DNA from: Pelosinus propionicus DSM 13327
GTDB taxonomy: Bacteria > Bacillota > Negativicutes > DSM-13327
DNA length: 57,239 nucleotides
Assembly: GCF_900114615.1 (NCBI RefSeq)
Contig: NZ_FOTS01000031.1
Span: forward strand, 1-57,239
Direction: 5' to 3'
Part shown: piece by piece, positions 1-57,239 of the stretch
Layout: every line of letters starts with the position of its first letter
Numbering within the stretch: the stretch's first letter is position 1
The notes under the pieces: model-generated
Databases searched by the model: none
What the model was told of the DNA's origin: nothing
Seen by the model: the letters and a program-made list of their open reading frames with translations, nothing else
Made by a program: the position numbers and the translations under genes

Positions 1-189
1 TCCTATAAGTTCAAGATTAAATCCATTTTCGATAAAAATTTGATTAGGTGTTTTTCCGGTTAAATACTCTCGAACAGCTTTAACTTTAAAATCAGTATGA
101 TAGGATATGGAACGGTCAGATACTTTAATCACATTCGAATTTTTCAGTAATAGGCTTTGCTCTAAATTGTTGTACAAGATCTTGCTCAT
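1..189 (-). CDS. IS3-type transposase HTH protein (orfA-like), 3' part beyond window
   Basis: Read leftwards from an ATG at 189, 63 codons stay open to the window edge, with GGAGG at 196-200 as ribosome binding site. The start MSKILYNNLEQSLLL and a central SDRSISYHTDFKVKAVREY, followed by a GKTPNQIF segment, resemble the small helix-turn-helix proteins found as the first ORF of IS3/IS150-group elements in Clostridia and Bacilli. In that family the protein would bind the IS ends or regulate the transposase frame. Only the N-terminus is visible, so neither the second frame nor the terminal inverted repeats can be checked. It could also be a solitary remnant. Confidence 0.55.
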   Translation of the reverse strand, partial: MSKILYNNLEQSLLLKNSNVIKVSDRSISYHTDFKVKAVREYLTGKTPNQIFIENGFNLELIG

Positions 190-231
190 TATTATCCTCC
201 GAAAGATTTAATACTATTGATTATAAACTCA

Positions 232-279
232 AAAATACCCCTTGTATTGGACTTTTTCTAAAATGTCCAATACAAGGGG
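232..279 (-). terminator. Intrinsic terminator of the leftward operon
   Basis: A perfect 15-bp inverted repeat (CCCCTTGTATTGGAC at 238-252, complement at 265-279) has a 12-nt loop. Read on the minus strand it is followed by a short T run (TATTTTT). It lies just downstream of the last gene of the leftward operon (ends at 343) and separates that operon from the IS-like ORF. Confidence 0.75.
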
Positions 280-342
280 CTCAGTTCAGCTGATACGTTG
301 CGGGCTTTTTCAGTATTCAATTCTACTAACCTTTTGAAATGC

Positions 343-1746
343 TTATACATGCATTCGTTGCTGATTATTCATTGAATATCCTTCTCTTGGAACATCACGC
401 ATGTCAAATGTATTATCTTTTATTTCAATTGTATTGAGTTTTTTAACAGTTCCATAAGCTTCTTTTAATGAAAGAGTATCTCCTCTCCCTGAAAGAATCC
501 ATAATGTCTTATACCCCTGAGGTATTGAAAGAAGCTTATCTTCACCTTTGCCATCAGTAAAATACACTAATAAATTGATCTTTTTATTATTAGCATATTC
601 AAAAACCGGGTTAAACTTAGTACTGCCTCTTACATTCATTCGATCCTTTATATCCTTGACGGATTTGATAGTATAAACACGTCTAATATCACTATCGCAT
701 TCTATAATCGTAATTTCATGATTAACATTTTTCACTATACTGAGCACTTCTTTAATAGCTTGATTAAATTCTTCATCACTAATGCTTCCGCTTATGTCAA
801 GGGCAACAGCAATTTTTGCTTTATGACTATTAAGCTGTCCTCTTAAATCCAATCGATCAGGCTGCCTTCTATTTCTTCTTGTTATCGTCTTCTTTTTACT
901 GCTTTCAACAGTTCCCATTAGCCTCTTAAGATACAAATTCCAAGGCAATTCAGACTTACTATTTTTAAGTGATGTGATCATACTTTCTAAATAAGCTGGA
1001 ACAGTACCTTTTTGAGAATGATTAATAGACTTCTCCGTAAATTCTTTAAGTGTTTTTTCATCTAAATCACTAATGTCTTCCCAAATGTCATGGGTTTTTT
1101 CAGGATCGTAGTCAAGTTCTATGATTTCATCGTTATTACTATCATCTTCTACTGCATCTTCATCTTCTTCTAGTAAATCAATGGCAGTTTGAATTTCTTC
1201 TGCATAATATTCAAAGGACTCAAATGGCAAGAGTTTTAAAGAAAGATTTAAATTTACCCATTCTAAAGTTGTTGCATAGGGCGGCAAATGGTCTAAATAT
1301 GTATTTACAACTACATCCATTGCCATATTAACAGCTAATGTTCCATATTTAGTCTTATATTCTTTTGCTCTTATTAGGTGCATAGATATGATATGGAGTA
1401 TCTCGTGTTTAATTGTGCTTTCCATTTGTTTTATCGTAAGAGTTAAAAAAATGATGGGGTTAAAATAGATAACATATTTTGAACCTTTAAAATTGACGGC
1501 AGTTGGACTACTTATATCAAATCGTATTTCTCTAGACATTTGAAACAAAAAATATCCATAGAAATTATCTTTATCCTCCATAAGACTTAAAGTAACTTTA
1601 TCTACAAGACTAAAAAACTCTTCTTTAAAATCATTTGGTATATGTATCTTAGAATTATTATCTTTGTTTTCTTTTAAAAATACAGTAATTATTTTATATG
1701 CTTCTTCATAAATCCCTTTTGCAAGGGTGTCAAAATAAGTTTCCAT
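343..1746 (-). CDS. Putative metallopeptidase fused to VWA-like domain (DUF2201 family)
   Basis: 467 residues. The N-terminal half has a zinc-peptidase motif HEILH (114-118) in the context STIKHEILHIISMHL, with a downstream MAMD near 144, matching the putative metallopeptidase region of DUF2201 proteins. An acidic linker (about 190-215) precedes a C-terminal von Willebrand A-like domain with a MIDAS motif DISGSIS (317-323) and a later FTDGKG. Proteins of this type are normally encoded beside a MoxR AAA+ ATPase, as here: the ATPase gene ends 6 bp upstream, and the ATG at 1746 follows AAGGTGATG overlapping that gene's end. The family pattern suggests a metal-dependent partner loaded or remodelled by the ATPase (inference). 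The gene is AT-rich, like the whole operon. Substrate is unknown. Confidence 0.85.
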   Translation of the reverse strand: METYFDTLAKGIYEEAYKIITVFLKENKDNNSKIHIPNDFKEEFFSLVDKVTLSLMEDKDNFYGYFLFQMSREIRFDISSPTAVNFKGSKYVIYFNPIIFLTLTIKQMESTIKHEILHIISMHLIRAKEYKTKYGTLAVNMAMDVVVNTYLDHLPPYATTLEWVNLNLSLKLLPFESFEYYAEEIQTAIDLLEEDEDAVEDDSNNDEIIELDYDPEKTHDIWEDISDLDEKTLKEFTEKSINHSQKGTVPAYLESMITSLKNSKSELPWNLYLKRLMGTVESSKKKTITRRNRRQPDRLDLRGQLNSHKAKIAVALDISGSISDEEFNQAIKEVLSIVKNVNHEITIIECDSDIRRVYTIKSVKDIKDRMNVRGSTKFNPVFEYANNKKINLLVYFTDGKGEDKLLSIPQGYKTLWILSGRGDTLSLKEAYGTVKKLNTIEIKDNTFDMRDVPREGYSMNNQQRMHV

Positions 1747-1752
1747 ACATCA

Positions 1753-2883
1753 TCACCTTATTGAACTATAAGCTTTAAAATAGGATTCTACAAACGCTTC
1801 ATTTTCTATGGCATATTTGTACACCTCAGTATAGCTATTCTTTATATCCTTTATAATTCCTATCATTAAATCTACAGGATATATTTTTAAAAAATCAATC
1901 AATCTATCAATATAATAATTTGGGTTAGAATCATCGTTTTTTATAGTTGCTTCTAAGTTTTTAAGAATATTCTTTGCGGATAAATAGAGTCTTGTATGAC
2001 TTTCGTTTTTCACTTTTTCTACAACAGATACGTGAAGAGAATTTCCAGAAAAAACATCTTCAAAAGATAGTAGTGAATGATAGTCTGATTCAACAAAACT
2101 AACAAACTCTTCTGCAATGAGTTTCCCTACATTTCCTCTTATCACATTTAAGAATACGGATCTTGGTATCGAATCCTTTTTCTTTCTATAAATCTTATAA
2201 ATGCTAGATATTCTTTCATAGCTTCTTGGAGTTGCCCTAACATCATCTTCGTTTGTTTTGTGCAAGTATTCTGGAAAGGTTGAGATAAATTCTGTAACTT
2301 TTTGCTCAATTCCGGTATCGATTGCCCAATCTAACCACTGCATATAATCAGGTTCCATGTATAACCATACAAATCTGTTTTCTTGTGCTACATCCATATC
2401 TACAACTTGATAGTCGAAATCCGAGCCATATTTGCTGGAAGGATTCATGGCCGCTACTATTCTCACATCTGCATGCAGCTTATATCCATTAATTTCTCTA
2501 TTTAATATTAGATTCATAAGTTCCTGCTGTACTGTATGTTCACAACGATTGATTTCATCGATAAATAGAAGAACTGTTTTTCCGTTCGATATTTCTTCAT
2601 CAATTTCCCTTAGCTTATTATGAACTGTATTATATACTGTAGTTCTCTTTTCTTCTTTATCGCAATTATGATTCACTTTTGTATATGAATCTATAGTTGG
2701 AAGACCACCTATTTCACCTTCTTTAAGGAGATTCCCATCAATAACAATTAAACTCCAATGATTCATATTTGCAATTTCTTTGACTAAGGCTGTTTTCCCG
2801 ATTCCGGTTTCCCCAACAATTAAAGGAACCTCTCCAGTAGCTAGCACTAAATCAACACTTTTTAATGTATCTATAAAATTCAT
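1753..2883 (-). CDS. MoxR-type AAA+ ATPase
   Basis: 376 residues from the ATG at 2883. This start has GGTGGGAG a few bases upstream, whereas the in-frame GTG at 2895 lies inside that binding site. Seen: Walker A GETGIGKT (24-31), Walker B VLLFIDEIN (D109-E110), sensor-1 region AAMNPSSKYG, and an ATP-binding core followed by a helical C-terminus. This is the MoxR/RavA-like AAA+ group that acts as chaperone or remodelling ATPase with VWA-domain partners. It is the middle gene of a three-gene operon, between a repeat protein (stop 13 bp upstream of this start) and the metallopeptidase/VWA protein, so the three products probably act as one complex. Confidence 0.88.
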   Translation of the reverse strand: MNFIDTLKSVDLVLATGEVPLIVGETGIGKTALVKEIANMNHWSLIVIDGNLLKEGEIGGLPTIDSYTKVNHNCDKEEKRTTVYNTVHNKLREIDEEISNGKTVLLFIDEINRCEHTVQQELMNLILNREINGYKLHADVRIVAAMNPSSKYGSDFDYQVVDMDVAQENRFVWLYMEPDYMQWLDWAIDTGIEQKVTEFISTFPEYLHKTNEDDVRATPRSYERISSIYKIYRKKKDSIPRSVFLNVIRGNVGKLIAEEFVSFVESDYHSLLSFEDVFSGNSLHVSVVEKVKNESHTRLYLSAKNILKNLEATIKNDDSNPNYYIDRLIDFLKIYPVDLMIGIIKDIKNSYTEVYKYAIENEAFVESYFKAYSSIR

Positions 2884-2895
2884 TATATCTCCCAC

Positions 2896-3705
2896 CTATT
2901 TTATCTTCAGCTTTTCATCTACCGTTATTTTTTTTGCTTTTTTACTTCCATAGTTATAAATAAACATGATTTTATCCATTGGCATAATATCACTATTTTT
3001 ATCTATAATACTACAATTTAAATAGTCTCTAACATATTTTTCTTCAACATCTTCATTTGACAGTGCTTCCTTGACTACTTGTTCTAATTCATCAATCGAA
3101 ATTTCTATATCTTGCATGACATATTTTATCACTAAAATATTTACTTTCAGAAATTCTAAGATTTTATTTTTATCTAAATCAGATATAAGGCGAATAGCCC
3201 TTTCGTCGTTCTTGACAGCGATAAGCTTTGCATTATGTGTAGGTAATTTTATATAGCGTAATGCATCGTAACTTATTGTTACTGCCTCTTCTTGCACACT
3301 TTCGCAAGGTTCTTTTATAAACTTTATTGAATCGTAATTTTTTCTGACCGCTAATAACTGCAATTCCTCACTTGGATGAGTTACATATTTTATAGCCCAG
3401 CCAGTCTGATTTATAGCTAGTTTGATTAACGCATCATTTGGATCTTTTATATACTCTAAGTTAATCCATCCATCATGTATAGCTTTTATCTTCATGTCTT
3501 CTGTAGGGTTATTTATAAATTGAATCGCTCGGCCATTATTATTAATAGCTATTTTTTGCATCTCTCTCGTTGGAGAATCGATATATTGTAATGCAAGTCC
3601 ATTTTTTTTAATAGCTAATAATTTCATCTCGTCTGTAGGATGATCTATATATGCGATAGCATTGGGATTATCCTTTATCATTTCAATAAGCTTTGATTGT
3701 TCCAT
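2896..3705 (-). CDS. 22-residue tandem repeat protein (DUF4116-like), first gene of MoxR/VWA operon
   Basis: 269 residues. Residues 23-176 are seven back-to-back 22-residue repeats with the pattern P-[ST]-x-[ED]-x4-A-[IV]-x5-A-[IL]-x-[YF]-[IV], for example PTREMQKIAINNNGRAIQFI. The pattern predicts paired short helices stacking into a solenoid, as in DUF4116-type repeats. A non-repeat C-terminal domain (177-269) follows, with a basic tail. No signal peptide or membrane segment. A weak site AGGT lies about 12 nt before the ATG. Heading an operon with a MoxR ATPase and a peptidase/VWA protein, it is a candidate recognition or scaffold subunit (inference). No function is established. Confidence 0.8.
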   Translation of the reverse strand: MEQSKLIEMIKDNPNAIAYIDHPTDEMKLLAIKKNGLALQYIDSPTREMQKIAINNNGRAIQFINNPTEDMKIKAIHDGWINLEYIKDPNDALIKLAINQTGWAIKYVTHPSEELQLLAVRKNYDSIKFIKEPCESVQEEAVTISYDALRYIKLPTHNAKLIAVKNDERAIRLISDLDKNKILEFLKVNILVIKYVMQDIEISIDELEQVVKEALSNEDVEEKYVRDYLNCSIIDKNSDIMPMDKIMFIYNYGSKKAKKITVDEKLKIK

Positions 3706-3889
3706 AATGGTACTTTACCTCTGTTATTATTTTTTATGTAATCATTGAGTATTTTTTAAGTGAATCTAAATAGTATAATTATACCACTGTATAAAAAAAG
3801 GAGCTATCAATGCTGCTGAAATAATACTTTGCAGCCGATCGCAAGTTCTGTTCCAGCAAGTCTCTTAACTTTTTCCCAATTTTTTCCTA

Positions 3890-3918
3890 TTGAGCTTTAA
3901 AAAGAGGAATGATATAAT
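3890..3918 (+). promoter_or_regulatory. Sigma-A type promoter of ABC-F gene
   Basis: TTGAGC at 3890-3895 and a perfect TATAAT at 3913-3918 are separated by 17 bp. Transcription would start near 3925, about 25 nt before the leader peptide and 240 nt before the ABC-F start. Confidence 0.75.
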
Positions 3919-3949
3919 ATACACAAGTAAAACGATTGGAGTTGAAAAG

Positions 3950-3970
3950 ATGATTATTCTTTCTTGCTAA
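3950..3970 (+). CDS. Leader peptide MIILSC of ABC-F attenuator
   Basis: A six-codon ORF (ATG ATT ATT CTT TCT TGC TAA) follows a GGAG site at about 3938-3941. Its last codons (CTTTCTTGC, 3959-3967) are the exact complement of GCAAGAAAG at 4026-4034 and can also pair with GCAAGAA at 4111-4117. Ribosome stalling on this peptide would therefore change the fold of the leader RNA. Short leader ORFs with this logic precede many ABC-F and erm genes. The peptide sequence itself is not one I recognise. Confidence 0.6.
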   Translation: MIILSC

Positions 3971-3990
3971 TTTTAGAAGCATAATAGAGT

Positions 3991-4016
3991 GGAGAGGTAA
4001 CCCCCTCTTGTTTTAT
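3991..4016 (+). terminator. Attenuator terminator in ABC-F leader
   Basis: GGAGAGG (3991-3997) can pair with CCTCTT (4004-4009, one G-U) around a 6-nt loop and is followed by GTTTTATT. It lies 20 nt after the leader-peptide stop and before the ABC-F start, the usual place for premature termination without antibiotic. Confidence 0.5.
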
Positions 4017-4106
4017 TGTGCCTATGCAAGAAAGATACAAATTCTTTTCACTCAAAATATAGATCTTTGTCATGTCTAATCTGGGCCTGGCTTTGCTGTA
4101 TGTATG

Positions 4107-4134
4107 AGCTGCAAGAATGTACTTTCTTGCAGCT
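4107..4134 (+). promoter_or_regulatory. Perfect 11-bp hairpin in ABC-F leader
   Basis: AGCTGCAAGAA (4107-4117) and TTCTTGCAGCT (4124-4134) form a perfect stem with a 6-nt loop, 16 nt before the GGAGGG binding site at 4151-4156. Its left arm shares GCAAGAA with 4026-4032, so the leader-peptide region could pair with either. It is a good candidate for the alternative (anti-terminator or sequestering) fold. Confidence 0.55.
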
Positions 4135-4162
4135 TAATGATTTTCATACAGGAGGGTCATTT

Positions 4163-5641
4163 ATGTCTTTAATACACGTTACAAATCTGACCTTTGGTTA
4201 TGATGACAGTTATGATAATATATTTGAAAAAGTGAATTTTCAAATTGATACCGATTGGAAGTTGGGTTTCGCAGGAAGAAATGGCAGAGGGAAAACTACA
4301 TTTCTTAACTTATTGTTGGGAAAATACGAATATAGTGGCTCTATTTCAGCAAAAACGAACTTTGAATATTTTCCTTTCAAGGTGACAGAACCGAAAGATA
4401 ATACGATCGATATAATTGAAAATATCTATCCAGACTATCTTCTTTGGCAGGTCATGCGTGAATTATCGCTGTTGCAGGTTTCAGACGATGTTTTATATCG
4501 TCCTTTTGAGACACTTTCAAATGGTGAACAGACAAAAGTATTGCTTGCCACCTTGTTTCTAAAAGAAAATAGATTTTTACTGATTGACGAACCGACAAAT
4601 CATCTGGATATGCATGCAAGACAAATTGTCAGTGAATATCTAAATACCAAGCGGGGCTTTATTTTGGTATCTCACGATAGAGCGTTTCTGGATCATTGTA
4701 TTGACCATATTCTGTCAATAAATAAGACACAGATTGATATCCAAAAAGGTAACTTTTCAACTTGGTGGGAAAACAAAAAAATGCAAGATAACTTTGAACT
4801 TGCAGAAAACGAGAAACTTCGCAAAGATATTATACGTTTACAAGCTGCTGCCAAGCGCACATCGGATTGGTCAGATCAAGTAGAAAAAACTAAGTTTGGA
4901 ACGAAAGATTCAGGTTTAAGGCCGGATAGGGGGTATATAGGGCACAAATCTGCTAAGATGATGAAACGCTCTAAATCAATCGAAGCAAGACAGCGGTCAG
5001 CTATTGAAGAAAAATCCATGCTGCTTAAAAATATTGAAACTTCGGATAGACTGAAAATCTCGCAGACGGATTTTTACACAAACCGATTTGTGGAACTGCA
5101 AGATATTTCAATGTTCTATGGACAGAAAAAAGTTTGCGAGGGCGTACAATTCACGATTGAGCGAGGAGATCGAGTGGCGTTATATGGAAAAAATGGATCG
5201 GGTAAGTCGAGCCTGATTAAGTTGATTTGCGGAGAGGATATTTTTTATACAGGCACGATAAGAAAAGCAAGTCAGCTTATCATATCCTATGTTGCACAAA
5301 ATGCCTCTCACCTTAACGGAAATTTAAGCGACTATTCCAGAGATCATAAGATTGATGAAAGTATTTTTAAGGCTATCTTACGAAAATTGGATTTTTCGCG
5401 CGTTCAATTGGAAAAAGATATATCTGATTTTAGTGATGGACAGAAGAAAAAAGTTTTACTCGCGAGAAGCCTTTGTGAAAAAGCCCATTTGCATGTTTGG
5501 GATGAACCACTTAACTTTATCGATGTTATATCACGCATGCAAATAGAAGAATTATTGCTTGAATATCGCCCAACGATTCTCTTTGTAGAACATGATAGTG
5601 AGTTTTGTAAAAATATTGCAACAAAGATAATCGAACTTTGA
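4163..5641 (+). CDS. ABC-F ribosomal protection ATPase (Lsa/CplR-like)
   Basis: 492 residues from the ATG at 4163, which has GGAGGG at 4151-4156. The frame is open further upstream but has no binding site there. Two ABC domains without membrane segments: first Walker A GRNGRGKT (38-45), signature LSNGEQ, Walker B LLIDEPTNHLD and switch LVSHDR; second Walker A GKNGSGKS, signature FSDGQKKK, Walker B HVWDEPLNFID. The lysine-rich linker between them is the region that reaches the ribosomal peptidyl-transferase centre in ABC-F factors. The start MSLIHVTNLTFGYDDSYDNI and the 492-residue length fit the Lsa/CplR group, which dislodges lincosamides, streptogramin A and pleuromutilins. A leader peptide and alternative hairpins point to drug-induced attenuation. 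The exact drug range cannot be read from the sequence. Confidence 0.88.
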   Translation: MSLIHVTNLTFGYDDSYDNIFEKVNFQIDTDWKLGFAGRNGRGKTTFLNLLLGKYEYSGSISAKTNFEYFPFKVTEPKDNTIDIIENIYPDYLLWQVMRELSLLQVSDDVLYRPFETLSNGEQTKVLLATLFLKENRFLLIDEPTNHLDMHARQIVSEYLNTKRGFILVSHDRAFLDHCIDHILSINKTQIDIQKGNFSTWWENKKMQDNFELAENEKLRKDIIRLQAAAKRTSDWSDQVEKTKFGTKDSGLRPDRGYIGHKSAKMMKRSKSIEARQRSAIEEKSMLLKNIETSDRLKISQTDFYTNRFVELQDISMFYGQKKVCEGVQFTIERGDRVALYGKNGSGKSSLIKLICGEDIFYTGTIRKASQLIISYVAQNASHLNGNLSDYSRDHKIDESIFKAILRKLDFSRVQLEKDISDFSDGQKKKVLLARSLCEKAHLHVWDEPLNFIDVISRMQIEELLLEYRPTILFVEHDSEFCKNIATKIIEL

Positions 5642-5666
5642 GCAAAGACCGCTCTTCGTTTATAGA

Positions 5667-5721
5667 AAAGAGAGAAACCTTCGTCCACGGTATGCAGTGG
5701 CGAAAGCTTCTCTCTTTTTTT
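5667..5721 (+). terminator. Strong intrinsic terminator after ABC-F gene
   Basis: AAAGAGAGAA (5667-5676) pairs with TTCTCTCTTT, and inner CTTCG/CGAAAG and CCAC/GTGG segments extend the stem. A T run follows at 5715-5721. It lies 26 nt after the ABC-F stop. Confidence 0.85.
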
Positions 5722-5772
5722 CGATTCTAATTGAAGCAGTGTACTTGGAGTTCCCAAAAGACTGACAAGTCT

Positions 5773-6186
5773 TTATACGGGAACCTCCTGAGCCTGATGT
5801 GCGGTGATCCAGCTTTGACATTCACCAGGTGTGGCAGGAATGATTAAGACATTGTTGATATTAGGCATTTGATCAATTTGATTGAGAAGAACCGGGTTGG
5901 GATGAATAGCCAGTACGCTGCCGGTGTGGTCAATAGGAAAATTATTCTTGCTGGTCATAATTTTAAGTGTGACCGTACCGATTTTAAATTCAGCGGCAAG
6001 GATGGATTCTCGAATCTGAAATTGCTGCAGTTCCGTATCTTGTAGGGCGGCTTCCAGCGTATTTTTTTGTACACCAGCTAAGATGCCATGATGCGGGATA
6101 TGATAAATACATTGCCGTGTCAGCCAGATTAGGCCAGCATTAATCGCTTGCGGATGAGAGTTGTTGTTAATATAATAATATTGCAT
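5773..6186 (-). CDS. Hypothetical protein, 137 aa
   Basis: Start chosen at the ATG at 6186, because GAGGTGG (6194-6200) is 7 nt from it but only 1 nt from the in-frame ATG at 6192. The product begins MQYYYINNNSHPQAINAGLIW, is soluble, has no signal peptide or membrane segment, and ends PGECQSWITAHQAQEVPV. It has no motif I recognise. It stands alone between the ABC-F gene (convergent) and the RND operon. A coding gene is supported by length, good binding site and clean stop; the function is unknown. Confidence 0.65.
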   Translation of the reverse strand: MQYYYINNNSHPQAINAGLIWLTRQCIYHIPHHGILAGVQKNTLEAALQDTELQQFQIRESILAAEFKIGTVTLKIMTSKNNFPIDHTGSVLAIHPNPVLLNQIDQMPNINNVLIIPATPGECQSWITAHQAQEVPV

Positions 6187-6574
6187 ATTCATTCCACCTC
6201 GTATAGTCTCATAAAAATTAACAGGACTTCTTCTAAAAAAAGTATACCAAGAACCATGAATATGTCAATAATTAAAGTTCAAATCGTGTTATGAAATGTA
6301 ATTTGTGTAAATAAGACGAGTGATGAAGGGACAGATTATTGACATTTTCTTGATAGAAAATCTAATCGATCAATTTTGGCTATTATTTTAATAGGGTGTC
6401 CATATTGGGTGAAATTGATGTATCATTTAATGAAGACTACTTTTTATAATAGACATCAATCAATCCACTAGAAGCTGTGGATGATTGGTAAACGTGGTTT
6501 CGTTCCATAAGGCCTTGTTCAATAAAATCTATAATTTAATGGGATAAGAAATCTTATCTGTATTCTATCCCGGG
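6187..6574. other. Intergenic, AT-rich; hairpin at its right end
   Basis: No ORF with a binding site was seen. Near the RND stop, GATAAG (6543-6548) and CTTATC (6553-6558) form a small hairpin nested in GGGATA/TATCCC (6541-6546/6566-6571). On the minus strand this may act as a weak terminator of the RND operon, but the U run is poor. Confidence 0.35.
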
Positions 6575-9500
6575 TTATTGTGGAATTGATTTCTTGGCAT
6601 CGTTCAGTGAATTATTTTTTGTAGTTGCATCTGGCTGTGCTTTGTACCAGGTAGCATACATAACAGGCAGCACTAGTAGTGTCAATAGGGTTGCTCCCAG
6701 CAAGCCGCCGCCAATGGCAACCGCCATGGGACCCCAAAAAGCACTGAATACCAGTGGAATCATAGCTAGGATAGCAGCTGAGGCCGTCAGCATTATAGGA
6801 CGGAAGCGGAGGATGGTGGAATCTATAATGGCATCCCACAGTGACTCACCAGTCGCCAAATGCTGTTCAATCTGGTCAGTCAGAATGATCGAGTTGCGCA
6901 TAATGATACCGGACAATGCCAGAATTCCCAATTGGACCACAAAACCCATGGGGCTTCCAGTAAGCAAGAGACTGACAGCTACTCCGATAATTCCAAGCGG
7001 GGCAGTTAAGAGGGTAAGCAGCATTTTCGGTATACTTTGCAGTTGCATCATAAGCAAAATCGTAATAATGAGCATCATGGCCGGAATAGGCTCCGCCAGA
7101 AATTTGCCACTTTTCATGCTTTCCTCCGTCGTACCGTCAAATTCTATACTGTAGCCTGCAGGCAGGCTGCTTCGTAATTCCTGGAGTTCATCGTAAACTT
7201 GTGTGGTTACGTCCGTACCAGTAAGGATGGATGAAGGATTTAGTTCTGCCTGAACAATGATCATGGGGAGGAGATTACGCCGATAGATTAAGCCTTCCTC
7301 GGCATCATAACGGATGGTGGCGATTTGGTCAAGTGGAACATATTTACCGTTGCCAATGTGAATGTTGAGGTCTTTTATGTGTTCAGGACTATTTCGGTCC
7401 TCTTCCGAAAACCGGAAAACCATACCTACGGTTTTATCGCGTTCACGGAATTCAGCAATGGACGCTCCAGACAGCTGTACTTGCAGCGATGCAGCCAAAT
7501 CCTGGGAGCTGAGACCCAAAGCCCTTGCTTTTGCCTGGTCAACCTCCAGGTGCATTACTTTGCTTTTCTCATTCCAGTTGAGGTTTACATTTTGGGTAGC
7601 AGGGTGGGCAGCCATGATGGTGCGGACTTGTTCGGCGATTTGACGGATTCTTTCATGGTCTGGGCCTTTTACCCTCAGCATTACCGGATAATCAGCTGCC
7701 GGTCCGTTGAATAATATCTTGACATGTCCTTGAACGTCGGTGAATTCAGTATTTAGTAGTTGTTCAGTCTTTTGCGCCAGTTCGTTTCGGGCCTGGACAT
7801 CCTTGGCCACTATAATAAATTCGGCGAAATTCGATTTATGGAATGTTGGCTCAAAACTTAGCACAAAGCGGGGAGCTCCTTCACCCACGTGATAGGTGTA
7901 GTAAGAAATATTCGGGTCACCGTCCAATTTATCGGCAAACTGGAGGGCCACTTTCTCCGTGTTGATGACGGATGCTCCTTCCTGTAATTTCAGCTGGACG
8001 ATGACTTCTGGCCGGCTGGAGGCAGGGAAGAACTCCTGTTTTACCAATCCCAACAGAGCTATGGAACCGATAAATGCAGCGGCAGTAACGGCCAGTACCG
8101 TTTTGCGGTGATACATGCACCATAGTAAGATGCGTTTAAAGTGGCGATAGAACGAGGTATCATAGAGGTTGGGGTGCGCATGGGTTTTGACTGTTTGCTG
8201 TGTTGGTTTTATTTTAAGAAGCAAGTAGCCGAGCAGTGGCGTTACTGTTACGGCAGCCATCCAGGAAACAACAAGAGCAAAGAATACAACCCAGAAGAGA
8301 GTGATGCAAAACTCGGAGGCAGAACCCTTAGAAAAAGCGATGGGTATAAATCCGGCGCAGGTAACCAGCGTACCAGTCAGCATGGGAAACGCGGTGGCCT
8401 TATAAGCATAGCAGGCAGCATCAAAGCGGCTCCAGCCTTGCTCCAGCTTGACGATCATCATTTCAATAGCGATAATAGCATCATCGACCAACAGACCAAG
8501 TGCGATAATTAGAGCGCCCAGTGAGATACGCTGTAGGTCGATGCCTGTCAGATACATCAGAGTAAAAGTAATGGCGATAACTAGTGGTACAGTTAGCGCC
8601 ACGACTACACCGGACCGAAAGCCAAGGCTGGCAAAGCTTACGATTAAGACGATGACGATGGCTTCGGCCAGAGATTTAACAAATTCGTCGATGGAGGATT
8701 CCACGACTTTTGGTTGATTGACAGTTTGATTGATTTCAAGGCCTGCGGGCAGCTCTTGTTTGATTTGGGAGAGAGCAGTATCGAGATTTTTACCCAGTGT
8801 CAAAATGTTTCCTCCAGGCTCCATAGCCAGCGAAATGCCGATGGCTGGCTGACCATTATAGAACATTTTCGGATCAGCCGGCTCGGCATAGGCGCGTGTT
8901 ACCACGGCAATATCCCCCAGTTGAAAGGTGCGGCCACCAACCTGAATGGGCGTCGTTTGAACATCTTCCAGATTTTCAAACATGCCGCTAATTCGCAAAT
9001 GCACATTGTCAGATGCCGTTTCCAACATGCCGGCAGCGACCATGGCATTCTGCTCCTGCAGGGCAGCTGTAATTATAGAAGGATCAATACCTAAGCGAGC
9101 TAGCTTGCTATTTTCTATTTCAATGTAGATTTGTTCTGTTTGTACCCCCAAGAGCTGGACTTTGCGTACACTGGGAATGCCCAGCAGAATGCGGCGAATT
9201 TTTTCGGATTTCTCCCGCATTTCTTCATAAGTGTAACCATCTCCGGTCAATGTGTAGACGACGCCGTATACTTCATCGAAGCGGTCATTAAAGTTAGGAT
9301 CCAAAACGCCTGCAGGGAGGGCGCTCCTGATATCATTCACCATATTACGGGCTTCCAACCATCTGGCCCGGATTTCTTTAGGAGACACTTGCTCATTGAG
9401 ATTGACATAAATCACCGTTTGCCCCGGTGTAGAGTAACTCTTGAGATAGTCAATCCCTGGAAGATCCTGTAGTTTTTTTTCAATTTTATCTGTGACCTGT

Positions 9501-9691
9501 TCTTCCATCTGGCGTGCAGTAGCTCCCGGCCATGCAACGCTGATAACCATTTGTTTAATGGTGAAATTAGGATCTTCCATGCGTCCCAAATTTCGGTAGG
9601 CGAAAATACCAGACAGAAAAAAGACAAAAACTAGGAAATAAATGAATTGTTTATGGTTTAGTGACCAGGCGGTAAGGTTAAAATTTATCAC
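6575..9691 (-). CDS. RND-family efflux pump, inner-membrane permease (AcrB/AcrD/AcrF family)
   Basis: 1038 residues, the usual length for a hydrophobe/amphiphile RND pump. TM1 is at about 12-30, with two large periplasmic loops and two blocks of membrane helices (about 340-490 and 850-1010). The proton-relay pair of TM4 is present as LGLLVDDAI (near residue 403). The GTG start at 9691 overlaps the adaptor's stop in GTGA, so translation is probably coupled. In the usual tripartite design it exports drugs or toxic compounds using the proton gradient, with the adaptor encoded upstream. No TolC-like outer-membrane gene is in the window, so the third part must be elsewhere. Substrate is unknown. 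A TetR gene heads the operon. Confidence 0.93.
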   Translation of the reverse strand: MINFNLTAWSLNHKQFIYFLVFVFFLSGIFAYRNLGRMEDPNFTIKQMVISVAWPGATARQMEEQVTDKIEKKLQDLPGIDYLKSYSTPGQTVIYVNLNEQVSPKEIRARWLEARNMVNDIRSALPAGVLDPNFNDRFDEVYGVVYTLTGDGYTYEEMREKSEKIRRILLGIPSVRKVQLLGVQTEQIYIEIENSKLARLGIDPSIITAALQEQNAMVAAGMLETASDNVHLRISGMFENLEDVQTTPIQVGGRTFQLGDIAVVTRAYAEPADPKMFYNGQPAIGISLAMEPGGNILTLGKNLDTALSQIKQELPAGLEINQTVNQPKVVESSIDEFVKSLAEAIVIVLIVSFASLGFRSGVVVALTVPLVIAITFTLMYLTGIDLQRISLGALIIALGLLVDDAIIAIEMMIVKLEQGWSRFDAACYAYKATAFPMLTGTLVTCAGFIPIAFSKGSASEFCITLFWVVFFALVVSWMAAVTVTPLLGYLLLKIKPTQQTVKTHAHPNLYDTSFYRHFKRILLWCMYHRKTVLAVTAAAFIGSIALLGLVKQEFFPASSRPEVIVQLKLQEGASVINTEKVALQFADKLDGDPNISYYTYHVGEGAPRFVLSFEPTFHKSNFAEFIIVAKDVQARNELAQKTEQLLNTEFTDVQGHVKILFNGPAADYPVMLRVKGPDHERIRQIAEQVRTIMAAHPATQNVNLNWNEKSKVMHLEVDQAKARALGLSSQDLAASLQVQLSGASIAEFRERDKTVGMVFRFSEEDRNSPEHIKDLNIHIGNGKYVPLDQIATIRYDAEEGLIYRRNLLPMIIVQAELNPSSILTGTDVTTQVYDELQELRSSLPAGYSIEFDGTTEESMKSGKFLAEPIPAMMLIITILLMMQLQSIPKMLLTLLTAPLGIIGVAVSLLLTGSPMGFVVQLGILALSGIIMRNSIILTDQIEQHLATGESLWDAIIDSTILRFRPIMLTASAAILAMIPLVFSAFWGPMAVAIGGGLLGATLLTLLVLPVMYATWYKAQPDATTKNNSLNDAKKSIPQ

Positions 9692-10806
9692 AGAGAATCA
9701 CCGGTTATTTTTACCCGCTGTCCTTCTTTTAATTTATGAACACCGCCGCTGACAATCCGATCGCCAGGCTGCAGGCCGGCTAGCACCTGTATGGTGCCGC
9801 TGCCAAAAGAACCAGTCTTTATTGGGCGCAGTGCCAGGATATTGTCGTTCACAACCCATACGGCAGGTGTATCTCCTGTCTGGTATAATGCAGCCAGCGG
9901 AATGGAAAACATAGGCCTGATAGAACCTCCGTCTAAGGAAGCAGTGGCTGTCATGCCTAGCTTGACGGTTGGCGGCGGATTGATGAGGCTAATACGCACT
10001 TTGAAGGTACGGGTGCTTGGGTCGGCCATGGGAGACATTTCTCTCACCTTGCCGTCCAGTATCACATTAGGCAAGGCCCAGAACGTAACTTTGAGCTGTT
10101 CAGTGGTTTTTAATTCCTCCAGTCGATTTTCAGGGACATTGATTTCAATTTCCCTTTCACCGTCGAGGACAACGGTGACCACAAGCTGGCCGGCGCTGAC
10201 AATCTGACCAGCTTCGGCGGTGATCGCCGAGACAACTCCGGTCTGATCGGCTACCAATAAGGTGTAATCCAGTTGGTTAGCGCCCTGCGCATACTGTGCC
10301 GTCGCCTGCTGTACAGCCGCCGCTGCTGTATCATAAGCATTGACATATTGGTCATACTGAGCGCGGCTGACGGCGCCGCTGTCCAGTAACTGCCGGTAGC
10401 GATTCAGGTTGCTTTCCGCTAGTCTAAGCTGTGACTGCGCAGAAAATACCTGGGCAGAACTGCTGCTTACCGTTTGCTGAATATCTTTGGCATCAATCTG
10501 CATCAGCACATCGCCGACAGTGACGACGCTGCCTAATTGCACATTGCGTTTGCTGATCTTGCCGGTGACCTGAAAGGCCAGCTGGCTTTCGTAGCGGCCG
10601 CGAACTTCTCCAGCATAGCCATAACCTCGTCCGGTATTGACTGCCTGGATGACCTGTGTGCGGACCACAGGAAGGATCTCGGGTTTTATTGTTGTTTCTG
10701 AAAAATATGTTTTTGCCATAGCACCTGCTAGTAGGCAGCCGACCGTTAAGGCAGTCAGCGCATAGTAATGTTTTCTTCGGTTGGAATTCAGTCCAATGTT
10801 AAACAT
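9688..10806 (-). CDS. RND efflux periplasmic adaptor (membrane fusion protein)
   Basis: 372 residues from the ATG at 10806, which has AAGGAGT (10813-10819) 6 nt upstream; the ATG at 10827 has none. An N-terminal hydrophobic anchor (about 14-32) is followed by a split lipoyl domain (IDAKDIQQTV ... ADQTGVVSAI), a coiled-coil hairpin rich in Ala/Gln between them, then beta-barrel and membrane-proximal domains ending KEGQRVKITGDSL. This is the HlyD/MFP architecture that links the inner-membrane pump to an outer-membrane channel. The gene starts 42 bp after the TetR stop and overlaps the pump gene by 4 nt. Confidence 0.92.
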   Translation of the reverse strand: MFNIGLNSNRRKHYYALTALTVGCLLAGAMAKTYFSETTIKPEILPVVRTQVIQAVNTGRGYGYAGEVRGRYESQLAFQVTGKISKRNVQLGSVVTVGDVLMQIDAKDIQQTVSSSSAQVFSAQSQLRLAESNLNRYRQLLDSGAVSRAQYDQYVNAYDTAAAAVQQATAQYAQGANQLDYTLLVADQTGVVSAITAEAGQIVSAGQLVVTVVLDGEREIEINVPENRLEELKTTEQLKVTFWALPNVILDGKVREMSPMADPSTRTFKVRISLINPPPTVKLGMTATASLDGGSIRPMFSIPLAALYQTGDTPAVWVVNDNILALRPIKTGSFGSGTIQVLAGLQPGDRIVSGGVHKLKEGQRVKITGDSL

Positions 10807-10848
10807 CTGTATACTCCTTATTATCAAAATGTTTTCTGATGAAGAGAA

Positions 10849-11394
10849 CTACGGTGCCTGTCGAACAATACCATACAGAAGAATTTCTACCAGTTCAGGC
10901 AGGGGTATAGGTGATTCTTGGGAAAATGGTTCCAGAAGCATCCCGTCAATCATCGCATGCAATAAGTTGATATCAATTGGGCGGAGTCGGCCAGTGTCGA
11001 TATTCGCTTCAATAGCGGCGGAAATTCTTTGCCACTGGCTCTCACGGAGTTCCATGATTCTGACCCATTGTTCAGGGTAATACAGTTTTAAATCAGATAA
11101 TGCGGTATGGCTGAAAATAGTGCATGATACCTGATATGTGCTAAATAAAGTACAAAGTTCATCGGCCAGTGAGAAGTGAGACAATTGGAGGGGCGCTTGT
11201 CTCACTTTGCTCAGTATGAAACTAACAAGTTGCTTGATTAACTCGGGTTTACTCTTGAAAGAGGCATACAGGTTGCTAAGAGGGACGGACAGGCGTATGG
11301 CCAACTGGTCCATCGTTAAGGCATTGCCAATAGTATTGAAAAGAATCAGGGATACGTTAAAGACTTGCTGACGGTTATCGGTGTGTTGTGACAC
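10849..11394 (-). CDS. TetR-like regulator heading the RND operon
   Basis: 181 residues from a GTG at 11394, with AGGAGG 8 nt upstream. The N-terminal helix-turn-helix reads TMDQLAIRLSVPLSNLYASF (about 27-46), a divergent form of the TetR recognition helix, followed by an all-helical ligand domain. It is the first gene of the TetR-adaptor-pump operon, so it probably represses its own operon and responds to a pump substrate. A palindrome (11471-11488) lies 77 bp upstream of the start, in the promoter region. The same palindrome recurs near the next TetR gene, so which of the two regulators binds is open. Confidence 0.85.
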   Translation of the reverse strand: MSQHTDNRQQVFNVSLILFNTIGNALTMDQLAIRLSVPLSNLYASFKSKPELIKQLVSFILSKVRQAPLQLSHFSLADELCTLFSTYQVSCTIFSHTALSDLKLYYPEQWVRIMELRESQWQRISAAIEANIDTGRLRPIDINLLHAMIDGMLLEPFSQESPIPLPELVEILLYGIVRQAP

Positions 11395-11470
11395 AAAGTA
11401 TTCCTCCTTGGATAGAGTAAAATGGACTAAAGGAATGAAAAAATAGCGGATTAATAATTTTCATTTTTAT

Positions 11471-11488
11471 CATTGACTCAGGTCAATG
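11471..11488. promoter_or_regulatory. Operator copy 1, upstream of RND operon
   Basis: CATTGAC-TCAG-GTCAATG is a palindrome with 7-bp arms and a 4-bp centre. It shares the TGAC-N4-GTCA core with three sites at 12218-12436 and is placed between the preceding terminator and the RND operon start. Confidence 0.65.
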
Positions 11489-11495
11489 AATGAGT

Positions 11496-11520
11496 AAAAA
11501 AAATGCGTAGTTCCTACGCA
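11496..11520 (-). terminator. Terminator overlapping the stop codon of the second TetR gene
   Basis: On the minus strand TGCGTAG-GAA-CTACGCA is followed by eight T. The left arm contains the last codons and the TAG stop of the TetR gene (11514-11516), so the terminator is partly coding. Confidence 0.8.
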
Positions 11521-12140
11521 ATCCCATAGCTGGTCAATGATATTTCAAATTTGCCTTCCTCGATTCCCAGAATACGTTCTAATAAGGATATGGCCATTTT
11601 AGCTTTGCTTGCAAAGACGTCAGGTGTATCTTGAAATAAAATAGCTTCCCATACGCAAGATAAGATATTCCAGAAAAAGGAAATCGCTTGTTGCTGGCAG
11701 ACCACATGCATAGTTCCTTCCTCGTTTCCTTGCTGGATTATCTCAATAAGCAGCGGGTTAAAAATATCTTCAACTAAGGTTTTCCAGGACTTGTAGTATA
11801 AGTTAAGATGTTCTTCATCCCACAACCTTTTGAATAGAGTATTAGGCTCTTTAGGGAGAAATAGGCGTTCAATAAATAATTCCAGTTTGGGTAAGGCGTC
11901 AAGGTGGCTGCCTTCCAGCTTGAAAGAAGCGGCAATTTGCGTGCCCCAGCGGCTGCAAATTGCTTGTACTATGGCTTCTTTGGAAGGATAATAGTGGTAG
12001 AAAGTGCCTTTGGCTGCGCCAGCTTTTTTGGTAATATCAATAATCATTGTCTTTTGATAACCACTGGAGCGAAATAGTTCTAGTGCCGCATCCATTAGTT
12101 CAGTTCTACGGACTTCAGCTTCTTTTATGATTCTTGTAAT
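11514..12140 (-). CDS. TetR/AcrR regulator, probable AUU start
   Basis: The visible ATG at 12095 gives 193 residues but has no ribosome binding site and cuts into the usual N-terminal arm. The frame is open further up, reading ITRIIKEAEVRRTEL before MDAALELF, which is typical TetR N-terminal sequence. AGGAGG (12149-12154) lies 8 nt before an ATT codon at 12138-12140, and no ATG, GTG or TTG lies in frame between them. I therefore place the start at ATT (208 residues). The HTH is around ITKKAGAAKGTFYHYYPSKE, the TetR consensus. Operators flank its promoter and recur upstream of the RND operon and the DUF169 gene, so it is the likely controller of all three (inference). Confidence 0.8.
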   Translation of the reverse strand: MTRIIKEAEVRRTELMDAALELFRSSGYQKTMIIDITKKAGAAKGTFYHYYPSKEAIVQAICSRWGTQIAASFKLEGSHLDALPKLELFIERLFLPKEPNTLFKRLWDEEHLNLYYKSWKTLVEDIFNPLLIEIIQQGNEEGTMHVVCQQQAISFFWNILSCVWEAILFQDTPDVFASKAKMAISLLERILGIEEGKFEISLTSYGIA

Positions 12141-12215
12141 AACAAGTACCTCCTAACTGGTATTTCCAGGACTATTATCAAACTGATACAGAAATACTCA
12201 AGTAATAGTTTTATA

Positions 12216-12232
12216 AATGACCTCGGTCAATT
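12216..12232. promoter_or_regulatory. Operator copy 2, at TetR promoter
   Basis: AATGACCTCGGTCAATT has the TGAC-N4-GTCA core (12218-12229). It lies directly downstream of the minus-strand -10 (12238-12243), overlapping the expected transcription start of the TetR gene, a position fit for autorepression. Confidence 0.65.
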
Positions 12233-12237
12233 ATAAT

Positions 12238-12265
12238 TTTATATAAATAGTATTTGTATTGTCAA
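12238..12265 (-). promoter_or_regulatory. Promoter of second TetR gene
   Basis: On the minus strand TTGACA (12265-12260) and TATAAA (12243-12238) are 16 bp apart, with operator copy 2 immediately downstream. Confidence 0.6.
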
Positions 12266-12280
12266 GAAAATAATTTTTGC

Positions 12281-12310
12281 TTGACAATAGAGTTATTAAT
12301 TTTTTACAAT
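12281..12310 (+). promoter_or_regulatory. Promoter of DUF169 gene
   Basis: TTGACA (12281-12286) and TACAAT (12305-12310) are 18 bp apart. Operator copy 3 begins 4 bp after the -10, overlapping the start site. With the TetR promoter this makes a divergent pair in which each promoter is followed by its own operator. Confidence 0.6.
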
Positions 12311-12313
12311 AAT

Positions 12314-12329
12314 ATTGACCTGGGTCATT
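12314..12329. promoter_or_regulatory. Operator copy 3
   Basis: ATTGACCTGGGTCATT contains the TGAC-N4-GTCA core (12316-12327), just downstream of the rightward promoter. Confidence 0.65.
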
Positions 12330-12420
12330 GGCTATTGTTATTTAAAGTTTCTGAAAAGCAGGGTTACCACTTAGGCAAAATTGCAATGAATCTCCTAACT
12401 TAACTTTTTTTTATTTTATT

Positions 12421-12436
12421 ATTGACTTGGGTCAAT
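12421..12436. promoter_or_regulatory. Operator copy 4
   Basis: ATTGAC-TTGG-GTCAAT is a perfect palindrome outside its centre, about 80 bp before the DUF169 start. Its TTGACT could also be a -35 for a weak -10 TATAGG at 12444-12449, so it may cover a second promoter. Confidence 0.65.
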
Positions 12437-12516
12437 TGATAAATATAGGGGGAGTGTACATCTACACAAGCTGTTGAGTTAATGCAAATGCCGATTACGA
12501 AAAGGAGGAAATCATT

Positions 12517-13260
12517 ATGCAGAGTGAAATTGCACAGAGGTTAAAACTCAGGTATTCTCCGATTGCTATACTCTTTACCAACGAGAAACCGCAGGGGTCT
12601 CTGGAGTTTAAGGAAGGAAAATGGGGTTGTGTTGCAGCTATGTTAACCGCAGCTGCCAAAGGACGCCGGGCTGTTTTCAGTCGTAATACGTTTGGGTGTG
12701 AGGGAGGTGGCATCGGATTAGGATTATTAAATGAGTATTCAGAAGGCATGGAATACTTTCTATCTACAGGAAAAGCGGGATTAACTCCGGTAGAGGGAAT
12801 ACGTGAGCCGGAAGGTTTCAAAAAAACACCTGAGCTAGCAAAAGCTTGGATGGAGTCAGTTCCTAGCATTGATGTAGCAGAACAATACATTGTATTTAAG
12901 CCGCTTGCAGAAGTTGAGGACCAAGAAGAGCCGAAAGTGGTTGTTTTTTATGCCAATCCGGATCAATTAACTGCACTCGTTGTATTGGCCAATTATGGCC
13001 GACCTGGGCATGACAATGTTATTGCACCCTTTGGGGCAGGCTGCCAGACTGCCTGTTTATTTCCAGGGAGTGAGGCAGACGAAGAACGACCGCGGGCCGT
13101 TATTGGGATGACGGATATTTCGGTACGTCCTCGTATCGATGCCGATCTGCTGTCCTTTAGTATGCCGTATGCCATGTTTAAGGAGATGGAGGATAATGTA
13201 CCAGGGAGTTTTCTTGATAGGCATGAATGGAAGCAAATTGCTGAACGGATTCCAGGTTAA
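12517..13260 (+). CDS. DUF169 family protein
   Basis: 247 residues. AAAGGAGGAAA lies just before the ATG. The sequence has the DUF169 layout: RYSPIAILF near the N-terminus, a WGCVAAML segment (Cys39), TFGCEGGGIGLG (Cys61), an APFGAGCQTACLFPG motif and a C-terminal SFSMPYAMFKEME. The conserved cysteines suggest a metal, cofactor or redox role, but no activity is established for the family. No signal peptide. It is monocistronic and has two upstream copies of the palindrome found at the RND and TetR promoters, so it is probably induced with the efflux pump. Its link to efflux is unexplained. Confidence 0.88.
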   Translation: MQSEIAQRLKLRYSPIAILFTNEKPQGSLEFKEGKWGCVAAMLTAAAKGRRAVFSRNTFGCEGGGIGLGLLNEYSEGMEYFLSTGKAGLTPVEGIREPEGFKKTPELAKAWMESVPSIDVAEQYIVFKPLAEVEDQEEPKVVVFYANPDQLTALVVLANYGRPGHDNVIAPFGAGCQTACLFPGSEADEERPRAVIGMTDISVRPRIDADLLSFSMPYAMFKEMEDNVPGSFLDRHEWKQIAERIPG

Positions 13261-13344
13261 TAGAGCAGAGGAGTCTTTTGGTTTTAACAATAAAAGATCC
13301 GTAAGTGCGTAGGATAGATATATAGTTTTGCTAAAAACGTTTTA

Positions 13345-13420
13345 AGTATTTACAAAGAGAAGCTGCCCTATAAATTTATGGGCAGCTTCTTTCTAGTTAA
13401 CATATATGGACAAGATAAAA
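13345..13420. repeat. Hairpin repeat copy 1 (GAGAAGCT family)
   Basis: AGAAGCTGCCC (13358-13368) pairs perfectly with GGGCAGCTTCT (13380-13390), followed by TTCTAGTTAACATAT. It shares AAGTATTTACAAAGAGAAGCT and the TT(G/A)ACATA tail with copies at 20621, 26897, 30155, 39851 and 44560. Here it may terminate the DUF169 transcript. Confidence 0.75.
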
Positions 13421-13510
13421 ACAATGAATTTATCACTGTGTCTTGTTGCTTAGAACGTAAGTCGTAGAAATATATTTCTTGGTAGAATATCACGGCTATC
13501 TGAAGAAAGC

Positions 13511-14290
13511 TTATTCACCTTTAAAATGTGCCGGGCGTTTTTCTAAAAATGCAGTAATTGCTTCTTCATAATCGTGGCTGTCATAGACCTTTCGCCGCAT
13601 TCCTTGCACTCGCTCAAAGGCAGAAGGAGTAATAGAATATGCTTTTGATAAAACACGGAACTGCTCTTTAATCACCTCAATTGATAACATTGACCGAGTG
13701 CTGATTGTCGCAGCCAAATTTAATGTAAAAGAGAGAAGCTCTTCTTCTGCAACTAAATGATTGATGATGCCTACATTTAAAGCCCGATCTGCAGGTACTA
13801 ATTCAGCAGTAAAAAACATCTCTTTAGCAATATTAATCGGTAAACGATTCATAAAATGTAAAATACCTGTAGAATTGTATGGAACCCCAAGCTTAGCAGG
13901 GGTCATGGCAAACTTAGCCGTCTTATCGGCGATTACCATGTCGCAAGTCATAATTAAGTCGCAAGCGCCACCATAGACACTGCCGTGTACCATAGCAATC
14001 ACCGGACCAGGGTATTCTTCCACAGCCCGTAAAAGTACCTCAAGTGAATCGTAATAACTTAACGGATCTCTCATTTTTGACGGTAATTCTTTAACATCAT
14101 GACCTGCTGACCATACCTTAGATCCTTCTGGAGCGCGCAAAATAATGATATGTATCTTCTGTTTTTGAAAATTATCAAGTGCTTCAATAATATCATCGAC
14201 GAGTTGAGCACTTAATGCGTTTAGTTTCTGAGTATTGTTTAGCGTAATAATGCCTACTTTTTCTAAGAATTCTACCTTAACTAATGACAT
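13511..14290 (-). CDS. Methylmalonyl-CoA decarboxylase (crotonase family)
   Basis: 259 residues, AGGAGG 6 nt before the ATG. The sequence follows E. coli ScpB/YgfG closely: LNALS, a long match at ILRAPEGSKVWSAGHDVKELP (His64, counterpart of His66), GSVYGGA oxyanion-hole region (Gly108), LGVPYNSTGI with Tyr138 (counterpart of Tyr140), and a VQGMRRKVYDSHDY C-terminal stretch. Family reaction: (R)-methylmalonyl-CoA to propionyl-CoA plus CO2 in the cytoplasm, part of succinate-to-propionate conversion. It is monocistronic here, away from mutase or CoA-transferase genes, so the partner enzymes must be elsewhere. The catalytic residues seen favour the decarboxylase over a generic enoyl-CoA hydratase. 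Confidence 0.88.
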   Translation of the reverse strand: MSLVKVEFLEKVGIITLNNTQKLNALSAQLVDDIIEALDNFQKQKIHIIILRAPEGSKVWSAGHDVKELPSKMRDPLSYYDSLEVLLRAVEEYPGPVIAMVHGSVYGGACDLIMTCDMVIADKTAKFAMTPAKLGVPYNSTGILHFMNRLPINIAKEMFFTAELVPADRALNVGIINHLVAEEELLSFTLNLAATISTRSMLSIEVIKEQFRVLSKAYSITPSAFERVQGMRRKVYDSHDYEEAITAFLEKRPAHFKGE

Positions 14291-14596
14291 ATTAATCCTC
14301 CTAAAATATAAATAACATATAAGATACTGTATTACTCAGATGCAACAAGGCTGTTAAGAAATTCTTTTAAAAGAATTTTTTCTAGAGATTGCTTCCTTCG
14401 AGTGTATTTAAAATACAGTATACCGAATACTGTAATCGTTATCTTTATTATATTCCTGTTCTACAAATAATTGAAATATTGAATAATCATGATATGATAA
14501 CTATAGGTTATGATTGCAATACTGTTAGCGACACCGTTTTATAACAATAGTATTCGAATACTAAAGCTAAAATAAGCAAAGAAATCATTTTAAAAT
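14291..14596. other. Intergenic, nothing recognised
   Basis: AT-rich stretch upstream of the decarboxylase. Several TA-rich hexamers could serve as promoter elements, but no convincing -35/-10 pair, operator or ORF was found. Confidence 0.4.
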
Positions 14597-14624
14597 TAAA
14601 AACGCCTCACCCAAAGGTGAGACG
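14597..14624 (-). terminator. Terminator of the charged secreted protein gene
   Basis: On the minus strand CGTCTCACC-TTTG-GGTGAGGCG is followed by TTTTTAAT. It is 46 nt downstream of the stop at 14670. Confidence 0.75.
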
Positions 14625-14669
14625 TGTAAACTAACAATTAAGTAGCATCGCTCTAAAAGCAATAAATAT

Positions 14670-15008
14670 TTAATTGTTAGATGAGCCAATTGCAATTCCG
14701 ATTAAAAGGGCAGCAATTTCTCTTAGCGCATTGTTATGGCGTTTCTTTTCTCTTTCTTGTCGTTCATGCCAATCGCGCTCACTCTCGTGGTCACGTCGCT
14801 GCATTTCTCGATTATGCCGTTCGTTTTCTTCCCGCTCGCGTCTATCATGTTCACGCTGCTTTTCATCATTATTATGATCTCTACCATTTAGTTGTACGAA
14901 CCCTTGGCCATTATGTAATGGTGAAGCCTCAATTACAGAAGCGCTAAAACCTATTTGCATCACACCTATCATTGAATAAATTGCTATTTTTTTAACCATG
15001 TTTTTCAT
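14670..15008 (-). CDS. Small secreted, highly charged protein
   Basis: 112 residues. GGGAG lies about 9 nt before the ATG. A signal peptide (about 1-29, ending SASVIEA) is followed by a region (about 43-92) made almost only of Arg, Glu, His, Asp, Asn and Gln, with heptad-like REREENERHNREMQRRDHE character that predicts a single extended helix. The C-terminus is hydrophobic (IAALLIGIAIG) and may insert in or lie against a membrane. It has its own terminator and no operon partners. I do not recognise the family. Roles in cell-envelope spacing or metal binding (His-rich) are speculation. Confidence 0.65.
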   Translation of the reverse strand: MKNMVKKIAIYSMIGVMQIGFSASVIEASPLHNGQGFVQLNGRDHNNDEKQREHDRREREENERHNREMQRRDHESERDWHERQEREKKRHNNALREIAALLIGIAIGSSNN

Positions 15009-15179
15009 ATAGAACCACTCCCTTAATTTGTTAGCCTAATCATAACAGTAGAATGTTACAGCTATGTTACAGTTTTCCAAATTAAAGCTGGAAGTTCTTA
15101 ACAATAAAATAGGATGAAGGTAAGTTGATTCTGTGGATAAACCTGTGAATAGTATGTGGATTTCTGTGGATAACTGTAT

Positions 15180-16139
15180 CTATTTTCCCAATGTCGTCCC
15201 AGATATGGAGTTATTTAAATTCTGTATGTTGAGCGCTGCTGGTTTCACTTTATTTTGCGTTGTAAGCAGCACGCCTGCAATAGTAAGAGACATACCGATT
15301 AAATGATACGCTGAAATTTCTTCTCCATATAAAATTACAGAAATCCACAAGGCGTTCACAGGCATGAGATTAATATAAGCCGATGCTTTTGTTGCTCCAA
15401 TGCGCTGCACACCCCAATTAAATAGTAGATATGCTATCACTGTGCTGAAGACTGCCAGGTATAATAGCTCTGCCTGTGTTTGATAAGAGACATGTATGAC
15501 TTTACTCCATTGATCTTCTTTGATAATGGAAATGACCAGCAGCATCAGCGCGCCGATCATGGTTGATATAGCCGTCATTACACTTGTTCCTATAGTGCCT
15601 GTGACTTTTTTTACAATAAGCGTATAAATAACCCAGCTTGCGACTGCACCAAATAGATAGATTTCACCAATACCAATCGACATCTGAGCCAGCACACTAA
15701 AATCTCCTTTGCTGATCACTAAAGAAACTCCTAGTAAGGATATGGCCACCCCAGCCAGCGTACGCCAATTCCATGCCTCCCCCATAAAAAAACTGGCAAT
15801 ACAAGTTGTAAATACAGGATTAATGACAATAATCAAAGCCGCCGTTATCGCAGATGTGTATTGTAGACCTATGGCAAAAAAATAGTTATAAGAAAAAACA
15901 CCTGTAGCGCCTAAAGCCAGCAGGCTGAAAAAGTTCTTTTTTATAGGCTGCCAGACAAGCTCTCGACGCCAGCAGCTCCATAGGCACATAAGCAATCCGG
16001 CAATAATAAATCTGATGGATGAGGTTGTCAACGGAGGTAATTCTGATAAGATATGTTTCGTCGTGCCAAATGCGCCACCCCAAAATAAAGGCACGAATAA
16101 TAGAATAATATAAGTGCTGGTGGGACTCTGTTTTTGCAT
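15180..16139 (-). CDS. DMT superfamily (EamA) exporter
   Basis: 319 residues with about ten hydrophobic segments arranged as two EamA repeats; each half has the typical GLQYTSAITAALI or IGATKASAYINLMPV motif. It begins at an ATG with AAGGAG 8 nt upstream. This family exports amino acids, nucleosides or other small metabolites across the inner membrane. Nothing nearby identifies the substrate. Monocistronic, with the promoter region shared with an apparently unrelated rightward cluster. Confidence 0.88.
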   Translation of the reverse strand: MQKQSPTSTYIILLFVPLFWGGAFGTTKHILSELPPLTTSSIRFIIAGLLMCLWSCWRRELVWQPIKKNFFSLLALGATGVFSYNYFFAIGLQYTSAITAALIIVINPVFTTCIASFFMGEAWNWRTLAGVAISLLGVSLVISKGDFSVLAQMSIGIGEIYLFGAVASWVIYTLIVKKVTGTIGTSVMTAISTMIGALMLLVISIIKEDQWSKVIHVSYQTQAELLYLAVFSTVIAYLLFNWGVQRIGATKASAYINLMPVNALWISVILYGEEISAYHLIGMSLTIAGVLLTTQNKVKPAALNIQNLNNSISGTTLGK

Positions 16140-16306
16140 GTTGGGTTCTCCTTGTTCAGTAATAGTAGATACCTATTTTCTATTGATTTGCAATTATCGA
16201 TTTCCTTTATTCTTAAGATTATAGCACAATATTGATAGAAGTATATTCTTGTGAAGTCAATAAATTAACCACAGCATTCTTATAATGGACTCGCCTAAAT
16301 AATATG

Positions 16307-16341
16307 ACCTGAGGTTTACCATGAAACATCAGGTTGTTTTT
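16307..16341 (+). terminator. Orphan terminator-like hairpin
   Basis: ACCTGAGGTTT (16307-16317) and AAACATCAGGT (16324-16334) pair with one mismatch and are followed by TGTTTTT. No rightward gene precedes it. A TATAAT lies at 16281-16286, so a very short transcript could start near 16292 and end here, although no good -35 was found. Confidence 0.4.
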
Positions 16342-16495
16342 GCTTTGAGATGCGTAGTCTCCGTAAATAGGATAAACACCTGGCCACATGTCCTTCTAGT
16401 AGTGTATTAGTCTTGACAGGTATAATAATTTTTGATAGCATATGTTTACATTTTAATATAACGCTTGTATTTTTATCACCGGATAGAAATACGTT

Positions 16496-16573
16496 AAGGC
16501 ATTCAGAATCAAACCGTAGGTACGGTGCAATTTATTGCATTATAAGGTTTGGTTTTGAATGCCTTATTTTTTT
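16496..16573 (+). promoter_or_regulatory. Multibranched leader with terminator, candidate cis-regulatory RNA
   Basis: Outer stem AAGGCATTCA/TGAATGCCTT (16496-16505/16556-16565) and CAAACC/GGTTTG (16510-16515/16546-16551) enclose ACCGT/ACGGT and TGCAA/TTGCA hairpins. The first small hairpin shares bases with the CAAACC stem, so both cannot fully form at once. Seven T follow at 16567-16573, then the GAGGAGG site of the GNAT gene. An extra hairpin GTATTT/AAATAC (16467-16472/16487-16492) lies just upstream. No T-box or guanidine, cobalamin or FMN riboswitch consensus was recognised. Confidence 0.55.
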
Positions 16574-16587
16574 GAGGAGGAGATTCT

Positions 16588-17019
16588 ATGTATAAAAAAT
16601 TCAATTATCTATCGCCAGATGCTAAGAAAATTCGAGAAGAGGTATTTGTATTTGAACAAGGTTTTCAGAATGAATTTGATGAAATTGATAACTATGCGAC
16701 ACATTTAGTTTTTTATGAAAACAATATGTCCGTAGCTGTTTGCCGATACTATAAGGATAGAGAAAAAGATATTTATATTGTTGGTAGAATTGCGGTTTTA
16801 AAAGCTTATAGGGGAAATCGTTTTGGACAGCGTATTTTGGAAGTTTTAGAGAATAATATCGTATCCGAAGGCGGGAAGAAAATATCTTTATCGGCACAAG
16901 TCCGAGTGCAATCGTTTTATAAAAGATCAGGATATGTGGTCACGGGTGACATCTATATGGACGAAAATTGTCCCCATATCTGCATGGAAAAAAATTTAAA
17001 CAAAGGTGATTGGAATTGA
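16588..17019 (+). CDS. GNAT family N-acetyltransferase (ElaA-like)
   Basis: 143 residues. GAGGAGG lies 7 nt before the ATG, directly after the leader's U run. Seen: acetyl-CoA binding motif VGRIAVLKAYRGNRFGQRILE (about 70-90), then AQVRVQSFYKRSGYVVTGDI and a C-terminal MDENCPHICMEKNL, the arrangement of ElaA-like GNATs. It would acetylate an unknown amine. The stop overlaps the start of the next gene (TTGA), which supports coupled expression with a small membrane exporter-like protein. Together with the deformylase downstream this could be a modification or protection cluster (inference). Confidence 0.85.
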   Translation: MYKKFNYLSPDAKKIREEVFVFEQGFQNEFDEIDNYATHLVFYENNMSVAVCRYYKDREKDIYIVGRIAVLKAYRGNRFGQRILEVLENNIVSEGGKKISLSAQVRVQSFYKRSGYVVTGDIYMDENCPHICMEKNLNKGDWN

Positions 17020-17432
17020 GATATTATTTTCCGTTAATCTTGATTATTATTTCTAATCTATTTTATCATAATGCAACTAAAAAAATTCCAGAGGATGCAA
17101 ATGTGTGCTTATCCCTAGCTGTTACGTATGCAGTAAGTTTGGTAGGGGTTCTTTGCACGTATATCATTGCTGGAAATAATTTGGCAAAGGATATTCATAA
17201 TATTAACTGGACAAGTTTTGTGTTAGGGATTTCTTTAATTGGAGTTGAATTTGGATACGTATTGATGTATCGATTTGGCTGGAAGATAAATACAGGATCT
17301 CTATTGGCAAATGTATGCGTTTCTTTATTTTTAATCTTGATTGGCGGTTTTCTTTACAAAGAGATTATTAATGTAAAGCAGATTGTAGGTATTGTTTTTT
17401 GCTTGATCGGTATTTTTTTAGTGAGCAGATAA
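17016..17432 (+). CDS. Half-size EamA/SMR-like membrane protein
   Basis: 138 residues from TTG at 17016, which overlaps the GNAT stop and has GGTGA at 17005-17009; TTG at 17010 is an alternative. Four predicted helices (about 3-20, 33-55, 69-92, 101-138) in a single EamA-like unit, half the length of ordinary DMT exporters, so it would need to dimerise as SMR proteins do. It ends FCLIGIFLVSR, like the last helix of EamA repeats. Probable small-molecule transporter of unknown substrate, translated with the acetyltransferase. Confidence 0.72.
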   Translation: MRYYFPLILIIISNLFYHNATKKIPEDANVCLSLAVTYAVSLVGVLCTYIIAGNNLAKDIHNINWTSFVLGISLIGVEFGYVLMYRFGWKINTGSLLANVCVSLFLILIGGFLYKEIINVKQIVGIVFCLIGIFLVSR

Positions 17433-17474
17433 AATCCCTGTCTCTCATCTGAAATTAATAATAGGAGGACCTAT

Positions 17475-17621
17475 ATGATAAAAGAATATGAGCAAAGGAA
17501 AATTGATGAGGTGATGAAACTATGGTTAGATACTAATATTAATGCGCATTATTTTATATCGGAAAAATATTGGGTTGATAACTATCAGGTTGTAAGAGAA
17601 AGATATCTGACGAGCAAATAG
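17475..17621 (+). pseudogene. GNAT acetyltransferase N-terminal remnant
   Basis: 48 codons with AGGAGG at 17463-17468. The start MIKEYEQRKIDEVMKLWLD and the AHYFISEKYWVDNYQVVRE stretch resemble the first 40-odd residues of a common GNAT family in Firmicutes (vMxLWLxtNixAHxFIpxxYW). The reading frame stops at 17621, before any acetyl-CoA motif. The next gene starts 33 bp on. It is either a deletion remnant or a retained short peptide. Confidence 0.6.
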
Positions 17622-17653
17622 GTATAGACAGAATCTAAGGAGGTTGTTGGAAA

Positions 17654-18151
17654 ATGACTGTACGTAAAATATTACTTTTAGGGAATGAATCTCTGTATAA
17701 TGTTTCACGAGAAGTTACCGAAGATATGGATAAAAGATTTCAGGTAGTTAACGATTTACATGACACAATTATAAATTTCAGGGAGAAATATGGCTTTGGT
17801 AGGGCGATTGCTGCTCCTCAGATTGGAGAATTTCTAAGAATAATCTATATGAATTTTGATAATAAATCATATGCCCTAATGAATCCTAAATTGGAATTTG
17901 GAGAAGAACAGTTCCAAGTTTGGGATGACTGTATGAGCTTTCCTGGATTAGAAGTAAAGTTAAATCGATATAAAAAATGCAGAGTATCTTATAAGGATCT
18001 GCAATGGAATGATTGCTTTTTAGAATTTGAAGATGATTTGTCTGAACTAATTCAGCATGAATACGATCATTTAGATGGGATATTAGCAGTACAAAGAGCG
18101 ATTGATAATAAGTCGTTTAGAATTAATCCCGAAAAATCAGGGTGTTATTAA
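17654..18151 (+). CDS. Peptide deformylase, divergent copy
   Basis: 165 residues, AAGGAGG before the ATG. The three deformylase motifs are present: GRAIAAPQIG (49-58, first motif with Ala at a usual Gly), DDCMS (Cys93, for EGCLS) and QHEYDHLDG (His135-Glu136-His139) for HExxH. The metal ligands and the catalytic Glu are therefore intact. The family removes formyl from the N-terminal Met of nascent proteins. Its place behind GNAT and exporter-like genes, not with the fmt gene, suggests an accessory, perhaps inhibitor-tolerant copy (inference). A second housekeeping deformylase elsewhere would be expected. Confidence 0.85.
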   Translation: MTVRKILLLGNESLYNVSREVTEDMDKRFQVVNDLHDTIINFREKYGFGRAIAAPQIGEFLRIIYMNFDNKSYALMNPKLEFGEEQFQVWDDCMSFPGLEVKLNRYKKCRVSYKDLQWNDCFLEFEDDLSELIQHEYDHLDGILAVQRAIDNKSFRINPEKSGCY

Positions 18152-18191
18152 GATATACGGATAAGCGAATACAGGCTGATTAATATAACTG

Positions 18192-18226
18192 AAGGCCAGG
18201 ATTGTTCTTAGAGACACCTGGTCTTT
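18192..18226 (+). terminator. Terminator after deformylase gene
   Basis: AAGGCCAGG (18192-18200) pairs with CCTGGTCTT (18217-18225, one G-U), followed by T. It lies 40 nt after the deformylase stop. Confidence 0.6.
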
Positions 18227-18316
18227 ATCTAGTTACCAATAAAAATGAGTGGTGAAAGAGTTAGCGGGTTATGTGTAAGAAGTCAATTGGCCAGAGCAGA
18301 GCGGTAAATGATATTT

Positions 18317-18362
18317 ATAGTACTTATAGAGAATTAAGATAGTACTTTGGGATAGTACTTTG
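18317..18362 (+). promoter_or_regulatory. Three ATAGTACTT repeats upstream of the copper receptor promoter
   Basis: ATAGTACTT occurs at 18317-18325, 18339-18347 and 18352-18360; the last two belong to a 12-bp direct repeat GATAGTACTTTG. They end where a -35 would lie for the TATAAT at 18379, which has no good -35 of its own. This is the layout of an activator-dependent promoter. The binding protein is unknown. Confidence 0.45.
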
Positions 18363-18378
18363 TCTAATTGTAAAGGGT

Positions 18379-18399
18379 TATAATTGATAATCGTAATCA
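18379..18399 (+). promoter_or_regulatory. -10 element with overlapping Fur-box-like palindrome
   Basis: TATAAT at 18379-18384 runs into TGATAAT-C-GTAATCA at 18385-18399, which matches the Fur 7-1-7 form (TGATAAT-N-ATTATCA) at 13 of 15 positions. A repressor here would block transcription of the TonB receptor. It might be Fur or another Fur-family metal sensor. Confidence 0.55.
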
Positions 18400-18564
18400 A
18401 TTAATTGCCTGTTAGCGACAGTAAGCGGATAAGATCATAAATCAGCTGGAAGTGCAGGTAAAAAAAACGGGCACTATCAGTTAAACCTAAGCATGATTTA
18501 CCGCCCGCAAACAGGATGATGGAATTACCTTATACCAAAATTAGACAAGAATGGTGATGATCTG

Positions 18565-20538
18565 ATGAAAAAAGTACGGACACTTGTCGTTTCTTCTTTG
18601 TTGTTACTTGCTGCCAATACACAGTCAGCATCAGCGGCAGAAGAAGAAGAAAAGACCATATTTACACTGGATGAGATCGTTGTTACCGCGCCAGCGGTCA
18701 GTAATCCCCTGATTGTAGAAACCGACCCTAAGTCACCACGGCAGCCAGTTCCAGCCGCTGATGGCGGCGGATACCTGAAAAGTATACCTGGATTTTCTGT
18801 TGCTCGGCAGGGTGGGACAGGCGGAGATCCAGTTTTCCGCGGACTGGGAGGAACACGGCTGAATGTTTTGTTGGATGGAACGTATCAGTTTGGCGCATGC
18901 CCTGGACGGATGGACCCGACTACTTCGTATGTTTTTCCCGAAACATATAGTAAAATTTCGATTTTGAAAGGGCCGGAGACGGTTAAATATGGTGGAGGAA
19001 ACGTAGCCGGAACAGTATTGTTTGAACGGGAAACAGAAAGATTTGACAAGCCGGGAGTCCGGGTCAACAGCAGTGTGCTTATCGGCAGTGCCGGCCGTGA
19101 TGATGAATTGCTGGACGTCACTGCCGGTGATACCAAAGGCTATGTGCGGGTCATCAAAACCAGGTCAAATTCTAATGATTATGAAGACGGAAATGGCACT
19201 AAGGTACATTCATTCTATACTCGGCAGAGCCTGACCGGTATTTTCGGCTGGACACCTGATGTTGATACTCTGTACGAATTTACAGTAGATACCAGTGATG
19301 CCGAAGCGGCATACGGTGGAAGATCCATGGATGGTCCGAAATTTGACCGTAATGATTATAACTTTAAATTCAGCAAGAAACATATATCCCCGGTAATTAG
19401 TAATTTTGAATTTAAAGTATTTCATAATTATGTGGATCATGTAATGGACAACTATTCTCTGCGGCCTGCAGGTACGATGCCCATGGCTATGGAAGTCGAC
19501 CGGACAACAAACGGCGGACGTTTAGCAGCAGATTTAACTTTAGGAAAATCGACCACGGGAACAGTTGGAATTGATTATCAAAAAAATGAACATGCTGGAC
19601 GAATGGCAATGGCAATGATGGGGACTCCTGTTTATAATACAGGTATGGTCCGAGATCTGACCTTTACTAACTATGGTTTGTTTGGTGAGTTGAAACGTCA
19701 ATTGAAAAACAGCAGCCGGCTTCTTGCTGGACTCAGGACCGACAGCCTGGACGTAAAAAATGAAAAAACAGCAGAGGAAGATCATGACCGGACGTACGGT
19801 GCCTTTCTGCGTTATGAGCATGATCATGCGAACGCACCGATTACCTCCTATATTGGTATTGGTCATGCGCAAAGGCCAGCTGATTATTGGGAGCGGAGCA
19901 TTAACTTTTATCTGAAGCCGGAAAAGAGCACTCAACTTGATACCGGACTTATTTATCGTTCGGGTAAACTTAGCACGAGCCTGTCATTGTTTTATGCTGA
20001 TATTAAGGACTTTATCTTATTTAAAAATGCAAATAGCTCGACAACAAAGACAGCTCACAATGTTGATGCATCACTCTATGGCGGCGAAGTCGATTTGGCT
20101 TACCCGCTGAATAAGAACTGGACAGCAACTGCCTCTCTGGCCTATGTACGGGGGAATAATGATTCGGATGATAAACCCTTGGCTCAAATTCCACCGCTGG
20201 AAGGAACATTGGGAATCAAATACAGTCATGAGAAGATAGAGGCCGGCTTGCTGTGGCGCGGAGTTCAGGCACAAACCCGCTATGATTTAAACAGCGGAAG
20301 TGAAATCGGTTATGACCTTGGTGCAAGCAGCGGATTTGGTATCCTTTCTGCCAATGTGGCCTATAAAGCTAGTAAAGCGATTACGGTAGCAGCTGGTGTG
20401 GATAATATCTTTGACAAGAATTATGCAGAATTTATCAGCCGATCCGGAGCTGCAATTCCTGCACTGGGTATCGCTTCTTCCTTTAGAGTAAATGAACCTG
20501 GCCGTACCATTTGGGTAAAAGCAAGCTATAATTATTAA
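18565..20538 (+). CDS. TonB-dependent copper receptor (OprC/NosA-like)
   Basis: 657 residues. Signal peptide 1-24 (ends SASA), TonB box TLDEIVVTA (34-42), plug domain to about 160, and a 22-strand beta-barrel ending in aromatic Tyr (KASYNY). The plug holds GGTGGDPVFRGLGGTRLNVL and CPGRM (112-116), the CxxxM arrangement that binds copper in OprC. Met-rich loops (MPMAMEV, AGRMAMAMMG) add further thioether ligands. Family role: energy-dependent import of copper through the outer membrane. It needs TonB-ExbBD from elsewhere. It is monocistronic behind a Fur-like site and three direct repeats, upstream of an ABC importer. Specificity for copper rather than nickel is inferred from the family. Confidence 0.88.
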   Translation: MKKVRTLVVSSLLLLAANTQSASAAEEEEKTIFTLDEIVVTAPAVSNPLIVETDPKSPRQPVPAADGGGYLKSIPGFSVARQGGTGGDPVFRGLGGTRLNVLLDGTYQFGACPGRMDPTTSYVFPETYSKISILKGPETVKYGGGNVAGTVLFERETERFDKPGVRVNSSVLIGSAGRDDELLDVTAGDTKGYVRVIKTRSNSNDYEDGNGTKVHSFYTRQSLTGIFGWTPDVDTLYEFTVDTSDAEAAYGGRSMDGPKFDRNDYNFKFSKKHISPVISNFEFKVFHNYVDHVMDNYSLRPAGTMPMAMEVDRTTNGGRLAADLTLGKSTTGTVGIDYQKNEHAGRMAMAMMGTPVYNTGMVRDLTFTNYGLFGELKRQLKNSSRLLAGLRTDSLDVKNEKTAEEDHDRTYGAFLRYEHDHANAPITSYIGIGHAQRPADYWERSINFYLKPEKSTQLDTGLIYRSGKLSTSLSLFYADIKDFILFKNANSSTTKTAHNVDASLYGGEVDLAYPLNKNWTATASLAYVRGNNDSDDKPLAQIPPLEGTLGIKYSHEKIEAGLLWRGVQAQTRYDLNSGSEIGYDLGASSGFGILSANVAYKASKAITVAAGVDNIFDKNYAEFISRSGAAIPALGIASSFRVNEPGRTIWVKASYNY

Positions 20539-20620
20539 TTAGCTCCGCGGTCTTAGTGCTTTACAAACTCGCCTGCTGATAGCAAGTATTGTATTGCTAG
20601 TAAAATAATGCTCATAATAT

Positions 20621-20745
20621 AGCAGGATTAATGATAAAGAGAAGCTGCCATAATAAATTTATGGAAAGCTTCTCTTTTAGTTGACATACCGATAAAATAA
20701 AGGTAATTTAGATCTATTGTTTTTATTGGGCAAGGAACTTGTCCC
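20621..20745. repeat. Hairpin repeat copy 2 plus GGGCAAGGAACTTGTCCC motif
   Basis: AAGAGAAGCTGCCATAA pairs imperfectly with TTATGGAAAGCTTCTCTT (20637-20677), followed by TTAGTTGACATACCGATA. GGGCAAGGAACTTGTCCC lies at 20728-20745, about 50 nt after the stem, the same spacing as in the copy at 30155. The hairpin also serves as a terminator of the receptor gene. Confidence 0.75.
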
Positions 20746-20846
20746 GCTATTCCTTTTACACATACAATCTGTCGGCGAATGGGTATGGTGCGATATGATG
20801 TGTAATAGCTGGTTTCTGGGCGATACAACACGAAGGAGAAGATATT

Positions 20847-21314
20847 ATGTTTATTGAAATGCGACAAAAGAAAAAAAGTATGTCAGAAGAGGATACGATT
20901 AAGGTGCTGATGGAAACAGAGTTTGGGTCATTAGCTTGTATTTGTGCAAATGGATTTCCGTATGTAGTACCGCTAAATTTTGTTTATGAAAACGGTGCGA
21001 TTTATTTTCATTCTGCCCATACTGGACACAAAATTGATAATATCAAAAATAACGCTAAAGTCAGTTTTTCTGCTGTGAGTTATATTAATTTAGTACCTAA
21101 GAATTTTGATACTGAATATGACAGTGCTGTTATATTTGGAACAGCGGTTGAAATTACCGATGAAATAGAAAAACGCCAGGCGCTGGTGTCTTTAATCAAA
21201 AAGTACTCAAATGAGTATTTTGAAAAAGGTATGGCTTATATAACCAAAAGTATGCATACTGCTGCCGTTTACAAAATAGAAATTGAACATATGACGGGAA
21301 AGCGAGGACGATAG
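20847..21314 (+). CDS. Pyridoxamine-phosphate-oxidase-like flavoprotein (NimA type)
   Basis: 155 residues, AAGGAG 8 nt before the ATG. The split-barrel FMN-binding fold is indicated by GSLACICANGFPYVVPLNF (about 27-45), IYFHSAHTGHKIDNIKNN (about 52-69) and VIFGTAVEI. This is the pattern of the NimA-like branch, where members reduce nitroimidazoles or other small oxidised compounds; they bind FMN or related cofactors. It stands alone between the copper receptor and the ABC importer, with hairpin repeat copy 2 upstream. The actual substrate is unknown. Confidence 0.85.
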   Translation: MFIEMRQKKKSMSEEDTIKVLMETEFGSLACICANGFPYVVPLNFVYENGAIYFHSAHTGHKIDNIKNNAKVSFSAVSYINLVPKNFDTEYDSAVIFGTAVEITDEIEKRQALVSLIKKYSNEYFEKGMAYITKSMHTAAVYKIEIEHMTGKRGR

Positions 21315-21677
21315 AAACGAATGGCTACGATAGGACGGAAAGTTCGATATAGCGGTTCCGTTTTCCTGGTAAAGGGACTTCGTGGGTTTGGACAAGCCAT
21401 CTTTACAGAAGTACTATTAGCTGTTATAATCTAGTATAAAAATAAAATTGTGGAAATTTTATAAATATGGCAGAAGTCATATTCTAATTTTTAGTAAAGT
21501 AATACATAAATATATAGATTAAAACTGTGGTATGAAACCATTGGGGAAAAGTTTTCCCTGGTTTTCTGCTGCTTTTTTTTTGCAGAAAACAGAAAATATG
21601 GAGTAAACAACCGGAAGTTCTCACCTTGCATGTATTAAATAATGGATAACGTAAAAAATATAATGTTGGAGGAAAGC
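21315..21677 (+). promoter_or_regulatory. Long leader of ABC importer operon with three adjacent hairpins
   Basis: After a possible -10 TATAAT (21425-21430), the leader holds TGGT/ACCA (21528-21540), GGGAAAAGTTTTCCC (21544-21558) and GTTTTCTGC/GCAGAAAAC (21561-21569/21582-21590). GTTTTCCC and GCAGAAAAC segments could swap partners. No terminator-like U run follows the last hairpin, and no NiCo or cobalamin riboswitch consensus was recognised. A metal-responsive leader is possible but unproven. Confidence 0.35.
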
Positions 21678-23282
21678 ATGAGAAATAAAAGAATTTTAGC
21701 GATATGTTTAATAGTAATTTTCTTATTTGCTTTAGTTGGCTGTGGTAAGACAGGTAAAAATGATGCTGGGACGGCGACAAAAGACAGTGTGGTAATCGCC
21801 ATGGATGCTGAATCAGAGCCTGCTGCTGGATTCGATCCGATTATGGGCTGGGCTGCCGGTGAGCACACACATGATCCATTAATCCAAAGTACCTTATTAA
21901 TTACAAAAGATGATATTACTATTGGTTATGACCTGGCAAAAGAGTACACGATTTCGCCGGATGGTCTCACATGGACTTTTAAAATTCGTTCGGATGTGAA
22001 ATTTACAGATGGTGTGCCACTTACGGCAAAAGACGTGGCTTTTACCTATAATAATGCTATGAAGCAGGCGACCGACACAGATTTGTCTATGCTAAAATCG
22101 GTGGAAGCCATTGATGATACGACCGCGGTTTTTCATTTTAACACACCTTATTCAGCATTTGCTTACACGGCAGCTGTTGTAGGTATTGTTCCTGAACATG
22201 CATATAATGCAGCGACTTATGGTAAAAATCCGATTGGTTCCGGTCGGTATATTCTCAAACAATGGGATAAAGGGCAGCAGGTAATTTTAGAAGCCAATCC
22301 GAATTATTATGGTGAAAAACCAGCAATCAAGAAAGTTTCAATTGTATTTATGTCGGAGGATGCTTCCTACGCGGCGGCTCAAGGCGGACAAGTCGATGTA
22401 GCCTATACAGCGCCATCTTATACGGTTAACCCAGTTAAAGGATATAAGATCCTTTCGTTTAACACTGAAGATATTCGCGGCCTGAATCTCCCCACTGTTC
22501 CTGCTGGGAATAAGACACCTGCCAAGAAAAATGGAGAAAGTTACCCCGCTGGCAACAATGTTACTTCACAGCTAGCGATTCGCCAGGCAATTGCTTTGGC
22601 GATTGACCGGGAGGCTATCGTCAAGAATGTTCTAAACGGCTATGGTTCAGTGGCTTATAGTGACAGCGTTAATGAGCCTTGGGAAAATGAGGCTATGAAA
22701 GTCGCGTTTGATCCTGCAAAAGCAAAATCAATTTTAGAAGCAGATGGCTGGAGATTAAGCGCAGATGGTATTTATGAAAAACAGGGCTTAACAGCCGAGT
22801 TTGATCTTCTCTATATTTCCTCAAACTCTGTTCGAACAGGAATTGCTATGGCTGTGAAGGAGATGCTGCAACAAGTAGGAATAAAAGTAAATCCTATAGG
22901 ATCAAGCTGGGATAAAATTGCAACGTTATGTTATGAGACACCTCATGTCTTTGGTGCTGGATCTCATTCTCCTACTGGAGTTAGGAGCCATTACTATACT
23001 GGTAAAAACTATGCTTTTTATTCCAATAAAACTGTAGATAGATACATTGATGAAGCATTAGCAGCTACTTCTGTAGAAGCATCATATCCACTATGGAAAA
23101 AAGCGCAATGGGATGGTGCTGTCGGTGTTACTCCTCAAGCTGACTCACCTTGGGTGTGGCTGGTAGAAATAAAACATATCTATTTTGCCAAAGAAAATCT
23201 GAATGTAATTGATAAGAAAATTCATCCTCATGGTTATGGCTGGACAATTGTGAATAATGTCCACCAATGGTCTTGGAAGTAG
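21678..23282 (+). CDS. ABC importer substrate-binding lipoprotein (nickel/peptide/opine type)
   Basis: 534 residues from the ATG at 21678, with GGAGG 5 nt upstream; the upstream in-frame ATGs lack a site. The lipoprotein signal MRNKRILAICLIVIFLFALV ends in a lipobox LVGC. The mature protein has the family 5 solute-binding fold: YTISPDGLTWTFKIR, DGVPLTAKDVAFTYN, NPIGSGRYIL and QAIALAIDREAI. This family carries peptides, opine-metal complexes or nickel chelates to a DppBC-type permease. The C-terminus is rich in His and Trp (HPHGYGWTIVNNVHQWSWK). Nearness to a metal receptor favours a metal chelate (inference). First gene of a five-gene operon, followed by an internal terminator-like hairpin. 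Confidence 0.88.
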   Translation: MRNKRILAICLIVIFLFALVGCGKTGKNDAGTATKDSVVIAMDAESEPAAGFDPIMGWAAGEHTHDPLIQSTLLITKDDITIGYDLAKEYTISPDGLTWTFKIRSDVKFTDGVPLTAKDVAFTYNNAMKQATDTDLSMLKSVEAIDDTTAVFHFNTPYSAFAYTAAVVGIVPEHAYNAATYGKNPIGSGRYILKQWDKGQQVILEANPNYYGEKPAIKKVSIVFMSEDASYAAAQGGQVDVAYTAPSYTVNPVKGYKILSFNTEDIRGLNLPTVPAGNKTPAKKNGESYPAGNNVTSQLAIRQAIALAIDREAIVKNVLNGYGSVAYSDSVNEPWENEAMKVAFDPAKAKSILEADGWRLSADGIYEKQGLTAEFDLLYISSNSVRTGIAMAVKEMLQQVGIKVNPIGSSWDKIATLCYETPHVFGAGSHSPTGVRSHYYTGKNYAFYSNKTVDRYIDEALAATSVEASYPLWKKAQWDGAVGVTPQADSPWVWLVEIKHIYFAKENLNVIDKKIHPHGYGWTIVNNVHQWSWK

Positions 23283-23309
23283 TCAATAGATTAACAAGTT
23301 ATTTCTGTT

Positions 23310-23352
23310 CTATGGTATAGAAAAAAATTCTATACCATAGGCTTATTCTTTT
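23310..23352 (+). terminator. Internal attenuating terminator after binding-protein gene
   Basis: CTATGGTATAGAA (23310-23322) pairs perfectly with TTCTATACCATAG (23328-23340), followed by GCTTATTCTTTTT. It lies between the binding-protein and permease genes, as often seen where the binding protein is made in excess. Confidence 0.7.
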
Positions 23353-23370
23353 TAAAATGAGGTATTTCTT

Positions 23371-24378
23371 GTGGATATAGGGCGATATTCCGGCATTTTA
23401 AAATATGTCGTAAAAAGTATAATCAAAATAATTTCATTGTTAATTGCCGTAAGTATTCTTTCTTTTGTCCTGGTTTCAGCATCGCCTGTAGATCCAGTTC
23501 GTGCCTACATCGGCGAAGTGGGGATGGCCAATATGAGTGTGGAAAACCTGGCTAAGCTCGAAGCGTATTTTGGCATAAATACACCGCCAATCGAAAGGTA
23601 CTGGAATTGGTTTACGGGTTTTGTTCAAGGAGATATGGGATCATCGCTGCTTTACCGTCAGCCTGTTGCCAGTGTTATTCATGTGAAATTTATGAATTCA
23701 ATGGTTCTCATGACCACGGCATGGATTTTTTCGGGTTTATTAGGATTCCTATTTGGGATTATAGCTGGATTATATCGCGGTCGATGGATTGATAAAGCAA
23801 TTAAGGGCTATTCGTTACTAATTGCCAGTATGCCTACCTTTTGGCTAGCATTGGTGTTAGTAATGATTTTTTCCGTATGGCTGCAGATTTTGCCTATTGG
23901 ATTGAGCGTGCCAATTGGGGTAAATGCTGCAGAAGTCTCAATTTTGGACAGCATAAAGCATTTAATTTTGCCTGCTTTAACGTTGAGTGTAATTGGAATT
24001 GCCAACATTACTCTGCACACCAGAGAAAAAATGATAGATATTATGGGAGAAGATTACATTCTTTTTGCCAAAGCGCGGGGGAAAAGTAATTTATCGATTA
24101 TCCGGCATCATGCCCTGCGTAATATTCTGCTGCCAGCTATAACCTTGCAGTTTGCATCCATCAGTGAAATTTTCGGCGGTTCTGTACTGGTGGAACAAGT
24201 TTTTTCCTATCCAGGTTTAGGGAAGGCGGCTGTTTCTGCTGGTTTAAGCGGAGATGCACCTCTTTTACTTGGTATTGCAGTGATCAGCGCAGCACTAGTG
24301 TTTTTTGGTAATTTAGTTGCCAATCTTTTATATGGGATTGTTGACCCTAGAATAAGGCGGGGAAGCGCATATGAATAA
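23371..24378 (+). CDS. ABC importer permease 1 (DppB/NikB-like)
   Basis: 335 residues from a GTG with GAGGT upstream. Six membrane segments; the first helix (about 11-33) is followed by a large external loop with EAYFGINTPPIERYWNWF. The cytoplasmic EAA loop is DYILFAKARGKSNLSIIRHHALRN, which docks on the ATPases. It forms the channel with the next gene, which it overlaps by 8 nt. Typical length for the DppB/NikB family. Confidence 0.9.
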   Translation: MDIGRYSGILKYVVKSIIKIISLLIAVSILSFVLVSASPVDPVRAYIGEVGMANMSVENLAKLEAYFGINTPPIERYWNWFTGFVQGDMGSSLLYRQPVASVIHVKFMNSMVLMTTAWIFSGLLGFLFGIIAGLYRGRWIDKAIKGYSLLIASMPTFWLALVLVMIFSVWLQILPIGLSVPIGVNAAEVSILDSIKHLILPALTLSVIGIANITLHTREKMIDIMGEDYILFAKARGKSNLSIIRHHALRNILLPAITLQFASISEIFGGSVLVEQVFSYPGLGKAAVSAGLSGDAPLLLGIAVISAALVFFGNLVANLLYGIVDPRIRRGSAYE

Positions 24379-25237
24379 TACAGGTTCTATAACTGTTTTG
24401 CAGAAATATAAAAGAAAACAATTGAATCAACGAAGTCAGACCCTGATGTATATCGCTTCTGGAAGTATCTTTTTATTGGCAATTACGGTAATTGGTACTT
24501 TAGTGGGAGATATAGCGATAACAACGAACTTTACCCAAAAAAACTTCTTGCCGCACATGGCTCATCCCTTCGGTACCGACTGGCTAGGCAGGGATATGCT
24601 CGCACGTACCTTAAAAGGGATGTCCATCAGCATTTATATTGGACTTTTTGCTTCGGTTATCAGTGCTGTTATAGCAGCCGTTTTAGGAGCGGCAGCCGCA
24701 ACGTTAGGAAAAAAGGTAGATGCCGTCATAACCTGGTTCATCGACTTAGTGATGGGTATTCCTCATCTTTTACTGCTAATTTTAATTTCCTATGCTTTAG
24801 GGAGAGGTACATTTGGCGTTGTTGTCGCTGTTGCCATAAGCCACTGGCCCGTTTTGACTAGAATCATCCGGGGAGAAATTCTTCAGCTAAAAGAAGCAAA
24901 TTATATAAAAATTGCTGAAAAGCTAGGGCAAAGCAAAATGAAAATCGTAGTGAAACATATGATTCCTCATGTATTTCCGCAATTTCTAGTCGGATTAGTG
25001 CTGCTTTTTCCTCATGCCATATTGCATGAGGCTGCTCTTACCTTTCTCGGTTTTGGCCTGCCGCCAGAACAACCCGGTATTGGCATCATTTTATCAGAAA
25101 GTATGAAGTATTTATCACTGGGGATGTGGTGGCTGGCACTTTTCCCTGGAATGGTCTTGATGACTACCGTTTTGCTTTTTGATGTAGTCGGAGGAAGTTT
25201 GCGCAAAATGATTGATCCCCATAGTGCCCAGGAGTAA
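24371..25237 (+). CDS. ABC importer permease 2 (DppC/NikC-like)
   Basis: 288 residues. Starts inside the end of permease 1. N-terminal helix (about 25-48), then HPFGTDWLGRDMLARTLKGM, the hallmark of DppC-type permeases, and an EAA loop ANYIKIAEKLGQSKMKIVVK. Five to six helices. Partner of permease 1 in the inner membrane. Confidence 0.9.
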   Translation: MNNTGSITVLQKYKRKQLNQRSQTLMYIASGSIFLLAITVIGTLVGDIAITTNFTQKNFLPHMAHPFGTDWLGRDMLARTLKGMSISIYIGLFASVISAVIAAVLGAAAATLGKKVDAVITWFIDLVMGIPHLLLLILISYALGRGTFGVVVAVAISHWPVLTRIIRGEILQLKEANYIKIAEKLGQSKMKIVVKHMIPHVFPQFLVGLVLLFPHAILHEAALTFLGFGLPPEQPGIGIILSESMKYLSLGMWWLALFPGMVLMTTVLLFDVVGGSLRKMIDPHSAQE

Positions 25238-25251
25238 GGAGGTAGGAAGCG

Positions 25252-26187
25252 TTGACCTGCATGAATCATAAACACATATTGCAGATAAAGAACCTGTCTG
25301 TTACTTTTACGCAATATGAGCAAGGATTGCGTAAAACTGATTTAAGAGTTATCCGAAATTTAAATGTTTCCGTAGGTGAGGGAGAGCTTGTTGCTGTGGT
25401 AGGGTCCAGTGGATCGGGGAAGAGTCTGCTCGCTCATGCGATCTTAGGAATATTGCCGCAAAACTGTGATGCTGAGGGTAATATTTGGTTTCAGGAAGAA
25501 TTATTATCACCAGAACGTATTAAGGAGCTGCGCGGCAAAAAAATCGTTTTAGTTCCGCAGAGCGTGAACTATCTTGATCCTTTAGAAAAGGTTGGCAAGC
25601 AGGTGCGGAAAGAACAAAACGAAAAAAGTCTTCGCAGAAAACAAGAAGAGTTGTTCGATTTTTATAAACTGCCACAAAAAACCGCTGATCTGTACCCTTT
25701 TGAACTATCAGGCGGCATGGCACGAAGGGTTCTTCTCACTACCGCGATGATGGAAAGTCCGCGCTTAATCATAGCCGATGAACCTACGCCCGGTCTTCAT
25801 TTAGAAGCAGCTAAAAAAGCCATGAGTCATTTTCGTGAATTTGCTGATAAAGGGAATGGTGTTCTTCTCATCACTCATGATATTGAATTAGCGTTAGAAG
25901 TAGCTGATCGAATTGCTGTTTTTTATGCAGGAACCACCGTGGAAGAGGCACCAGTAGCAGACTTTCAATCAGTGGATACCCTTCGCCACCCTTACACGAA
26001 AGCTTTGTGGCGAGCTTTGCCTCAACATGGGTTTCATCCTTTTCCGGGAAATCAGCCATATGCAAAAGATATGCCGAATGGTTGCCCTTTTGGTCCGCGG
26101 TGTCCTCAGCTTACGTCCGAATGTGAAGGAAATATCCAGGAACAGACGATACGTTTCGGAAGGGTTCGCTGTATCCATGCAAAGTGA
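25252..26187 (+). CDS. ABC importer ATPase 1 (DppD/NikD-like)
   Basis: 311 residues from TTG at 25252, 9 nt after AAGGAGG (25236-25242); the ATG at 25261 would be 18 nt away. Walker A GSSGSGKS, Q-loop VLVPQSVNYLDP, signature LSGGMARR, Walker B LIIADEPTPGLH and switch THDIE. Near the C-terminus, CPFGPRCPQLTSEC and a final Cys give the four-cysteine tail typical of oligopeptide/nickel ATPases, which may bind an iron-sulfur cluster or zinc. It energises the importer with the next gene's product. Confidence 0.9.
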   Translation: MTCMNHKHILQIKNLSVTFTQYEQGLRKTDLRVIRNLNVSVGEGELVAVVGSSGSGKSLLAHAILGILPQNCDAEGNIWFQEELLSPERIKELRGKKIVLVPQSVNYLDPLEKVGKQVRKEQNEKSLRRKQEELFDFYKLPQKTADLYPFELSGGMARRVLLTTAMMESPRLIIADEPTPGLHLEAAKKAMSHFREFADKGNGVLLITHDIELALEVADRIAVFYAGTTVEEAPVADFQSVDTLRHPYTKALWRALPQHGFHPFPGNQPYAKDMPNGCPFGPRCPQLTSECEGNIQEQTIRFGRVRCIHAK

Positions 26188-26199
26188 GGAGTAAATGAA

Positions 26200-26814
26200 A
26201 TGATTTTAGAGGCAAAAGGGATATCTTTTGGTTATAAAAAAGACGTAAACCTATTCGATCAGGTTCAAATCACGGTAGAAAGTCATGAACGAGTCGGTAT
26301 CATAGCGCCCAGTGGGTTTGGAAAAACTACGCTGTGTCAAATTTTAGCAGGCTATATAAAGCCTATAAGCGGCCAGGTACTTCTAGATGGAAAAGATATT
26401 CACAAAATTCAAGGCTATTGTCCAGTACAGATGATATGGCAGCATCCGGAAAAAGTCGTTAATCCAAGATTGCGCATGAAAGGCACAATTGCGGAAGGCG
26501 ATGAAATCGAAGAGCGGATTATGGATGGATTGGGGATAGAACGTGATTGGCTTAACCGTTTTCCAGGAGAATTATCCGGCGGCGAGATGCAGCGTTTTTG
26601 TATTGCCAGAGCGTTGGGTAAACGGACAAAGTTTCTCATTGCTGACGAAATCAGCACGATGCTTGATCTAATTACGCAAAGTCAAATATGGAATTTCTTA
26701 TTAGCTGAACTGGCAGAAAGAAAGATCGGACTTATTGTTGTAACTCATAGTACCCCCTTGATAGAGCGCATTGCTACTCGGCAAGTGGTACTAGCTACCA
26801 ATTATGATATCTAA
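26200..26814 (+). CDS. ABC importer ATPase 2 (short DppF/NikE-like)
   Basis: 204 residues. Walker A APSGFGKT, Q-loop QMIWQHPEKVVNP, signature LSGGEMQR, Walker B FLIADEIS (Glu kept) and switch THSTP. It stops soon after the switch histidine and lacks the Cys-rich tail of its partner, so it is shorter than usual DppF (about 260-330). Last gene of the operon, 12 bp after ATPase 1. A rather distant inverted repeat ACAACGGTG/CACCGTTGT (26817-26825/26873-26881) follows. Confidence 0.88.
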   Translation: MILEAKGISFGYKKDVNLFDQVQITVESHERVGIIAPSGFGKTTLCQILAGYIKPISGQVLLDGKDIHKIQGYCPVQMIWQHPEKVVNPRLRMKGTIAEGDEIEERIMDGLGIERDWLNRFPGELSGGEMQRFCIARALGKRTKFLIADEISTMLDLITQSQIWNFLLAELAERKIGLIVVTHSTPLIERIATRQVVLATNYDI

Positions 26815-26896
26815 TACAACGGTGCGAGCCTTTCTTGCTGTCAATCCTAAAATGGCTCAATGGTGTATTCATCACCGTTGTAAGAAAAGAAAGTTG

Positions 26897-26980
26897 TAGT
26901 ATTTATAAAGAGAAGCTATTCTTAAACTACAGATTGTAGATTAAGAATAGCTTCTCTTTAGGTTGACATACCAATCGAAA
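26897..26980. repeat. Hairpin repeat copy 3, perfect 19-bp stem
   Basis: AAAGAGAAGCTATTCTTAA (26907-26925) and its exact complement (26941-26959) enclose a 15-nt loop. TAGGTTGACATACCAATCG follows. The inner stem differs in sequence from the other copies but stays fully paired. Confidence 0.8.
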
Positions 26981-27093
26981 ACGCTACCCAAACTTCTGCC
27001 AAGCTAAGGCAGCCTTATTTGTGCCATAATCCTGTGTTATTCTTAAATAAAGCAAGATCCATTTTTAAAAATATAGAATAGGGATGTGACAGT

Positions 27094-27765
27094 ATGGTAA
27101 AAATTCTAATTGCCGATGATGAACAGGATATCCGTGATATTGTTACTTGGTATCTTAGCCGCGAAGGGTTTGAAGTTTTCACGGCAGCTGACGGACATGC
27201 GGCCGTGGATATAGAGACCGCTCACTTACCTGATTTACTAATACTGGATGTCATGATGCCCGGCCTATCCGGATGGGAAATTGCCAAGGCAGTGCAGCGG
27301 AATGTCCCCATTATTTTTTTAACCGCTTTAAACGCAGAAAACGATAAAATTAATGGTTTCAAACTGGGAGCAGATGATTATATTGTCAAACCGTTTAGTC
27401 CGCGTGAATTAGTTGCCAGAGTACATGCAGTTTTGCGGCGGACCGGAAAATTGGCTTTGCCGGGCGATGTTCTACAGGTGCCGCCCTTATCATTAGAGCC
27501 GGGAACGCAGCGAGTTATGGTTAATGAGCAAACGGTTGAACTATCTGCCAAGGAATTTGAACTATTATACTTCCTGGTTCGTCATCCTCATACTATTTTT
27601 ACCAGAGAAAACCTGCTGGTTAATTTATGGGGTTATGATTTTGAAGGAGATGAACGCACTGTTGACACTACGATCAAAAGAGTCCGCAGGAAAATTGGCA
27701 TAGCCGGAGATTTTATCAAAACGGTACGAGGAAGCGGTTACAAGTTTGGGGTGGATCAATCGTGA
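27094..27765 (+). CDS. OmpR-family response regulator
   Basis: 223 residues. Receiver domain with acidic pocket DDE (8-10), phosphoacceptor Asp52 in LILDVMMPG, Thr in FLTAL and Lys in VKPFSPREL. The C-terminal winged helix (from about 130) contains LSAKEFELLYFLVRHP and VDTTIKRVRRKIG, the OmpR/PhoB DNA-binding region. Its stop overlaps the GTG of the kinase gene, so the two form a two-component system. Neighbouring metal transport genes are possible targets; no binding site was identified. Confidence 0.93.
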   Translation: MVKILIADDEQDIRDIVTWYLSREGFEVFTAADGHAAVDIETAHLPDLLILDVMMPGLSGWEIAKAVQRNVPIIFLTALNAENDKINGFKLGADDYIVKPFSPRELVARVHAVLRRTGKLALPGDVLQVPPLSLEPGTQRVMVNEQTVELSAKEFELLYFLVRHPHTIFTRENLLVNLWGYDFEGDERTVDTTIKRVRRKIGIAGDFIKTVRGSGYKFGVDQS

Positions 27766-29123
27766 TCACCCGTTCCTTGCTTTTTCGCCAGCTATTCAGC
27801 CATGTGGCCATTATTCTCTTTATGGCATTAACCTTATCAGTCTCCGTTGTGTACTACGCACATCAAAACAATAATGGGGAATTAACTATCAAGTTAAGAA
27901 ATATTGCTACCTTCTTTTCTGAGGATTTGAAAACAGGTCACATACCGGATCGGGAATGGGAGTTAGCTAGTCGGACCACTGGAGCAAAATTGTGGCTGGA
28001 AGATAATGATGGCCGGATTATTCAGGGAATCCCACCTGTTTATTCGAACGTAGAACCCTATACACTCCATAATTCAGCAGACTATTCCAAGCAGTTCCTT
28101 TTTTCATCAGAAGCGCAAAATGCTGTTATTATTTCAGTGCCTGTGCTAATAAAAGACGAGCCCGGACGCTTATTTGCTTTTTATCATTTTAGCCCTCTCC
28201 ACATAAAGATGATCATCCGCTCTTATTTTTTTCCCTTTATTGCTGGGCTTACGGCCGCATTTTTATTAGCAATGCTACTATCACGGGGATTAACCCGATC
28301 AATTGCCGATATTGCGGCTGCGGCCAAGCGGTTCTCGGCAGGAGATTATACAAGCCGTACCCGTGCCACTGCGAAAGATGAAATCGGAACACTTGGCAAC
28401 ACATTTAATGCTATGGCCGATGCGATTCTTCATACACAGCAGACCAGGCGTACTTTCTTCTCCGATATTTCCCACGAGTTAAAAACACCGCTAAGCTGTG
28501 TCAAAGCCATAACAGAGGCACTCATTGACGGAATCGCGGTAAATGAGCAAGAAAGAACCCACTACTTAGAAAGGATATTAGCGGAAACCGATCGCATGTC
28601 CCGGTTGGTCCATGACATTATGGATATGGAGCAGTTGGAATCCGACCAGATGTTTATCAAACAGGAACGGCTTGATATAGCAACACTGCTGTTACAGCAA
28701 GCCGATAAGATAGAATCTCTGTTAAGGAAAAAAGATATTTCTCTCCTGCTGCGGATCGAAACGGATAAGCGTTACGCCTTAGGTGATGCCGACCGGTTTG
28801 CACAGGTTCTGGATAACCTGCTGAGCAATGCGATACGGTACGCTCCACCAGAATCCCAGATTGGTTTGATCCTGATTGAAGAAAATCAATGGCTTCAGGT
28901 TTCCGTATCCGATCAGGGAGAAGGGATTGCCAGTGAAGATTTGCCGCTGATCTGGGATCGCTTTTATCGTGCTGACAAATCCCGTACCCGCTCTCTGGGA
29001 GGGAGTGGTCTGGGTTTGTCCATAAGCCGCAGTTTAATGGAGGCTATGGCCGGAACGATATCGGTCGAAAGCGACATAGGAAAAGGAACCATTTTTAAAA
29101 TCCGCATACCTTGGCAAAAGTAG
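27762..29123 (+). CDS. Membrane sensor histidine kinase
   Basis: 453 residues from a GTG overlapping the regulator's stop (GTGA). TM1 about 12-33, an extracytoplasmic sensor of about 120 residues, TM2 about 155-174, HAMP (about 175-225), then HisKA with the phosphorylated His238 in FFSDISHELKTPLS. The ATPase domain shows NLLSNAIRYAPP (N box), SDQGEGI (G1) and GGSGLGLSISRSLM (G2). Complete and probably functional. The external domain gives no hint of the signal. Confidence 0.93.
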   Translation: MITRSLLFRQLFSHVAIILFMALTLSVSVVYYAHQNNNGELTIKLRNIATFFSEDLKTGHIPDREWELASRTTGAKLWLEDNDGRIIQGIPPVYSNVEPYTLHNSADYSKQFLFSSEAQNAVIISVPVLIKDEPGRLFAFYHFSPLHIKMIIRSYFFPFIAGLTAAFLLAMLLSRGLTRSIADIAAAAKRFSAGDYTSRTRATAKDEIGTLGNTFNAMADAILHTQQTRRTFFSDISHELKTPLSCVKAITEALIDGIAVNEQERTHYLERILAETDRMSRLVHDIMDMEQLESDQMFIKQERLDIATLLLQQADKIESLLRKKDISLLLRIETDKRYALGDADRFAQVLDNLLSNAIRYAPPESQIGLILIEENQWLQVSVSDQGEGIASEDLPLIWDRFYRADKSRTRSLGGSGLGLSISRSLMEAMAGTISVESDIGKGTIFKIRIPWQK

Positions 29124-29137
29124 AACCTCACCTGAAG

Positions 29138-29177
29138 AAAGGCTGCAAGCTGTTTAGTCAGCTTACAGCCTTTTTTA
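29138..29177 (+). terminator. Terminator of two-component operon
   Basis: GGCTGCAAGCTG (29141-29152) pairs with CAGCTTACAGCC (29159-29170, one mismatch), followed by TTTTTT. Confidence 0.85.
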
Positions 29178-29261
29178 TGAACAAAACCACAGGATATCGT
29201 TTCTGCAGTCCCCAGTAAACTCGTTTTGGAAGCTTGACACATCTATGCCACATTGATTTGT

Positions 29262-29267
29262 TATAAT
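29262..29267 (+). promoter_or_regulatory. Extended -10 promoter candidate
   Basis: TG-T-TATAAT (29259-29267) is an extended -10. TTGACA at 29234 is too far away (22 bp) to be its -35. It would serve the short ORF at 29312 and the secreted protein at 29409. Confidence 0.4.
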
Positions 29268-29311
29268 AAGCCGGATCTCAATAATGGAAAAATATAGAAA
29301 GGAAAGGGGAA

Positions 29312-29377
29312 ATGAAATCAAAGATAAGGCCTGGATACGAAGACTGCAGTGAAAAGCTGCTTTCCGTTAGCTTTTAG
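29312..29377 (+). CDS. Possible 21-residue peptide upstream of secreted protein gene
   Basis: ATG at 29312 with GGAAAGGGG just upstream opens a frame of 21 codons (MKSKIRPGYEDCSEKLLSVS and Phe) ending at TAG 29375-29377. Promoter, binding site and frame are in order, but the frame is too short to judge by itself. It may be a leader ORF for the gene at 29409. Confidence 0.25.
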   Translation: MKSKIRPGYEDCSEKLLSVSF

Positions 29378-29408
29378 TACTTAGGAATCTTTTTTGTTAG
29401 GAGTGCTT

Positions 29409-30002
29409 ATGTTGAGAATAAAAATGATTGTTTTTATCGTAATGCTGCTTATATCGGGAACTGCGATTGCCGCCCCAGAGGGGGCAGAAACTACAGGTAA
29501 GATTCCGGGCATTCTCTTTCTTCCTATCGCCGATAACACCGGGATGAAGAACACAGGCTACATAACTGAAGCCATCAATGTTCAGTACGCTAAGAAATAT
29601 CCAGCAGAAAATTTTACCGTTATTCCACTTGAAGATTATACGCATCAGGTGTCCGCCTATGGTGAGAAGGCGACTGAAGACGAAGTGCTCAAGGCTGCCG
29701 CTGTGGCAGGAGCTGATTATGTGGTCAGGACTGATTTGCAAACAATTAAAATTCGGCGGGGCTTCAAAGGAATTACTATCAAAAAATGGTGCGCAGCAGA
29801 AATCCCGGTCAAGATCACCATCTGGAATGTGGCTGACGGTAAAACCGTTTTTGACGGCGTTATCCAGGCAAGAGGAGACAAGGCGAATATTTTAGGGGGA
29901 TCCATAGGAGTATTGCTTACTGTTTCAGAAAAATCCGCAGTTGAGAATGGCCTCAAAAAGCTAGGCAGGAAGTTAGACAAGGAACTCCCTGCGCTACAAT
30001 AA
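29409..30002 (+). CDS. Secreted protein, CsgG/TolB-N-like character, unknown function
   Basis: 197 residues from the ATG at 29409, with AGGAG 5 nt upstream. Signal peptide about 1-21 (ends GTAIAA). The mature part reads PGILFLPIADNTG, an ITEAINVQYAKKY helix, FTVIPLEDYTHQV and AGADYVVRTDLQTIKI, an alternating beta-alpha order that recalls CsgG-type or TolB N-terminal domains, which bind or assemble at the periplasmic face of the envelope. The match is by pattern only. The C-terminal ENGLKKLGRKLDKELPALQ is helical. Monocistronic. Confidence 0.65.
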   Translation: MLRIKMIVFIVMLLISGTAIAAPEGAETTGKIPGILFLPIADNTGMKNTGYITEAINVQYAKKYPAENFTVIPLEDYTHQVSAYGEKATEDEVLKAAAVAGADYVVRTDLQTIKIRRGFKGITIKKWCAAEIPVKITIWNVADGKTVFDGVIQARGDKANILGGSIGVLLTVSEKSAVENGLKKLGRKLDKELPALQ

Positions 30003-30070
30003 GAAGTTTTTCCAACAATAAACTAAAATAAAAAAACGGGAACACTGGTCATTTTTTATAATGGGACACA

Positions 30071-30087
30071 GGGACAGTTTACTTGTC
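30071..30087. repeat. Short motif, inverse copy of GGGACAAGGAACCTGTCCC family
   Basis: GGGACAGTTTACTTGTC at 30071-30087 is the reverse-complement form of the short palindrome-like motif seen at 20728, 30276, 40756, 41612 and 50347. Confidence 0.4.
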
Positions 30088-30154
30088 GCGAGAGATGGAA
30101 GAAGGTCCCTGAGCTACAATTCTTATTGGGATAAAAGCAACTGCAGATTGACAA

Positions 30155-30294
30155 GCAGGATTTAGCATTTATAAAGAGAAGCTACCATAATCAATTAGTT
30201 GGTAAATGTATGGGAAACTTCTCTTTTTCTTGACATAGCGATAGCAAGACAATTAAGAAATTATTGGTTTGGAATGGGACAAGGGGCCTGGCCC
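30155..30294. repeat. Hairpin repeat copy 4 plus GGGACAAGGGGCCTGGCCC motif
   Basis: AGCATTTATAAAGAGAAGCT (30164-30183) pairs across a loop with ATGGGAAACTTCTCTTT (30210-30226), followed by TTCTTGACATAGCGATAG. The short motif follows at 30276-30294, about 50 nt on, as in copy 2. No gene is seen in 30003-30372 apart from these repeats. Confidence 0.75.
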
Positions 30295-30372
30295 ATGCCC
30301 CATACCCCATACACCAAATAATCATCATGTTGGAGACAGATTTCTCTATTTTATGATAATGGGAGTGAATTT

Positions 30373-31074
30373 ATGGAAGAAGCCATAAAAAATCTTCAAG
30401 AGAAAATGGAAGCAAGATATAAGGATCATATTCTGCATGTGCTCAATGGTTTTCATATGCTGCAAAGATTTAAAACAAATAATCTTATGAAAGAAAATCA
30501 AACCTATGTGCCATTTAATGAAGCAATGTGTTGGGGAGAAGCAGATACTAAAATATTCTCTGATTGTTTTATAGAGAAAAGAGTAAAATCATTAAAAACG
30601 ACAGAAGCGGAATACCGAAGAATTGTGATTGAATCGTTAAAACCACTTTTAAAAGAAAAATTTGATAGTATTGTCTTATGGTTTGGTGATGATATGTTTT
30701 GTCAGATAAATTTGATTACAATTCTGGCATATCTGGAACAAAGCGGATATAAGGGGGATGTTCTTTTTTGCATGGTGCTTGAAAGAAGTGAAGAGATCGT
30801 ATCTGATGCATTTAAAATAGAGGTTGAGGGCTATTTAGATATATATAAGGCGGTTATATATAACCATGAAATGCCTGCGCTAAAAATGCTGCCTGTTACA
30901 TATCAAGCCATAAAAATGTATTTAAATTATCGGACAGAAGAAAGTCCGATTATGAAGTATATCAGAGACAATTTTGAAAAAGAACATCTAGTAAATGATT
31001 TATTACGTCGGTTTCCTGAGTATGGGCTTGGTGACTTGCAATATCAAACTATAATTGAGGATATTCGCAAATAA
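30373..31074 (+). CDS. Unrecognised cytoplasmic protein, 233 aa (DUF1835-like resemblance)
   Basis: GGGAGTG lies before the ATG. No signal peptide or membrane segment. The core IVLWFGDDMFCQINLITILA, with FCMVLERSEEIV and a C-terminal KYIRDNFEKEHLVNDLLRRF, recalls DUF1835-type proteins, in which a conserved W-x-G-x-D segment sits in a Rossmann-like fold. The resemblance is weak and no function follows from it. Monocistronic, with a strong terminator downstream. Confidence 0.6.
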   Translation: MEEAIKNLQEKMEARYKDHILHVLNGFHMLQRFKTNNLMKENQTYVPFNEAMCWGEADTKIFSDCFIEKRVKSLKTTEAEYRRIVIESLKPLLKEKFDSIVLWFGDDMFCQINLITILAYLEQSGYKGDVLFCMVLERSEEIVSDAFKIEVEGYLDIYKAVIYNHEMPALKMLPVTYQAIKMYLNYRTEESPIMKYIRDNFEKEHLVNDLLRRFPEYGLGDLQYQTIIEDIRK

Positions 31075-31126
31075 GAAGAAGGAGAAGTTTCGAATCGTCT
31101 CCCTGAAATAGCTTAAAATTACGCAG

Positions 31127-31163
31127 ACTGGCATCGTTTTTAAAACGATGCCAGTTTTGTTTT
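31127..31163 (+). terminator. Terminator with perfect 14-bp inverted repeat
   Basis: ACTGGCATCGTTTT (31127-31140) and AAAACGATGCCAGT (31142-31155), followed by TTTGTTTTT. Confidence 0.85.
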
Positions 31164-31395
31164 TATAGTATTTGTTCATAGTATACGTCTCCGACAGGGC
31201 GTTGATTTTTATTATGCCTATGAACAAAGACTGCTCTTTCTGAAATGTGCTTTTAGGTAGAAGTTACCGAATTTTACAATTCATAATTAAGGCTCCAAAG
31301 GGGTATATTTTTAATGATTCCAATTTCACGTGCAGTATTGTATAGAAAAAGGATAAATAATTACTTTTTAATCTTTGATTGTCTTTAGGAGGCCT

Positions 31396-34300
31396 ATGCT
31401 TTTAAATACAGAACAACTCCGACAAAAAGCTCATGAACTTGCATTGACCCATGATCCTTATGTGAGACGCTGGCCGTCAAAGGGCCTGTGGCGGGAGTTT
31501 TATGCCGACATCGAGCAATTACGCGCTTTTATTCTCTCTCTGAAGGAAGGAGATGCAAGTTGTTCACAGCCCGCAGAAGAATGGCTTTTGGATCATGCGG
31601 AATTCATCGACGAGCAGGTGCTGGTTATCCGTAATCAGCTTTCGGGTACCTTTTTGCGAAATTTGCCCGATTTACGCAAGACCAGCAAAACAAGGATACT
31701 GTCTATTTGTTCCGATTATCTTGAACATGTGGATGGGAATCTAGAGGAGAACTCGCTCATCTCCTATATTAATTATTACCAGGAAGTATCAGTTTTGACG
31801 ATAGCAGAGGCGTGGGCGGTTCCACTTATCATGCGTATTGCCTTATTCCGGCGCCTGGCCGCAGTCATGGAATTGGTTCGTGAGCGGCGAGAGGTGTGTA
31901 ACGCAACTGAACAGCTATTGATGCGCCTACAGTCGGCTAAGTTAAGTCCTGAGGTACTAAAGGATGCTCTCGAAGAGGGTGGTCAGGATATGCTGCTCTC
32001 TGGATGCCAAATTGCATACTTGGTCAGACGGCTGCGTGAGTGGACGGATGATTCAACAACCGTGCGTGAATGGCTTATGTGCAAATTAGAAAATGGTCCC
32101 GACAGTCTCGACCGAATTGTCTCTTATGAGTATCAGCTTCAGGCAGGTCATCAAGTATCCACAGGTAACCTTATGGGAAGCTTACGTAAATTAGTTCGCT
32201 TGGACTGGCAAGAGCAGTTTGAGCAGATTAGTCTGGTTGAACATACCCTGCGCGCTGAAAGCACAAATACATATCTGCTTCTTGATTTCCAAAGCCGCGA
32301 TGTGCTGCGCAAGCGGGTTGAGAATTTGGCCTGCCGACTGCATTTACCGGAAAATCTAGTGGCGCAGCAAGCCGTTGAGCTTGCTGCGAGGAAATATGAG
32401 AATGCATGCATAGAGCGTGAAAAAGGAGGTAAGGCAGTGCATCGGGTTATGCTGGAAGAACTGCCGCGCCAAGTTTTTGCCGCATATTATCTGCTCGAAG
32501 CGGATGGGATCAAGGAACTGCGGCATGCGCTAATGATCTGTGGTACTCCCTCGCATCTACCGGAATTGGAAATGTTACGTCGTTCCATCGGTACATATTT
32601 TACTGCCTTGACAGGATTATTCATGGCTTTTCTTTTTGGATTTGCCTGGTGGGTATCCGGGGGCACAAACTTTACTGTTAGTCAGTGGGTGGGCGTTATA
32701 CTGGCGCTGTTCTTACCTGTGAGCGAATGGGCCGTTACGACTGCACACTGGATTATTGAATGTGTCAGGGAGCCACGGCCGCTGCTTCGCTATGATTTCT
32801 CTCGCGGTGTTCCACCGGAAGCAGCTACAATGGTGGTGATTCCCGTTATTTGGTCGACGGTTAAAGAGGTAGAGAAATTGGCTGAAAGGCTTGAACTGCA
32901 CTACCTGTCAAATCGTTATTCAAATGTTCATTTTGCCCTCCTGGGTGATTTTTCCGATGCAGGCGAGGAGAAGCTGTCGGAAGATGCCGTCATCCTGGCT
33001 GCTGCCCGGACAGGCATTGAGACATTAAACCGCACATACTCCGACTCTGAAGAGAGCATCTTTCACCTCTTTCAGCGGCGCAGGATGTGGAATCCATCCG
33101 AGGAAGTTTGGATGGGATGGGAACGCAAGCGGGGTAAATTGGTGGAATTTGTCGAGCTGCTTAAAGGGAAGACGGATACCACCTATGATTTTGTAGTTGG
33201 AGACAAAGATATATTACCGCGTATCCGCTACGTCATCACCCTTGATGCGGATACAGAACTGCCATTGGAAAGCGCACAGAGGGTAATTGGCACCATGCAT
33301 CTGCCCTATAATCGGCCACGCCTAAACCTTACTCGGACAAGAGTTGTCGAAGGATATGGCGTACTGCAGCCACGTATTGGGATTAGCCATGACGCGGCCT
33401 TGTGCTCGCGATTTGCTTATCTTTGGTCAGTGAATCCGGGAATCGATCCATATGTCTTTGCTGCCTCTGATCCGTACCAGGACGGGCTAGGTCAGGGCAT
33501 ATTTACAGGAAAGGGCATATTCGATGTGGATGCATTTGCGCAGGTTTTATGCGATCGCATCCCGGAAAACCGGGTGCTTAGCCACGATTTGTTAGAAGGT
33601 GGATTCTTACGCGCCGGCCTACTGTCCGATATCGAATTAATCGATGAGCACCCAGCTGTGTTCAGTGCCTATCAAAAGAGAATGCACCGTTGGGTGCGCG
33701 GGGACTGGCAGCTCATTTCATGGTTGTTAAAGAGTGTTCCCGACCGCCGTGGAATCATTCTGCCGGTTGATTTATCCCCTCTCACCCTTTGGCAGATTGT
33801 TGACAATTTACGGCGCAGCATGCTGCTTCCTGCGCAGCTCACAGTGCTGTTGCTTGGAATGAGTGTACTGCCAGGTTCTTCCGGCCGCTGGATTGTCTTT
33901 ATCGTTGCTACCTTGCTGCTGCCGCTGCTTCGCCAGATGGTGGCGGTGAGATGGATGCTTGGTCATGGACGGAGTTTTTTTGCTACAGCCGCTCAAATTT
34001 TAGTAACCGTTATGACAATGCCGTTTCAGAGTGTGCTTTTGCTGGACGCAATTGCCAGAACTCTGTACCGTTTATTTGTGACAAAACGTCATTTACTGGA
34101 ATGGGTGAGTGCGGCGGAGGTCGAGCGCAGGCAGCGGGGCGGGCACTATCCCGTCTTGATGGGAAGGTACGGAGGGTATGCAGTAGTGTTTCTTTTGGTA
34201 CTGATAGCAATGACCAGTACAGTTCCAGTTTCGCGATGGACAGGCTTGGTATTTTGCACCTTATGGTCTATTGCTCCCTTAGCGGTACGCTGGTTAAATC

Positions 34301-37300
34301 GGCCTGTAGAGCAGTCTGAGAGTCTGATTACGGCGGATGAGAAGGAAGAATTGCAAAAACTGTCAGGACAGATTTGGATGTTCTTTGAGGATTACGTTAC
34401 GAAAAAAGAAAATTGGCTGCCTCCTGATAATGTTCAATTGGAGCCCCCTAACGGAATTGCTCACCGGACTTCGCCGACCAACATTGGACTTTACCTTACA
34501 TGCACATTGGCTGCGCGGGATTTTGGGTTTATCGATACACCCGGTTTGATTGAACGATTGGAGCGTACGATTGGTACTGTAGAACAGCTAGATAAATGGA
34601 AAGGTCATCTTTATAATTGGTACGATACTGTCACATTGAAGCCGCTCCCGCCGCTGTACGTGTCAACGGTAGATTCAGGTAACCTCGTTGTAGGTTTGGT
34701 AGCCGTCAAAGAAGGGGTAGCGGAATGGATCAAATCAGATCTAAAAGAAGATGGATGGCCAGGTATTAATAAAGTTGACGGTAAGACGGTAGAAACATTA
34801 CATGTTGCTTTTGCTGAGGAGTTAACGTCCGTAAGAAAAAGTGAAGATGCAGGTGAATATGGAACATCATCCCAGAGCCTCCGGGAGGAATGGCTTTTTC
34901 GCGGGCAAAAACTACTTGCCCGTCTGGAAGTGCTGATTCATGGAACAGACTTTCGACCGCTTTATGATCATAAAGCTAAATTATTCTATCTGGGCTATAA
35001 CGCAGGGATGGGTAAACCCGATTCCATTCTATATGACTTGCTGGCATCAGAGGCTAGACTATCAAGCTTTATTGCCATCGCTCTTGGCCAGATATCCGTG
35101 TCACACTGGCATGCCCTTGGACGAACAATGACACGGGTAGGTAGGCGAGTTACGCTGCTTTCTTGGTCCGGGACAATGTTTGAATATTTAATGCCGTGGC
35201 TGTTTACGCGTACCTATTCGAAAACCGTCTGGGACAGTACCTATCGCGGGGTAGTTCAGCGGCAAATGGAGTATGCCAGTCAGCGAGGTATTCCGTTTGG
35301 GATTTCTGAATCCGGTTATTATGCCTTTGATCATCAGATGAATTATCAATACAGAGCATTTGGTGTTCCCGGTCTGGGATTCAAGCGCGGTCTCGAACAG
35401 GATTTGGTCGTGGCACCATACGCTACGATTCTTGCCTTACCCTTTGCAAAGCGGCAAGGAATGCAGGCATTGCAAAAGCTAGATGAGCTTGGAGCTCGGG
35501 GGAAATACGGCTATTATGAATCAATTGATTTTACATCTGAGCGACTGCCCAAGAAGCAGTCTAGTAGAGTTATACGCAGTTTTATGGCCCATCACCAAGG
35601 AATGAGCCTGCTTGCGCTTGCTAACTTGCTGGCGCCGAGGACAATAATAGAGCGTTTTCACCATGACAAGCGGGTACGAGCAGCAGAGTTGCTTTTGCAG
35701 GAGCGTATTCCAGCACGGCCTAACATTATTAAACATCCCGCCATGGAACGGGAATACGTGACCGATAAGAAACCGACAGAGGTCGTCACACTGCGCGAGT
35801 ACCACAGTACAAGCACGCCTGCACCCGAAGTGTGCGTATTGTCAAATGGTACGTTTACAACTCTGGTGACTAACAGCGGCAGCGGGTTCATCCGTTACGA
35901 AGGTCTGGCCGTTTCCCGCTGGCGGGAGGATCCGGTATTGGATAACTGGGGAAGCTATCTTTATATTCGTGACGTTACCCGAGATGTGGTATGGTCGCCG
36001 GCATTTCAGCCTTGCCGTGTCCATTCAGATGCACAGCGTGTGCAGTTTACTCTTGATCGAGCTACCTTCATGCGCATGGATGGAGATATGCAGACAAGTC
36101 TGGAAATTTGTGTATCACCTGAATGGAATGGTGAAGTTAGGCGGCTTACACTTACGAATACTGGCAATGAAGAGCGGATTATGGAAGTGACAACTTTTCT
36201 TGAACTGGCTTTGGCATCTCCCATGGCTGATGATGCGCATCCAGCATTTAGTAAATTGTTCATCAAAACGTCATATGTTGAGGATGCCCAGTGTTTGCTG
36301 GCTCGACGCAGGCCGCGTAAGCAAGACGAACAATCGTTGTGGGCGGCGCATTCCCTGCTGACTCCAGGCCAAACTCTCGGCGCTGCGGAATATGAGACAG
36401 ACCGGTCCAGCTTCATAGGCCGAGGGCATACGCTTGCCTTGCCGTTGGGTGTTCGTTCCCGTTTGCGCAAAACAGTAGGTTCTGTTGCCGATCCTGCATT
36501 TATTATGCGGAGACGAATGAACATCAAGCCCGGTGAACAGGTACAACTGTTTGCTGTTACTGCTGTGGCAGGTACGAAAGAAGAGGCAGTAGAAATTATC
36601 AGACATTTCTCTGGGGATCTGGTAGTAGAACGAGTATTTCAATTGGCTTGGAATCGCAGTCAAATCGAATTTCAGCACTTGCATTTGAATGCGGCCCAGG
36701 CGATGGCTTTTCAAATATTCGCTGGACGGATTGTGTATACTCCGATGCTGCGGCAGGAACGCGCACAAAGTATTTTGTCAAATGTAAAAGGTCAGTCTGG
36801 CCTCTGGCCGCACGGAGTTTCCGGTGACGTGCCATTGATCATGGTACGGATCAAGGACCGAATCAATATGCAGTTTGTGATCCATCTGCTTACCGGACAC
36901 GAGTATTTACGCCGCCTGGGATTGCTTTTCGATTTAGTTATTCTAAATGAATCGGCGGGAGGCTATCAGCAGGATTTGCAGGAGATATTGAGACGAGCAG
37001 TTGAACAAGTCGTTGGTTGGCACAGCCCGGGTCCCGGAGGGATTTCGGTCATAGGTTCCAGCCAACTGTCAGGAGAGGACAGGACGCTACTTTTAGCCAC
37101 TGCCCGTGTTGTGTTTCGGGCAGACGGTCCCAGCTTCCAGGCGCAATCCAGCCTGCTCCGAAAGGCAATGGCTTTACCAGCGCTACTCAAGCCGACAGCG
37201 TCAGTTGGCAGGCATGCTGAACCTATGTTAGACAATGGAGAAGAATTACTATTCTTCAATAGCTGGGGAGGATTTACATCCGATGGCCGAAAGTATCGAA

Positions 37301-39756
37301 TTGTGCTTAAAAGTGGCAATTATCTGCCGGCACCGTGGATCAATGTACTTGCCAATCCCCGTTTCGGCTGCCTTGTTTCAGAACTTGGCACTGGCTACAC
37401 TTGGTGGAAGAACAGCCGTGAGTGTAAGCTGACCCCATGGTCTAATGATCCAGTGCTTGATCCGCCAGGTGAAATGTGTTATTTGCGGGATGAAGTGAGC
37501 GGAGAACTTTGGTCAGCTGTACCAAAGCGAGGGGATGCCGGGCAGACTGCTGCGTCTTCCGTCTCGGGATATACCGTTACTCATGGTAAGGGGTTTACTT
37601 GCTTTCGTCACGAGGAGCACGGTATCAGGTCAGAAATGACTGTTTCTGTTCCCCCCGATGACCCTGTCAAGGTTATTCAGTTACGGTTGCAAAATAACAG
37701 TGCCGAGCAGCGGCAACTTTCCATCACCTATTATGCGGAATGGGTACTAGGTGTACAGCGTCCCTCAAATGCTTCTTTCATCGTCACGGAGTGGGATGAT
37801 TCTGCCCGGCTGCTGCTGGCACATAATGTGTATCAGGAGTCGTTTCACGGGGTCTGCGCCTTTTTAGGCGTATATTCTAAAAACAAAGTTTCTGTTAGCC
37901 CATCGGCATTGGCGGAAAGTGAAGCAAAGCAGAACTTTGGTTTTGACGACCTGTCGTGGACTGCAGACCGCAATGAATTTCTCGGACGCAATGGTACATG
38001 GCAAAATCCGGCAGCTATGACCCGGGAACGCCTTTCAGGTCAGACAGGACCGCTTTACAATACGTGCGGCGTGGTACAGGGCAAACTCATTCTGGAGGCT
38101 GGGTCCGAACAGATGGTCTATATTCTGCTGGGTGCAGAACAGTCTCGAGGCGCTGCCGTGAAACTAGCTGAAAAGTATCATCAATATCAAGTTTGCGATC
38201 AAGCCTTAGAGCATGTATGTGAATTCTGGGATGGTGTTTTAGAGCAAATTTCGGTTTCTACGCCTTGCAGGGAGATGAATGTGCTACTAAATGGCTGGCT
38301 CTTGTACCAGGCTCTCGGTTGCAGAATGTGGGCACGCTCCGCCTTTTACCAAGCGGGAGGTGCGTATGGTTTTCGTGACCAATTACAGGATTCGCTGGCA
38401 CTTCTGCACTCCCGCCCCGATTTAACACGGACGCAGATTTTGCTGCATGCCGCACATCAATATGAGGAAGGTGACGTGCAGCATTGGTGGCATGAAGAAA
38501 CGCAGCGCGGAATACGTACTCGTTTCTCCGATGATCTATTATGGTTGCCCTATGCCGTTGGACGGTATGTTGAGCATACGGGGGACGGCAGTATACTGGA
38601 AGAAGTGATACCATTTCTTACTAGTGAACCTTTATCAGAGGGGGAACATGAACGATATGAGATTACTCAAATCTCTGACCAGAACGGCAGCATTTTTGAA
38701 CATTGTTTACGGGCCATTGACAGAGCTGTGCAGCGCCTTGGTGAGCACGGGCTGCCGCTGATCGGAATCGGCGATTGGAATGACGGTATGAGCAATATCG
38801 GTGCTGAAGGACGCGGTGAGAGCGTTTGGCTTGGTTGGTTTCTCTGTGACGTGTTGAAGCGATTTGCAGATTTCTGCCGGCACCGCGGTGCTATAGAGCG
38901 AGCCGAACATTACTTGGATATAGGAGGAAAATTGGCAGCCTCTCTTGATAAGCATGCTTGGGATGGACAATGGTATCGGCGGGCTTTCACTGACGATGGA
39001 CAATGGTTAGGTTCTATCTATAACGAGGAGTGTAGTATCGACGCCATTGCTCAATCTTGGTCAGTCATTTCAGGGGCCGCACCAGAAGAAAAGGCTCTGC
39101 AGGCAATGCAGTCATTCGACCGTGAATTGGTGGATCGGGATCTTTCTGTTGCGCGTCTTTTAACACCAGCTTTTGACCGCACCAATCCGAGCCCCGGCTA
39201 TATTCAAGGCTACCCACCCGGTATAAGGGAGAATGGAGCTCAATATACCCATGGCGTTATCTGGAGCATTATCGCCTGGTGCGGGCTTGGCAACGGAGAT
39301 AAGGCTTTGGAATTGTTTCAACTGTTAAATCCTCTCAATCATACGCGCACTCCTAATGAAGTACGGCAGTATGGAGGCGAACCTTACGTCATTGCCGCGG
39401 ATGTTTATACCGCCCAACCGCACCAAGGACGCGCTGGCTGGACGTGGTATACTGGGGCTGCTGGATGGATGTATCAGGCGGGTATTGAGTCGATTCTCGG
39501 CCTTCGTCGCCGTGGTGATCGATTGTACATTTGCCCTTGTATTCCTTGCGAATGGCCAGAGTTCTCTGTCAGCTACCGTTTTGGTGACAGTTCGTATCAT
39601 ATTACCGTTAAAAACCCGTCGCATAAATCTGCTGGATCGCTTGCTTTACAATTTGATGAACAGGAAGTTGTACTTACGGAGCAAGACATAAAGGATGGTC
39701 CTTACGTTATAATGCGAGATGACGGTGAGGTTCATCACGTTGTTCTGACGATGTAG
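31396..39756 (+). CDS. Cyclic beta-1,2-glucan synthase (NdvB/ChvB family)
   Basis: 2786 residues from ATG 31396; TAGGAGG lies just upstream (spacing only 3 nt), and the frame extends to TTG 31375. Layout in order: N-terminal region; TM helices about 400-460; GT84 glycosyltransferase with DADTELP (about 617), SHDLLEGG (728) and HRWVRGDWQ (764); TM block about 805-970; glucoamylase-like domain with GISESGYYAFD (about 1300); two Glyco_transf_36 beta-sandwiches (about 1475 and 1945); and C-terminal GH94 (alpha/alpha)6 domain with catalytic GDWNDG (about 2457). The family primes, elongates, trims by phosphorolysis and cyclises UDP-glucose-derived beta-1,2-glucans at the inner membrane for the periplasm. 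The length is near the usual 2800-2900. Noticeably GC-richer than its neighbours. No exporter gene lies beside it. Confidence 0.9.
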   Translation: MLLNTEQLRQKAHELALTHDPYVRRWPSKGLWREFYADIEQLRAFILSLKEGDASCSQPAEEWLLDHAEFIDEQVLVIRNQLSGTFLRNLPDLRKTSKTRILSICSDYLEHVDGNLEENSLISYINYYQEVSVLTIAEAWAVPLIMRIALFRRLAAVMELVRERREVCNATEQLLMRLQSAKLSPEVLKDALEEGGQDMLLSGCQIAYLVRRLREWTDDSTTVREWLMCKLENGPDSLDRIVSYEYQLQAGHQVSTGNLMGSLRKLVRLDWQEQFEQISLVEHTLRAESTNTYLLLDFQSRDVLRKRVENLACRLHLPENLVAQQAVELAARKYENACIEREKGGKAVHRVMLEELPRQVFAAYYLLEADGIKELRHALMICGTPSHLPELEMLRRSIGTYFTALTGLFMAFLFGFAWWVSGGTNFTVSQWVGVILALFLPVSEWAVTTAHWIIECVREPRPLLRYDFSRGVPPEAATMVVIPVIWSTVKEVEKLAERLELHYLSNRYSNVHFALLGDFSDAGEEKLSEDAVILAAARTGIETLNRTYSDSEESIFHLFQRRRMWNPSEEVWMGWERKRGKLVEFVELLKGKTDTTYDFVVGDKDILPRIRYVITLDADTELPLESAQRVIGTMHLPYNRPRLNLTRTRVVEGYGVLQPRIGISHDAALCSRFAYLWSVNPGIDPYVFAASDPYQDGLGQGIFTGKGIFDVDAFAQVLCDRIPENRVLSHDLLEGGFLRAGLLSDIELIDEHPAVFSAYQKRMHRWVRGDWQLISWLLKSVPDRRGIILPVDLSPLTLWQIVDNLRRSMLLPAQLTVLLLGMSVLPGSSGRWIVFIVATLLLPLLRQMVAVRWMLGHGRSFFATAAQILVTVMTMPFQSVLLLDAIARTLYRLFVTKRHLLEWVSAAEVERRQRGGHYPVLMGRYGGYAVVFLLVLIAMTSTVPVSRWTGLVFCTLWSIAPLAVRWLNRPVEQSESLITADEKEELQKLSGQIWMFFEDYVTKKENWLPPDNVQLEPPNGIAHRTSPTNIGLYLTCTLAARDFGFIDTPGLIERLERTIGTVEQLDKWKGHLYNWYDTVTLKPLPPLYVSTVDSGNLVVGLVAVKEGVAEWIKSDLKEDGWPGINKVDGKTVETLHVAFAEELTSVRKSEDAGEYGTSSQSLREEWLFRGQKLLARLEVLIHGTDFRPLYDHKAKLFYLGYNAGMGKPDSILYDLLASEARLSSFIAIALGQISVSHWHALGRTMTRVGRRVTLLSWSGTMFEYLMPWLFTRTYSKTVWDSTYRGVVQRQMEYASQRGIPFGISESGYYAFDHQMNYQYRAFGVPGLGFKRGLEQDLVVAPYATILALPFAKRQGMQALQKLDELGARGKYGYYESIDFTSERLPKKQSSRVIRSFMAHHQGMSLLALANLLAPRTIIERFHHDKRVRAAELLLQERIPARPNIIKHPAMEREYVTDKKPTEVVTLREYHSTSTPAPEVCVLSNGTFTTLVTNSGSGFIRYEGLAVSRWREDPVLDNWGSYLYIRDVTRDVVWSPAFQPCRVHSDAQRVQFTLDRATFMRMDGDMQTSLEICVSPEWNGEVRRLTLTNTGNEERIMEVTTFLELALASPMADDAHPAFSKLFIKTSYVEDAQCLLARRRPRKQDEQSLWAAHSLLTPGQTLGAAEYETDRSSFIGRGHTLALPLGVRSRLRKTVGSVADPAFIMRRRMNIKPGEQVQLFAVTAVAGTKEEAVEIIRHFSGDLVVERVFQLAWNRSQIEFQHLHLNAAQAMAFQIFAGRIVYTPMLRQERAQSILSNVKGQSGLWPHGVSGDVPLIMVRIKDRINMQFVIHLLTGHEYLRRLGLLFDLVILNESAGGYQQDLQEILRRAVEQVVGWHSPGPGGISVIGSSQLSGEDRTLLLATARVVFRADGPSFQAQSSLLRKAMALPALLKPTASVGRHAEPMLDNGEELLFFNSWGGFTSDGRKYRIVLKSGNYLPAPWINVLANPRFGCLVSELGTGYTWWKNSRECKLTPWSNDPVLDPPGEMCYLRDEVSGELWSAVPKRGDAGQTAASSVSGYTVTHGKGFTCFRHEEHGIRSEMTVSVPPDDPVKVIQLRLQNNSAEQRQLSITYYAEWVLGVQRPSNASFIVTEWDDSARLLLAHNVYQESFHGVCAFLGVYSKNKVSVSPSALAESEAKQNFGFDDLSWTADRNEFLGRNGTWQNPAAMTRERLSGQTGPLYNTCGVVQGKLILEAGSEQMVYILLGAEQSRGAAVKLAEKYHQYQVCDQALEHVCEFWDGVLEQISVSTPCREMNVLLNGWLLYQALGCRMWARSAFYQAGGAYGFRDQLQDSLALLHSRPDLTRTQILLHAAHQYEEGDVQHWWHEETQRGIRTRFSDDLLWLPYAVGRYVEHTGDGSILEEVIPFLTSEPLSEGEHERYEITQISDQNGSIFEHCLRAIDRAVQRLGEHGLPLIGIGDWNDGMSNIGAEGRGESVWLGWFLCDVLKRFADFCRHRGAIERAEHYLDIGGKLAASLDKHAWDGQWYRRAFTDDGQWLGSIYNEECSIDAIAQSWSVISGAAPEEKALQAMQSFDRELVDRDLSVARLLTPAFDRTNPSPGYIQGYPPGIRENGAQYTHGVIWSIIAWCGLGNGDKALELFQLLNPLNHTRTPNEVRQYGGEPYVIAADVYTAQPHQGRAGWTWYTGAAGWMYQAGIESILGLRRRGDRLYICPCIPCEWPEFSVSYRFGDSSYHITVKNPSHKSAGSLALQFDEQEVVLTEQDIKDGPYVIMRDDGEVHHVVLTM

Positions 39757-39850
39757 AAAACATTCCATTAAGAACTGTATTGGCAAAAACCAAAAACAGA
39801 TACTTGCCTGGTAAAATACTTGTAATATGAAGACGGCAGGCTTTAAATTT

Positions 39851-39915
39851 AATAAAGAGAAGCTGCTATAATAAATGATTAGAGTTTTTATGAGCAGCTT
39901 CTTTTTTAACAACTA
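39851..39915. repeat. Hairpin repeat copy 5
   Basis: AGAAGCTGCT (39859-39868) pairs with AGCAGCTTCT (39893-39902), followed by a T run. It shares ATAAAGAGAAGCTG and CTATAATAAAT with the other copies and lies 94 nt after the glucan synthase stop, where it can act as terminator. Confidence 0.7.
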
Positions 39916-39926
39916 AGAATCTAGAA

Positions 39927-39968
39927 GGATTTAGCATTTTGAAAGAGAAGCTACCATAATAAATAAGC
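39927..39968. repeat. Half copy of hairpin repeat (left arm only)
   Basis: GGATTTAGCATTTTGAAAGAGAAGCTACCATAATAAAT-type sequence matches the left arm of copy 4 almost base for base. No right arm follows, so it cannot fold like the others. Confidence 0.6.
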
Positions 39969-40081
39969 AGACCTAAGAGATACGTTTTGGCCAACTCGTC
40001 TGCTATGAAGCAAAATTTTTGAGGTGAAGATATAAACGCCTTAGGTTATTGAGAAGATTTAGTTATTATGGGAGGTGTACG

Positions 40082-40723
40082 ATGAAAGTTATCGATTTAA
40101 CACATTGTATTCATGCGGATATGCCCGTTTTTCCAGGAACAGAGCAACCCATTTTTCGAAAAGCGAATACCTTGGAAAATGATGGTTTTCAAGAGGCTAA
40201 AATAACGATGTACTCACATACAGGTACACATATAGATGCACCTGCACATATGTTGAGTAATGGAGCTTATTTAGATAATTTAGATATAGAACATTTTATT
40301 GGAAAAGCAACTGTTCTTGATTTTTCGGACAAAAAGATGAAGTTAATAGATATTGATGGTTTAAAAATTTATGAGGAGAAAATAAAAAGTGTTGAATTCA
40401 TTATCATAAAAACGGGGTGGAGTAAATACTGGGGCGATAAGAAATATTATAAAGATTTTCCTTCTTTAAGTGAAGAAGCAGCCACATGGCTGTCAGAATT
40501 TAAATTAAAAGGAATTGGCATTGACGCAATTTCAGTAGATGATATAGAATCAGCTACGTTTGCAGTTCATAAAATATTAATGCTGAAGAAAATCATAATT
40601 ATTGAGAACCTAACAAATTTAGATTCCATTAGCAAAGAAGAGTTTATTTTAAGTATTATGCCAATGAAGCATAAAAATGCTGATGGTTCACCTGTACGAG
40701 CTATTTCCATCGAAAATATATAG
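40082..40723 (+). CDS. Cyclase-family metal hydrolase (KynB-like)
   Basis: 213 residues from the ATG at 40082, with GGGAGGT upstream. The N-terminal MKVIDLTHCIHADMPVFPGT and the metal-binding HTGTHIDAPAH (H-x-G-T-H-x-D-x-P) define the cyclase/kynurenine formamidase family, whose members hydrolyse amides or cyclise polyketides with a bound metal. A later GIDAISVDDIE is also conserved. No tryptophan degradation genes lie nearby, so the substrate is open. Followed 137 bp on by an SDR gene. Confidence 0.85.
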   Translation: MKVIDLTHCIHADMPVFPGTEQPIFRKANTLENDGFQEAKITMYSHTGTHIDAPAHMLSNGAYLDNLDIEHFIGKATVLDFSDKKMKLIDIDGLKIYEEKIKSVEFIIIKTGWSKYWGDKKYYKDFPSLSEEAATWLSEFKLKGIGIDAISVDDIESATFAVHKILMLKKIIIIENLTNLDSISKEEFILSIMPMKHKNADGSPVRAISIENI

Positions 40724-40755
40724 CAAACTTAATTCTCAATATATCAAATTGAACT

Positions 40756-40773
40756 GAGACAAGGAACCTATCC
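40756..40773. repeat. Short GAGACAAGGAACCTATCC motif
   Basis: A degenerate copy of the GGGACAAGGAACCTGTCCC motif, between the cyclase and SDR genes; a second copy lies at 41612-41629. Confidence 0.4.
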
Positions 40774-40860
40774 AGTTAAAATCGATAGAATGAATGCTCT
40801 AAAAAAGGAAAAAAGTGTATGTCTGTACTTAGAAAAAATGAATACTGGCAGGTGAAACAG

Positions 40861-41607
40861 ATGGGTTATGCCGAGAAAATTGTTTTAGTAACAGGCGGTG
40901 TTAATGGTATTGGAAAGTCTGTCAGCTACGAATTTTTAGCTGCAGGGGCTACCGTCATTATTGCCGACATTGATGAGAAAAATGGTGAAGTATTAGTTCG
41001 TGAATGGCGACAAAATAACTATAAGGCCGTTTTTTATAAAATAGACTTAACAGACGTTTCAGCAATTAGAACGATGTATCAATTCATTGTTTGCAGCTAT
41101 AAGAAGCTCGATGTCCTTATTAATAATGCAGGAAAAGGAATCTTTAAACCGATTTGTGAACTAAAAATTGAGGAATGGGACGAGGTTATCCATCTCAATC
41201 TTAGAGCTGCATTTGTTACTGCGCAAGAGTTTGCAAAATACCATAAGAGTAATAGTTATGGTCGGATTATTAATATTGCATCTACTCGTTATGTAATGTC
41301 TGAACCGAATTCGGAAGCGTATGCAGCTTCCAAAGGTGGTATCGTAGCACTTACTCATGCATTGGCCCTTTCACTTAGTGCTAAGAATTTTACGGTTAAT
41401 GCCATCAGTCCAGGCTGGATTGAAAATCATCACTATGAAGAACTAAGTATGAAAGATCATGAGCAGCATCCTTCCAAACGAGTAGGGAAACCGGAGGATA
41501 TTGCTAGAACCTGTATATTTTTAGCGGATGACAAGAATGATTTTATAACTGGCCAAAATATTGTAATTGATGGCGGTATGACCAAAAAGATGATTTATAC
41601 TGAATAG
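40861..41607 (+). CDS. Short-chain dehydrogenase/reductase
   Basis: 248 residues from the ATG at 40861 (AGGTG upstream), giving the usual short N-terminus before the cofactor motif; an in-frame ATG at 40819 (AAGGA upstream) would add 14 residues. TGGVNGIG is the nucleotide-binding Gly motif, NNAG follows beta-4, and the catalytic triad is Ser in NIAS, Tyr and Lys in YAASK. ADIDE after beta-2 has an acidic residue, which favours NAD over NADP. C-terminal GQNIVIDGGM matches the SDR classical form. Possibly co-transcribed with the cyclase gene. Substrate unknown. Confidence 0.85.
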   Translation: MGYAEKIVLVTGGVNGIGKSVSYEFLAAGATVIIADIDEKNGEVLVREWRQNNYKAVFYKIDLTDVSAIRTMYQFIVCSYKKLDVLINNAGKGIFKPICELKIEEWDEVIHLNLRAAFVTAQEFAKYHKSNSYGRIINIASTRYVMSEPNSEAYAASKGGIVALTHALALSLSAKNFTVNAISPGWIENHHYEELSMKDHEQHPSKRVGKPEDIARTCIFLADDKNDFITGQNIVIDGGMTKKMIYTE

Positions 41608-41679
41608 AGCAGGATAAAGAACCTGTCTCGGTGAGATAGAGCACAGAAGGGGTACCCATATGGAAAGAAAGGATATGAC

Positions 41680-42258
41680 TTAGTTCAAACCCTTTGTCAC
41701 AATACCGATTACTTTTTTCATAGTTTCCTTAAGATTGATAGTACCATCCCGCAAGCACCAATCAAAGATAACACCTCGTCCAACTAGAAAGAGCATATTA
41801 GTTAGTTCGATGGAAGACATTGATTTTGAAAATTCTCCACTCGCTTGTCCTTTTTCAATAATTGACTGTAAGATTGCTTGCATGGGGCGGTTTTCAGTAA
41901 TAAACATTTTATTATCGGAAATATAAATCTTTTTTACGATTTCAATTTCAGTTTCATAAGTAAAATCAGCATATTTTTCGAAGAATTCAACAATTTTCTC
42001 TGGTGCAGTGCTACTTTCCAAATTGTCGGCAATTTTGTTTAAAAAGTATTCATCAGCACGTTTAAACATTTCTTTAAAGAGTTCAAACTTTGATTCAAAA
42101 TAATAATAATAGGTGCCTACAGAGACTCCTGCCTCAGAGGCAATTTGCTCTACTGTAATCTGATCAAAACCATGTTTCCCAATCAGATTAACACCGCATT
42201 CATAAATTCTATTTTTTGTCTCCAAAGCTTGTTTTGCTCGGCTTGTTAATTTTGTCAT
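41680..42258 (-). CDS. TetR regulator, probably of the 2-enoate reductase gene
   Basis: 192 residues. HTH around ITVEQIASEAGVSVGTYYYYF (about 34-54), a textbook TetR recognition helix, then a helical ligand domain. It lies downstream of and in the same direction as the enoate reductase gene, separated by a terminator, so it has its own promoter. The 22-bp palindrome at 44417-44438 upstream of the reductase is the likely operator; an inverted repeat GGCTA/TAGCC lies before this gene (about 42283-42303). Confidence 0.88.
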   Translation of the reverse strand: MTKLTSRAKQALETKNRIYECGVNLIGKHGFDQITVEQIASEAGVSVGTYYYYFESKFELFKEMFKRADEYFLNKIADNLESSTAPEKIVEFFEKYADFTYETEIEIVKKIYISDNKMFITENRPMQAILQSIIEKGQASGEFSKSMSSIELTNMLFLVGRGVIFDWCLRDGTINLKETMKKVIGIVTKGLN

Positions 42259-42345
42259 ATGCTTTCTCCTCTATATAAACGGCTATTTGATTCACAATTA
42301 GCCTAATTATATATAATTCAAAAAAGGTTTTCAATCAATAGCAGC

Positions 42346-42387
42346 AAATAAAAAACCTCTGGCATGCCAAAGAGCTGCCAGAGGTTT
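42346..42387 (-). terminator. Terminator of 2-enoate reductase gene
   Basis: AACCTCTGGCA (42354-42364) and TGCCAGAGGTT (42376-42386) form an 11-bp stem. On the minus strand TTTTTTATTT follows. Confidence 0.85.
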
Positions 42388-42401
42388 CATCAATATAAAA
42401 C

Positions 42402-44396
42402 TTATAATTTTGAGGCTACTTCAAATGCATCCCATATGGCATACATTATATTTGAAACTTTACGGGCATCACCAATTACATGAATATCGGAAAAGTCATA
42501 TTTAAGTTCATTATAAAGGGAGTTTTCGGAGGTATACCCGACAGCTAGGATTACGCTGTCACAAGGAATTTCTTCGGTTTTGTTATTGGCTTCAAGTAAA
42601 ATTCCTTTGTCTGTAGTTTTTAAAATTTTAGCGGATGTTAGTACTTCTATGCCTTTAAAGGGAACTAATTTTTCCAGCATTTCTGAATTAGCGTGGCAAA
42701 GGGGGCCGTTTAGTGCCAAGAGCTTGCTTTGCACTTCTACTAGTGTAACTTTTTTCTCCTGATCTGCCAACCAAAGAGCCAGCTCACAGCCGACAAGCCC
42801 ACCGCCAACAATAACAGTTTTACTGCCAGGGTCGACTTCTTTCAGCAGCACTTGTGCAGCAGAGTAAACTTTACTATTATCTCCAAGGCTAAACATTTTA
42901 GGTTTGGAGCCTGTGGCAATGATGAGGCCATCAATTTGATGGTTACTGATCAATTCAGGAGTAACTACAGTATTAAGATGAACTTCTACATTAAGTTCTT
43001 TTAATGTATTTTCATACCAAGCGATTAAAGCATGGTCATCTTCTTTAAAATCAGGTGCACCGCCTGGTATCAAATTACCTCCTAAACGCCCTGTGCTTTC
43101 ATAAATGATAGGCTTGTGTCCACGGAGTGCTAAGACTCTGGCTGCCTCACAGCCAGCGACGCCACCGCCTGCAATCAGTATTTTTCTACTTGTAAGTGCT
43201 GGCGTAAGCTCCGTTTCCCTTTCACGGCAGGCTCTTGGATTAACAGCACAGTTTAAGGAAGAATATTCTTGGATGCGTCCCATACAGCCTTCTTGGCAGG
43301 ATAAACATGGACGTATATTAACTACTTTTCCACTGCGAAGCTTATTTACATAGCTTTCGTCAGCGAGCAGCGGGCGACCGAGACTTACCATATCGCAAGC
43401 GCCATCTTCTAGTGCGTTTAATGCTAAAGCTGGATTATCCATACGCCCTGCGCAGATGATAGGCACTTCAACCACGTCTTTTATAATCTTGGCGTAAGGT
43501 ATATATAAGCCTTTCTCCTGGTACATGGGTGGGTGGCTCCACCACCAGGAATCATACGATCCCACATCGATATCAAGAGCGTCATAACCATAGGACACAA
43601 GAAGTTTTGCAGCTTCAATTCCTTCAGGAATATCTCTGCCTTTTTCTTCAAATTCCTCACCTGGAAGTGCGCCATCACGCAAACCCTTGATAAAGCTCTT
43701 TGGGCTGTACCGGAGGGTTACCGGAAAATCTGCTCCACATGTCTTCTTGATCTCTTCGACGATTTCTTTAGCAAAGCGCAATCGATTTTCTAAAGAGCCG
43801 CCATAGTCATCGGTACGCTGATTGAAAAGGGAAATGGCAAACTGATCGATTAAATATCCTTCATGCACAGCATGAATCTGAACACCGTCAAAGCCAGCCC
43901 TCTTTGCATTGTATGCACCCTTGCCGAAATTCTCTACAATCTGTTTAATTTCCGCAACCGAAAGTTCTCTGCACGTTTTATCAAGCCACCGATGAGTAAT
44001 AGGAGATGGTGCAACTGGAGGATGATTGCCTAAATTAGTAGGAATGGTTACTCTGCCGAAGCCCCCGCTTAGTTGAAGAAAGATCCTCGCATCATAAGCA
44101 TGGATACGTTCTGTCATTTCTCTGGCAGTACGGATAAAATGGACTGGATTATGGGTAGAGCAAGGAACGTGACATACATCATGCTCTTCGATGACATTAT
44201 CAACAAAAGTAACACCTGTAATAACAAGACCTACTCCGCCACGAGCACGTGCTGTATAATATTCGACGCCGCGTTGGTTAAAACCGCCTTCCGAATCCGC
44301 TAGGCCTAACGGTCCCATCGGTGCCATGGCAAAGCGGTTTTTAATTTCGATAGAACCTATTTTTATTGGTTCAAATAATTTTTTGTATTTTTGCAC
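42402..44396 (-). CDS. NADH:flavin oxidoreductase, 2-enoate reductase type
   Basis: 664 residues. The N-terminal Old-Yellow-Enzyme barrel (about 1-345) has NRFAMAPMG, QIHAVHEGYL with His for substrate binding, and QRTDDYGGSLENRLRF. A 4Fe-4S cluster is bound by C364-x2-C367-x3-C371-x11-C383. Then come an FAD Rossmann motif IAGGGVAGCEAAR (about 408-420) and an NAD motif VIVGGGLVGCELAL. This is the architecture of clostridial 2-enoate reductase, BaiH/BaiCD and 2,4-dienoyl-CoA reductase, which reduce activated C=C bonds with NAD(P)H. The substrate cannot be read. Monocistronic, with its own operator and terminator. Confidence 0.9.
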   Translation of the reverse strand: MQKYKKLFEPIKIGSIEIKNRFAMAPMGPLGLADSEGGFNQRGVEYYTARARGGVGLVITGVTFVDNVIEEHDVCHVPCSTHNPVHFIRTAREMTERIHAYDARIFLQLSGGFGRVTIPTNLGNHPPVAPSPITHRWLDKTCRELSVAEIKQIVENFGKGAYNAKRAGFDGVQIHAVHEGYLIDQFAISLFNQRTDDYGGSLENRLRFAKEIVEEIKKTCGADFPVTLRYSPKSFIKGLRDGALPGEEFEEKGRDIPEGIEAAKLLVSYGYDALDIDVGSYDSWWWSHPPMYQEKGLYIPYAKIIKDVVEVPIICAGRMDNPALALNALEDGACDMVSLGRPLLADESYVNKLRSGKVVNIRPCLSCQEGCMGRIQEYSSLNCAVNPRACRERETELTPALTSRKILIAGGGVAGCEAARVLALRGHKPIIYESTGRLGGNLIPGGAPDFKEDDHALIAWYENTLKELNVEVHLNTVVTPELISNHQIDGLIIATGSKPKMFSLGDNSKVYSAAQVLLKEVDPGSKTVIVGGGLVGCELALWLADQEKKVTLVEVQSKLLALNGPLCHANSEMLEKLVPFKGIEVLTSAKILKTTDKGILLEANNKTEEIPCDSVILAVGYTSENSLYNELKYDFSDIHVIGDARKVSNIMYAIWDAFEVASKL

Positions 44397-44416
44397 TGAA
44401 TACTCTCCTCTCTTTT

Positions 44417-44438
44417 TTCACTGAACGCATTCAGTGAA
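44417..44438. promoter_or_regulatory. Palindromic operator upstream of 2-enoate reductase
   Basis: TTCACTGAA-CGCA-TTCAGTGAA has 9-bp perfect arms. It lies 21-42 bp before the start, downstream of a minus-strand TTGACA (44484 leftwards) with a weak -10 (TAAGAT) 17 bp on. TetR family repressors bind sites of this size and symmetry. Confidence 0.7.
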
Positions 44439-44559
44439 TTTATTAAGTAAATCTTATAATAATTAGAATCTACTGTCAAGACAGATTTCTCTGATTTTGG
44501 AAAAGATTTACTCAATGCAAAGAATAATAGCTAATGAATTGCTGCTAAAAGATGTAGTA

Positions 44560-44645
44560 ATTTCATGTTAATAAAGAGAATCTGTCTATAAATTTGTTAG
44601 TAAATTTATGGACAGATTCTCTTTAAGTTGATATGACGATAGATA
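44560..44645. repeat. Hairpin repeat copy 7
   Basis: AAAGAGAATCTGTC (44573-44586) pairs with GACAGATTCTCTTT (44610-44623), with inner ATAAATTT/AAATTTAT. AAGTTGATATGACGATAG follows, the tail seen in copies 2-4. The AGCT core is changed to ATCT with a matching change in the other arm. Confidence 0.75.
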
Positions 44646-44705
44646 GAAATACCTCCTATGTTAGAATTTTTTTGCATTTCATGACATTACTGCTTAATAG
44701 TTACG

Positions 44706-45294
44706 ATGACTTTTTCGATACGTAATGTAATGGGGATGTTTTCCAATGAATGGGGGGAATTTAATAATTTGTTAAATGTCAATTCTAATGATTCATTAAA
44801 ATCATTAGAAAAATACAGAGATGACATACTAAAAACATTACAATCTAAACATGCTAATAAGAAAAGCGGCGATGCCAATATTTTTTCCCAAAGACAGAAA
44901 AGAGACGTTTGTGGCCTTACAAGGAGTTACAAAACAAATACAGCAGATTCAATACGAAAAAACCGTACGAAAGCTTAGAGAAGATTGGTATAAAAATGAA
45001 TCATCTCCTGCTAAAAGCCCTAGCAAACGCGCGAAAGTCAGAAAAGAACATGAAACCTATCTTTTTAACGCCAGTATGAGACATTTGCTTTTAGCCAAGA
45101 CAAATATTTCACCAGAAGAAAATATTAAAGAGGCAAAAGAATTGGGAATTGAGGCTGCTGAAGTGGAACGAAAAAGAAAAAAAGATGAAATGGATGCAAA
45201 TGTGACAGCTGATAACAGCAAAAGTAATACAGTAAAAGCAGCAAGCTCTGTAAAAAAAAGAGAGAAGAAACTAGCCTTAGATATATTAGCATGA
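44706..45294 (+). pseudogene. Frameshifted hypothetical gene (two overlapping frames)
   Basis: One frame (44706-44978) begins MTFSIRNVMGMFSNEWGEF and continues through SLKSLEKYRDDILKTLQ. A second frame (44851-45294, +1 relative to the first) reads MPIFFPKDRKETFVALQGV and then a long, Lys/Glu-rich, coiled-coil-like region to KKREKKLALDILA. Neither start has a ribosome binding site. Both parts look like protein in their own frame and change over near an A/T-rich stretch at about 44860-44885, so they are probably one gene broken by a frameshift (or a sequencing error). Function unknown; no homologue recognised. Confidence 0.5.
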
Positions 45295-45355
45295 GTATCA
45301 TTATCGAAAGATAGGATACTGTTTCCGTATTCCATCTAAGATTAAACTCCAGTCC

Positions 45356-46063
45356 TTAATTTGATTCACTTTTGACATGGAGAGGTGATATATATACTTG
45401 TTGATTGTCGTCCACGGTAGCGAAAAAGACGGCTTTAGCAGTAGCAATTCCTTGTAGTTTTAGCTGGTCATAAAGCCAATTCTCCGTTAAGTGGAGGTCA
45501 GTTAATGCTTGTTGTAGTATTTTTCCTTCTTTAATTACCGGATAGGCAATTCCGCTGTTTGGTTTTTGGATGCCTAAATCCTGCAGGTTTACCGTTGACA
45601 GTTCTGGCTTTTTGTAAACTGATAATCGTCCGTTTGCTTCAATCAGTGCGATGCTAACCTCTGCTATATTAAAAATTCCGTATTCTCTTAATAATTCTAA
45701 AATATTTTCAAGGGAGTACTTAATTTTCTTGATGTTTTTGACAATTAATATTCCGTCTTTTATTACAACTACCGGATCAAAAGTTGTTAACTCTTTAAAT
45801 TTTTGATTCCGGATTGTTAGTTCAGCAAAAAGTTTTTGCAGGATTCCAATGACGATAACGGCAAACGCAATGTAAATGTGGTTGATTTTAGGCTCGGCAA
45901 TGTCTGCACCCACCACAGAACCTAGCGTGATGATGATCAAATAGTCGAAAACAGGCAATTCTCCGACAGATCGTCTTCCCATAAATAAGGTTACGAATAG
46001 CATCAGTGGCAAAATAGTGAAGATCCGTACTGCCACTTTGAATAAATCAGATGCAATTTCCAT
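45356..46063 (-). CDS. DUF421 membrane protein (YetF/YcaP-like)
   Basis: 235 residues from the ATG at 46063, with AAGGAG about 9 nt upstream; the in-frame start at 46099 has no site. Three N-terminal helices (about 10-32, 38-58, 62-85) precede a cytoplasmic region with the YetF-type signatures LFMGRRSVGELPVFDYLI, FDPVVVIKDG and LREYGIFNIAEVSIALIE. The family is linked to sporulation and germination membranes in bacilli, with unknown biochemistry. Convergent with the broken gene. Confidence 0.88.
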   Translation of the reverse strand: MEIASDLFKVAVRIFTILPLMLFVTLFMGRRSVGELPVFDYLIIITLGSVVGADIAEPKINHIYIAFAVIVIGILQKLFAELTIRNQKFKELTTFDPVVVIKDGILIVKNIKKIKYSLENILELLREYGIFNIAEVSIALIEANGRLSVYKKPELSTVNLQDLGIQKPNSGIAYPVIKEGKILQQALTDLHLTENWLYDQLKLQGIATAKAVFFATVDDNQQVYISPLHVKSESN

Positions 46064-46290
46064 AGCGATATACTCCTTCCCCAGCAGTAAACTATGCAAT
46101 TTCCTGGAAAAGACAAAGGCTTAAAAAAGACCTAATGTCACCAGAAGGATGCTGCTCTGAAAGTAGTATTTCTAGCAGTGGGAGCCATTATGCGAATCTT
46201 ACTGTTCAGTCGCCAGTATGGAATCTATTTGCATATTCCTAAAGAGATATCGTATCTAAGCATAAAATTATAGGACCGAATAAAAAATAA

Positions 46291-47208
46291 CTAGGAAGAG
46301 CAAACTTTATTTTTTGATGGCTGGTCTTTTGTTGCCTGCCAACATAATACTGATCCTAAACATACCATCAATACACCCTGCCAAAAGGAAACAGAAAGTG
46401 GCGCATTCAACAACAATGAGGCTAATAACGATGATAATATTGGCGTGAAGTATGAGGCACTGGCAAGTATGGAGACATTGCCATACAATATACCGAAATT
46501 CCAGGAAGCATACCCAAAACCCACTGCACAACTTGTCATCAATACATAGAGTATTGCACGCATACTAAGATTGAGTGCAGCACCTCCACTCATGAAGAAC
46601 TTAACCCATAGGACAGCAGCAGTAAGGATAAAGAATAATGTAATGCCATTTTTCCCTTCCGCTAGCTTATTCGTGACAGTGCAGTACGTAGCCCAAATGA
46701 AAGCACCTACAAACGCTGAAACATAGCTAAACGTATTGCTTTTTATATTGCTGATCATCACACTTAAGTCTAAACCTTTCTCGCCTCCTAATACCCAGCA
46801 AACACCAAGAAGGGAAAGAGTAAGTCCGGGAATGATTAGGAGTGTAGATTTCTGTTTATTAAAAATGATAGCAAATAGGATTGTAAGGCAGGGCCACAAA
46901 TAGTTTATAATATTGACTTCAATTGCCTGAGTCCCATTGCTTGCATACCCAATCGCTAGAGCAAAAGATATTTCATAAGCTACAAATAAAAAACCTCCAA
47001 TTAATATATATTTCCAAGGAAAAGTTTTTATTTTGGGTATTCCAAAGGTAACAATAAGAAGGGCAGAGGCACAGGTATAGATCATAGCGATACCTCCAAT
47101 CGGACCAAGCAGTTCACTTACGCTATGAATTAAACCAACCATTGTGCTCCAAAGTATGATAGCAATTAACCCAATAAAGGTGGCATTGCTCCTGGCGCTT
47201 TTATACAT
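46291..47208 (-). CDS. yddG: YddG-type DMT exporter (aromatic amino acids/paraquat)
   Basis: 305 residues, ten helices. The sequence tracks E. coli YddG nearly end to end: ATFIGLIAIILWSTMVGLI, SNGTQAIEVNIINYLWP, GLTLSLLGVCWVLGG, FVGAFIWATYCTVTNK, YASWNFGILYGNVSI, LSVSFWQGVLMVCLGSVLCW. YddG exports aromatic amino acids and methyl viologen. AAGGAG is about 9 nt before the ATG. A divergent LysR gene starts 146 bp away, in the classical LysR-target arrangement. Confidence 0.9.
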   Translation of the reverse strand: MYKSARSNATFIGLIAIILWSTMVGLIHSVSELLGPIGGIAMIYTCASALLIVTFGIPKIKTFPWKYILIGGFLFVAYEISFALAIGYASNGTQAIEVNIINYLWPCLTILFAIIFNKQKSTLLIIPGLTLSLLGVCWVLGGEKGLDLSVMISNIKSNTFSYVSAFVGAFIWATYCTVTNKLAEGKNGITLFFILTAAVLWVKFFMSGGAALNLSMRAILYVLMTSCAVGFGYASWNFGILYGNVSILASASYFTPILSSLLASLLLNAPLSVSFWQGVLMVCLGSVLCWQATKDQPSKNKVCSS

Positions 47209-47354
47209 CTATATAATCTCCTTTTTCATGAAATCGTAATTCGGACTTGTACCTTGTCATTTTACTTATTTCACTATACAATGGGTTCAGTATAAAATAA
47301 AACGACAATTTCTTGCATTTGATATGAGAAATTCTCACAGCTAGGAGTTGGACC
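47209..47354. promoter_or_regulatory. yddG-lysR divergent control region
   Basis: The region holds GAGAAATTCTC (47326-47336), a short palindrome just upstream of the LysR gene that could serve as a LysR site. No definite promoter pair was identified. Confidence 0.3.
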
Positions 47355-48224
47355 ATGGATTTGAAGAAATGCGAGATTTTTGTTCGCGCAATCGACACTG
47401 GCAGCTTTTCAAAAGCGGCAGAGCAGTCAGGATACACGCCTTCCGGCGTGGCGCATATGATGAATGCCCTGGAGAGCGAAATTGGCTTTTCGCTTTTGGT
47501 TCGTGGGCATAGAGGGGTCACGGCAACAGAAAACGGACAGAAGCTGCTGCCGATTCTGCGGGAACTATTACGGTGGGATGAACAGTTTAGGCAGACGGCA
47601 GCAGAAATCAATGGTCTTGAAACCGGCACTATCACGATCGGCGCCTATTCCAGCATTGCAACTCATTGGTTGCCGAAAGTGATTAAAGTATTTCGTGAGG
47701 AATACCCGCATATTGAAATCCACTTGATGGAAGGGATTCGGCAAGAAGTAGATGGATGGCTTTCAGAAAGGCGCGTAGATCTTGCCTTTTTTAGCTATCA
47801 GGAGCCGATGACTTACGAATGGATACCTTTGAAGACAGATCCTATGCTCGCTGTTTTACCGCCTGATCACCCGATGTCGCAGCTAGCGGCGTACCCGCTT
47901 TCCGCATGCCAAGAGGAAGCATTCATCATGCCTGCATTGGGAAAGGATAATGATGTTGTTGAGCTTTTGAAAAAAGCGAACTTGACTCCGCAGATTTGTT
48001 TTTCAACACTGGAAAATTACGCGGCCATCGCAATGATTGAATGCGGATTAGGCATGAGTGTGATGAATGAGCTTATCACCAAAGGGCGGCAAAATAACGT
48101 TGTCATGCTTCCGCTTGACCCACCGCATAGTATTACGCTGGGAATCGCCGTTCCTTCTATAAAGGCAGCTTCGCCGGCGGTACGAAAATTCATTACGTAT
48201 GCTACAAGAATATTAAAAGAGTAA
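47355..48224 (+). CDS. LysR-family regulator
   Basis: 289 residues. N-terminal winged HTH with SFSKAAEQSGYTPSGVAHMM (about 17-36) and LESEIGFSLLVRGHRGVTATENG, then the periplasmic-binding-protein-like effector domain (from about 92, TITIGAYSSIATHWLP). Divergent from the YddG exporter gene, which it probably activates in response to an aromatic or toxic compound (inference). The ATG at 47355 follows AGGAG. Confidence 0.92.
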   Translation: MDLKKCEIFVRAIDTGSFSKAAEQSGYTPSGVAHMMNALESEIGFSLLVRGHRGVTATENGQKLLPILRELLRWDEQFRQTAAEINGLETGTITIGAYSSIATHWLPKVIKVFREEYPHIEIHLMEGIRQEVDGWLSERRVDLAFFSYQEPMTYEWIPLKTDPMLAVLPPDHPMSQLAAYPLSACQEEAFIMPALGKDNDVVELLKKANLTPQICFSTLENYAAIAMIECGLGMSVMNELITKGRQNNVVMLPLDPPHSITLGIAVPSIKAASPAVRKFITYATRILKE

Positions 48225-48250
48225 GGAGTATCGCAAAGTAATAAAAAAAC

Positions 48251-48277
48251 AGGGAACACCCGTTGCATTTCCCTTTT
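48251..48277 (+). terminator. Terminator after lysR
   Basis: AGGGAA (48251-48256) pairs with TTCCCT (48269-48274), followed by TTT. Confidence 0.55.
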
Positions 48278-48283
48278 ATATTG

Positions 48284-48312
48284 TTGAAATAGAAACAAAA
48301 ATTTAATATAAT
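48284..48312 (+). promoter_or_regulatory. Promoter of MarR gene
   Basis: TTGAAA (48284-48289) and TATAAT (48307-48312) are 17 bp apart. The spacer contains GAAACAAA, resembling half of the palindrome before the MFS gene, so the regulator may control itself. Confidence 0.6.
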
Positions 48313-48346
48313 AGTGGCAATGCACCAACGGGTGGGAGGACAGGGC

Positions 48347-48826
48347 ATGAACAAAGAAGAGCAGGTCATAATGGGTTTCAGGGATTTATTCAATAAGATG
48401 GTTTGGCTTAATAAGTCTAAGATGGAAGACAGCCTTAAGGGGTATAAGTCTTCTGAAGTACATTGCATCGAATACATTGGAAGAAATGTAGATCCCAATG
48501 TGACAAAACTTGCGGAGTCCTTTTATATGACTAACGGTGCCATCAGTAAACTCACTAAGAAGCTCATAAAAAAAGGCATTATCGAAAGCTACCAGAAGCC
48601 GGAGAACAAGAAAGAAATCTATTTTAGGCTTACTGAGCAAGGGAAAATAATTTACGAAATCCATGAGGAACTGCACAATGAATTTCAAGAGCGGGACAAA
48701 GCCGTATTTGCGCAGGTAACCGAGGAACAATTTGACAGTATGCTGAGTTTCGTAGAAACGTATAGTAGGCATTTGGATGCAGAAATAAAGAAACTGAGTG
48801 TAGATAATAAGTCGGAATTTGAATAA
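48347..48826 (+). CDS. MarR-family regulator
   Basis: 159 residues from the ATG at 48347, with GGAGGA 6 nt upstream; a GTG at 48314 extends the frame but has no site. Winged-helix core: YKSSEVHCIEYIGRNVDPNV, LAESFYMTNGAISKLTKKLI recognition helix and a beta-wing KPENKKEIYFRLTEQG. MarR proteins are dimeric repressors released by small phenolic or drug-like ligands. The next gene is an MFS exporter with a palindrome in its own promoter, matching a MarR-exporter pair. Confidence 0.9.
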   Translation: MNKEEQVIMGFRDLFNKMVWLNKSKMEDSLKGYKSSEVHCIEYIGRNVDPNVTKLAESFYMTNGAISKLTKKLIKKGIIESYQKPENKKEIYFRLTEQGKIIYEIHEELHNEFQERDKAVFAQVTEEQFDSMLSFVETYSRHLDAEIKKLSVDNKSEFE

Positions 48827-48841
48827 TGAAATGAAAGTACA

Positions 48842-48876
48842 GGCAGCCAATTCTATTGAGAACAGGCTGCATTTTT
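48842..48876 (+). terminator. Terminator after MarR gene
   Basis: GCAGCC (48843-48848) pairs with GGCTGC (48865-48870), followed by ATTTTT. It gives the exporter an independent promoter. Confidence 0.7.
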
Positions 48877-48891
48877 ATTGTGATTATTTTG

Positions 48892-48941
48892 TTGACGAGG
48901 AAACAAAATAATGATAGGATAAATATGTTTCCGAGGAAACA
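48892..48941 (+). promoter_or_regulatory. Promoter and MarR operator of MFS exporter
   Basis: TTGACG (48892-48897) and TAGGAT (48915-48920) are 17 bp apart. Just downstream TGTTTCC-GA-GGAAACA (48926-48941) is a 7-bp-arm palindrome covering the start site, and an extra half site GAGGAAACA (48897-48905) lies in the spacer. A repressor here would block the MFS gene. Confidence 0.7.
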
Positions 48942-48969
48942 AAAATGCAGTTTTGAAGGGAGAATTTAA

Positions 48970-50205
48970 GTGTTCACATTTAGATCACACAATGAACAGG
49001 ACACAGAACAAACTGTAGATAAACACGCTTTATTATTCGGTCTCGTCTCTGTGTTTCTTTGCGGAATAGGCTTTAGTATTATAATACCTGTCGTTCCATT
49101 CTTAGTGCAGCCTTATACAAATAATCCGGGAGAACAAGCTATCGTTGTTACGCTGCTGACCTCTGTCTATGCAGTCTGCGTGTTTTTTTCGGCTCCTGCT
49201 TTTGGAGCTTTGAGCGACAAATATGGCCGTCGTCCACTGCTCTTAATATGCCTTTTGGGTTCTGCAATCGGGTACTTTGTTTTTGGCATAGGGGGAGCTC
49301 TATGGGTATTATTTGCTGGGCGCATAATAGAAGGTGTAACAGGCGGGAGCATAAGTACGATCTTCGCATATTTTGCAGACATTATTCCGCCAGAACAGCG
49401 AACCAAATATTTTGGATGGCTGAGTGCGGTTGTAGGCGTAGGTACCGTCATTGGTCCAACGCTAGGCGGATTCCTTGCCAAGTTTGGTTATGCTGTACCC
49501 ATGTATTTTGGAGCAATACTAACGGTATTGAATGTTGTTTATGGATTCTACTTTATGCCTGAGAGCCTAGACAAGAATAATAGACTGAAAGAGATTGCCT
49601 TTGTAAGATTGAACCCATTTACACAGCTTGCAAACCTACTTTCCATGAAACACTTAAAAAGGCTGCTTGTCTCAGCGTTCTTACTTTGGATAGCCAACGG
49701 GTCTTTACAGGCAGTTTTTTCGCAATTTACAATCGATACTTTCAGTTGGAGGCCTGCAATAATCGGACTTATGTTTTCAATTATGGGCTTCCAAGACATC
49801 ATTTCACAAGGTTTCATAATGCCGAAGCTTTTAAAAAATTTGAGTGATAAGCAGATCGCAATTCTTGGAATGGTTTCGGAGATTATAGGATACAGTCTTA
49901 TTGCAGCATCGGCTTTGTTCTCATTCTATCCTTTTTGTATCGCTGGAATGTTTATATTTGGTTTTGGTGATTCGATCTTTGGGCCTTCATTCAATGGAAT
50001 GCTCTCCAAATCTGTCGATTCTCGTGAACAAGGAAGGATTCAAGGAGGCAGCCAATCGATTCAGGCTTTAGCAAGAATGATTGGACCTATCATTGGAGGT
50101 CAAATCTATGTATCACTCGGGTCTGCTGCACCCGCTTTTATGGGTATGATCCTTATAGCAGCGGCAATAGCAGTTTTGCATAAGGGTACGCATGCAACGA
50201 TATAA
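48970..50205 (+). CDS. MFS exporter (TetA/multidrug type)
   Basis: 411 residues from a GTG with AAGGGAG upstream. Twelve predicted helices. Motif A is intact in loop 2-3 (GALSDKYGRRPLLLI), and motif C-like GPTLGGFLAKFG lies in TM5, which marks proton-drug antiporters. The closest pattern is the TetA/Bmr group. Regulated with, but transcribed separately from, the MarR gene upstream. Substrate unknown. Confidence 0.9.
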   Translation: MFTFRSHNEQDTEQTVDKHALLFGLVSVFLCGIGFSIIIPVVPFLVQPYTNNPGEQAIVVTLLTSVYAVCVFFSAPAFGALSDKYGRRPLLLICLLGSAIGYFVFGIGGALWVLFAGRIIEGVTGGSISTIFAYFADIIPPEQRTKYFGWLSAVVGVGTVIGPTLGGFLAKFGYAVPMYFGAILTVLNVVYGFYFMPESLDKNNRLKEIAFVRLNPFTQLANLLSMKHLKRLLVSAFLLWIANGSLQAVFSQFTIDTFSWRPAIIGLMFSIMGFQDIISQGFIMPKLLKNLSDKQIAILGMVSEIIGYSLIAASALFSFYPFCIAGMFIFGFGDSIFGPSFNGMLSKSVDSREQGRIQGGSQSIQALARMIGPIIGGQIYVSLGSAAPAFMGMILIAAAIAVLHKGTHATI

Positions 50206-50319
50206 ACACCGATTCTTTTTAGGCAAGCAGCCGTTTTCATTTTTACTATAGAAGAGGTAAGAACTTTGAAGTAGAGATTCTGGTAAAATAATGATTGATT
50301 ATAGTGTAAAGATATAACA

Positions 50320-50369
50320 GGAATTAGCAGTTATAAAGAGAAGCTAACAAAGAACTTGCTCCATGTCCC
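50320..50369. repeat. Half copy of hairpin repeat plus degenerate short motif
   Basis: GGAATTAGCAGTTATAAAGAGAAGCTAAC (about 50320-50348) matches the left arm of the hairpin repeat. ACAAAGAACTTGCTCCATGTCCC (50347-50369) is a longer variant of the short motif. No right arm follows. Confidence 0.5.
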
Positions 50370-50459
50370 ATGAAACTGGTTTTTACAGGACCATATGGAG
50401 AACAAATTAAGCTGCTAGGAATGTTGTAATAAAATCAAAACTTTTATGAGGTGATTGGT

Positions 50460-51110
50460 ATGGCAAAATTCTTTTTTCCAAGCTGTAAGGCAAAAGCTTC
50501 GTATACACAAGCAAGTGAAAAATTGCGTATCTACATGAAAGATAGATATGATATTGATTCAAGCGGGTGTTGTCGCGCAGAGCATCAAAAGCTAACAGCT
50601 CAGGATGGAGCAATTGTTGTCTGTAATAATTGTGCCGCTATAATGGAGGAAAGCTCTCAGACTGAAAATATTGAGTTTGTCTGGGCGTTGATCGACGATG
50701 ATGCTGATTTTCCATTTCCAGATTATCAGAGCGAGATCGTAACGATTCAGGATTGCTGGATTGCTTTTGAAAAACGACATCTTCAAGATACGGTACGTTC
50801 TCTTTTGAAAAAAATGAATATTAAGTATGTAGAACTGGATGAAAACTTTGAAAAGACCAAATTCTGTGGTGTGAACCTATTAGCTCCCTGTACACCAAGC
50901 AATGCCAAACTGGCCCCCAAGCGCTATGTAGAGGAAGGAGCGAATATGTTTACCCCTTGTTCCCAAGAGGAACAGATAGCATATTTTCAAAAGTACTGTA
51001 CACAAATTCAGACAGAAAAAGTTGCATGTTATTGTAAATTCTGTAGAGAAGCAATCACGATGGGAGGAAAACAGGGGATCCATTTGTTAGAGTTGCTTTT
51101 TCCATGCTAA
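50460..51110 (+). CDS. Cysteine-rich CCG-domain protein (HdrB-like), orphan
   Basis: 216 residues from the ATG at 50460, with GAGGTGA 5 nt upstream. N-terminal half: Cys9, Cys37-Cys38, Cys55-x2-Cys58, the spacing of the CCG motif that binds non-cubane 4Fe-4S clusters in heterodisulfide reductase HdrB, GlpC and LutA. The second half has FTPC, a CYCKFCRE cluster and a final Cys, less regular than a full second CCG domain. Family proteins move electrons in redox complexes. No Hdr, electron-bifurcating or lactate-oxidation genes flank it, so its partner is unknown. Confidence 0.75.
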   Translation: MAKFFFPSCKAKASYTQASEKLRIYMKDRYDIDSSGCCRAEHQKLTAQDGAIVVCNNCAAIMEESSQTENIEFVWALIDDDADFPFPDYQSEIVTIQDCWIAFEKRHLQDTVRSLLKKMNIKYVELDENFEKTKFCGVNLLAPCTPSNAKLAPKRYVEEGANMFTPCSQEEQIAYFQKYCTQIQTEKVACYCKFCREAITMGGKQGIHLLELLFPC

Positions 51111-51149
51111 GGGTGAGGGGGAAATAACGAATGCCTTTAGACACAACCC

Positions 51150-52310
51150 TTAGAAAATGGCCTGAACAATCTGATTTCGTCCATTTTTTTTCGCTTGTAA
51201 CAAGGCTTTGTCTGCCTGCTTAATTAAATTATCCATGTCCGTAAGTATCGCTGGAACCATAGTGGCTGTGCCAATACTAACAGTATATTTAGGAATCGAT
51301 ACATCATTGGCAAAAAGCAGCGCTAGCTTTGCTTGGATTTTTTGCCCGAGGATAAGTGCATCTTTAGCCGTGGTGTTGGGGGCAAAGATAATAAACTCTT
51401 CACCACCGTATCTGCCCAACAAATTATCGGCACCAATAATGCCTTGCGTTTCTCGGCTAAAATGCGCTAATACCTTATCGCCGACGATATGACCATACGT
51501 ATCATTAATAACCTTGAAATAATCAAAATCAATCATAAATATTGAGGCTGGTTTTTGCTGACGGATCAGTAGTGAGAATCGTTTTTCTGACAGCTGCAGA
51601 AAATACATGCGGTTATAGATACCTGTCAGATAGTCTTTGGTAGCCGTTTCTTTCAGCTTTATGTCAATAATCTCGCGAGTCATTAGCAAATATGCCATTG
51701 TGCTTACCAGCGTATGTATATATATGCTTATAAACGAAATCATTTGTAATAATGAAGCCGTGAATAATGTATAACTCTCGCCTATTAGCAAGCCATCCAA
51801 AGCTCGAATAACCTGATGAGCAGCTAAAAATACGAAGAATAATGCCAATGTTTTTCGTAATTTTGTAGCAGCGCTGTGAAAAAAAAGTCCGGCTGCTGCT
51901 GTTAACGAATAGAGCGCTAAAATCATAGCACAGAAAAAAACTCTATGCCCCATGTTTACCCCTGCCAAATATATGAACGTAAATACTAAAATGATTACGG
52001 ATACTACCTGTGTCCAGCGCCTCGTTACGCTTTTAAGAGGTACTCTATCAACATGAACGATACTGTAGACTTCCAAGGCGACACCAATGAAAATGACACT
52101 ATTTCCTATGATAATGGAGAAATCAATCGGTACTGCCCCCCTAAAAAGACCTAAAGCAGCACCAATGGTTTGCAGTAGTTTCCCATATATATAATGTTGC
52201 ATTAAACCTTCAAAGCTGGTAGTTTTCACGAAAATAACCAGCATCAAAAGCATAACAAGATTTCCTAAAAGGGTAAGAAAATAAACTGTATATGTATCCA
52301 ACAAAGACAA
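51150..52310 (-). CDS. Membrane diguanylate cyclase (GGDEF)
   Basis: 386 residues from TTG at 52310 (AGGTGAG 6 nt upstream); an in-frame ATG at 52334 has only GGAG 1 nt away. Six or more N-terminal helices (about 10-210) form a membrane sensor, then a short linker and a GGDEF domain with SIFMIDFDYFKVINDTYGH and the signature GGEEF (302-306 from TTG). Active-site residues are intact, so it should make c-di-GMP from GTP. The RxxD inhibitory site expected just upstream of GGEEF is absent (GADNLLGRY), so product inhibition at that site is unlikely. The sensed signal is unknown. Confidence 0.9.
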   Translation of the reverse strand: MSLLDTYTVYFLTLLGNLVMLLMLVIFVKTTSFEGLMQHYIYGKLLQTIGAALGLFRGAVPIDFSIIIGNSVIFIGVALEVYSIVHVDRVPLKSVTRRWTQVVSVIILVFTFIYLAGVNMGHRVFFCAMILALYSLTAAAGLFFHSAATKLRKTLALFFVFLAAHQVIRALDGLLIGESYTLFTASLLQMISFISIYIHTLVSTMAYLLMTREIIDIKLKETATKDYLTGIYNRMYFLQLSEKRFSLLIRQQKPASIFMIDFDYFKVINDTYGHIVGDKVLAHFSRETQGIIGADNLLGRYGGEEFIIFAPNTTAKDALILGQKIQAKLALLFANDVSIPKYTVSIGTATMVPAILTDMDNLIKQADKALLQAKKNGRNQIVQAIF

Positions 52311-52489
52311 CCCCAGCTCACCTCGACAATACATTCTCCGCTAATTATTTCTCTCGGATAATAATACCATGATGCAGGAAATAATACTATAAGCCAAAAG
52401 CCTCAAGGGGGAAGCAAGGGGATTAACCACCGTATCTCACGTCTTTGCTATAGACAGAGCCACAATAAAGTAGTAAGGGAGATAGAGCT

Positions 52490-53119
52490 GTGACAGAATT
52501 CTGGGAGTCAAGTTTTATAGAAAAACAAACAATGTGGGGATTTGAACCTTCAGACTCGGCAATCTTGACAAAAGACTTTTTTCTTGAAAGAAAAGTCAAG
52601 GACATATTAATACCGGGTATTGGATATGGCAGGAATGCAAAGATTTTTATTGACAACGGAATGAATGTAACAGGTATTGAAATTTCAAAAACAGCAATTA
52701 ATTTGGCAAGACAAAATGGCATTGATAATAATATCTATCAGGGGTCAGTAACTGAGATGCCCTTTGATAACAAGCTTTATGACGGTATGTTTTGCTACGC
52801 GCTTATTCACTTATTGAATAACAGCGAAAGAACGAAATTTATTAAAGATTGCTATAGTCAGTTAAAACCAAATGGATACATGATTTTTACTACTATTTCA
52901 AAAGAGGCCCCAATGTTTGGAAGGGGCAAACAACTGGGTAAAGACTATTTTGAGATAATGGATGGGGTAAAAATGTTTTTTTATGATTCTGACTCGATAA
53001 AACAAGACTTTGGGAAATATGGACTGATAGAATTTTCGAACATTGTTGAGCCGCATAAAGATGTAGAAAATAAACCTTCGTTTACATTTATAATGGTAAC
53101 ATGTCAAAAAAAACTATAA
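52490..53119 (+). CDS. Class I SAM-dependent methyltransferase
   Basis: 209 residues from a GTG with GGGAG upstream. Motif I is ILIPGIGYGRNAKIFIDNGM (about 38-57), with the acidic GIEIS closing motif II; SVTEMPFDN and MFCYALIHLL follow. The N-terminus FWESSFIEKQTMWGFEPSDS is close to tellurite-resistance/TPMT-like methyltransferases. It would methylate a small molecule, possibly a metalloid or thiol (inference). No operon partner. Confidence 0.83.
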   Translation: MTEFWESSFIEKQTMWGFEPSDSAILTKDFFLERKVKDILIPGIGYGRNAKIFIDNGMNVTGIEISKTAINLARQNGIDNNIYQGSVTEMPFDNKLYDGMFCYALIHLLNNSERTKFIKDCYSQLKPNGYMIFTTISKEAPMFGRGKQLGKDYFEIMDGVKMFFYDSDSIKQDFGKYGLIEFSNIVEPHKDVENKPSFTFIMVTCQKKL

Positions 53120-53171
53120 GATATTCGTAAGCAGGTGCAGTCATTACACTAAAAAATGAGAAGAAATATAA

Positions 53172-53210
53172 AAATCCTGCACCCAGGTGTATAACATAGG
53201 TGCAGGATTT
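53172..53210. terminator. Bidirectional terminator
   Basis: AAATCCTGCACC (53172-53183) and GGTGCAGGATTT (53199-53210) form a 12-bp stem, with T-rich flanks on both strands. It lies between the convergent methyltransferase and siderophore receptor genes. Confidence 0.8.
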
Positions 53211-53256
53211 AAAAAAAGAAGAACTTGGGGGCGGTCAATCTCATTCCACGTGAGGT

Positions 53257-55428
53257 TTACCAGCGGCGTGTAGCGGTCAGAATAAACGTGCGCCCGGGAC
53301 TGACTGTTTCGTAATAATCACTTGTCCAGGAACTGACAACATATTTTTTGTCAAATACATTGTGAATATTGACGGAATAGCGCCAGGTATTGGCATCATA
53401 GCGAAGCAGTGCATCGGTCAACACCACGCCACCCAATTTAACGGTATTATCATAATCATAGCGTGAGCCAATATAGCGCAAACCTGCGCCAAATCCCCAA
53501 CCCTTGCCTGATTTACCCTCAACTGCTTCTGGAGCTGCTGTATCAAACCAAAGCGATGCACTGTGTTTAGGAACATTGGCCGTTGTTTTACCAAGGCGCG
53601 TACTATCGTTGCTTTTGGTTACTTCATGTTTAGGCATGAAAGTATAGGAGGCAGTGATATTGAGACCTTTCAAGGCGGCGATATTAGCTTCTAATTCCAG
53701 GCCTTTGGCGGAAACTTCACCAGTTTGAACCTTAAAACTTTCCTGCCCTGTGTTCAATGGATCGGAAGTCAGCGTATTCTGTTGCTTCAGGTCAAAAATA
53801 GCAGCGGTATATCGGGTGCTGCCGTCTTCCGGCTTGTATTGTATGCCCAATTCGTATTGCCGGCCGGTAGTCGGATTAAAAGCATTGCCGTAACGATCGG
53901 TGCCAGTCTGACCTTCAAAAGATTCATCATAGCTGATATAGGGAAATAATCCATTGCCGGCATCACAAACCAAGCCCATGCGACCAGTAAAAGCATCCTG
54001 GTCAATGCGAGTATGTCCATTCGTTTTGCGGTTTAACACATTACTGTTGTAGCTGTCGTAGCGCCCCCCGGCAATTGCAGTCCACCGCTGGCCAAACTTG
54101 AGCTGATCCTGAAGGTACCAGCCGTTTTGCCTGACTTTAGTATCGGTTATAATGCTAAAAGCCGGAGTAGTGATTGTCTGACCATAATTCATTGTGGAAA
54201 GATCAAGAGATGGTGCCGAGTTGTTGCGGCCCCAGCTATATATGTAATTGTTGTTTTGATAATCAAAGCCGACCAGCGTAGTATGCTCCACCACCCCACC
54301 CGACCACTTTGCCTGGAAGTGAGTATCAATCACATCTGCGCTAAGGTCGGCTGTGAGATAATTGGCTCTGCGGCTGGCGATGCCATTGGTTACGTCGGCG
54401 ACTTCCATATACTTAAAATCTGTAAAAATATCGGAGTGCCGGGCACTCTGTGCCACCGACCATATATTGTTAAAACGATGCTCGAAAATATAGCTGATTT
54501 GTTTGTCATCCCTGATGAAACGGTCATAATTGGGTTCGCCGTAAAAGCCGGTTTTGGAATAACCATATAAAGCATGACCAGGCAGGTAACGATAGGGATT
54601 GGTGTCAAAACTTCCCTGAATATCGTCCTTCTGGTAATGGACTAATACGGTGAAGCTGGTAGCCTCATCCGGCTTCCAGGTTAGGGCGGGAGCGATCATT
54701 TTGCGCTTTGCACTGCTATAATCAGCTGGCAGATCTTCATCAGAGGCGAGAGCAGTTAGGCGGAAAAACACATTGTCCTGTTCATTGACTTTGCCACCCA
54801 GATCGATAGCAGTACTGCGCATGTTATCATTTCCAGCTTGTATACGGATTTCTCGTATGTCACCGCTGGTAGGCCGTTTCGTTACTTGGTTGATTACGCC
54901 GCCGGGATTATTGGCACCGTAAAGAATGCCAGCCGGTCCACGAAGCACTTCAATTCGCTCGAAACTGTACGTATCATAATCTGAAAGTGCAAAGCTGCCC
55001 CATAGCATTTTCAAGCCGTCAGTATAGGTTGAATAGTCATTAGTGAAGCCGCGAAGATTAGCTCGAAAGCTCCGAGAATCCCGGGAATAGGTAGCGTCAC
55101 TAAAGCCAGGTGTATAGCTTAAAGCATCGAACAAGTCAGTAACGCCACGTGCTTCTATTTGCTCTTGGGTAATGATACTGATTGAACGGGCTGCTTCTTC
55201 AAGCGGCGTGTCGGTTTTGGTGCCGACACTGCTGCGTCTGGCCACATAGCCATTGTCTGATGCAGCATCTTTATGTGCTGTAACCTCGATCCCATCCAGT
55301 GTAAACTCATGTTGATCGGAATTGCTTTCAGCAGCATGAACTGTTGCCGAGTATTGCCATAACAAGTTAGTGCCAATCAGAACATAGAGCAGACTTTTCT
55401 GTACTGATCGGGCTGCTTTTTTCTTCAT
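53257..55428 (-). CDS. TonB-dependent siderophore receptor
   Basis: 723 residues from the ATG at 55428, with AGGGAG about 11 nt upstream; the frame extends to a TTG at 55482 without a site. Signal peptide about 1-35 (ends VHAAES), TonB box-like TLDGIEVTA, plug domain with [19 protein letters not shown] and [20 protein letters not shown], and a 22-strand barrel ending in TATRRW. This is the FhuA/FpvA-type siderophore group. It imports ferric siderophore with TonB-ExbBD elsewhere. A Fur-box-like site (55490-55504) and a divergent AraC-type gene fit iron control. Confidence 0.9.
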
Positions 55429-55489
55429 ACTTTTCTTGACTCCCTTTTGTAACGACTGGATGATATTACGCTTAATGATCAATTAATAA

Positions 55490-55504
55490 TAATAGTGATT
55501 ATCA
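55490..55504 (-). promoter_or_regulatory. Fur-box-like site upstream of siderophore receptor
   Basis: On the minus strand TGATAATCACTATTA, matching the Fur 7-1-7 consensus in the left half and partly in the right, about 60-75 nt before the start. TAATAATAATAG repeats continue beside it. Confidence 0.5.
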
Positions 55505-55651
55505 TTGAACGGTAAATAAGAACAATAAGTTTGCCCTTGGCATGCCGGCACTGGCTAACTGGAACTAATTATAACAAGGCAAACTTAAGGCAGTCAACGG
55601 ACTGATCGTAACCTCTGGAGAAGGTATTGAAGTATCCAAAAGTCGACATGA

Positions 55652-55668
55652 ATGAGATTGTTTCTCAT
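55652..55668. promoter_or_regulatory. Fur-like palindrome in receptor-AraC divergent region
   Basis: ATGAGATTGTTTCTCAT is a 6-bp-arm palindrome, close to the GAGAAT-N-ATTCTC type of Fur-like boxes. It lies between the two divergent genes. Confidence 0.45.
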
Positions 55669-55853
55669 ATTATAAGTTGACTTTATAAGTTTAATGCGTT
55701 TTAGAGGTATAGTTTTATGAACCTTTGGAACGAAATATCCTATCTCTGCTGTTCAGTCAGGAATCGTAACATGCTATAATAAGGCTTAAATAGATACGTA
55801 ATGTAACAATATCGTAAGGCCTTACTCCTGCTGGCGCCTGAAAGGATCAAAGT

Positions 55854-56837
55854 ATGGGAACCAATGAATATTTTAAAGGCAATGAAGATTTGATGATGCA
55901 TTTAGGCTGCACTAAAAAAGATGATGGAAACGTTAGCAGATATCGGCTGCCATCCGAAAATGGTAACAGCTGGCTGGTGGATGTTAAGCCTCGGCCAGGC
56001 CTGATTATTACCAATGCTTATTTTACCCTGCATCAGTCAGTCACCTGGATGTGTGAAATTGAGCAGCCGGGATTGTGGTTGTGTTCTTTCGACTGCGGTG
56101 ACATGACAATTGTAGAAAAGGGCAAGAAAACCAGACAGTTGCAGCGAGGCGTTCATTTACTGGTTAATCGCGGCAAGTCGTTCAAAAAAATATTTGGCAG
56201 CGAAGAGCCTATTCGGTACACTGCTGCTTGGATTTTTAGCGATTTTATTACAAAGTATCTTAAGGACCGGGGATGGGTTGAACCTCTTTCTATAGACGAT
56301 GCTCTAAATTGGGAAAGCCATTGCTATAATGTACCTGAATTAGTATTGGCCTTCGAGCAGCTAAAATATGGCATTAGGCAGAAAGAACCGCCGCTTATGT
56401 ATCTCGAAACAAAGATTATTGAGATTTTATCGCTGATTGTATTGAACATGGGGCTTAATGGTTATGATGAAAGATTTGAAAAAACAAAAAGGGCAAAATT
56501 TCTGACCTATCAAAATATGAAATTTATCATGCGGGTTAAGGCGGAATTAGACAAAAATATTTTATCGCCGCCGCCTATTAGAGACTTGGCTGTTATTGCG
56601 GGAATGGGTACGACCAAGCTGCGTCTCTTATTTAAGGCGCATTACAAGCTGACGATTGCTGACTATGTACGGCAGGAAAAGATGAACTATGCGTTGCGAT
56701 TATTGTGGAAAGATGATATGAGCATTCAAAATATCAGCACGTTTTTGGGGTATGAGAGTCCCAGTAAGTTTACTGTTGCCTTTAAAAAAGTCCATGGACT
56801 TACGCCGCGAGATGCCAGAAAAGTATTTAATCTTTAA
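55854..56837 (+). CDS. AraC-family regulator (PchR-like)
   Basis: 327 residues, AAAGGA before the ATG. The C-terminal AraC domain has two HTHs: IRDLAVIAGMGTTKLRLLFK and IQNISTFLGYESPSKFTVAFK, ending HGLTPRDARK. The N-terminal 200 residues are a cupin-like or PchR-type ligand domain. PchR-like proteins activate siderophore receptor genes on binding ferric siderophore. Divergence from the receptor gene supports that role here. Confidence 0.88.
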   Translation: MGTNEYFKGNEDLMMHLGCTKKDDGNVSRYRLPSENGNSWLVDVKPRPGLIITNAYFTLHQSVTWMCEIEQPGLWLCSFDCGDMTIVEKGKKTRQLQRGVHLLVNRGKSFKKIFGSEEPIRYTAAWIFSDFITKYLKDRGWVEPLSIDDALNWESHCYNVPELVLAFEQLKYGIRQKEPPLMYLETKIIEILSLIVLNMGLNGYDERFEKTKRAKFLTYQNMKFIMRVKAELDKNILSPPPIRDLAVIAGMGTTKLRLLFKAHYKLTIADYVRQEKMNYALRLLWKDDMSIQNISTFLGYESPSKFTVAFKKVHGLTPRDARKVFNL

Positions 56838-56921
56838 GGAGCAATCCTGGCTGATATATTTCTTGTGATACAGCAAAATAGGATAAGAAAAAAAGGGGCT
56901 GTCGCACTAGCCCTAAAAAAC

Positions 56922-56959
56922 AAAAATGGCAACCGGCAGTAGCCGGGAGCCATTTTTTT
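56922..56959 (+). terminator. Terminator at the IS end
   Basis: ATGGC (56926-56930) pairs with GCCAT (56949-56953) and CCGGC (56933-56937) with GCCGG (56942-56946), followed by a T run. It sits just inside the element, where it would shield the transposase from outside transcription. Confidence 0.75.
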
Positions 56960-56983
56960 GTGTAAAATCAAGTTTGTTGGAAC

Positions 56984-57239
56984 ATGAAAATACAAGCAAA
57001 TTATATAACAGACACAAATATATATCAACTAGTCTTGCCGATGGACATCGGCGAGATGATCCCAGAAGATGACTCGGTACGGTTACTCAGCGCAGTGTTA
57101 GAAAGGCTGGATTATAGCAAACTGTACACTACGTACTCCCGAATGGGGAGAATCGAGAGATCACCGAAGCGTCTATTTAAAATTCTTGTCTATGGGTACA
57201 TGAACGGCATCTATTCAAGCCGCAAGCTGGAACAGTCTT
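56984..57239 (+). CDS. IS1182-family transposase, N-terminal part
   Basis: 85 codons to the window edge. The start MKIQANYITDTNIYQLVLPM is followed by IGEMIPEDDSVRLLSAVLER, then GRIERSPKRLFKILVYGYM and GIYSSRKLEQS, the DUF772 N-terminal domain of IS1182/IS5-group transposases (SPxxLxKilvYgYmnGiySSRklE). The catalytic domain lies beyond the window. No clear binding site: a GTTGGAAC lies before the ATG. Confidence 0.8.
   Translation, partial: MKIQANYITDTNIYQLVLPMDIGEMIPEDDSVRLLSAVLERLDYSKLYTTYSRMGRIERSPKRLFKILVYGYMNGIYSSRKLEQS

What the first reader, a model, noticed from the sequence alone, without database searches (positions are those of the whole stretch)
343..3705. Three-gene operon: 22-residue repeat protein, MoxR ATPase, metallopeptidase/VWA protein
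The three genes are tightly packed, one strand, AT-rich, bounded by a terminator and an IS-like ORF. Seen: seven 22-residue repeats, AAA+ motifs, HEILH plus DISGSIS. MoxR-VWA pairs are known; a dedicated repeat subunit with a peptidase motif suggests a substrate-selecting, ATP-driven proteolytic or remodelling machine, perhaps defensive. The last point is inference.
Basis: partly seen in the sequence, partly recalled or inferred. Interest (0 to 1): 0.7.

Follow-up and report, generated by a model that had tools for sequence, protein, structure and literature searches.

The report
Mobile three-gene ATPase–peptidase cassette
Three bacterial genes that occur together, and that appear to move as one small block between distantly related anaerobic bacteria, encode an ATP-driven motor, a probable zinc protease and a coil-shaped helper protein; their nearest relatives sit in giant bacterial viruses, and what the set does is unknown.

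Summary
The operon is real and intact: REP (DUF4116 α-solenoid; nine 22-residue repeats, not seven) – MOX (MoxR-like AAA+) – VWA (DUF2201: HExxH motif plus VWA domain). In 398 genomes of the phylum, strong REP and strong VWA hits occur in the same nine, within 3 kb; order is kept in 42 of 43 database loci, the 43rd being a truncated contig. The HxxxH, MIDAS and Walker residues tested are invariant; the HExxH glutamate is kept in 35 of 36.

New: (1) it is a self-contained ~3.5-kb cassette with its own upstream region and no other widely conserved neighbour, at about five different sites in seven Pelosinus genomes; (2) it crossed classes: synonymous codons still agree where rpoB is saturated; (3) its MOX–VWA pair is sister to that of jumbo phages AR9/BpSp, which lack REP beside it.

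Best reading: a mobile accessory ternary machine; REP presents a fixed ligand, MOX drives VWA, the zincin cleaves. Only sequence supports the mechanism. Defence is possible, unproven: no PADLOC hit for REP or VWA, no defence-rich surroundings seen, REP strongly conserved.

The parts
2896..3705 (-). REP: DUF4116 repeat protein, 269 aa, first gene of the operon
   Evidence: Pfam DUF4116 50 bits over cut-off 24.9; PHROG 5925 E 7.5e-51; strong REP and strong VWA in the same 9 of 398 genomes
3106..3699 (-). nine 22-residue two-helix repeats of REP (residues 3-200)
   Evidence: AlphaFold2 pLDDT 95.1; lag-22 identity 53 v 12.4 +/- 3.4 in shuffles
2899..3105 (-). C-terminal helical domain of REP (residues 201-269) with the conserved tail GSKKAKKIxVDEKLK
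   Evidence: alignment A1, 39 sequences; helices between 204 and 268 in the model
1753..2883 (-). MOX: MoxR-like AAA+ ATPase, 376 aa from the ATG used by most relatives (GTG start at 2895 also possible)
   Evidence: Pfam AAA_5; 14 residues checked in Walker A, Walker B, sensor 1, arginine finger and sensor 2 regions invariant in 35 of 35 (motif names recalled)
2791..2814 (-). Walker A motif GETGIGKT of MOX
   Evidence: sequence; residues 24, 27, 29, 30 and 31 (G, G, G, K, T) invariant in 35 of 35
343..1746 (-). VWA: DUF2201 metallopeptidase-like domain, acidic linker of varying length and VWA domain, 467 aa
   Evidence: Pfam DUF2201_N and DUF2201 over cut-off; alignment A2
1378..1407 (-). zincin motif HEILHxxxxH (residues 114-123) of VWA
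   Evidence: H114, H118, H123 in 36 of 36, E115 in 35 of 36; also in the phage and plasmid relatives aligned
784..798 (-). MIDAS motif DISGS (residues 317-321) of VWA; D398 at 553-555 belongs to it
   Evidence: D317, S319, S321, T376, D398 in 36 of 36
3778..3786 (-). extended -10 promoter-like element TGGTATAAT, part of an upstream stretch conserved with the cassette
   Evidence: aligned in six Pelosinus loci, in one of them with A for the second G; upstream 115 nt alike between Pelosinus L015 and Clostridium sp. CCUG 7971, score 62 v shuffled maximum 24, but not with Megasphaera, 12.5 v 18.5; not listed by the promoter scan
238..279 (.). 20-nt inverted repeat between the operon and the transposon-like ORF (terminator or IS end)
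   Evidence: the terminator scan did not list it
1..189 (-). truncated ORF with a weak transposon HTH match, at the end of the window
   Evidence: HTH_Tnp_2 19.5 bits, below cut-off 23.8

Best explanation
The three genes form a horizontally mobile, self-contained accessory machine. MOX is an AAA+ motor that by analogy with other MoxR-vWA pairs forms a ring and engages the MIDAS of VWA (inferred). VWA carries both the MoxR-coupling domain and a zinc-peptidase domain (motifs shown, catalysis inferred). REP is a rigid nine-repeat solenoid of nearly fixed length that binds one conserved ligand and presents it to, or holds back, the motor-peptidase (inferred); its conserved C-terminal tail is the likeliest docking site or processing target (inferred). 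ATP hydrolysis would then remodel the client and the zincin cleave it. Shown: composition, order, invariant catalytic residues, co-inheritance, mobility, kinship with jumbo-phage pairs. Not shown: assembly, ATPase, proteolysis, client, biological role. The confidence below is for the mechanism; the first two rivals are rival roles of such a machine.
For: Co-occurrence: REP at E<=2e-100 and VWA at E<=1e-200 in the same 9 of 398 genomes; the next REP hit is at 4e-4, the next VWA hit at 1.7e-35. Order REP-MOX-VWA in 42 of 43 database loci (L053 starts inside VWA) and in 23 of 23 strong loci fetched from genomes (these overlap in part). No other gene family recurs in more than 5 of 43 loci. Distances of REP, MOX and VWA correlate at 0.92-0.94 over 30 rows. 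Catalytic residues invariant. Mobility: outside two pairs of genomes that share a right flank, flanks do not align between Pelosinus genomes whose cassettes are 83-94% identical; the ppsA site of G003 lacks the cassette in G001 and G004. Cross-class transfer (classes): same-codon rate 75-76% (expected 49-56%) for the cassette, 42-44% (expected 39-42%) for rpoB, Pelosinus G003 v Desulfosporosinus and Romboutsia; for the window's own genome 67-68% (47-54%) v 41-46% (39-42%). Phage kinship: SH-aLRT 99 in both trees.
Against: No experiment. The VWA structure model is poor (pLDDT 57.5), so the zincin fold was not confirmed. D144, a candidate metal ligand or second-shell residue, is N in 6 of 36, and E115 is D in one, L052. 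No complex was modelled. REP has no Foldseek match in the PDB at E<=0.001, so its ligand cannot be inferred. MOX-MIDAS and REP-VWA contacts are analogy only. Some close pairs of loci keep both flanks (e.g. L040/L041, L038/L039), so movement is not constant, and the cassette tree mostly follows lineage.
Confidence: 0.5

Rival explanations
1. Anti-phage or anti-element system: REP is the sensor, and on infection the MOX-VWA machine degrades a phage or host protein; a MoxR-vWA ternary conflict system with a new third component.
For: Mobile accessory cassette; nearest kin in jumbo phages, in AR9 behind an annotated early promoter; published MoxR-vWA ternary systems have a motor, a vWA protein and a third sensor-like part (PMC7159879, passages seen; PMC12839542, one passage seen).
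Against: No PADLOC match for REP or VWA; among 139 flank ORFs of 38 loci only scattered PADLOC hits, no control set, and the commonest Pfam families are transport and metabolism (25 of 122 families shown); REP is strongly conserved and of nearly fixed length, unlike the rapidly evolving iSTAND parts described; every MOX relative in the searched phage (394 records) and plasmid (35 records) collections is under 60% identity.
Confidence: 0.27
2. Physiological chaperone of the RavA-ViaA, NorQD or CbbQO type: it matures or repairs a metalloenzyme or membrane complex of anaerobes; the HExxH domain trims or merely binds the client.
For: The titles of the 43 loci name Clostridia- and Negativicutes-type bacteria (anaerobic habit recalled); REP conserved as if for one fixed partner; known MoxR-vWA pairs act on dedicated complexes (PMC3893208, PMC10585395, starts of abstracts in the listing).
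Against: No client gene travels with it: the next most frequent neighbour family is in 5 of 43 loci; patchy presence, 23 of 60 relatives including own; location differs within a genus.
Confidence: 0.3
3. A retained jumbo-phage host-takeover or virion-processing module without benefit to the cell (selfish or decaying).
For: Sister relation to the AR9 and BpSp pairs; phages carry unlinked REP-like proteins too; three loci show broken or interrupted genes (L026, L027, L054).
Against: Catalytic residues invariant and open frames of normal length in most loci; REP not found beside the pair in the 11 phage stretches with the pair or its VWA gene that were scanned.
Confidence: 0.08

Closest known systems
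MoxR plus metallopeptidase-vWA pair of jumbo phages (PMC7824862, passage seen); PHROGs 1297 and 1314; here AR9, PBS1, BpSp and N4-like phages
   Same: Same two proteins in the same order, HExxHxxxxH and DxSxS kept in those aligned; AR9 and BpSp are the sister group in both trees
   Different: No REP match in the AR9, BpSp and LPJP1 stretches nor in the other phage stretches with the pair; identity about 30%; the published proposal is virion assembly, and no virion gene recurs beside the bacterial cassette
MoxR-vWA ternary conflict systems (VMAP, iSTAND; PMC7159879, passages seen)
   Same: Motor, vWA protein and a constant third component; a peptidase attached to the vWA protein occurs in some
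   Different: Third component is a DUF4116 solenoid; the peptidase domain is N-terminal, not a variable C-terminal effector; no effector diversity among 36 VWA sequences
RavA-ViaA, NorQD, CbbQO chaperone pairs (partly recalled; starts of abstracts)
   Same: AAA+ motor with a MIDAS vWA partner
   Different: VWA here adds an HExxH domain and there is a third, solenoid gene; no client gene is linked
Other bacterial DUF2201 loci of the phylum (L089-L103)
   Same: A MOX match near the DUF2201 gene in 13 of 15
   Different: No REP match in 15 of 15, though the contig of L097 begins inside MOX; placed further from the cassette than the AR9/BpSp pair in both trees

Membership tests
DUF2201 metallopeptidase-VWA family (PF13203 + PF09967) | both domains over the Pfam cut-off in one protein | tested here: met
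   30.8 v 23.2 and 56.8 v 26.4 bits
DUF2201 metallopeptidase-VWA family (PF13203 + PF09967) | HExxH metal-binding motif conserved among close relatives | tested here: met
   H114, H118, H123 in 36 of 36, E115 in 35 of 36
DUF2201 metallopeptidase-VWA family (PF13203 + PF09967) | peptidase activity | not testable with these tools
   needs purified protein; I recall no assayed member
MoxR AAA+ ATPases | match to the AAA_3 model (PF07726; MoxR-specific as recalled) over its cut-off | tested here: not met
   19 bits v cut-off 27; AAA_5 is met, 35.1 v 22. Hence 'MoxR-like'
MoxR AAA+ ATPases | gene partner with a MIDAS vWA domain | tested here: met
DUF4116 proteins (PF13475) | match over the Pfam cut-off | tested here: met
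   50 v 24.9 bits; alpha-solenoid model, as the contact-based model of the family in PMC8078820 (passages seen)
VMAP or iSTAND ternary conflict systems (PMC7159879) | third component with a VMAP or iSTAND domain | tested here: not met
   REP matches only DUF4116 over cut-off in Pfam; no PADLOC or NCBIfam family
VMAP or iSTAND ternary conflict systems (PMC7159879) | variable effector domain on the C-terminus of the vWA protein | tested here: not met
   no added domain behind the VWA domain in the 36 aligned rows
jumbo-phage MoxR / metallopeptidase-vWA pair (PMC7824862) | adjacent MoxR-like gene and peptidase-vWA gene, nearest in sequence | tested here: met
   the pair only, the phages lack REP there
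known anti-phage systems in PADLOC-DB 2.0.0 | component match | tested here: not met
   none for REP and VWA at E<=1; MOX only weak ATPase matches, best E 1e-4

The most novel reading that the evidence does not exclude
A new, horizontally mobile ATP-dependent proteolytic immune system of anaerobic Bacillota, built from a jumbo-phage host-takeover pair (MoxR-like ATPase and zincin-vWA) turned to bacterial use by adding a DUF4116 solenoid that recognises one conserved, possibly viral, target.
Probability: 0.22. Interest if true: 0.85.

Novelty: new variant of a known kind. Interest (0 to 1): 0.6.

Why it matters
MoxR-vWA machines are widespread and few have known clients (recalled; the abstract of PMC3893208 says widespread). 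This cassette is small (about 3.5 kb), complete in nearly every locus seen, has moved between classes with its upstream region, and has a defined third subunit, so it can be moved into a laboratory host and tested as a unit. Its sister relation to a jumbo-phage pair of unknown role links two open questions: what the phage pair does during infection and what the bacterial one does without a phage. It could also give a function to a DUF4116 protein; two held papers mention that family, and the passages seen test no function of it.

Tried and rejected
Tried without result: scans of viral contigs with single REP and VWA sequences and with the MOX profile found no relatives; the VWA and REP profiles found 4 and 1. 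Rfam on the window gave no match. Sequence search of the PDB gave nothing for VWA, one match at E 0.098 for REP and only ClpC and ClpE P-loops for MOX. The VWA structure model was poor; its fold search listed mainly VWA domains. REP against the PDB: no Foldseek match at E<=0.001, best VIA-align Z 6.7, which the tool calls common for helical repeats; the viral library gave 26 matches at E<=0.001, 15 of them named DUF4116 proteins of giant viruses. Pfam's DUF4116 model misses true REPs (G012, G042, G062 and G181 have no match but E<=2e-100), so own profiles were used.

Considered and rejected: housekeeping gene set (location varies within the genus; codon test); part of a known defence island (one SNF2 helicase beside L036, one AbiGi and one AbiGii match, ShosA, mad2, mad3 and PsyrA models in two or three ORFs each among 139 flank ORFs at E<=1e-20; no control set, so no enrichment claim either way); cargo of the searched plasmids or phages. 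Upstream TG-TATAAT elements outside Pelosinus were listed but not tested against chance; the promoter scan found no excess (18 v 21.9 expected). Papers: DUF4116 with MoxR, 0 papers; MoxR with metallopeptidase and von Willebrand, 3 papers by listing; MoxR, vWA, defense system, horizontal, 6 by listing; I saw no description of this three-gene set, but read passages of five papers only.

Rows dropped: A1 used 38 of 42 REP loci plus the window, A2 35 of 43 VWA loci plus the window, A3 34 of 42 MOX loci plus the window (left out: near-duplicates, truncated and broken ones, L044's REP ORF that reads 310 aa from an earlier start); the tree used the 30 rows common to the three. The flank scan used 139 of 140 listed ORFs of 38 loci (one long ORF left out) and not the 89 listed ORFs of loci L104-L127. 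In one search, 23 of 60 relatives matched; of the 22 besides the window 20 were fetched and checked for REP, G035 and G051 were not. A working note says 20 of 20 for the loci checked; the correct count is 23 of 23.
Full report
What is there. On the minus strand of a Pelosinus-type genome (the nearest loci are Pelosinus; the window is contig C41 of G000) three genes lie nearly end to end: REP 3705-2896, MOX 2883 (or 2895)-1753 and VWA 1746-343. REP is a DUF4116 protein, MOX an AAA_5-type ATPase, VWA a DUF2201 protein with an N-terminal metallopeptidase-like domain and a C-terminal VWA domain. The repeats of REP are real (53 identities at lag 22 against 12.4 +/- 3.4 in shuffles), and the AlphaFold2 model (pLDDT 95.1, pTM 0.86) shows nine two-helix repeats followed by a separate helical C-terminal domain. 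This is a predicted, not a solved, structure.

Is the set conserved? A scan of the species genomes in genome contigs with VWA gave 43 loci. REP and MOX lie upstream of VWA in 42 of them; the 43rd, L053, is a contig that begins inside VWA. In 398 genomes of the phylum drawn evenly, the REP profile hits nine at E<=2e-100 and one more at 4e-4; the VWA profile hits nine at E<=1e-200 and 13 more genomes at 1.7e-35 or weaker; the two sets of nine are the same genomes, and the matches lie within 3 kb. Of 23 strong loci read with flanks from genomes, 23 have REP-MOX-VWA in that order; of 15 other DUF2201 loci none has a REP match (one contig, L097, is too short to tell), while 13 have a MOX match. In two loci something is inserted: L106 has a DDE transposase gene between MOX and VWA, L026 a reverse-transcriptase ORF inside MOX, as in a group II intron.

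Are the motors and active sites intact? In 36 aligned VWA proteins H114, H118, H123, R126, N140 and N148 and the MIDAS residues D317, S319, S321, T376 and D398 never vary; E115 is D in one; D144 is N in six, all Desulfosporosinus or Gracilibacter. The 14 MOX residues checked never vary in 35. The linker between the two VWA halves is acidic and varies in length. The HExxHxxxxH pattern also stands in the phage and plasmid relatives aligned. REP is 265 to 273 aa in the 39 aligned rows, with 72% mean column identity and a conserved tail motif; its pairwise distances follow those of MOX and VWA (r 0.94 and 0.92, slopes 1.15 and 0.99). That is the pattern of a fixed partner rather than of a sensor in an arms race.

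It moves as a unit. Of eight genomes of the genus seven hold it. Between them DNA similarity is confined to the cassette, from about 120-190 nt before REP to some tens of bases after VWA, except that G005/G006 and G004/G007 share a right flank. G003 and G006 cassettes are 94.0% identical with no flank match. At least about five sites are involved (the window and G007 are cut by contig ends). In G003 the cassette follows ppsA (identified by eye); in G001 and G004 the same neighbours enclose a small unrelated ORF instead, and G004 has its cassette elsewhere. Not every pair shows this: L040/L041, L038/L039 and L115/L116, for example, keep both flanks.

It crosses taxonomic classes (Negativicutes and Clostridia). 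At conserved residues the cassette of Pelosinus G003 uses the same codon as that of Desulfosporosinus L020 in 75% of cases (49% expected from the codon usage of the two) and as Romboutsia L024 in 76% (56% expected); for rpoB the figures are 42% (39%) and 44% (42%), i.e. saturated. For the window's own genome the cassette gives 68% (47%) and 67% (54%), rpoB 41% (39%) and 46% (42%). With Megasphaera L040, of the same class as Pelosinus by recollection, the cassette is near saturation (50-55% v 48-49%). The 115 nt upstream of REP still align between Pelosinus L015 and Clostridium sp. CCUG 7971 (score 62, shuffled maximum 24) but not between L015 and Megasphaera L040 (12.5, maximum 18.5). The tree of 30 joined cassettes mostly groups by lineage, with Pelosinus closer to Desulfosporosinus and Gracilibacter than to Megasphaera. 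I saw no gene for its own movement inside it; how it moves is unknown.

Nearest kin. In trees of VWA and of MOX the cassette is one clade (SH-aLRT 100 and 99) and its sister is the pair of jumbo phages AR9 and BpSp (99 and 99), ahead of the other bacterial DUF2201 pairs included (quick trees, long outer branches). AR9's record annotates an early promoter just before the pair; in the three N4-like phages read the pair lies near polymerase genes. REP-like proteins exist in other phages (Salicola SCTP-2, Agrobacterium Atu_ph07, Slicky01, one viral contig), with no MOX or VWA match in the stretches read. The pair in jumbo phages has been noted before, with a proposed role in virion assembly (PMC7824862, passage seen). 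I found no description of the bacterial trio in the paper searches made.

How it most likely works. A motor (MOX), a coupling domain with a built-in zinc peptidase (VWA) and a fixed solenoid (REP) make a ternary machine: REP binds one conserved ligand, MOX remodels it through the MIDAS contact, the zincin cuts. Composition, conservation and co-inheritance are shown; assembly, catalysis, ligand and role are inferred. Published MoxR-vWA ternary conflict systems have the same three-part logic with other third parts (PMC7159879 and PMC12839542, passages seen), but the VMAP, iSTAND and variable-effector features are not met here. A defence role gains from mobility and phage kinship and loses from ordinary surroundings: no PADLOC match for REP or VWA, transport and metabolism among the commonest flank families (25 of 122 shown), scattered PADLOC hits among 139 flank ORFs without a control. 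A dedicated-client chaperone is about as likely.

Verdict. The set is a new variant of MoxR-vWA machines, worth testing because it is compact, nearly always complete and mobile.

Noticed in passing
window 4163-5638 (+): Gene with two ABC ATPase stretches and no transmembrane part seen (ABC-F type by eye) beside the cassette, preceded by inverted repeats at 3943-4050 and 4107-4134 and a very short ORF that look like an attenuation leader; no Rfam match at the gathering score.
   Followed up: partly
window 6575-9691 (-): Long ORF (1038 aa) that by eye is an RND-type efflux pump; not searched in a family library.
   Followed up: no
L026:2449-5043: Insertion with a reverse-transcriptase ORF (RVT_1) inside the MOX gene, as in a group II intron.
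   Followed up: partly
L106:8681-10228: DDE transposase gene inserted between MOX and VWA.
   Followed up: yes
L027 around 3211; L054:6001-7412: Broken reading frames in MOX (L027) and VWA (L054); real decay or sequencing error.
   Followed up: no
VWA residue 144 (window 1315-1317): A conserved Asp of the peptidase domain is Asn in six rows (four Desulfosporosinus, two Gracilibacter), with the three motif His residues kept.
   Followed up: partly
L083:4985-5929: In phage AR9 the gene before the MoxR-like ATPase encodes tandem helix-turn-helix-like repeats (by eye), a possible third partner there.
   Followed up: no
L110:6317-6436: Left junction of the cassette at ppsA carries a short stretch that resembles IS3-family ends (recalled), with diverged copies elsewhere in Pelosinus genomes.
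   Followed up: partly
L085:6001-8852: In Listeria phage LPJP1 the MoxR-like and peptidase-VWA matches are split over several short ORFs, so the copy looks broken or mis-sequenced.
   Followed up: no
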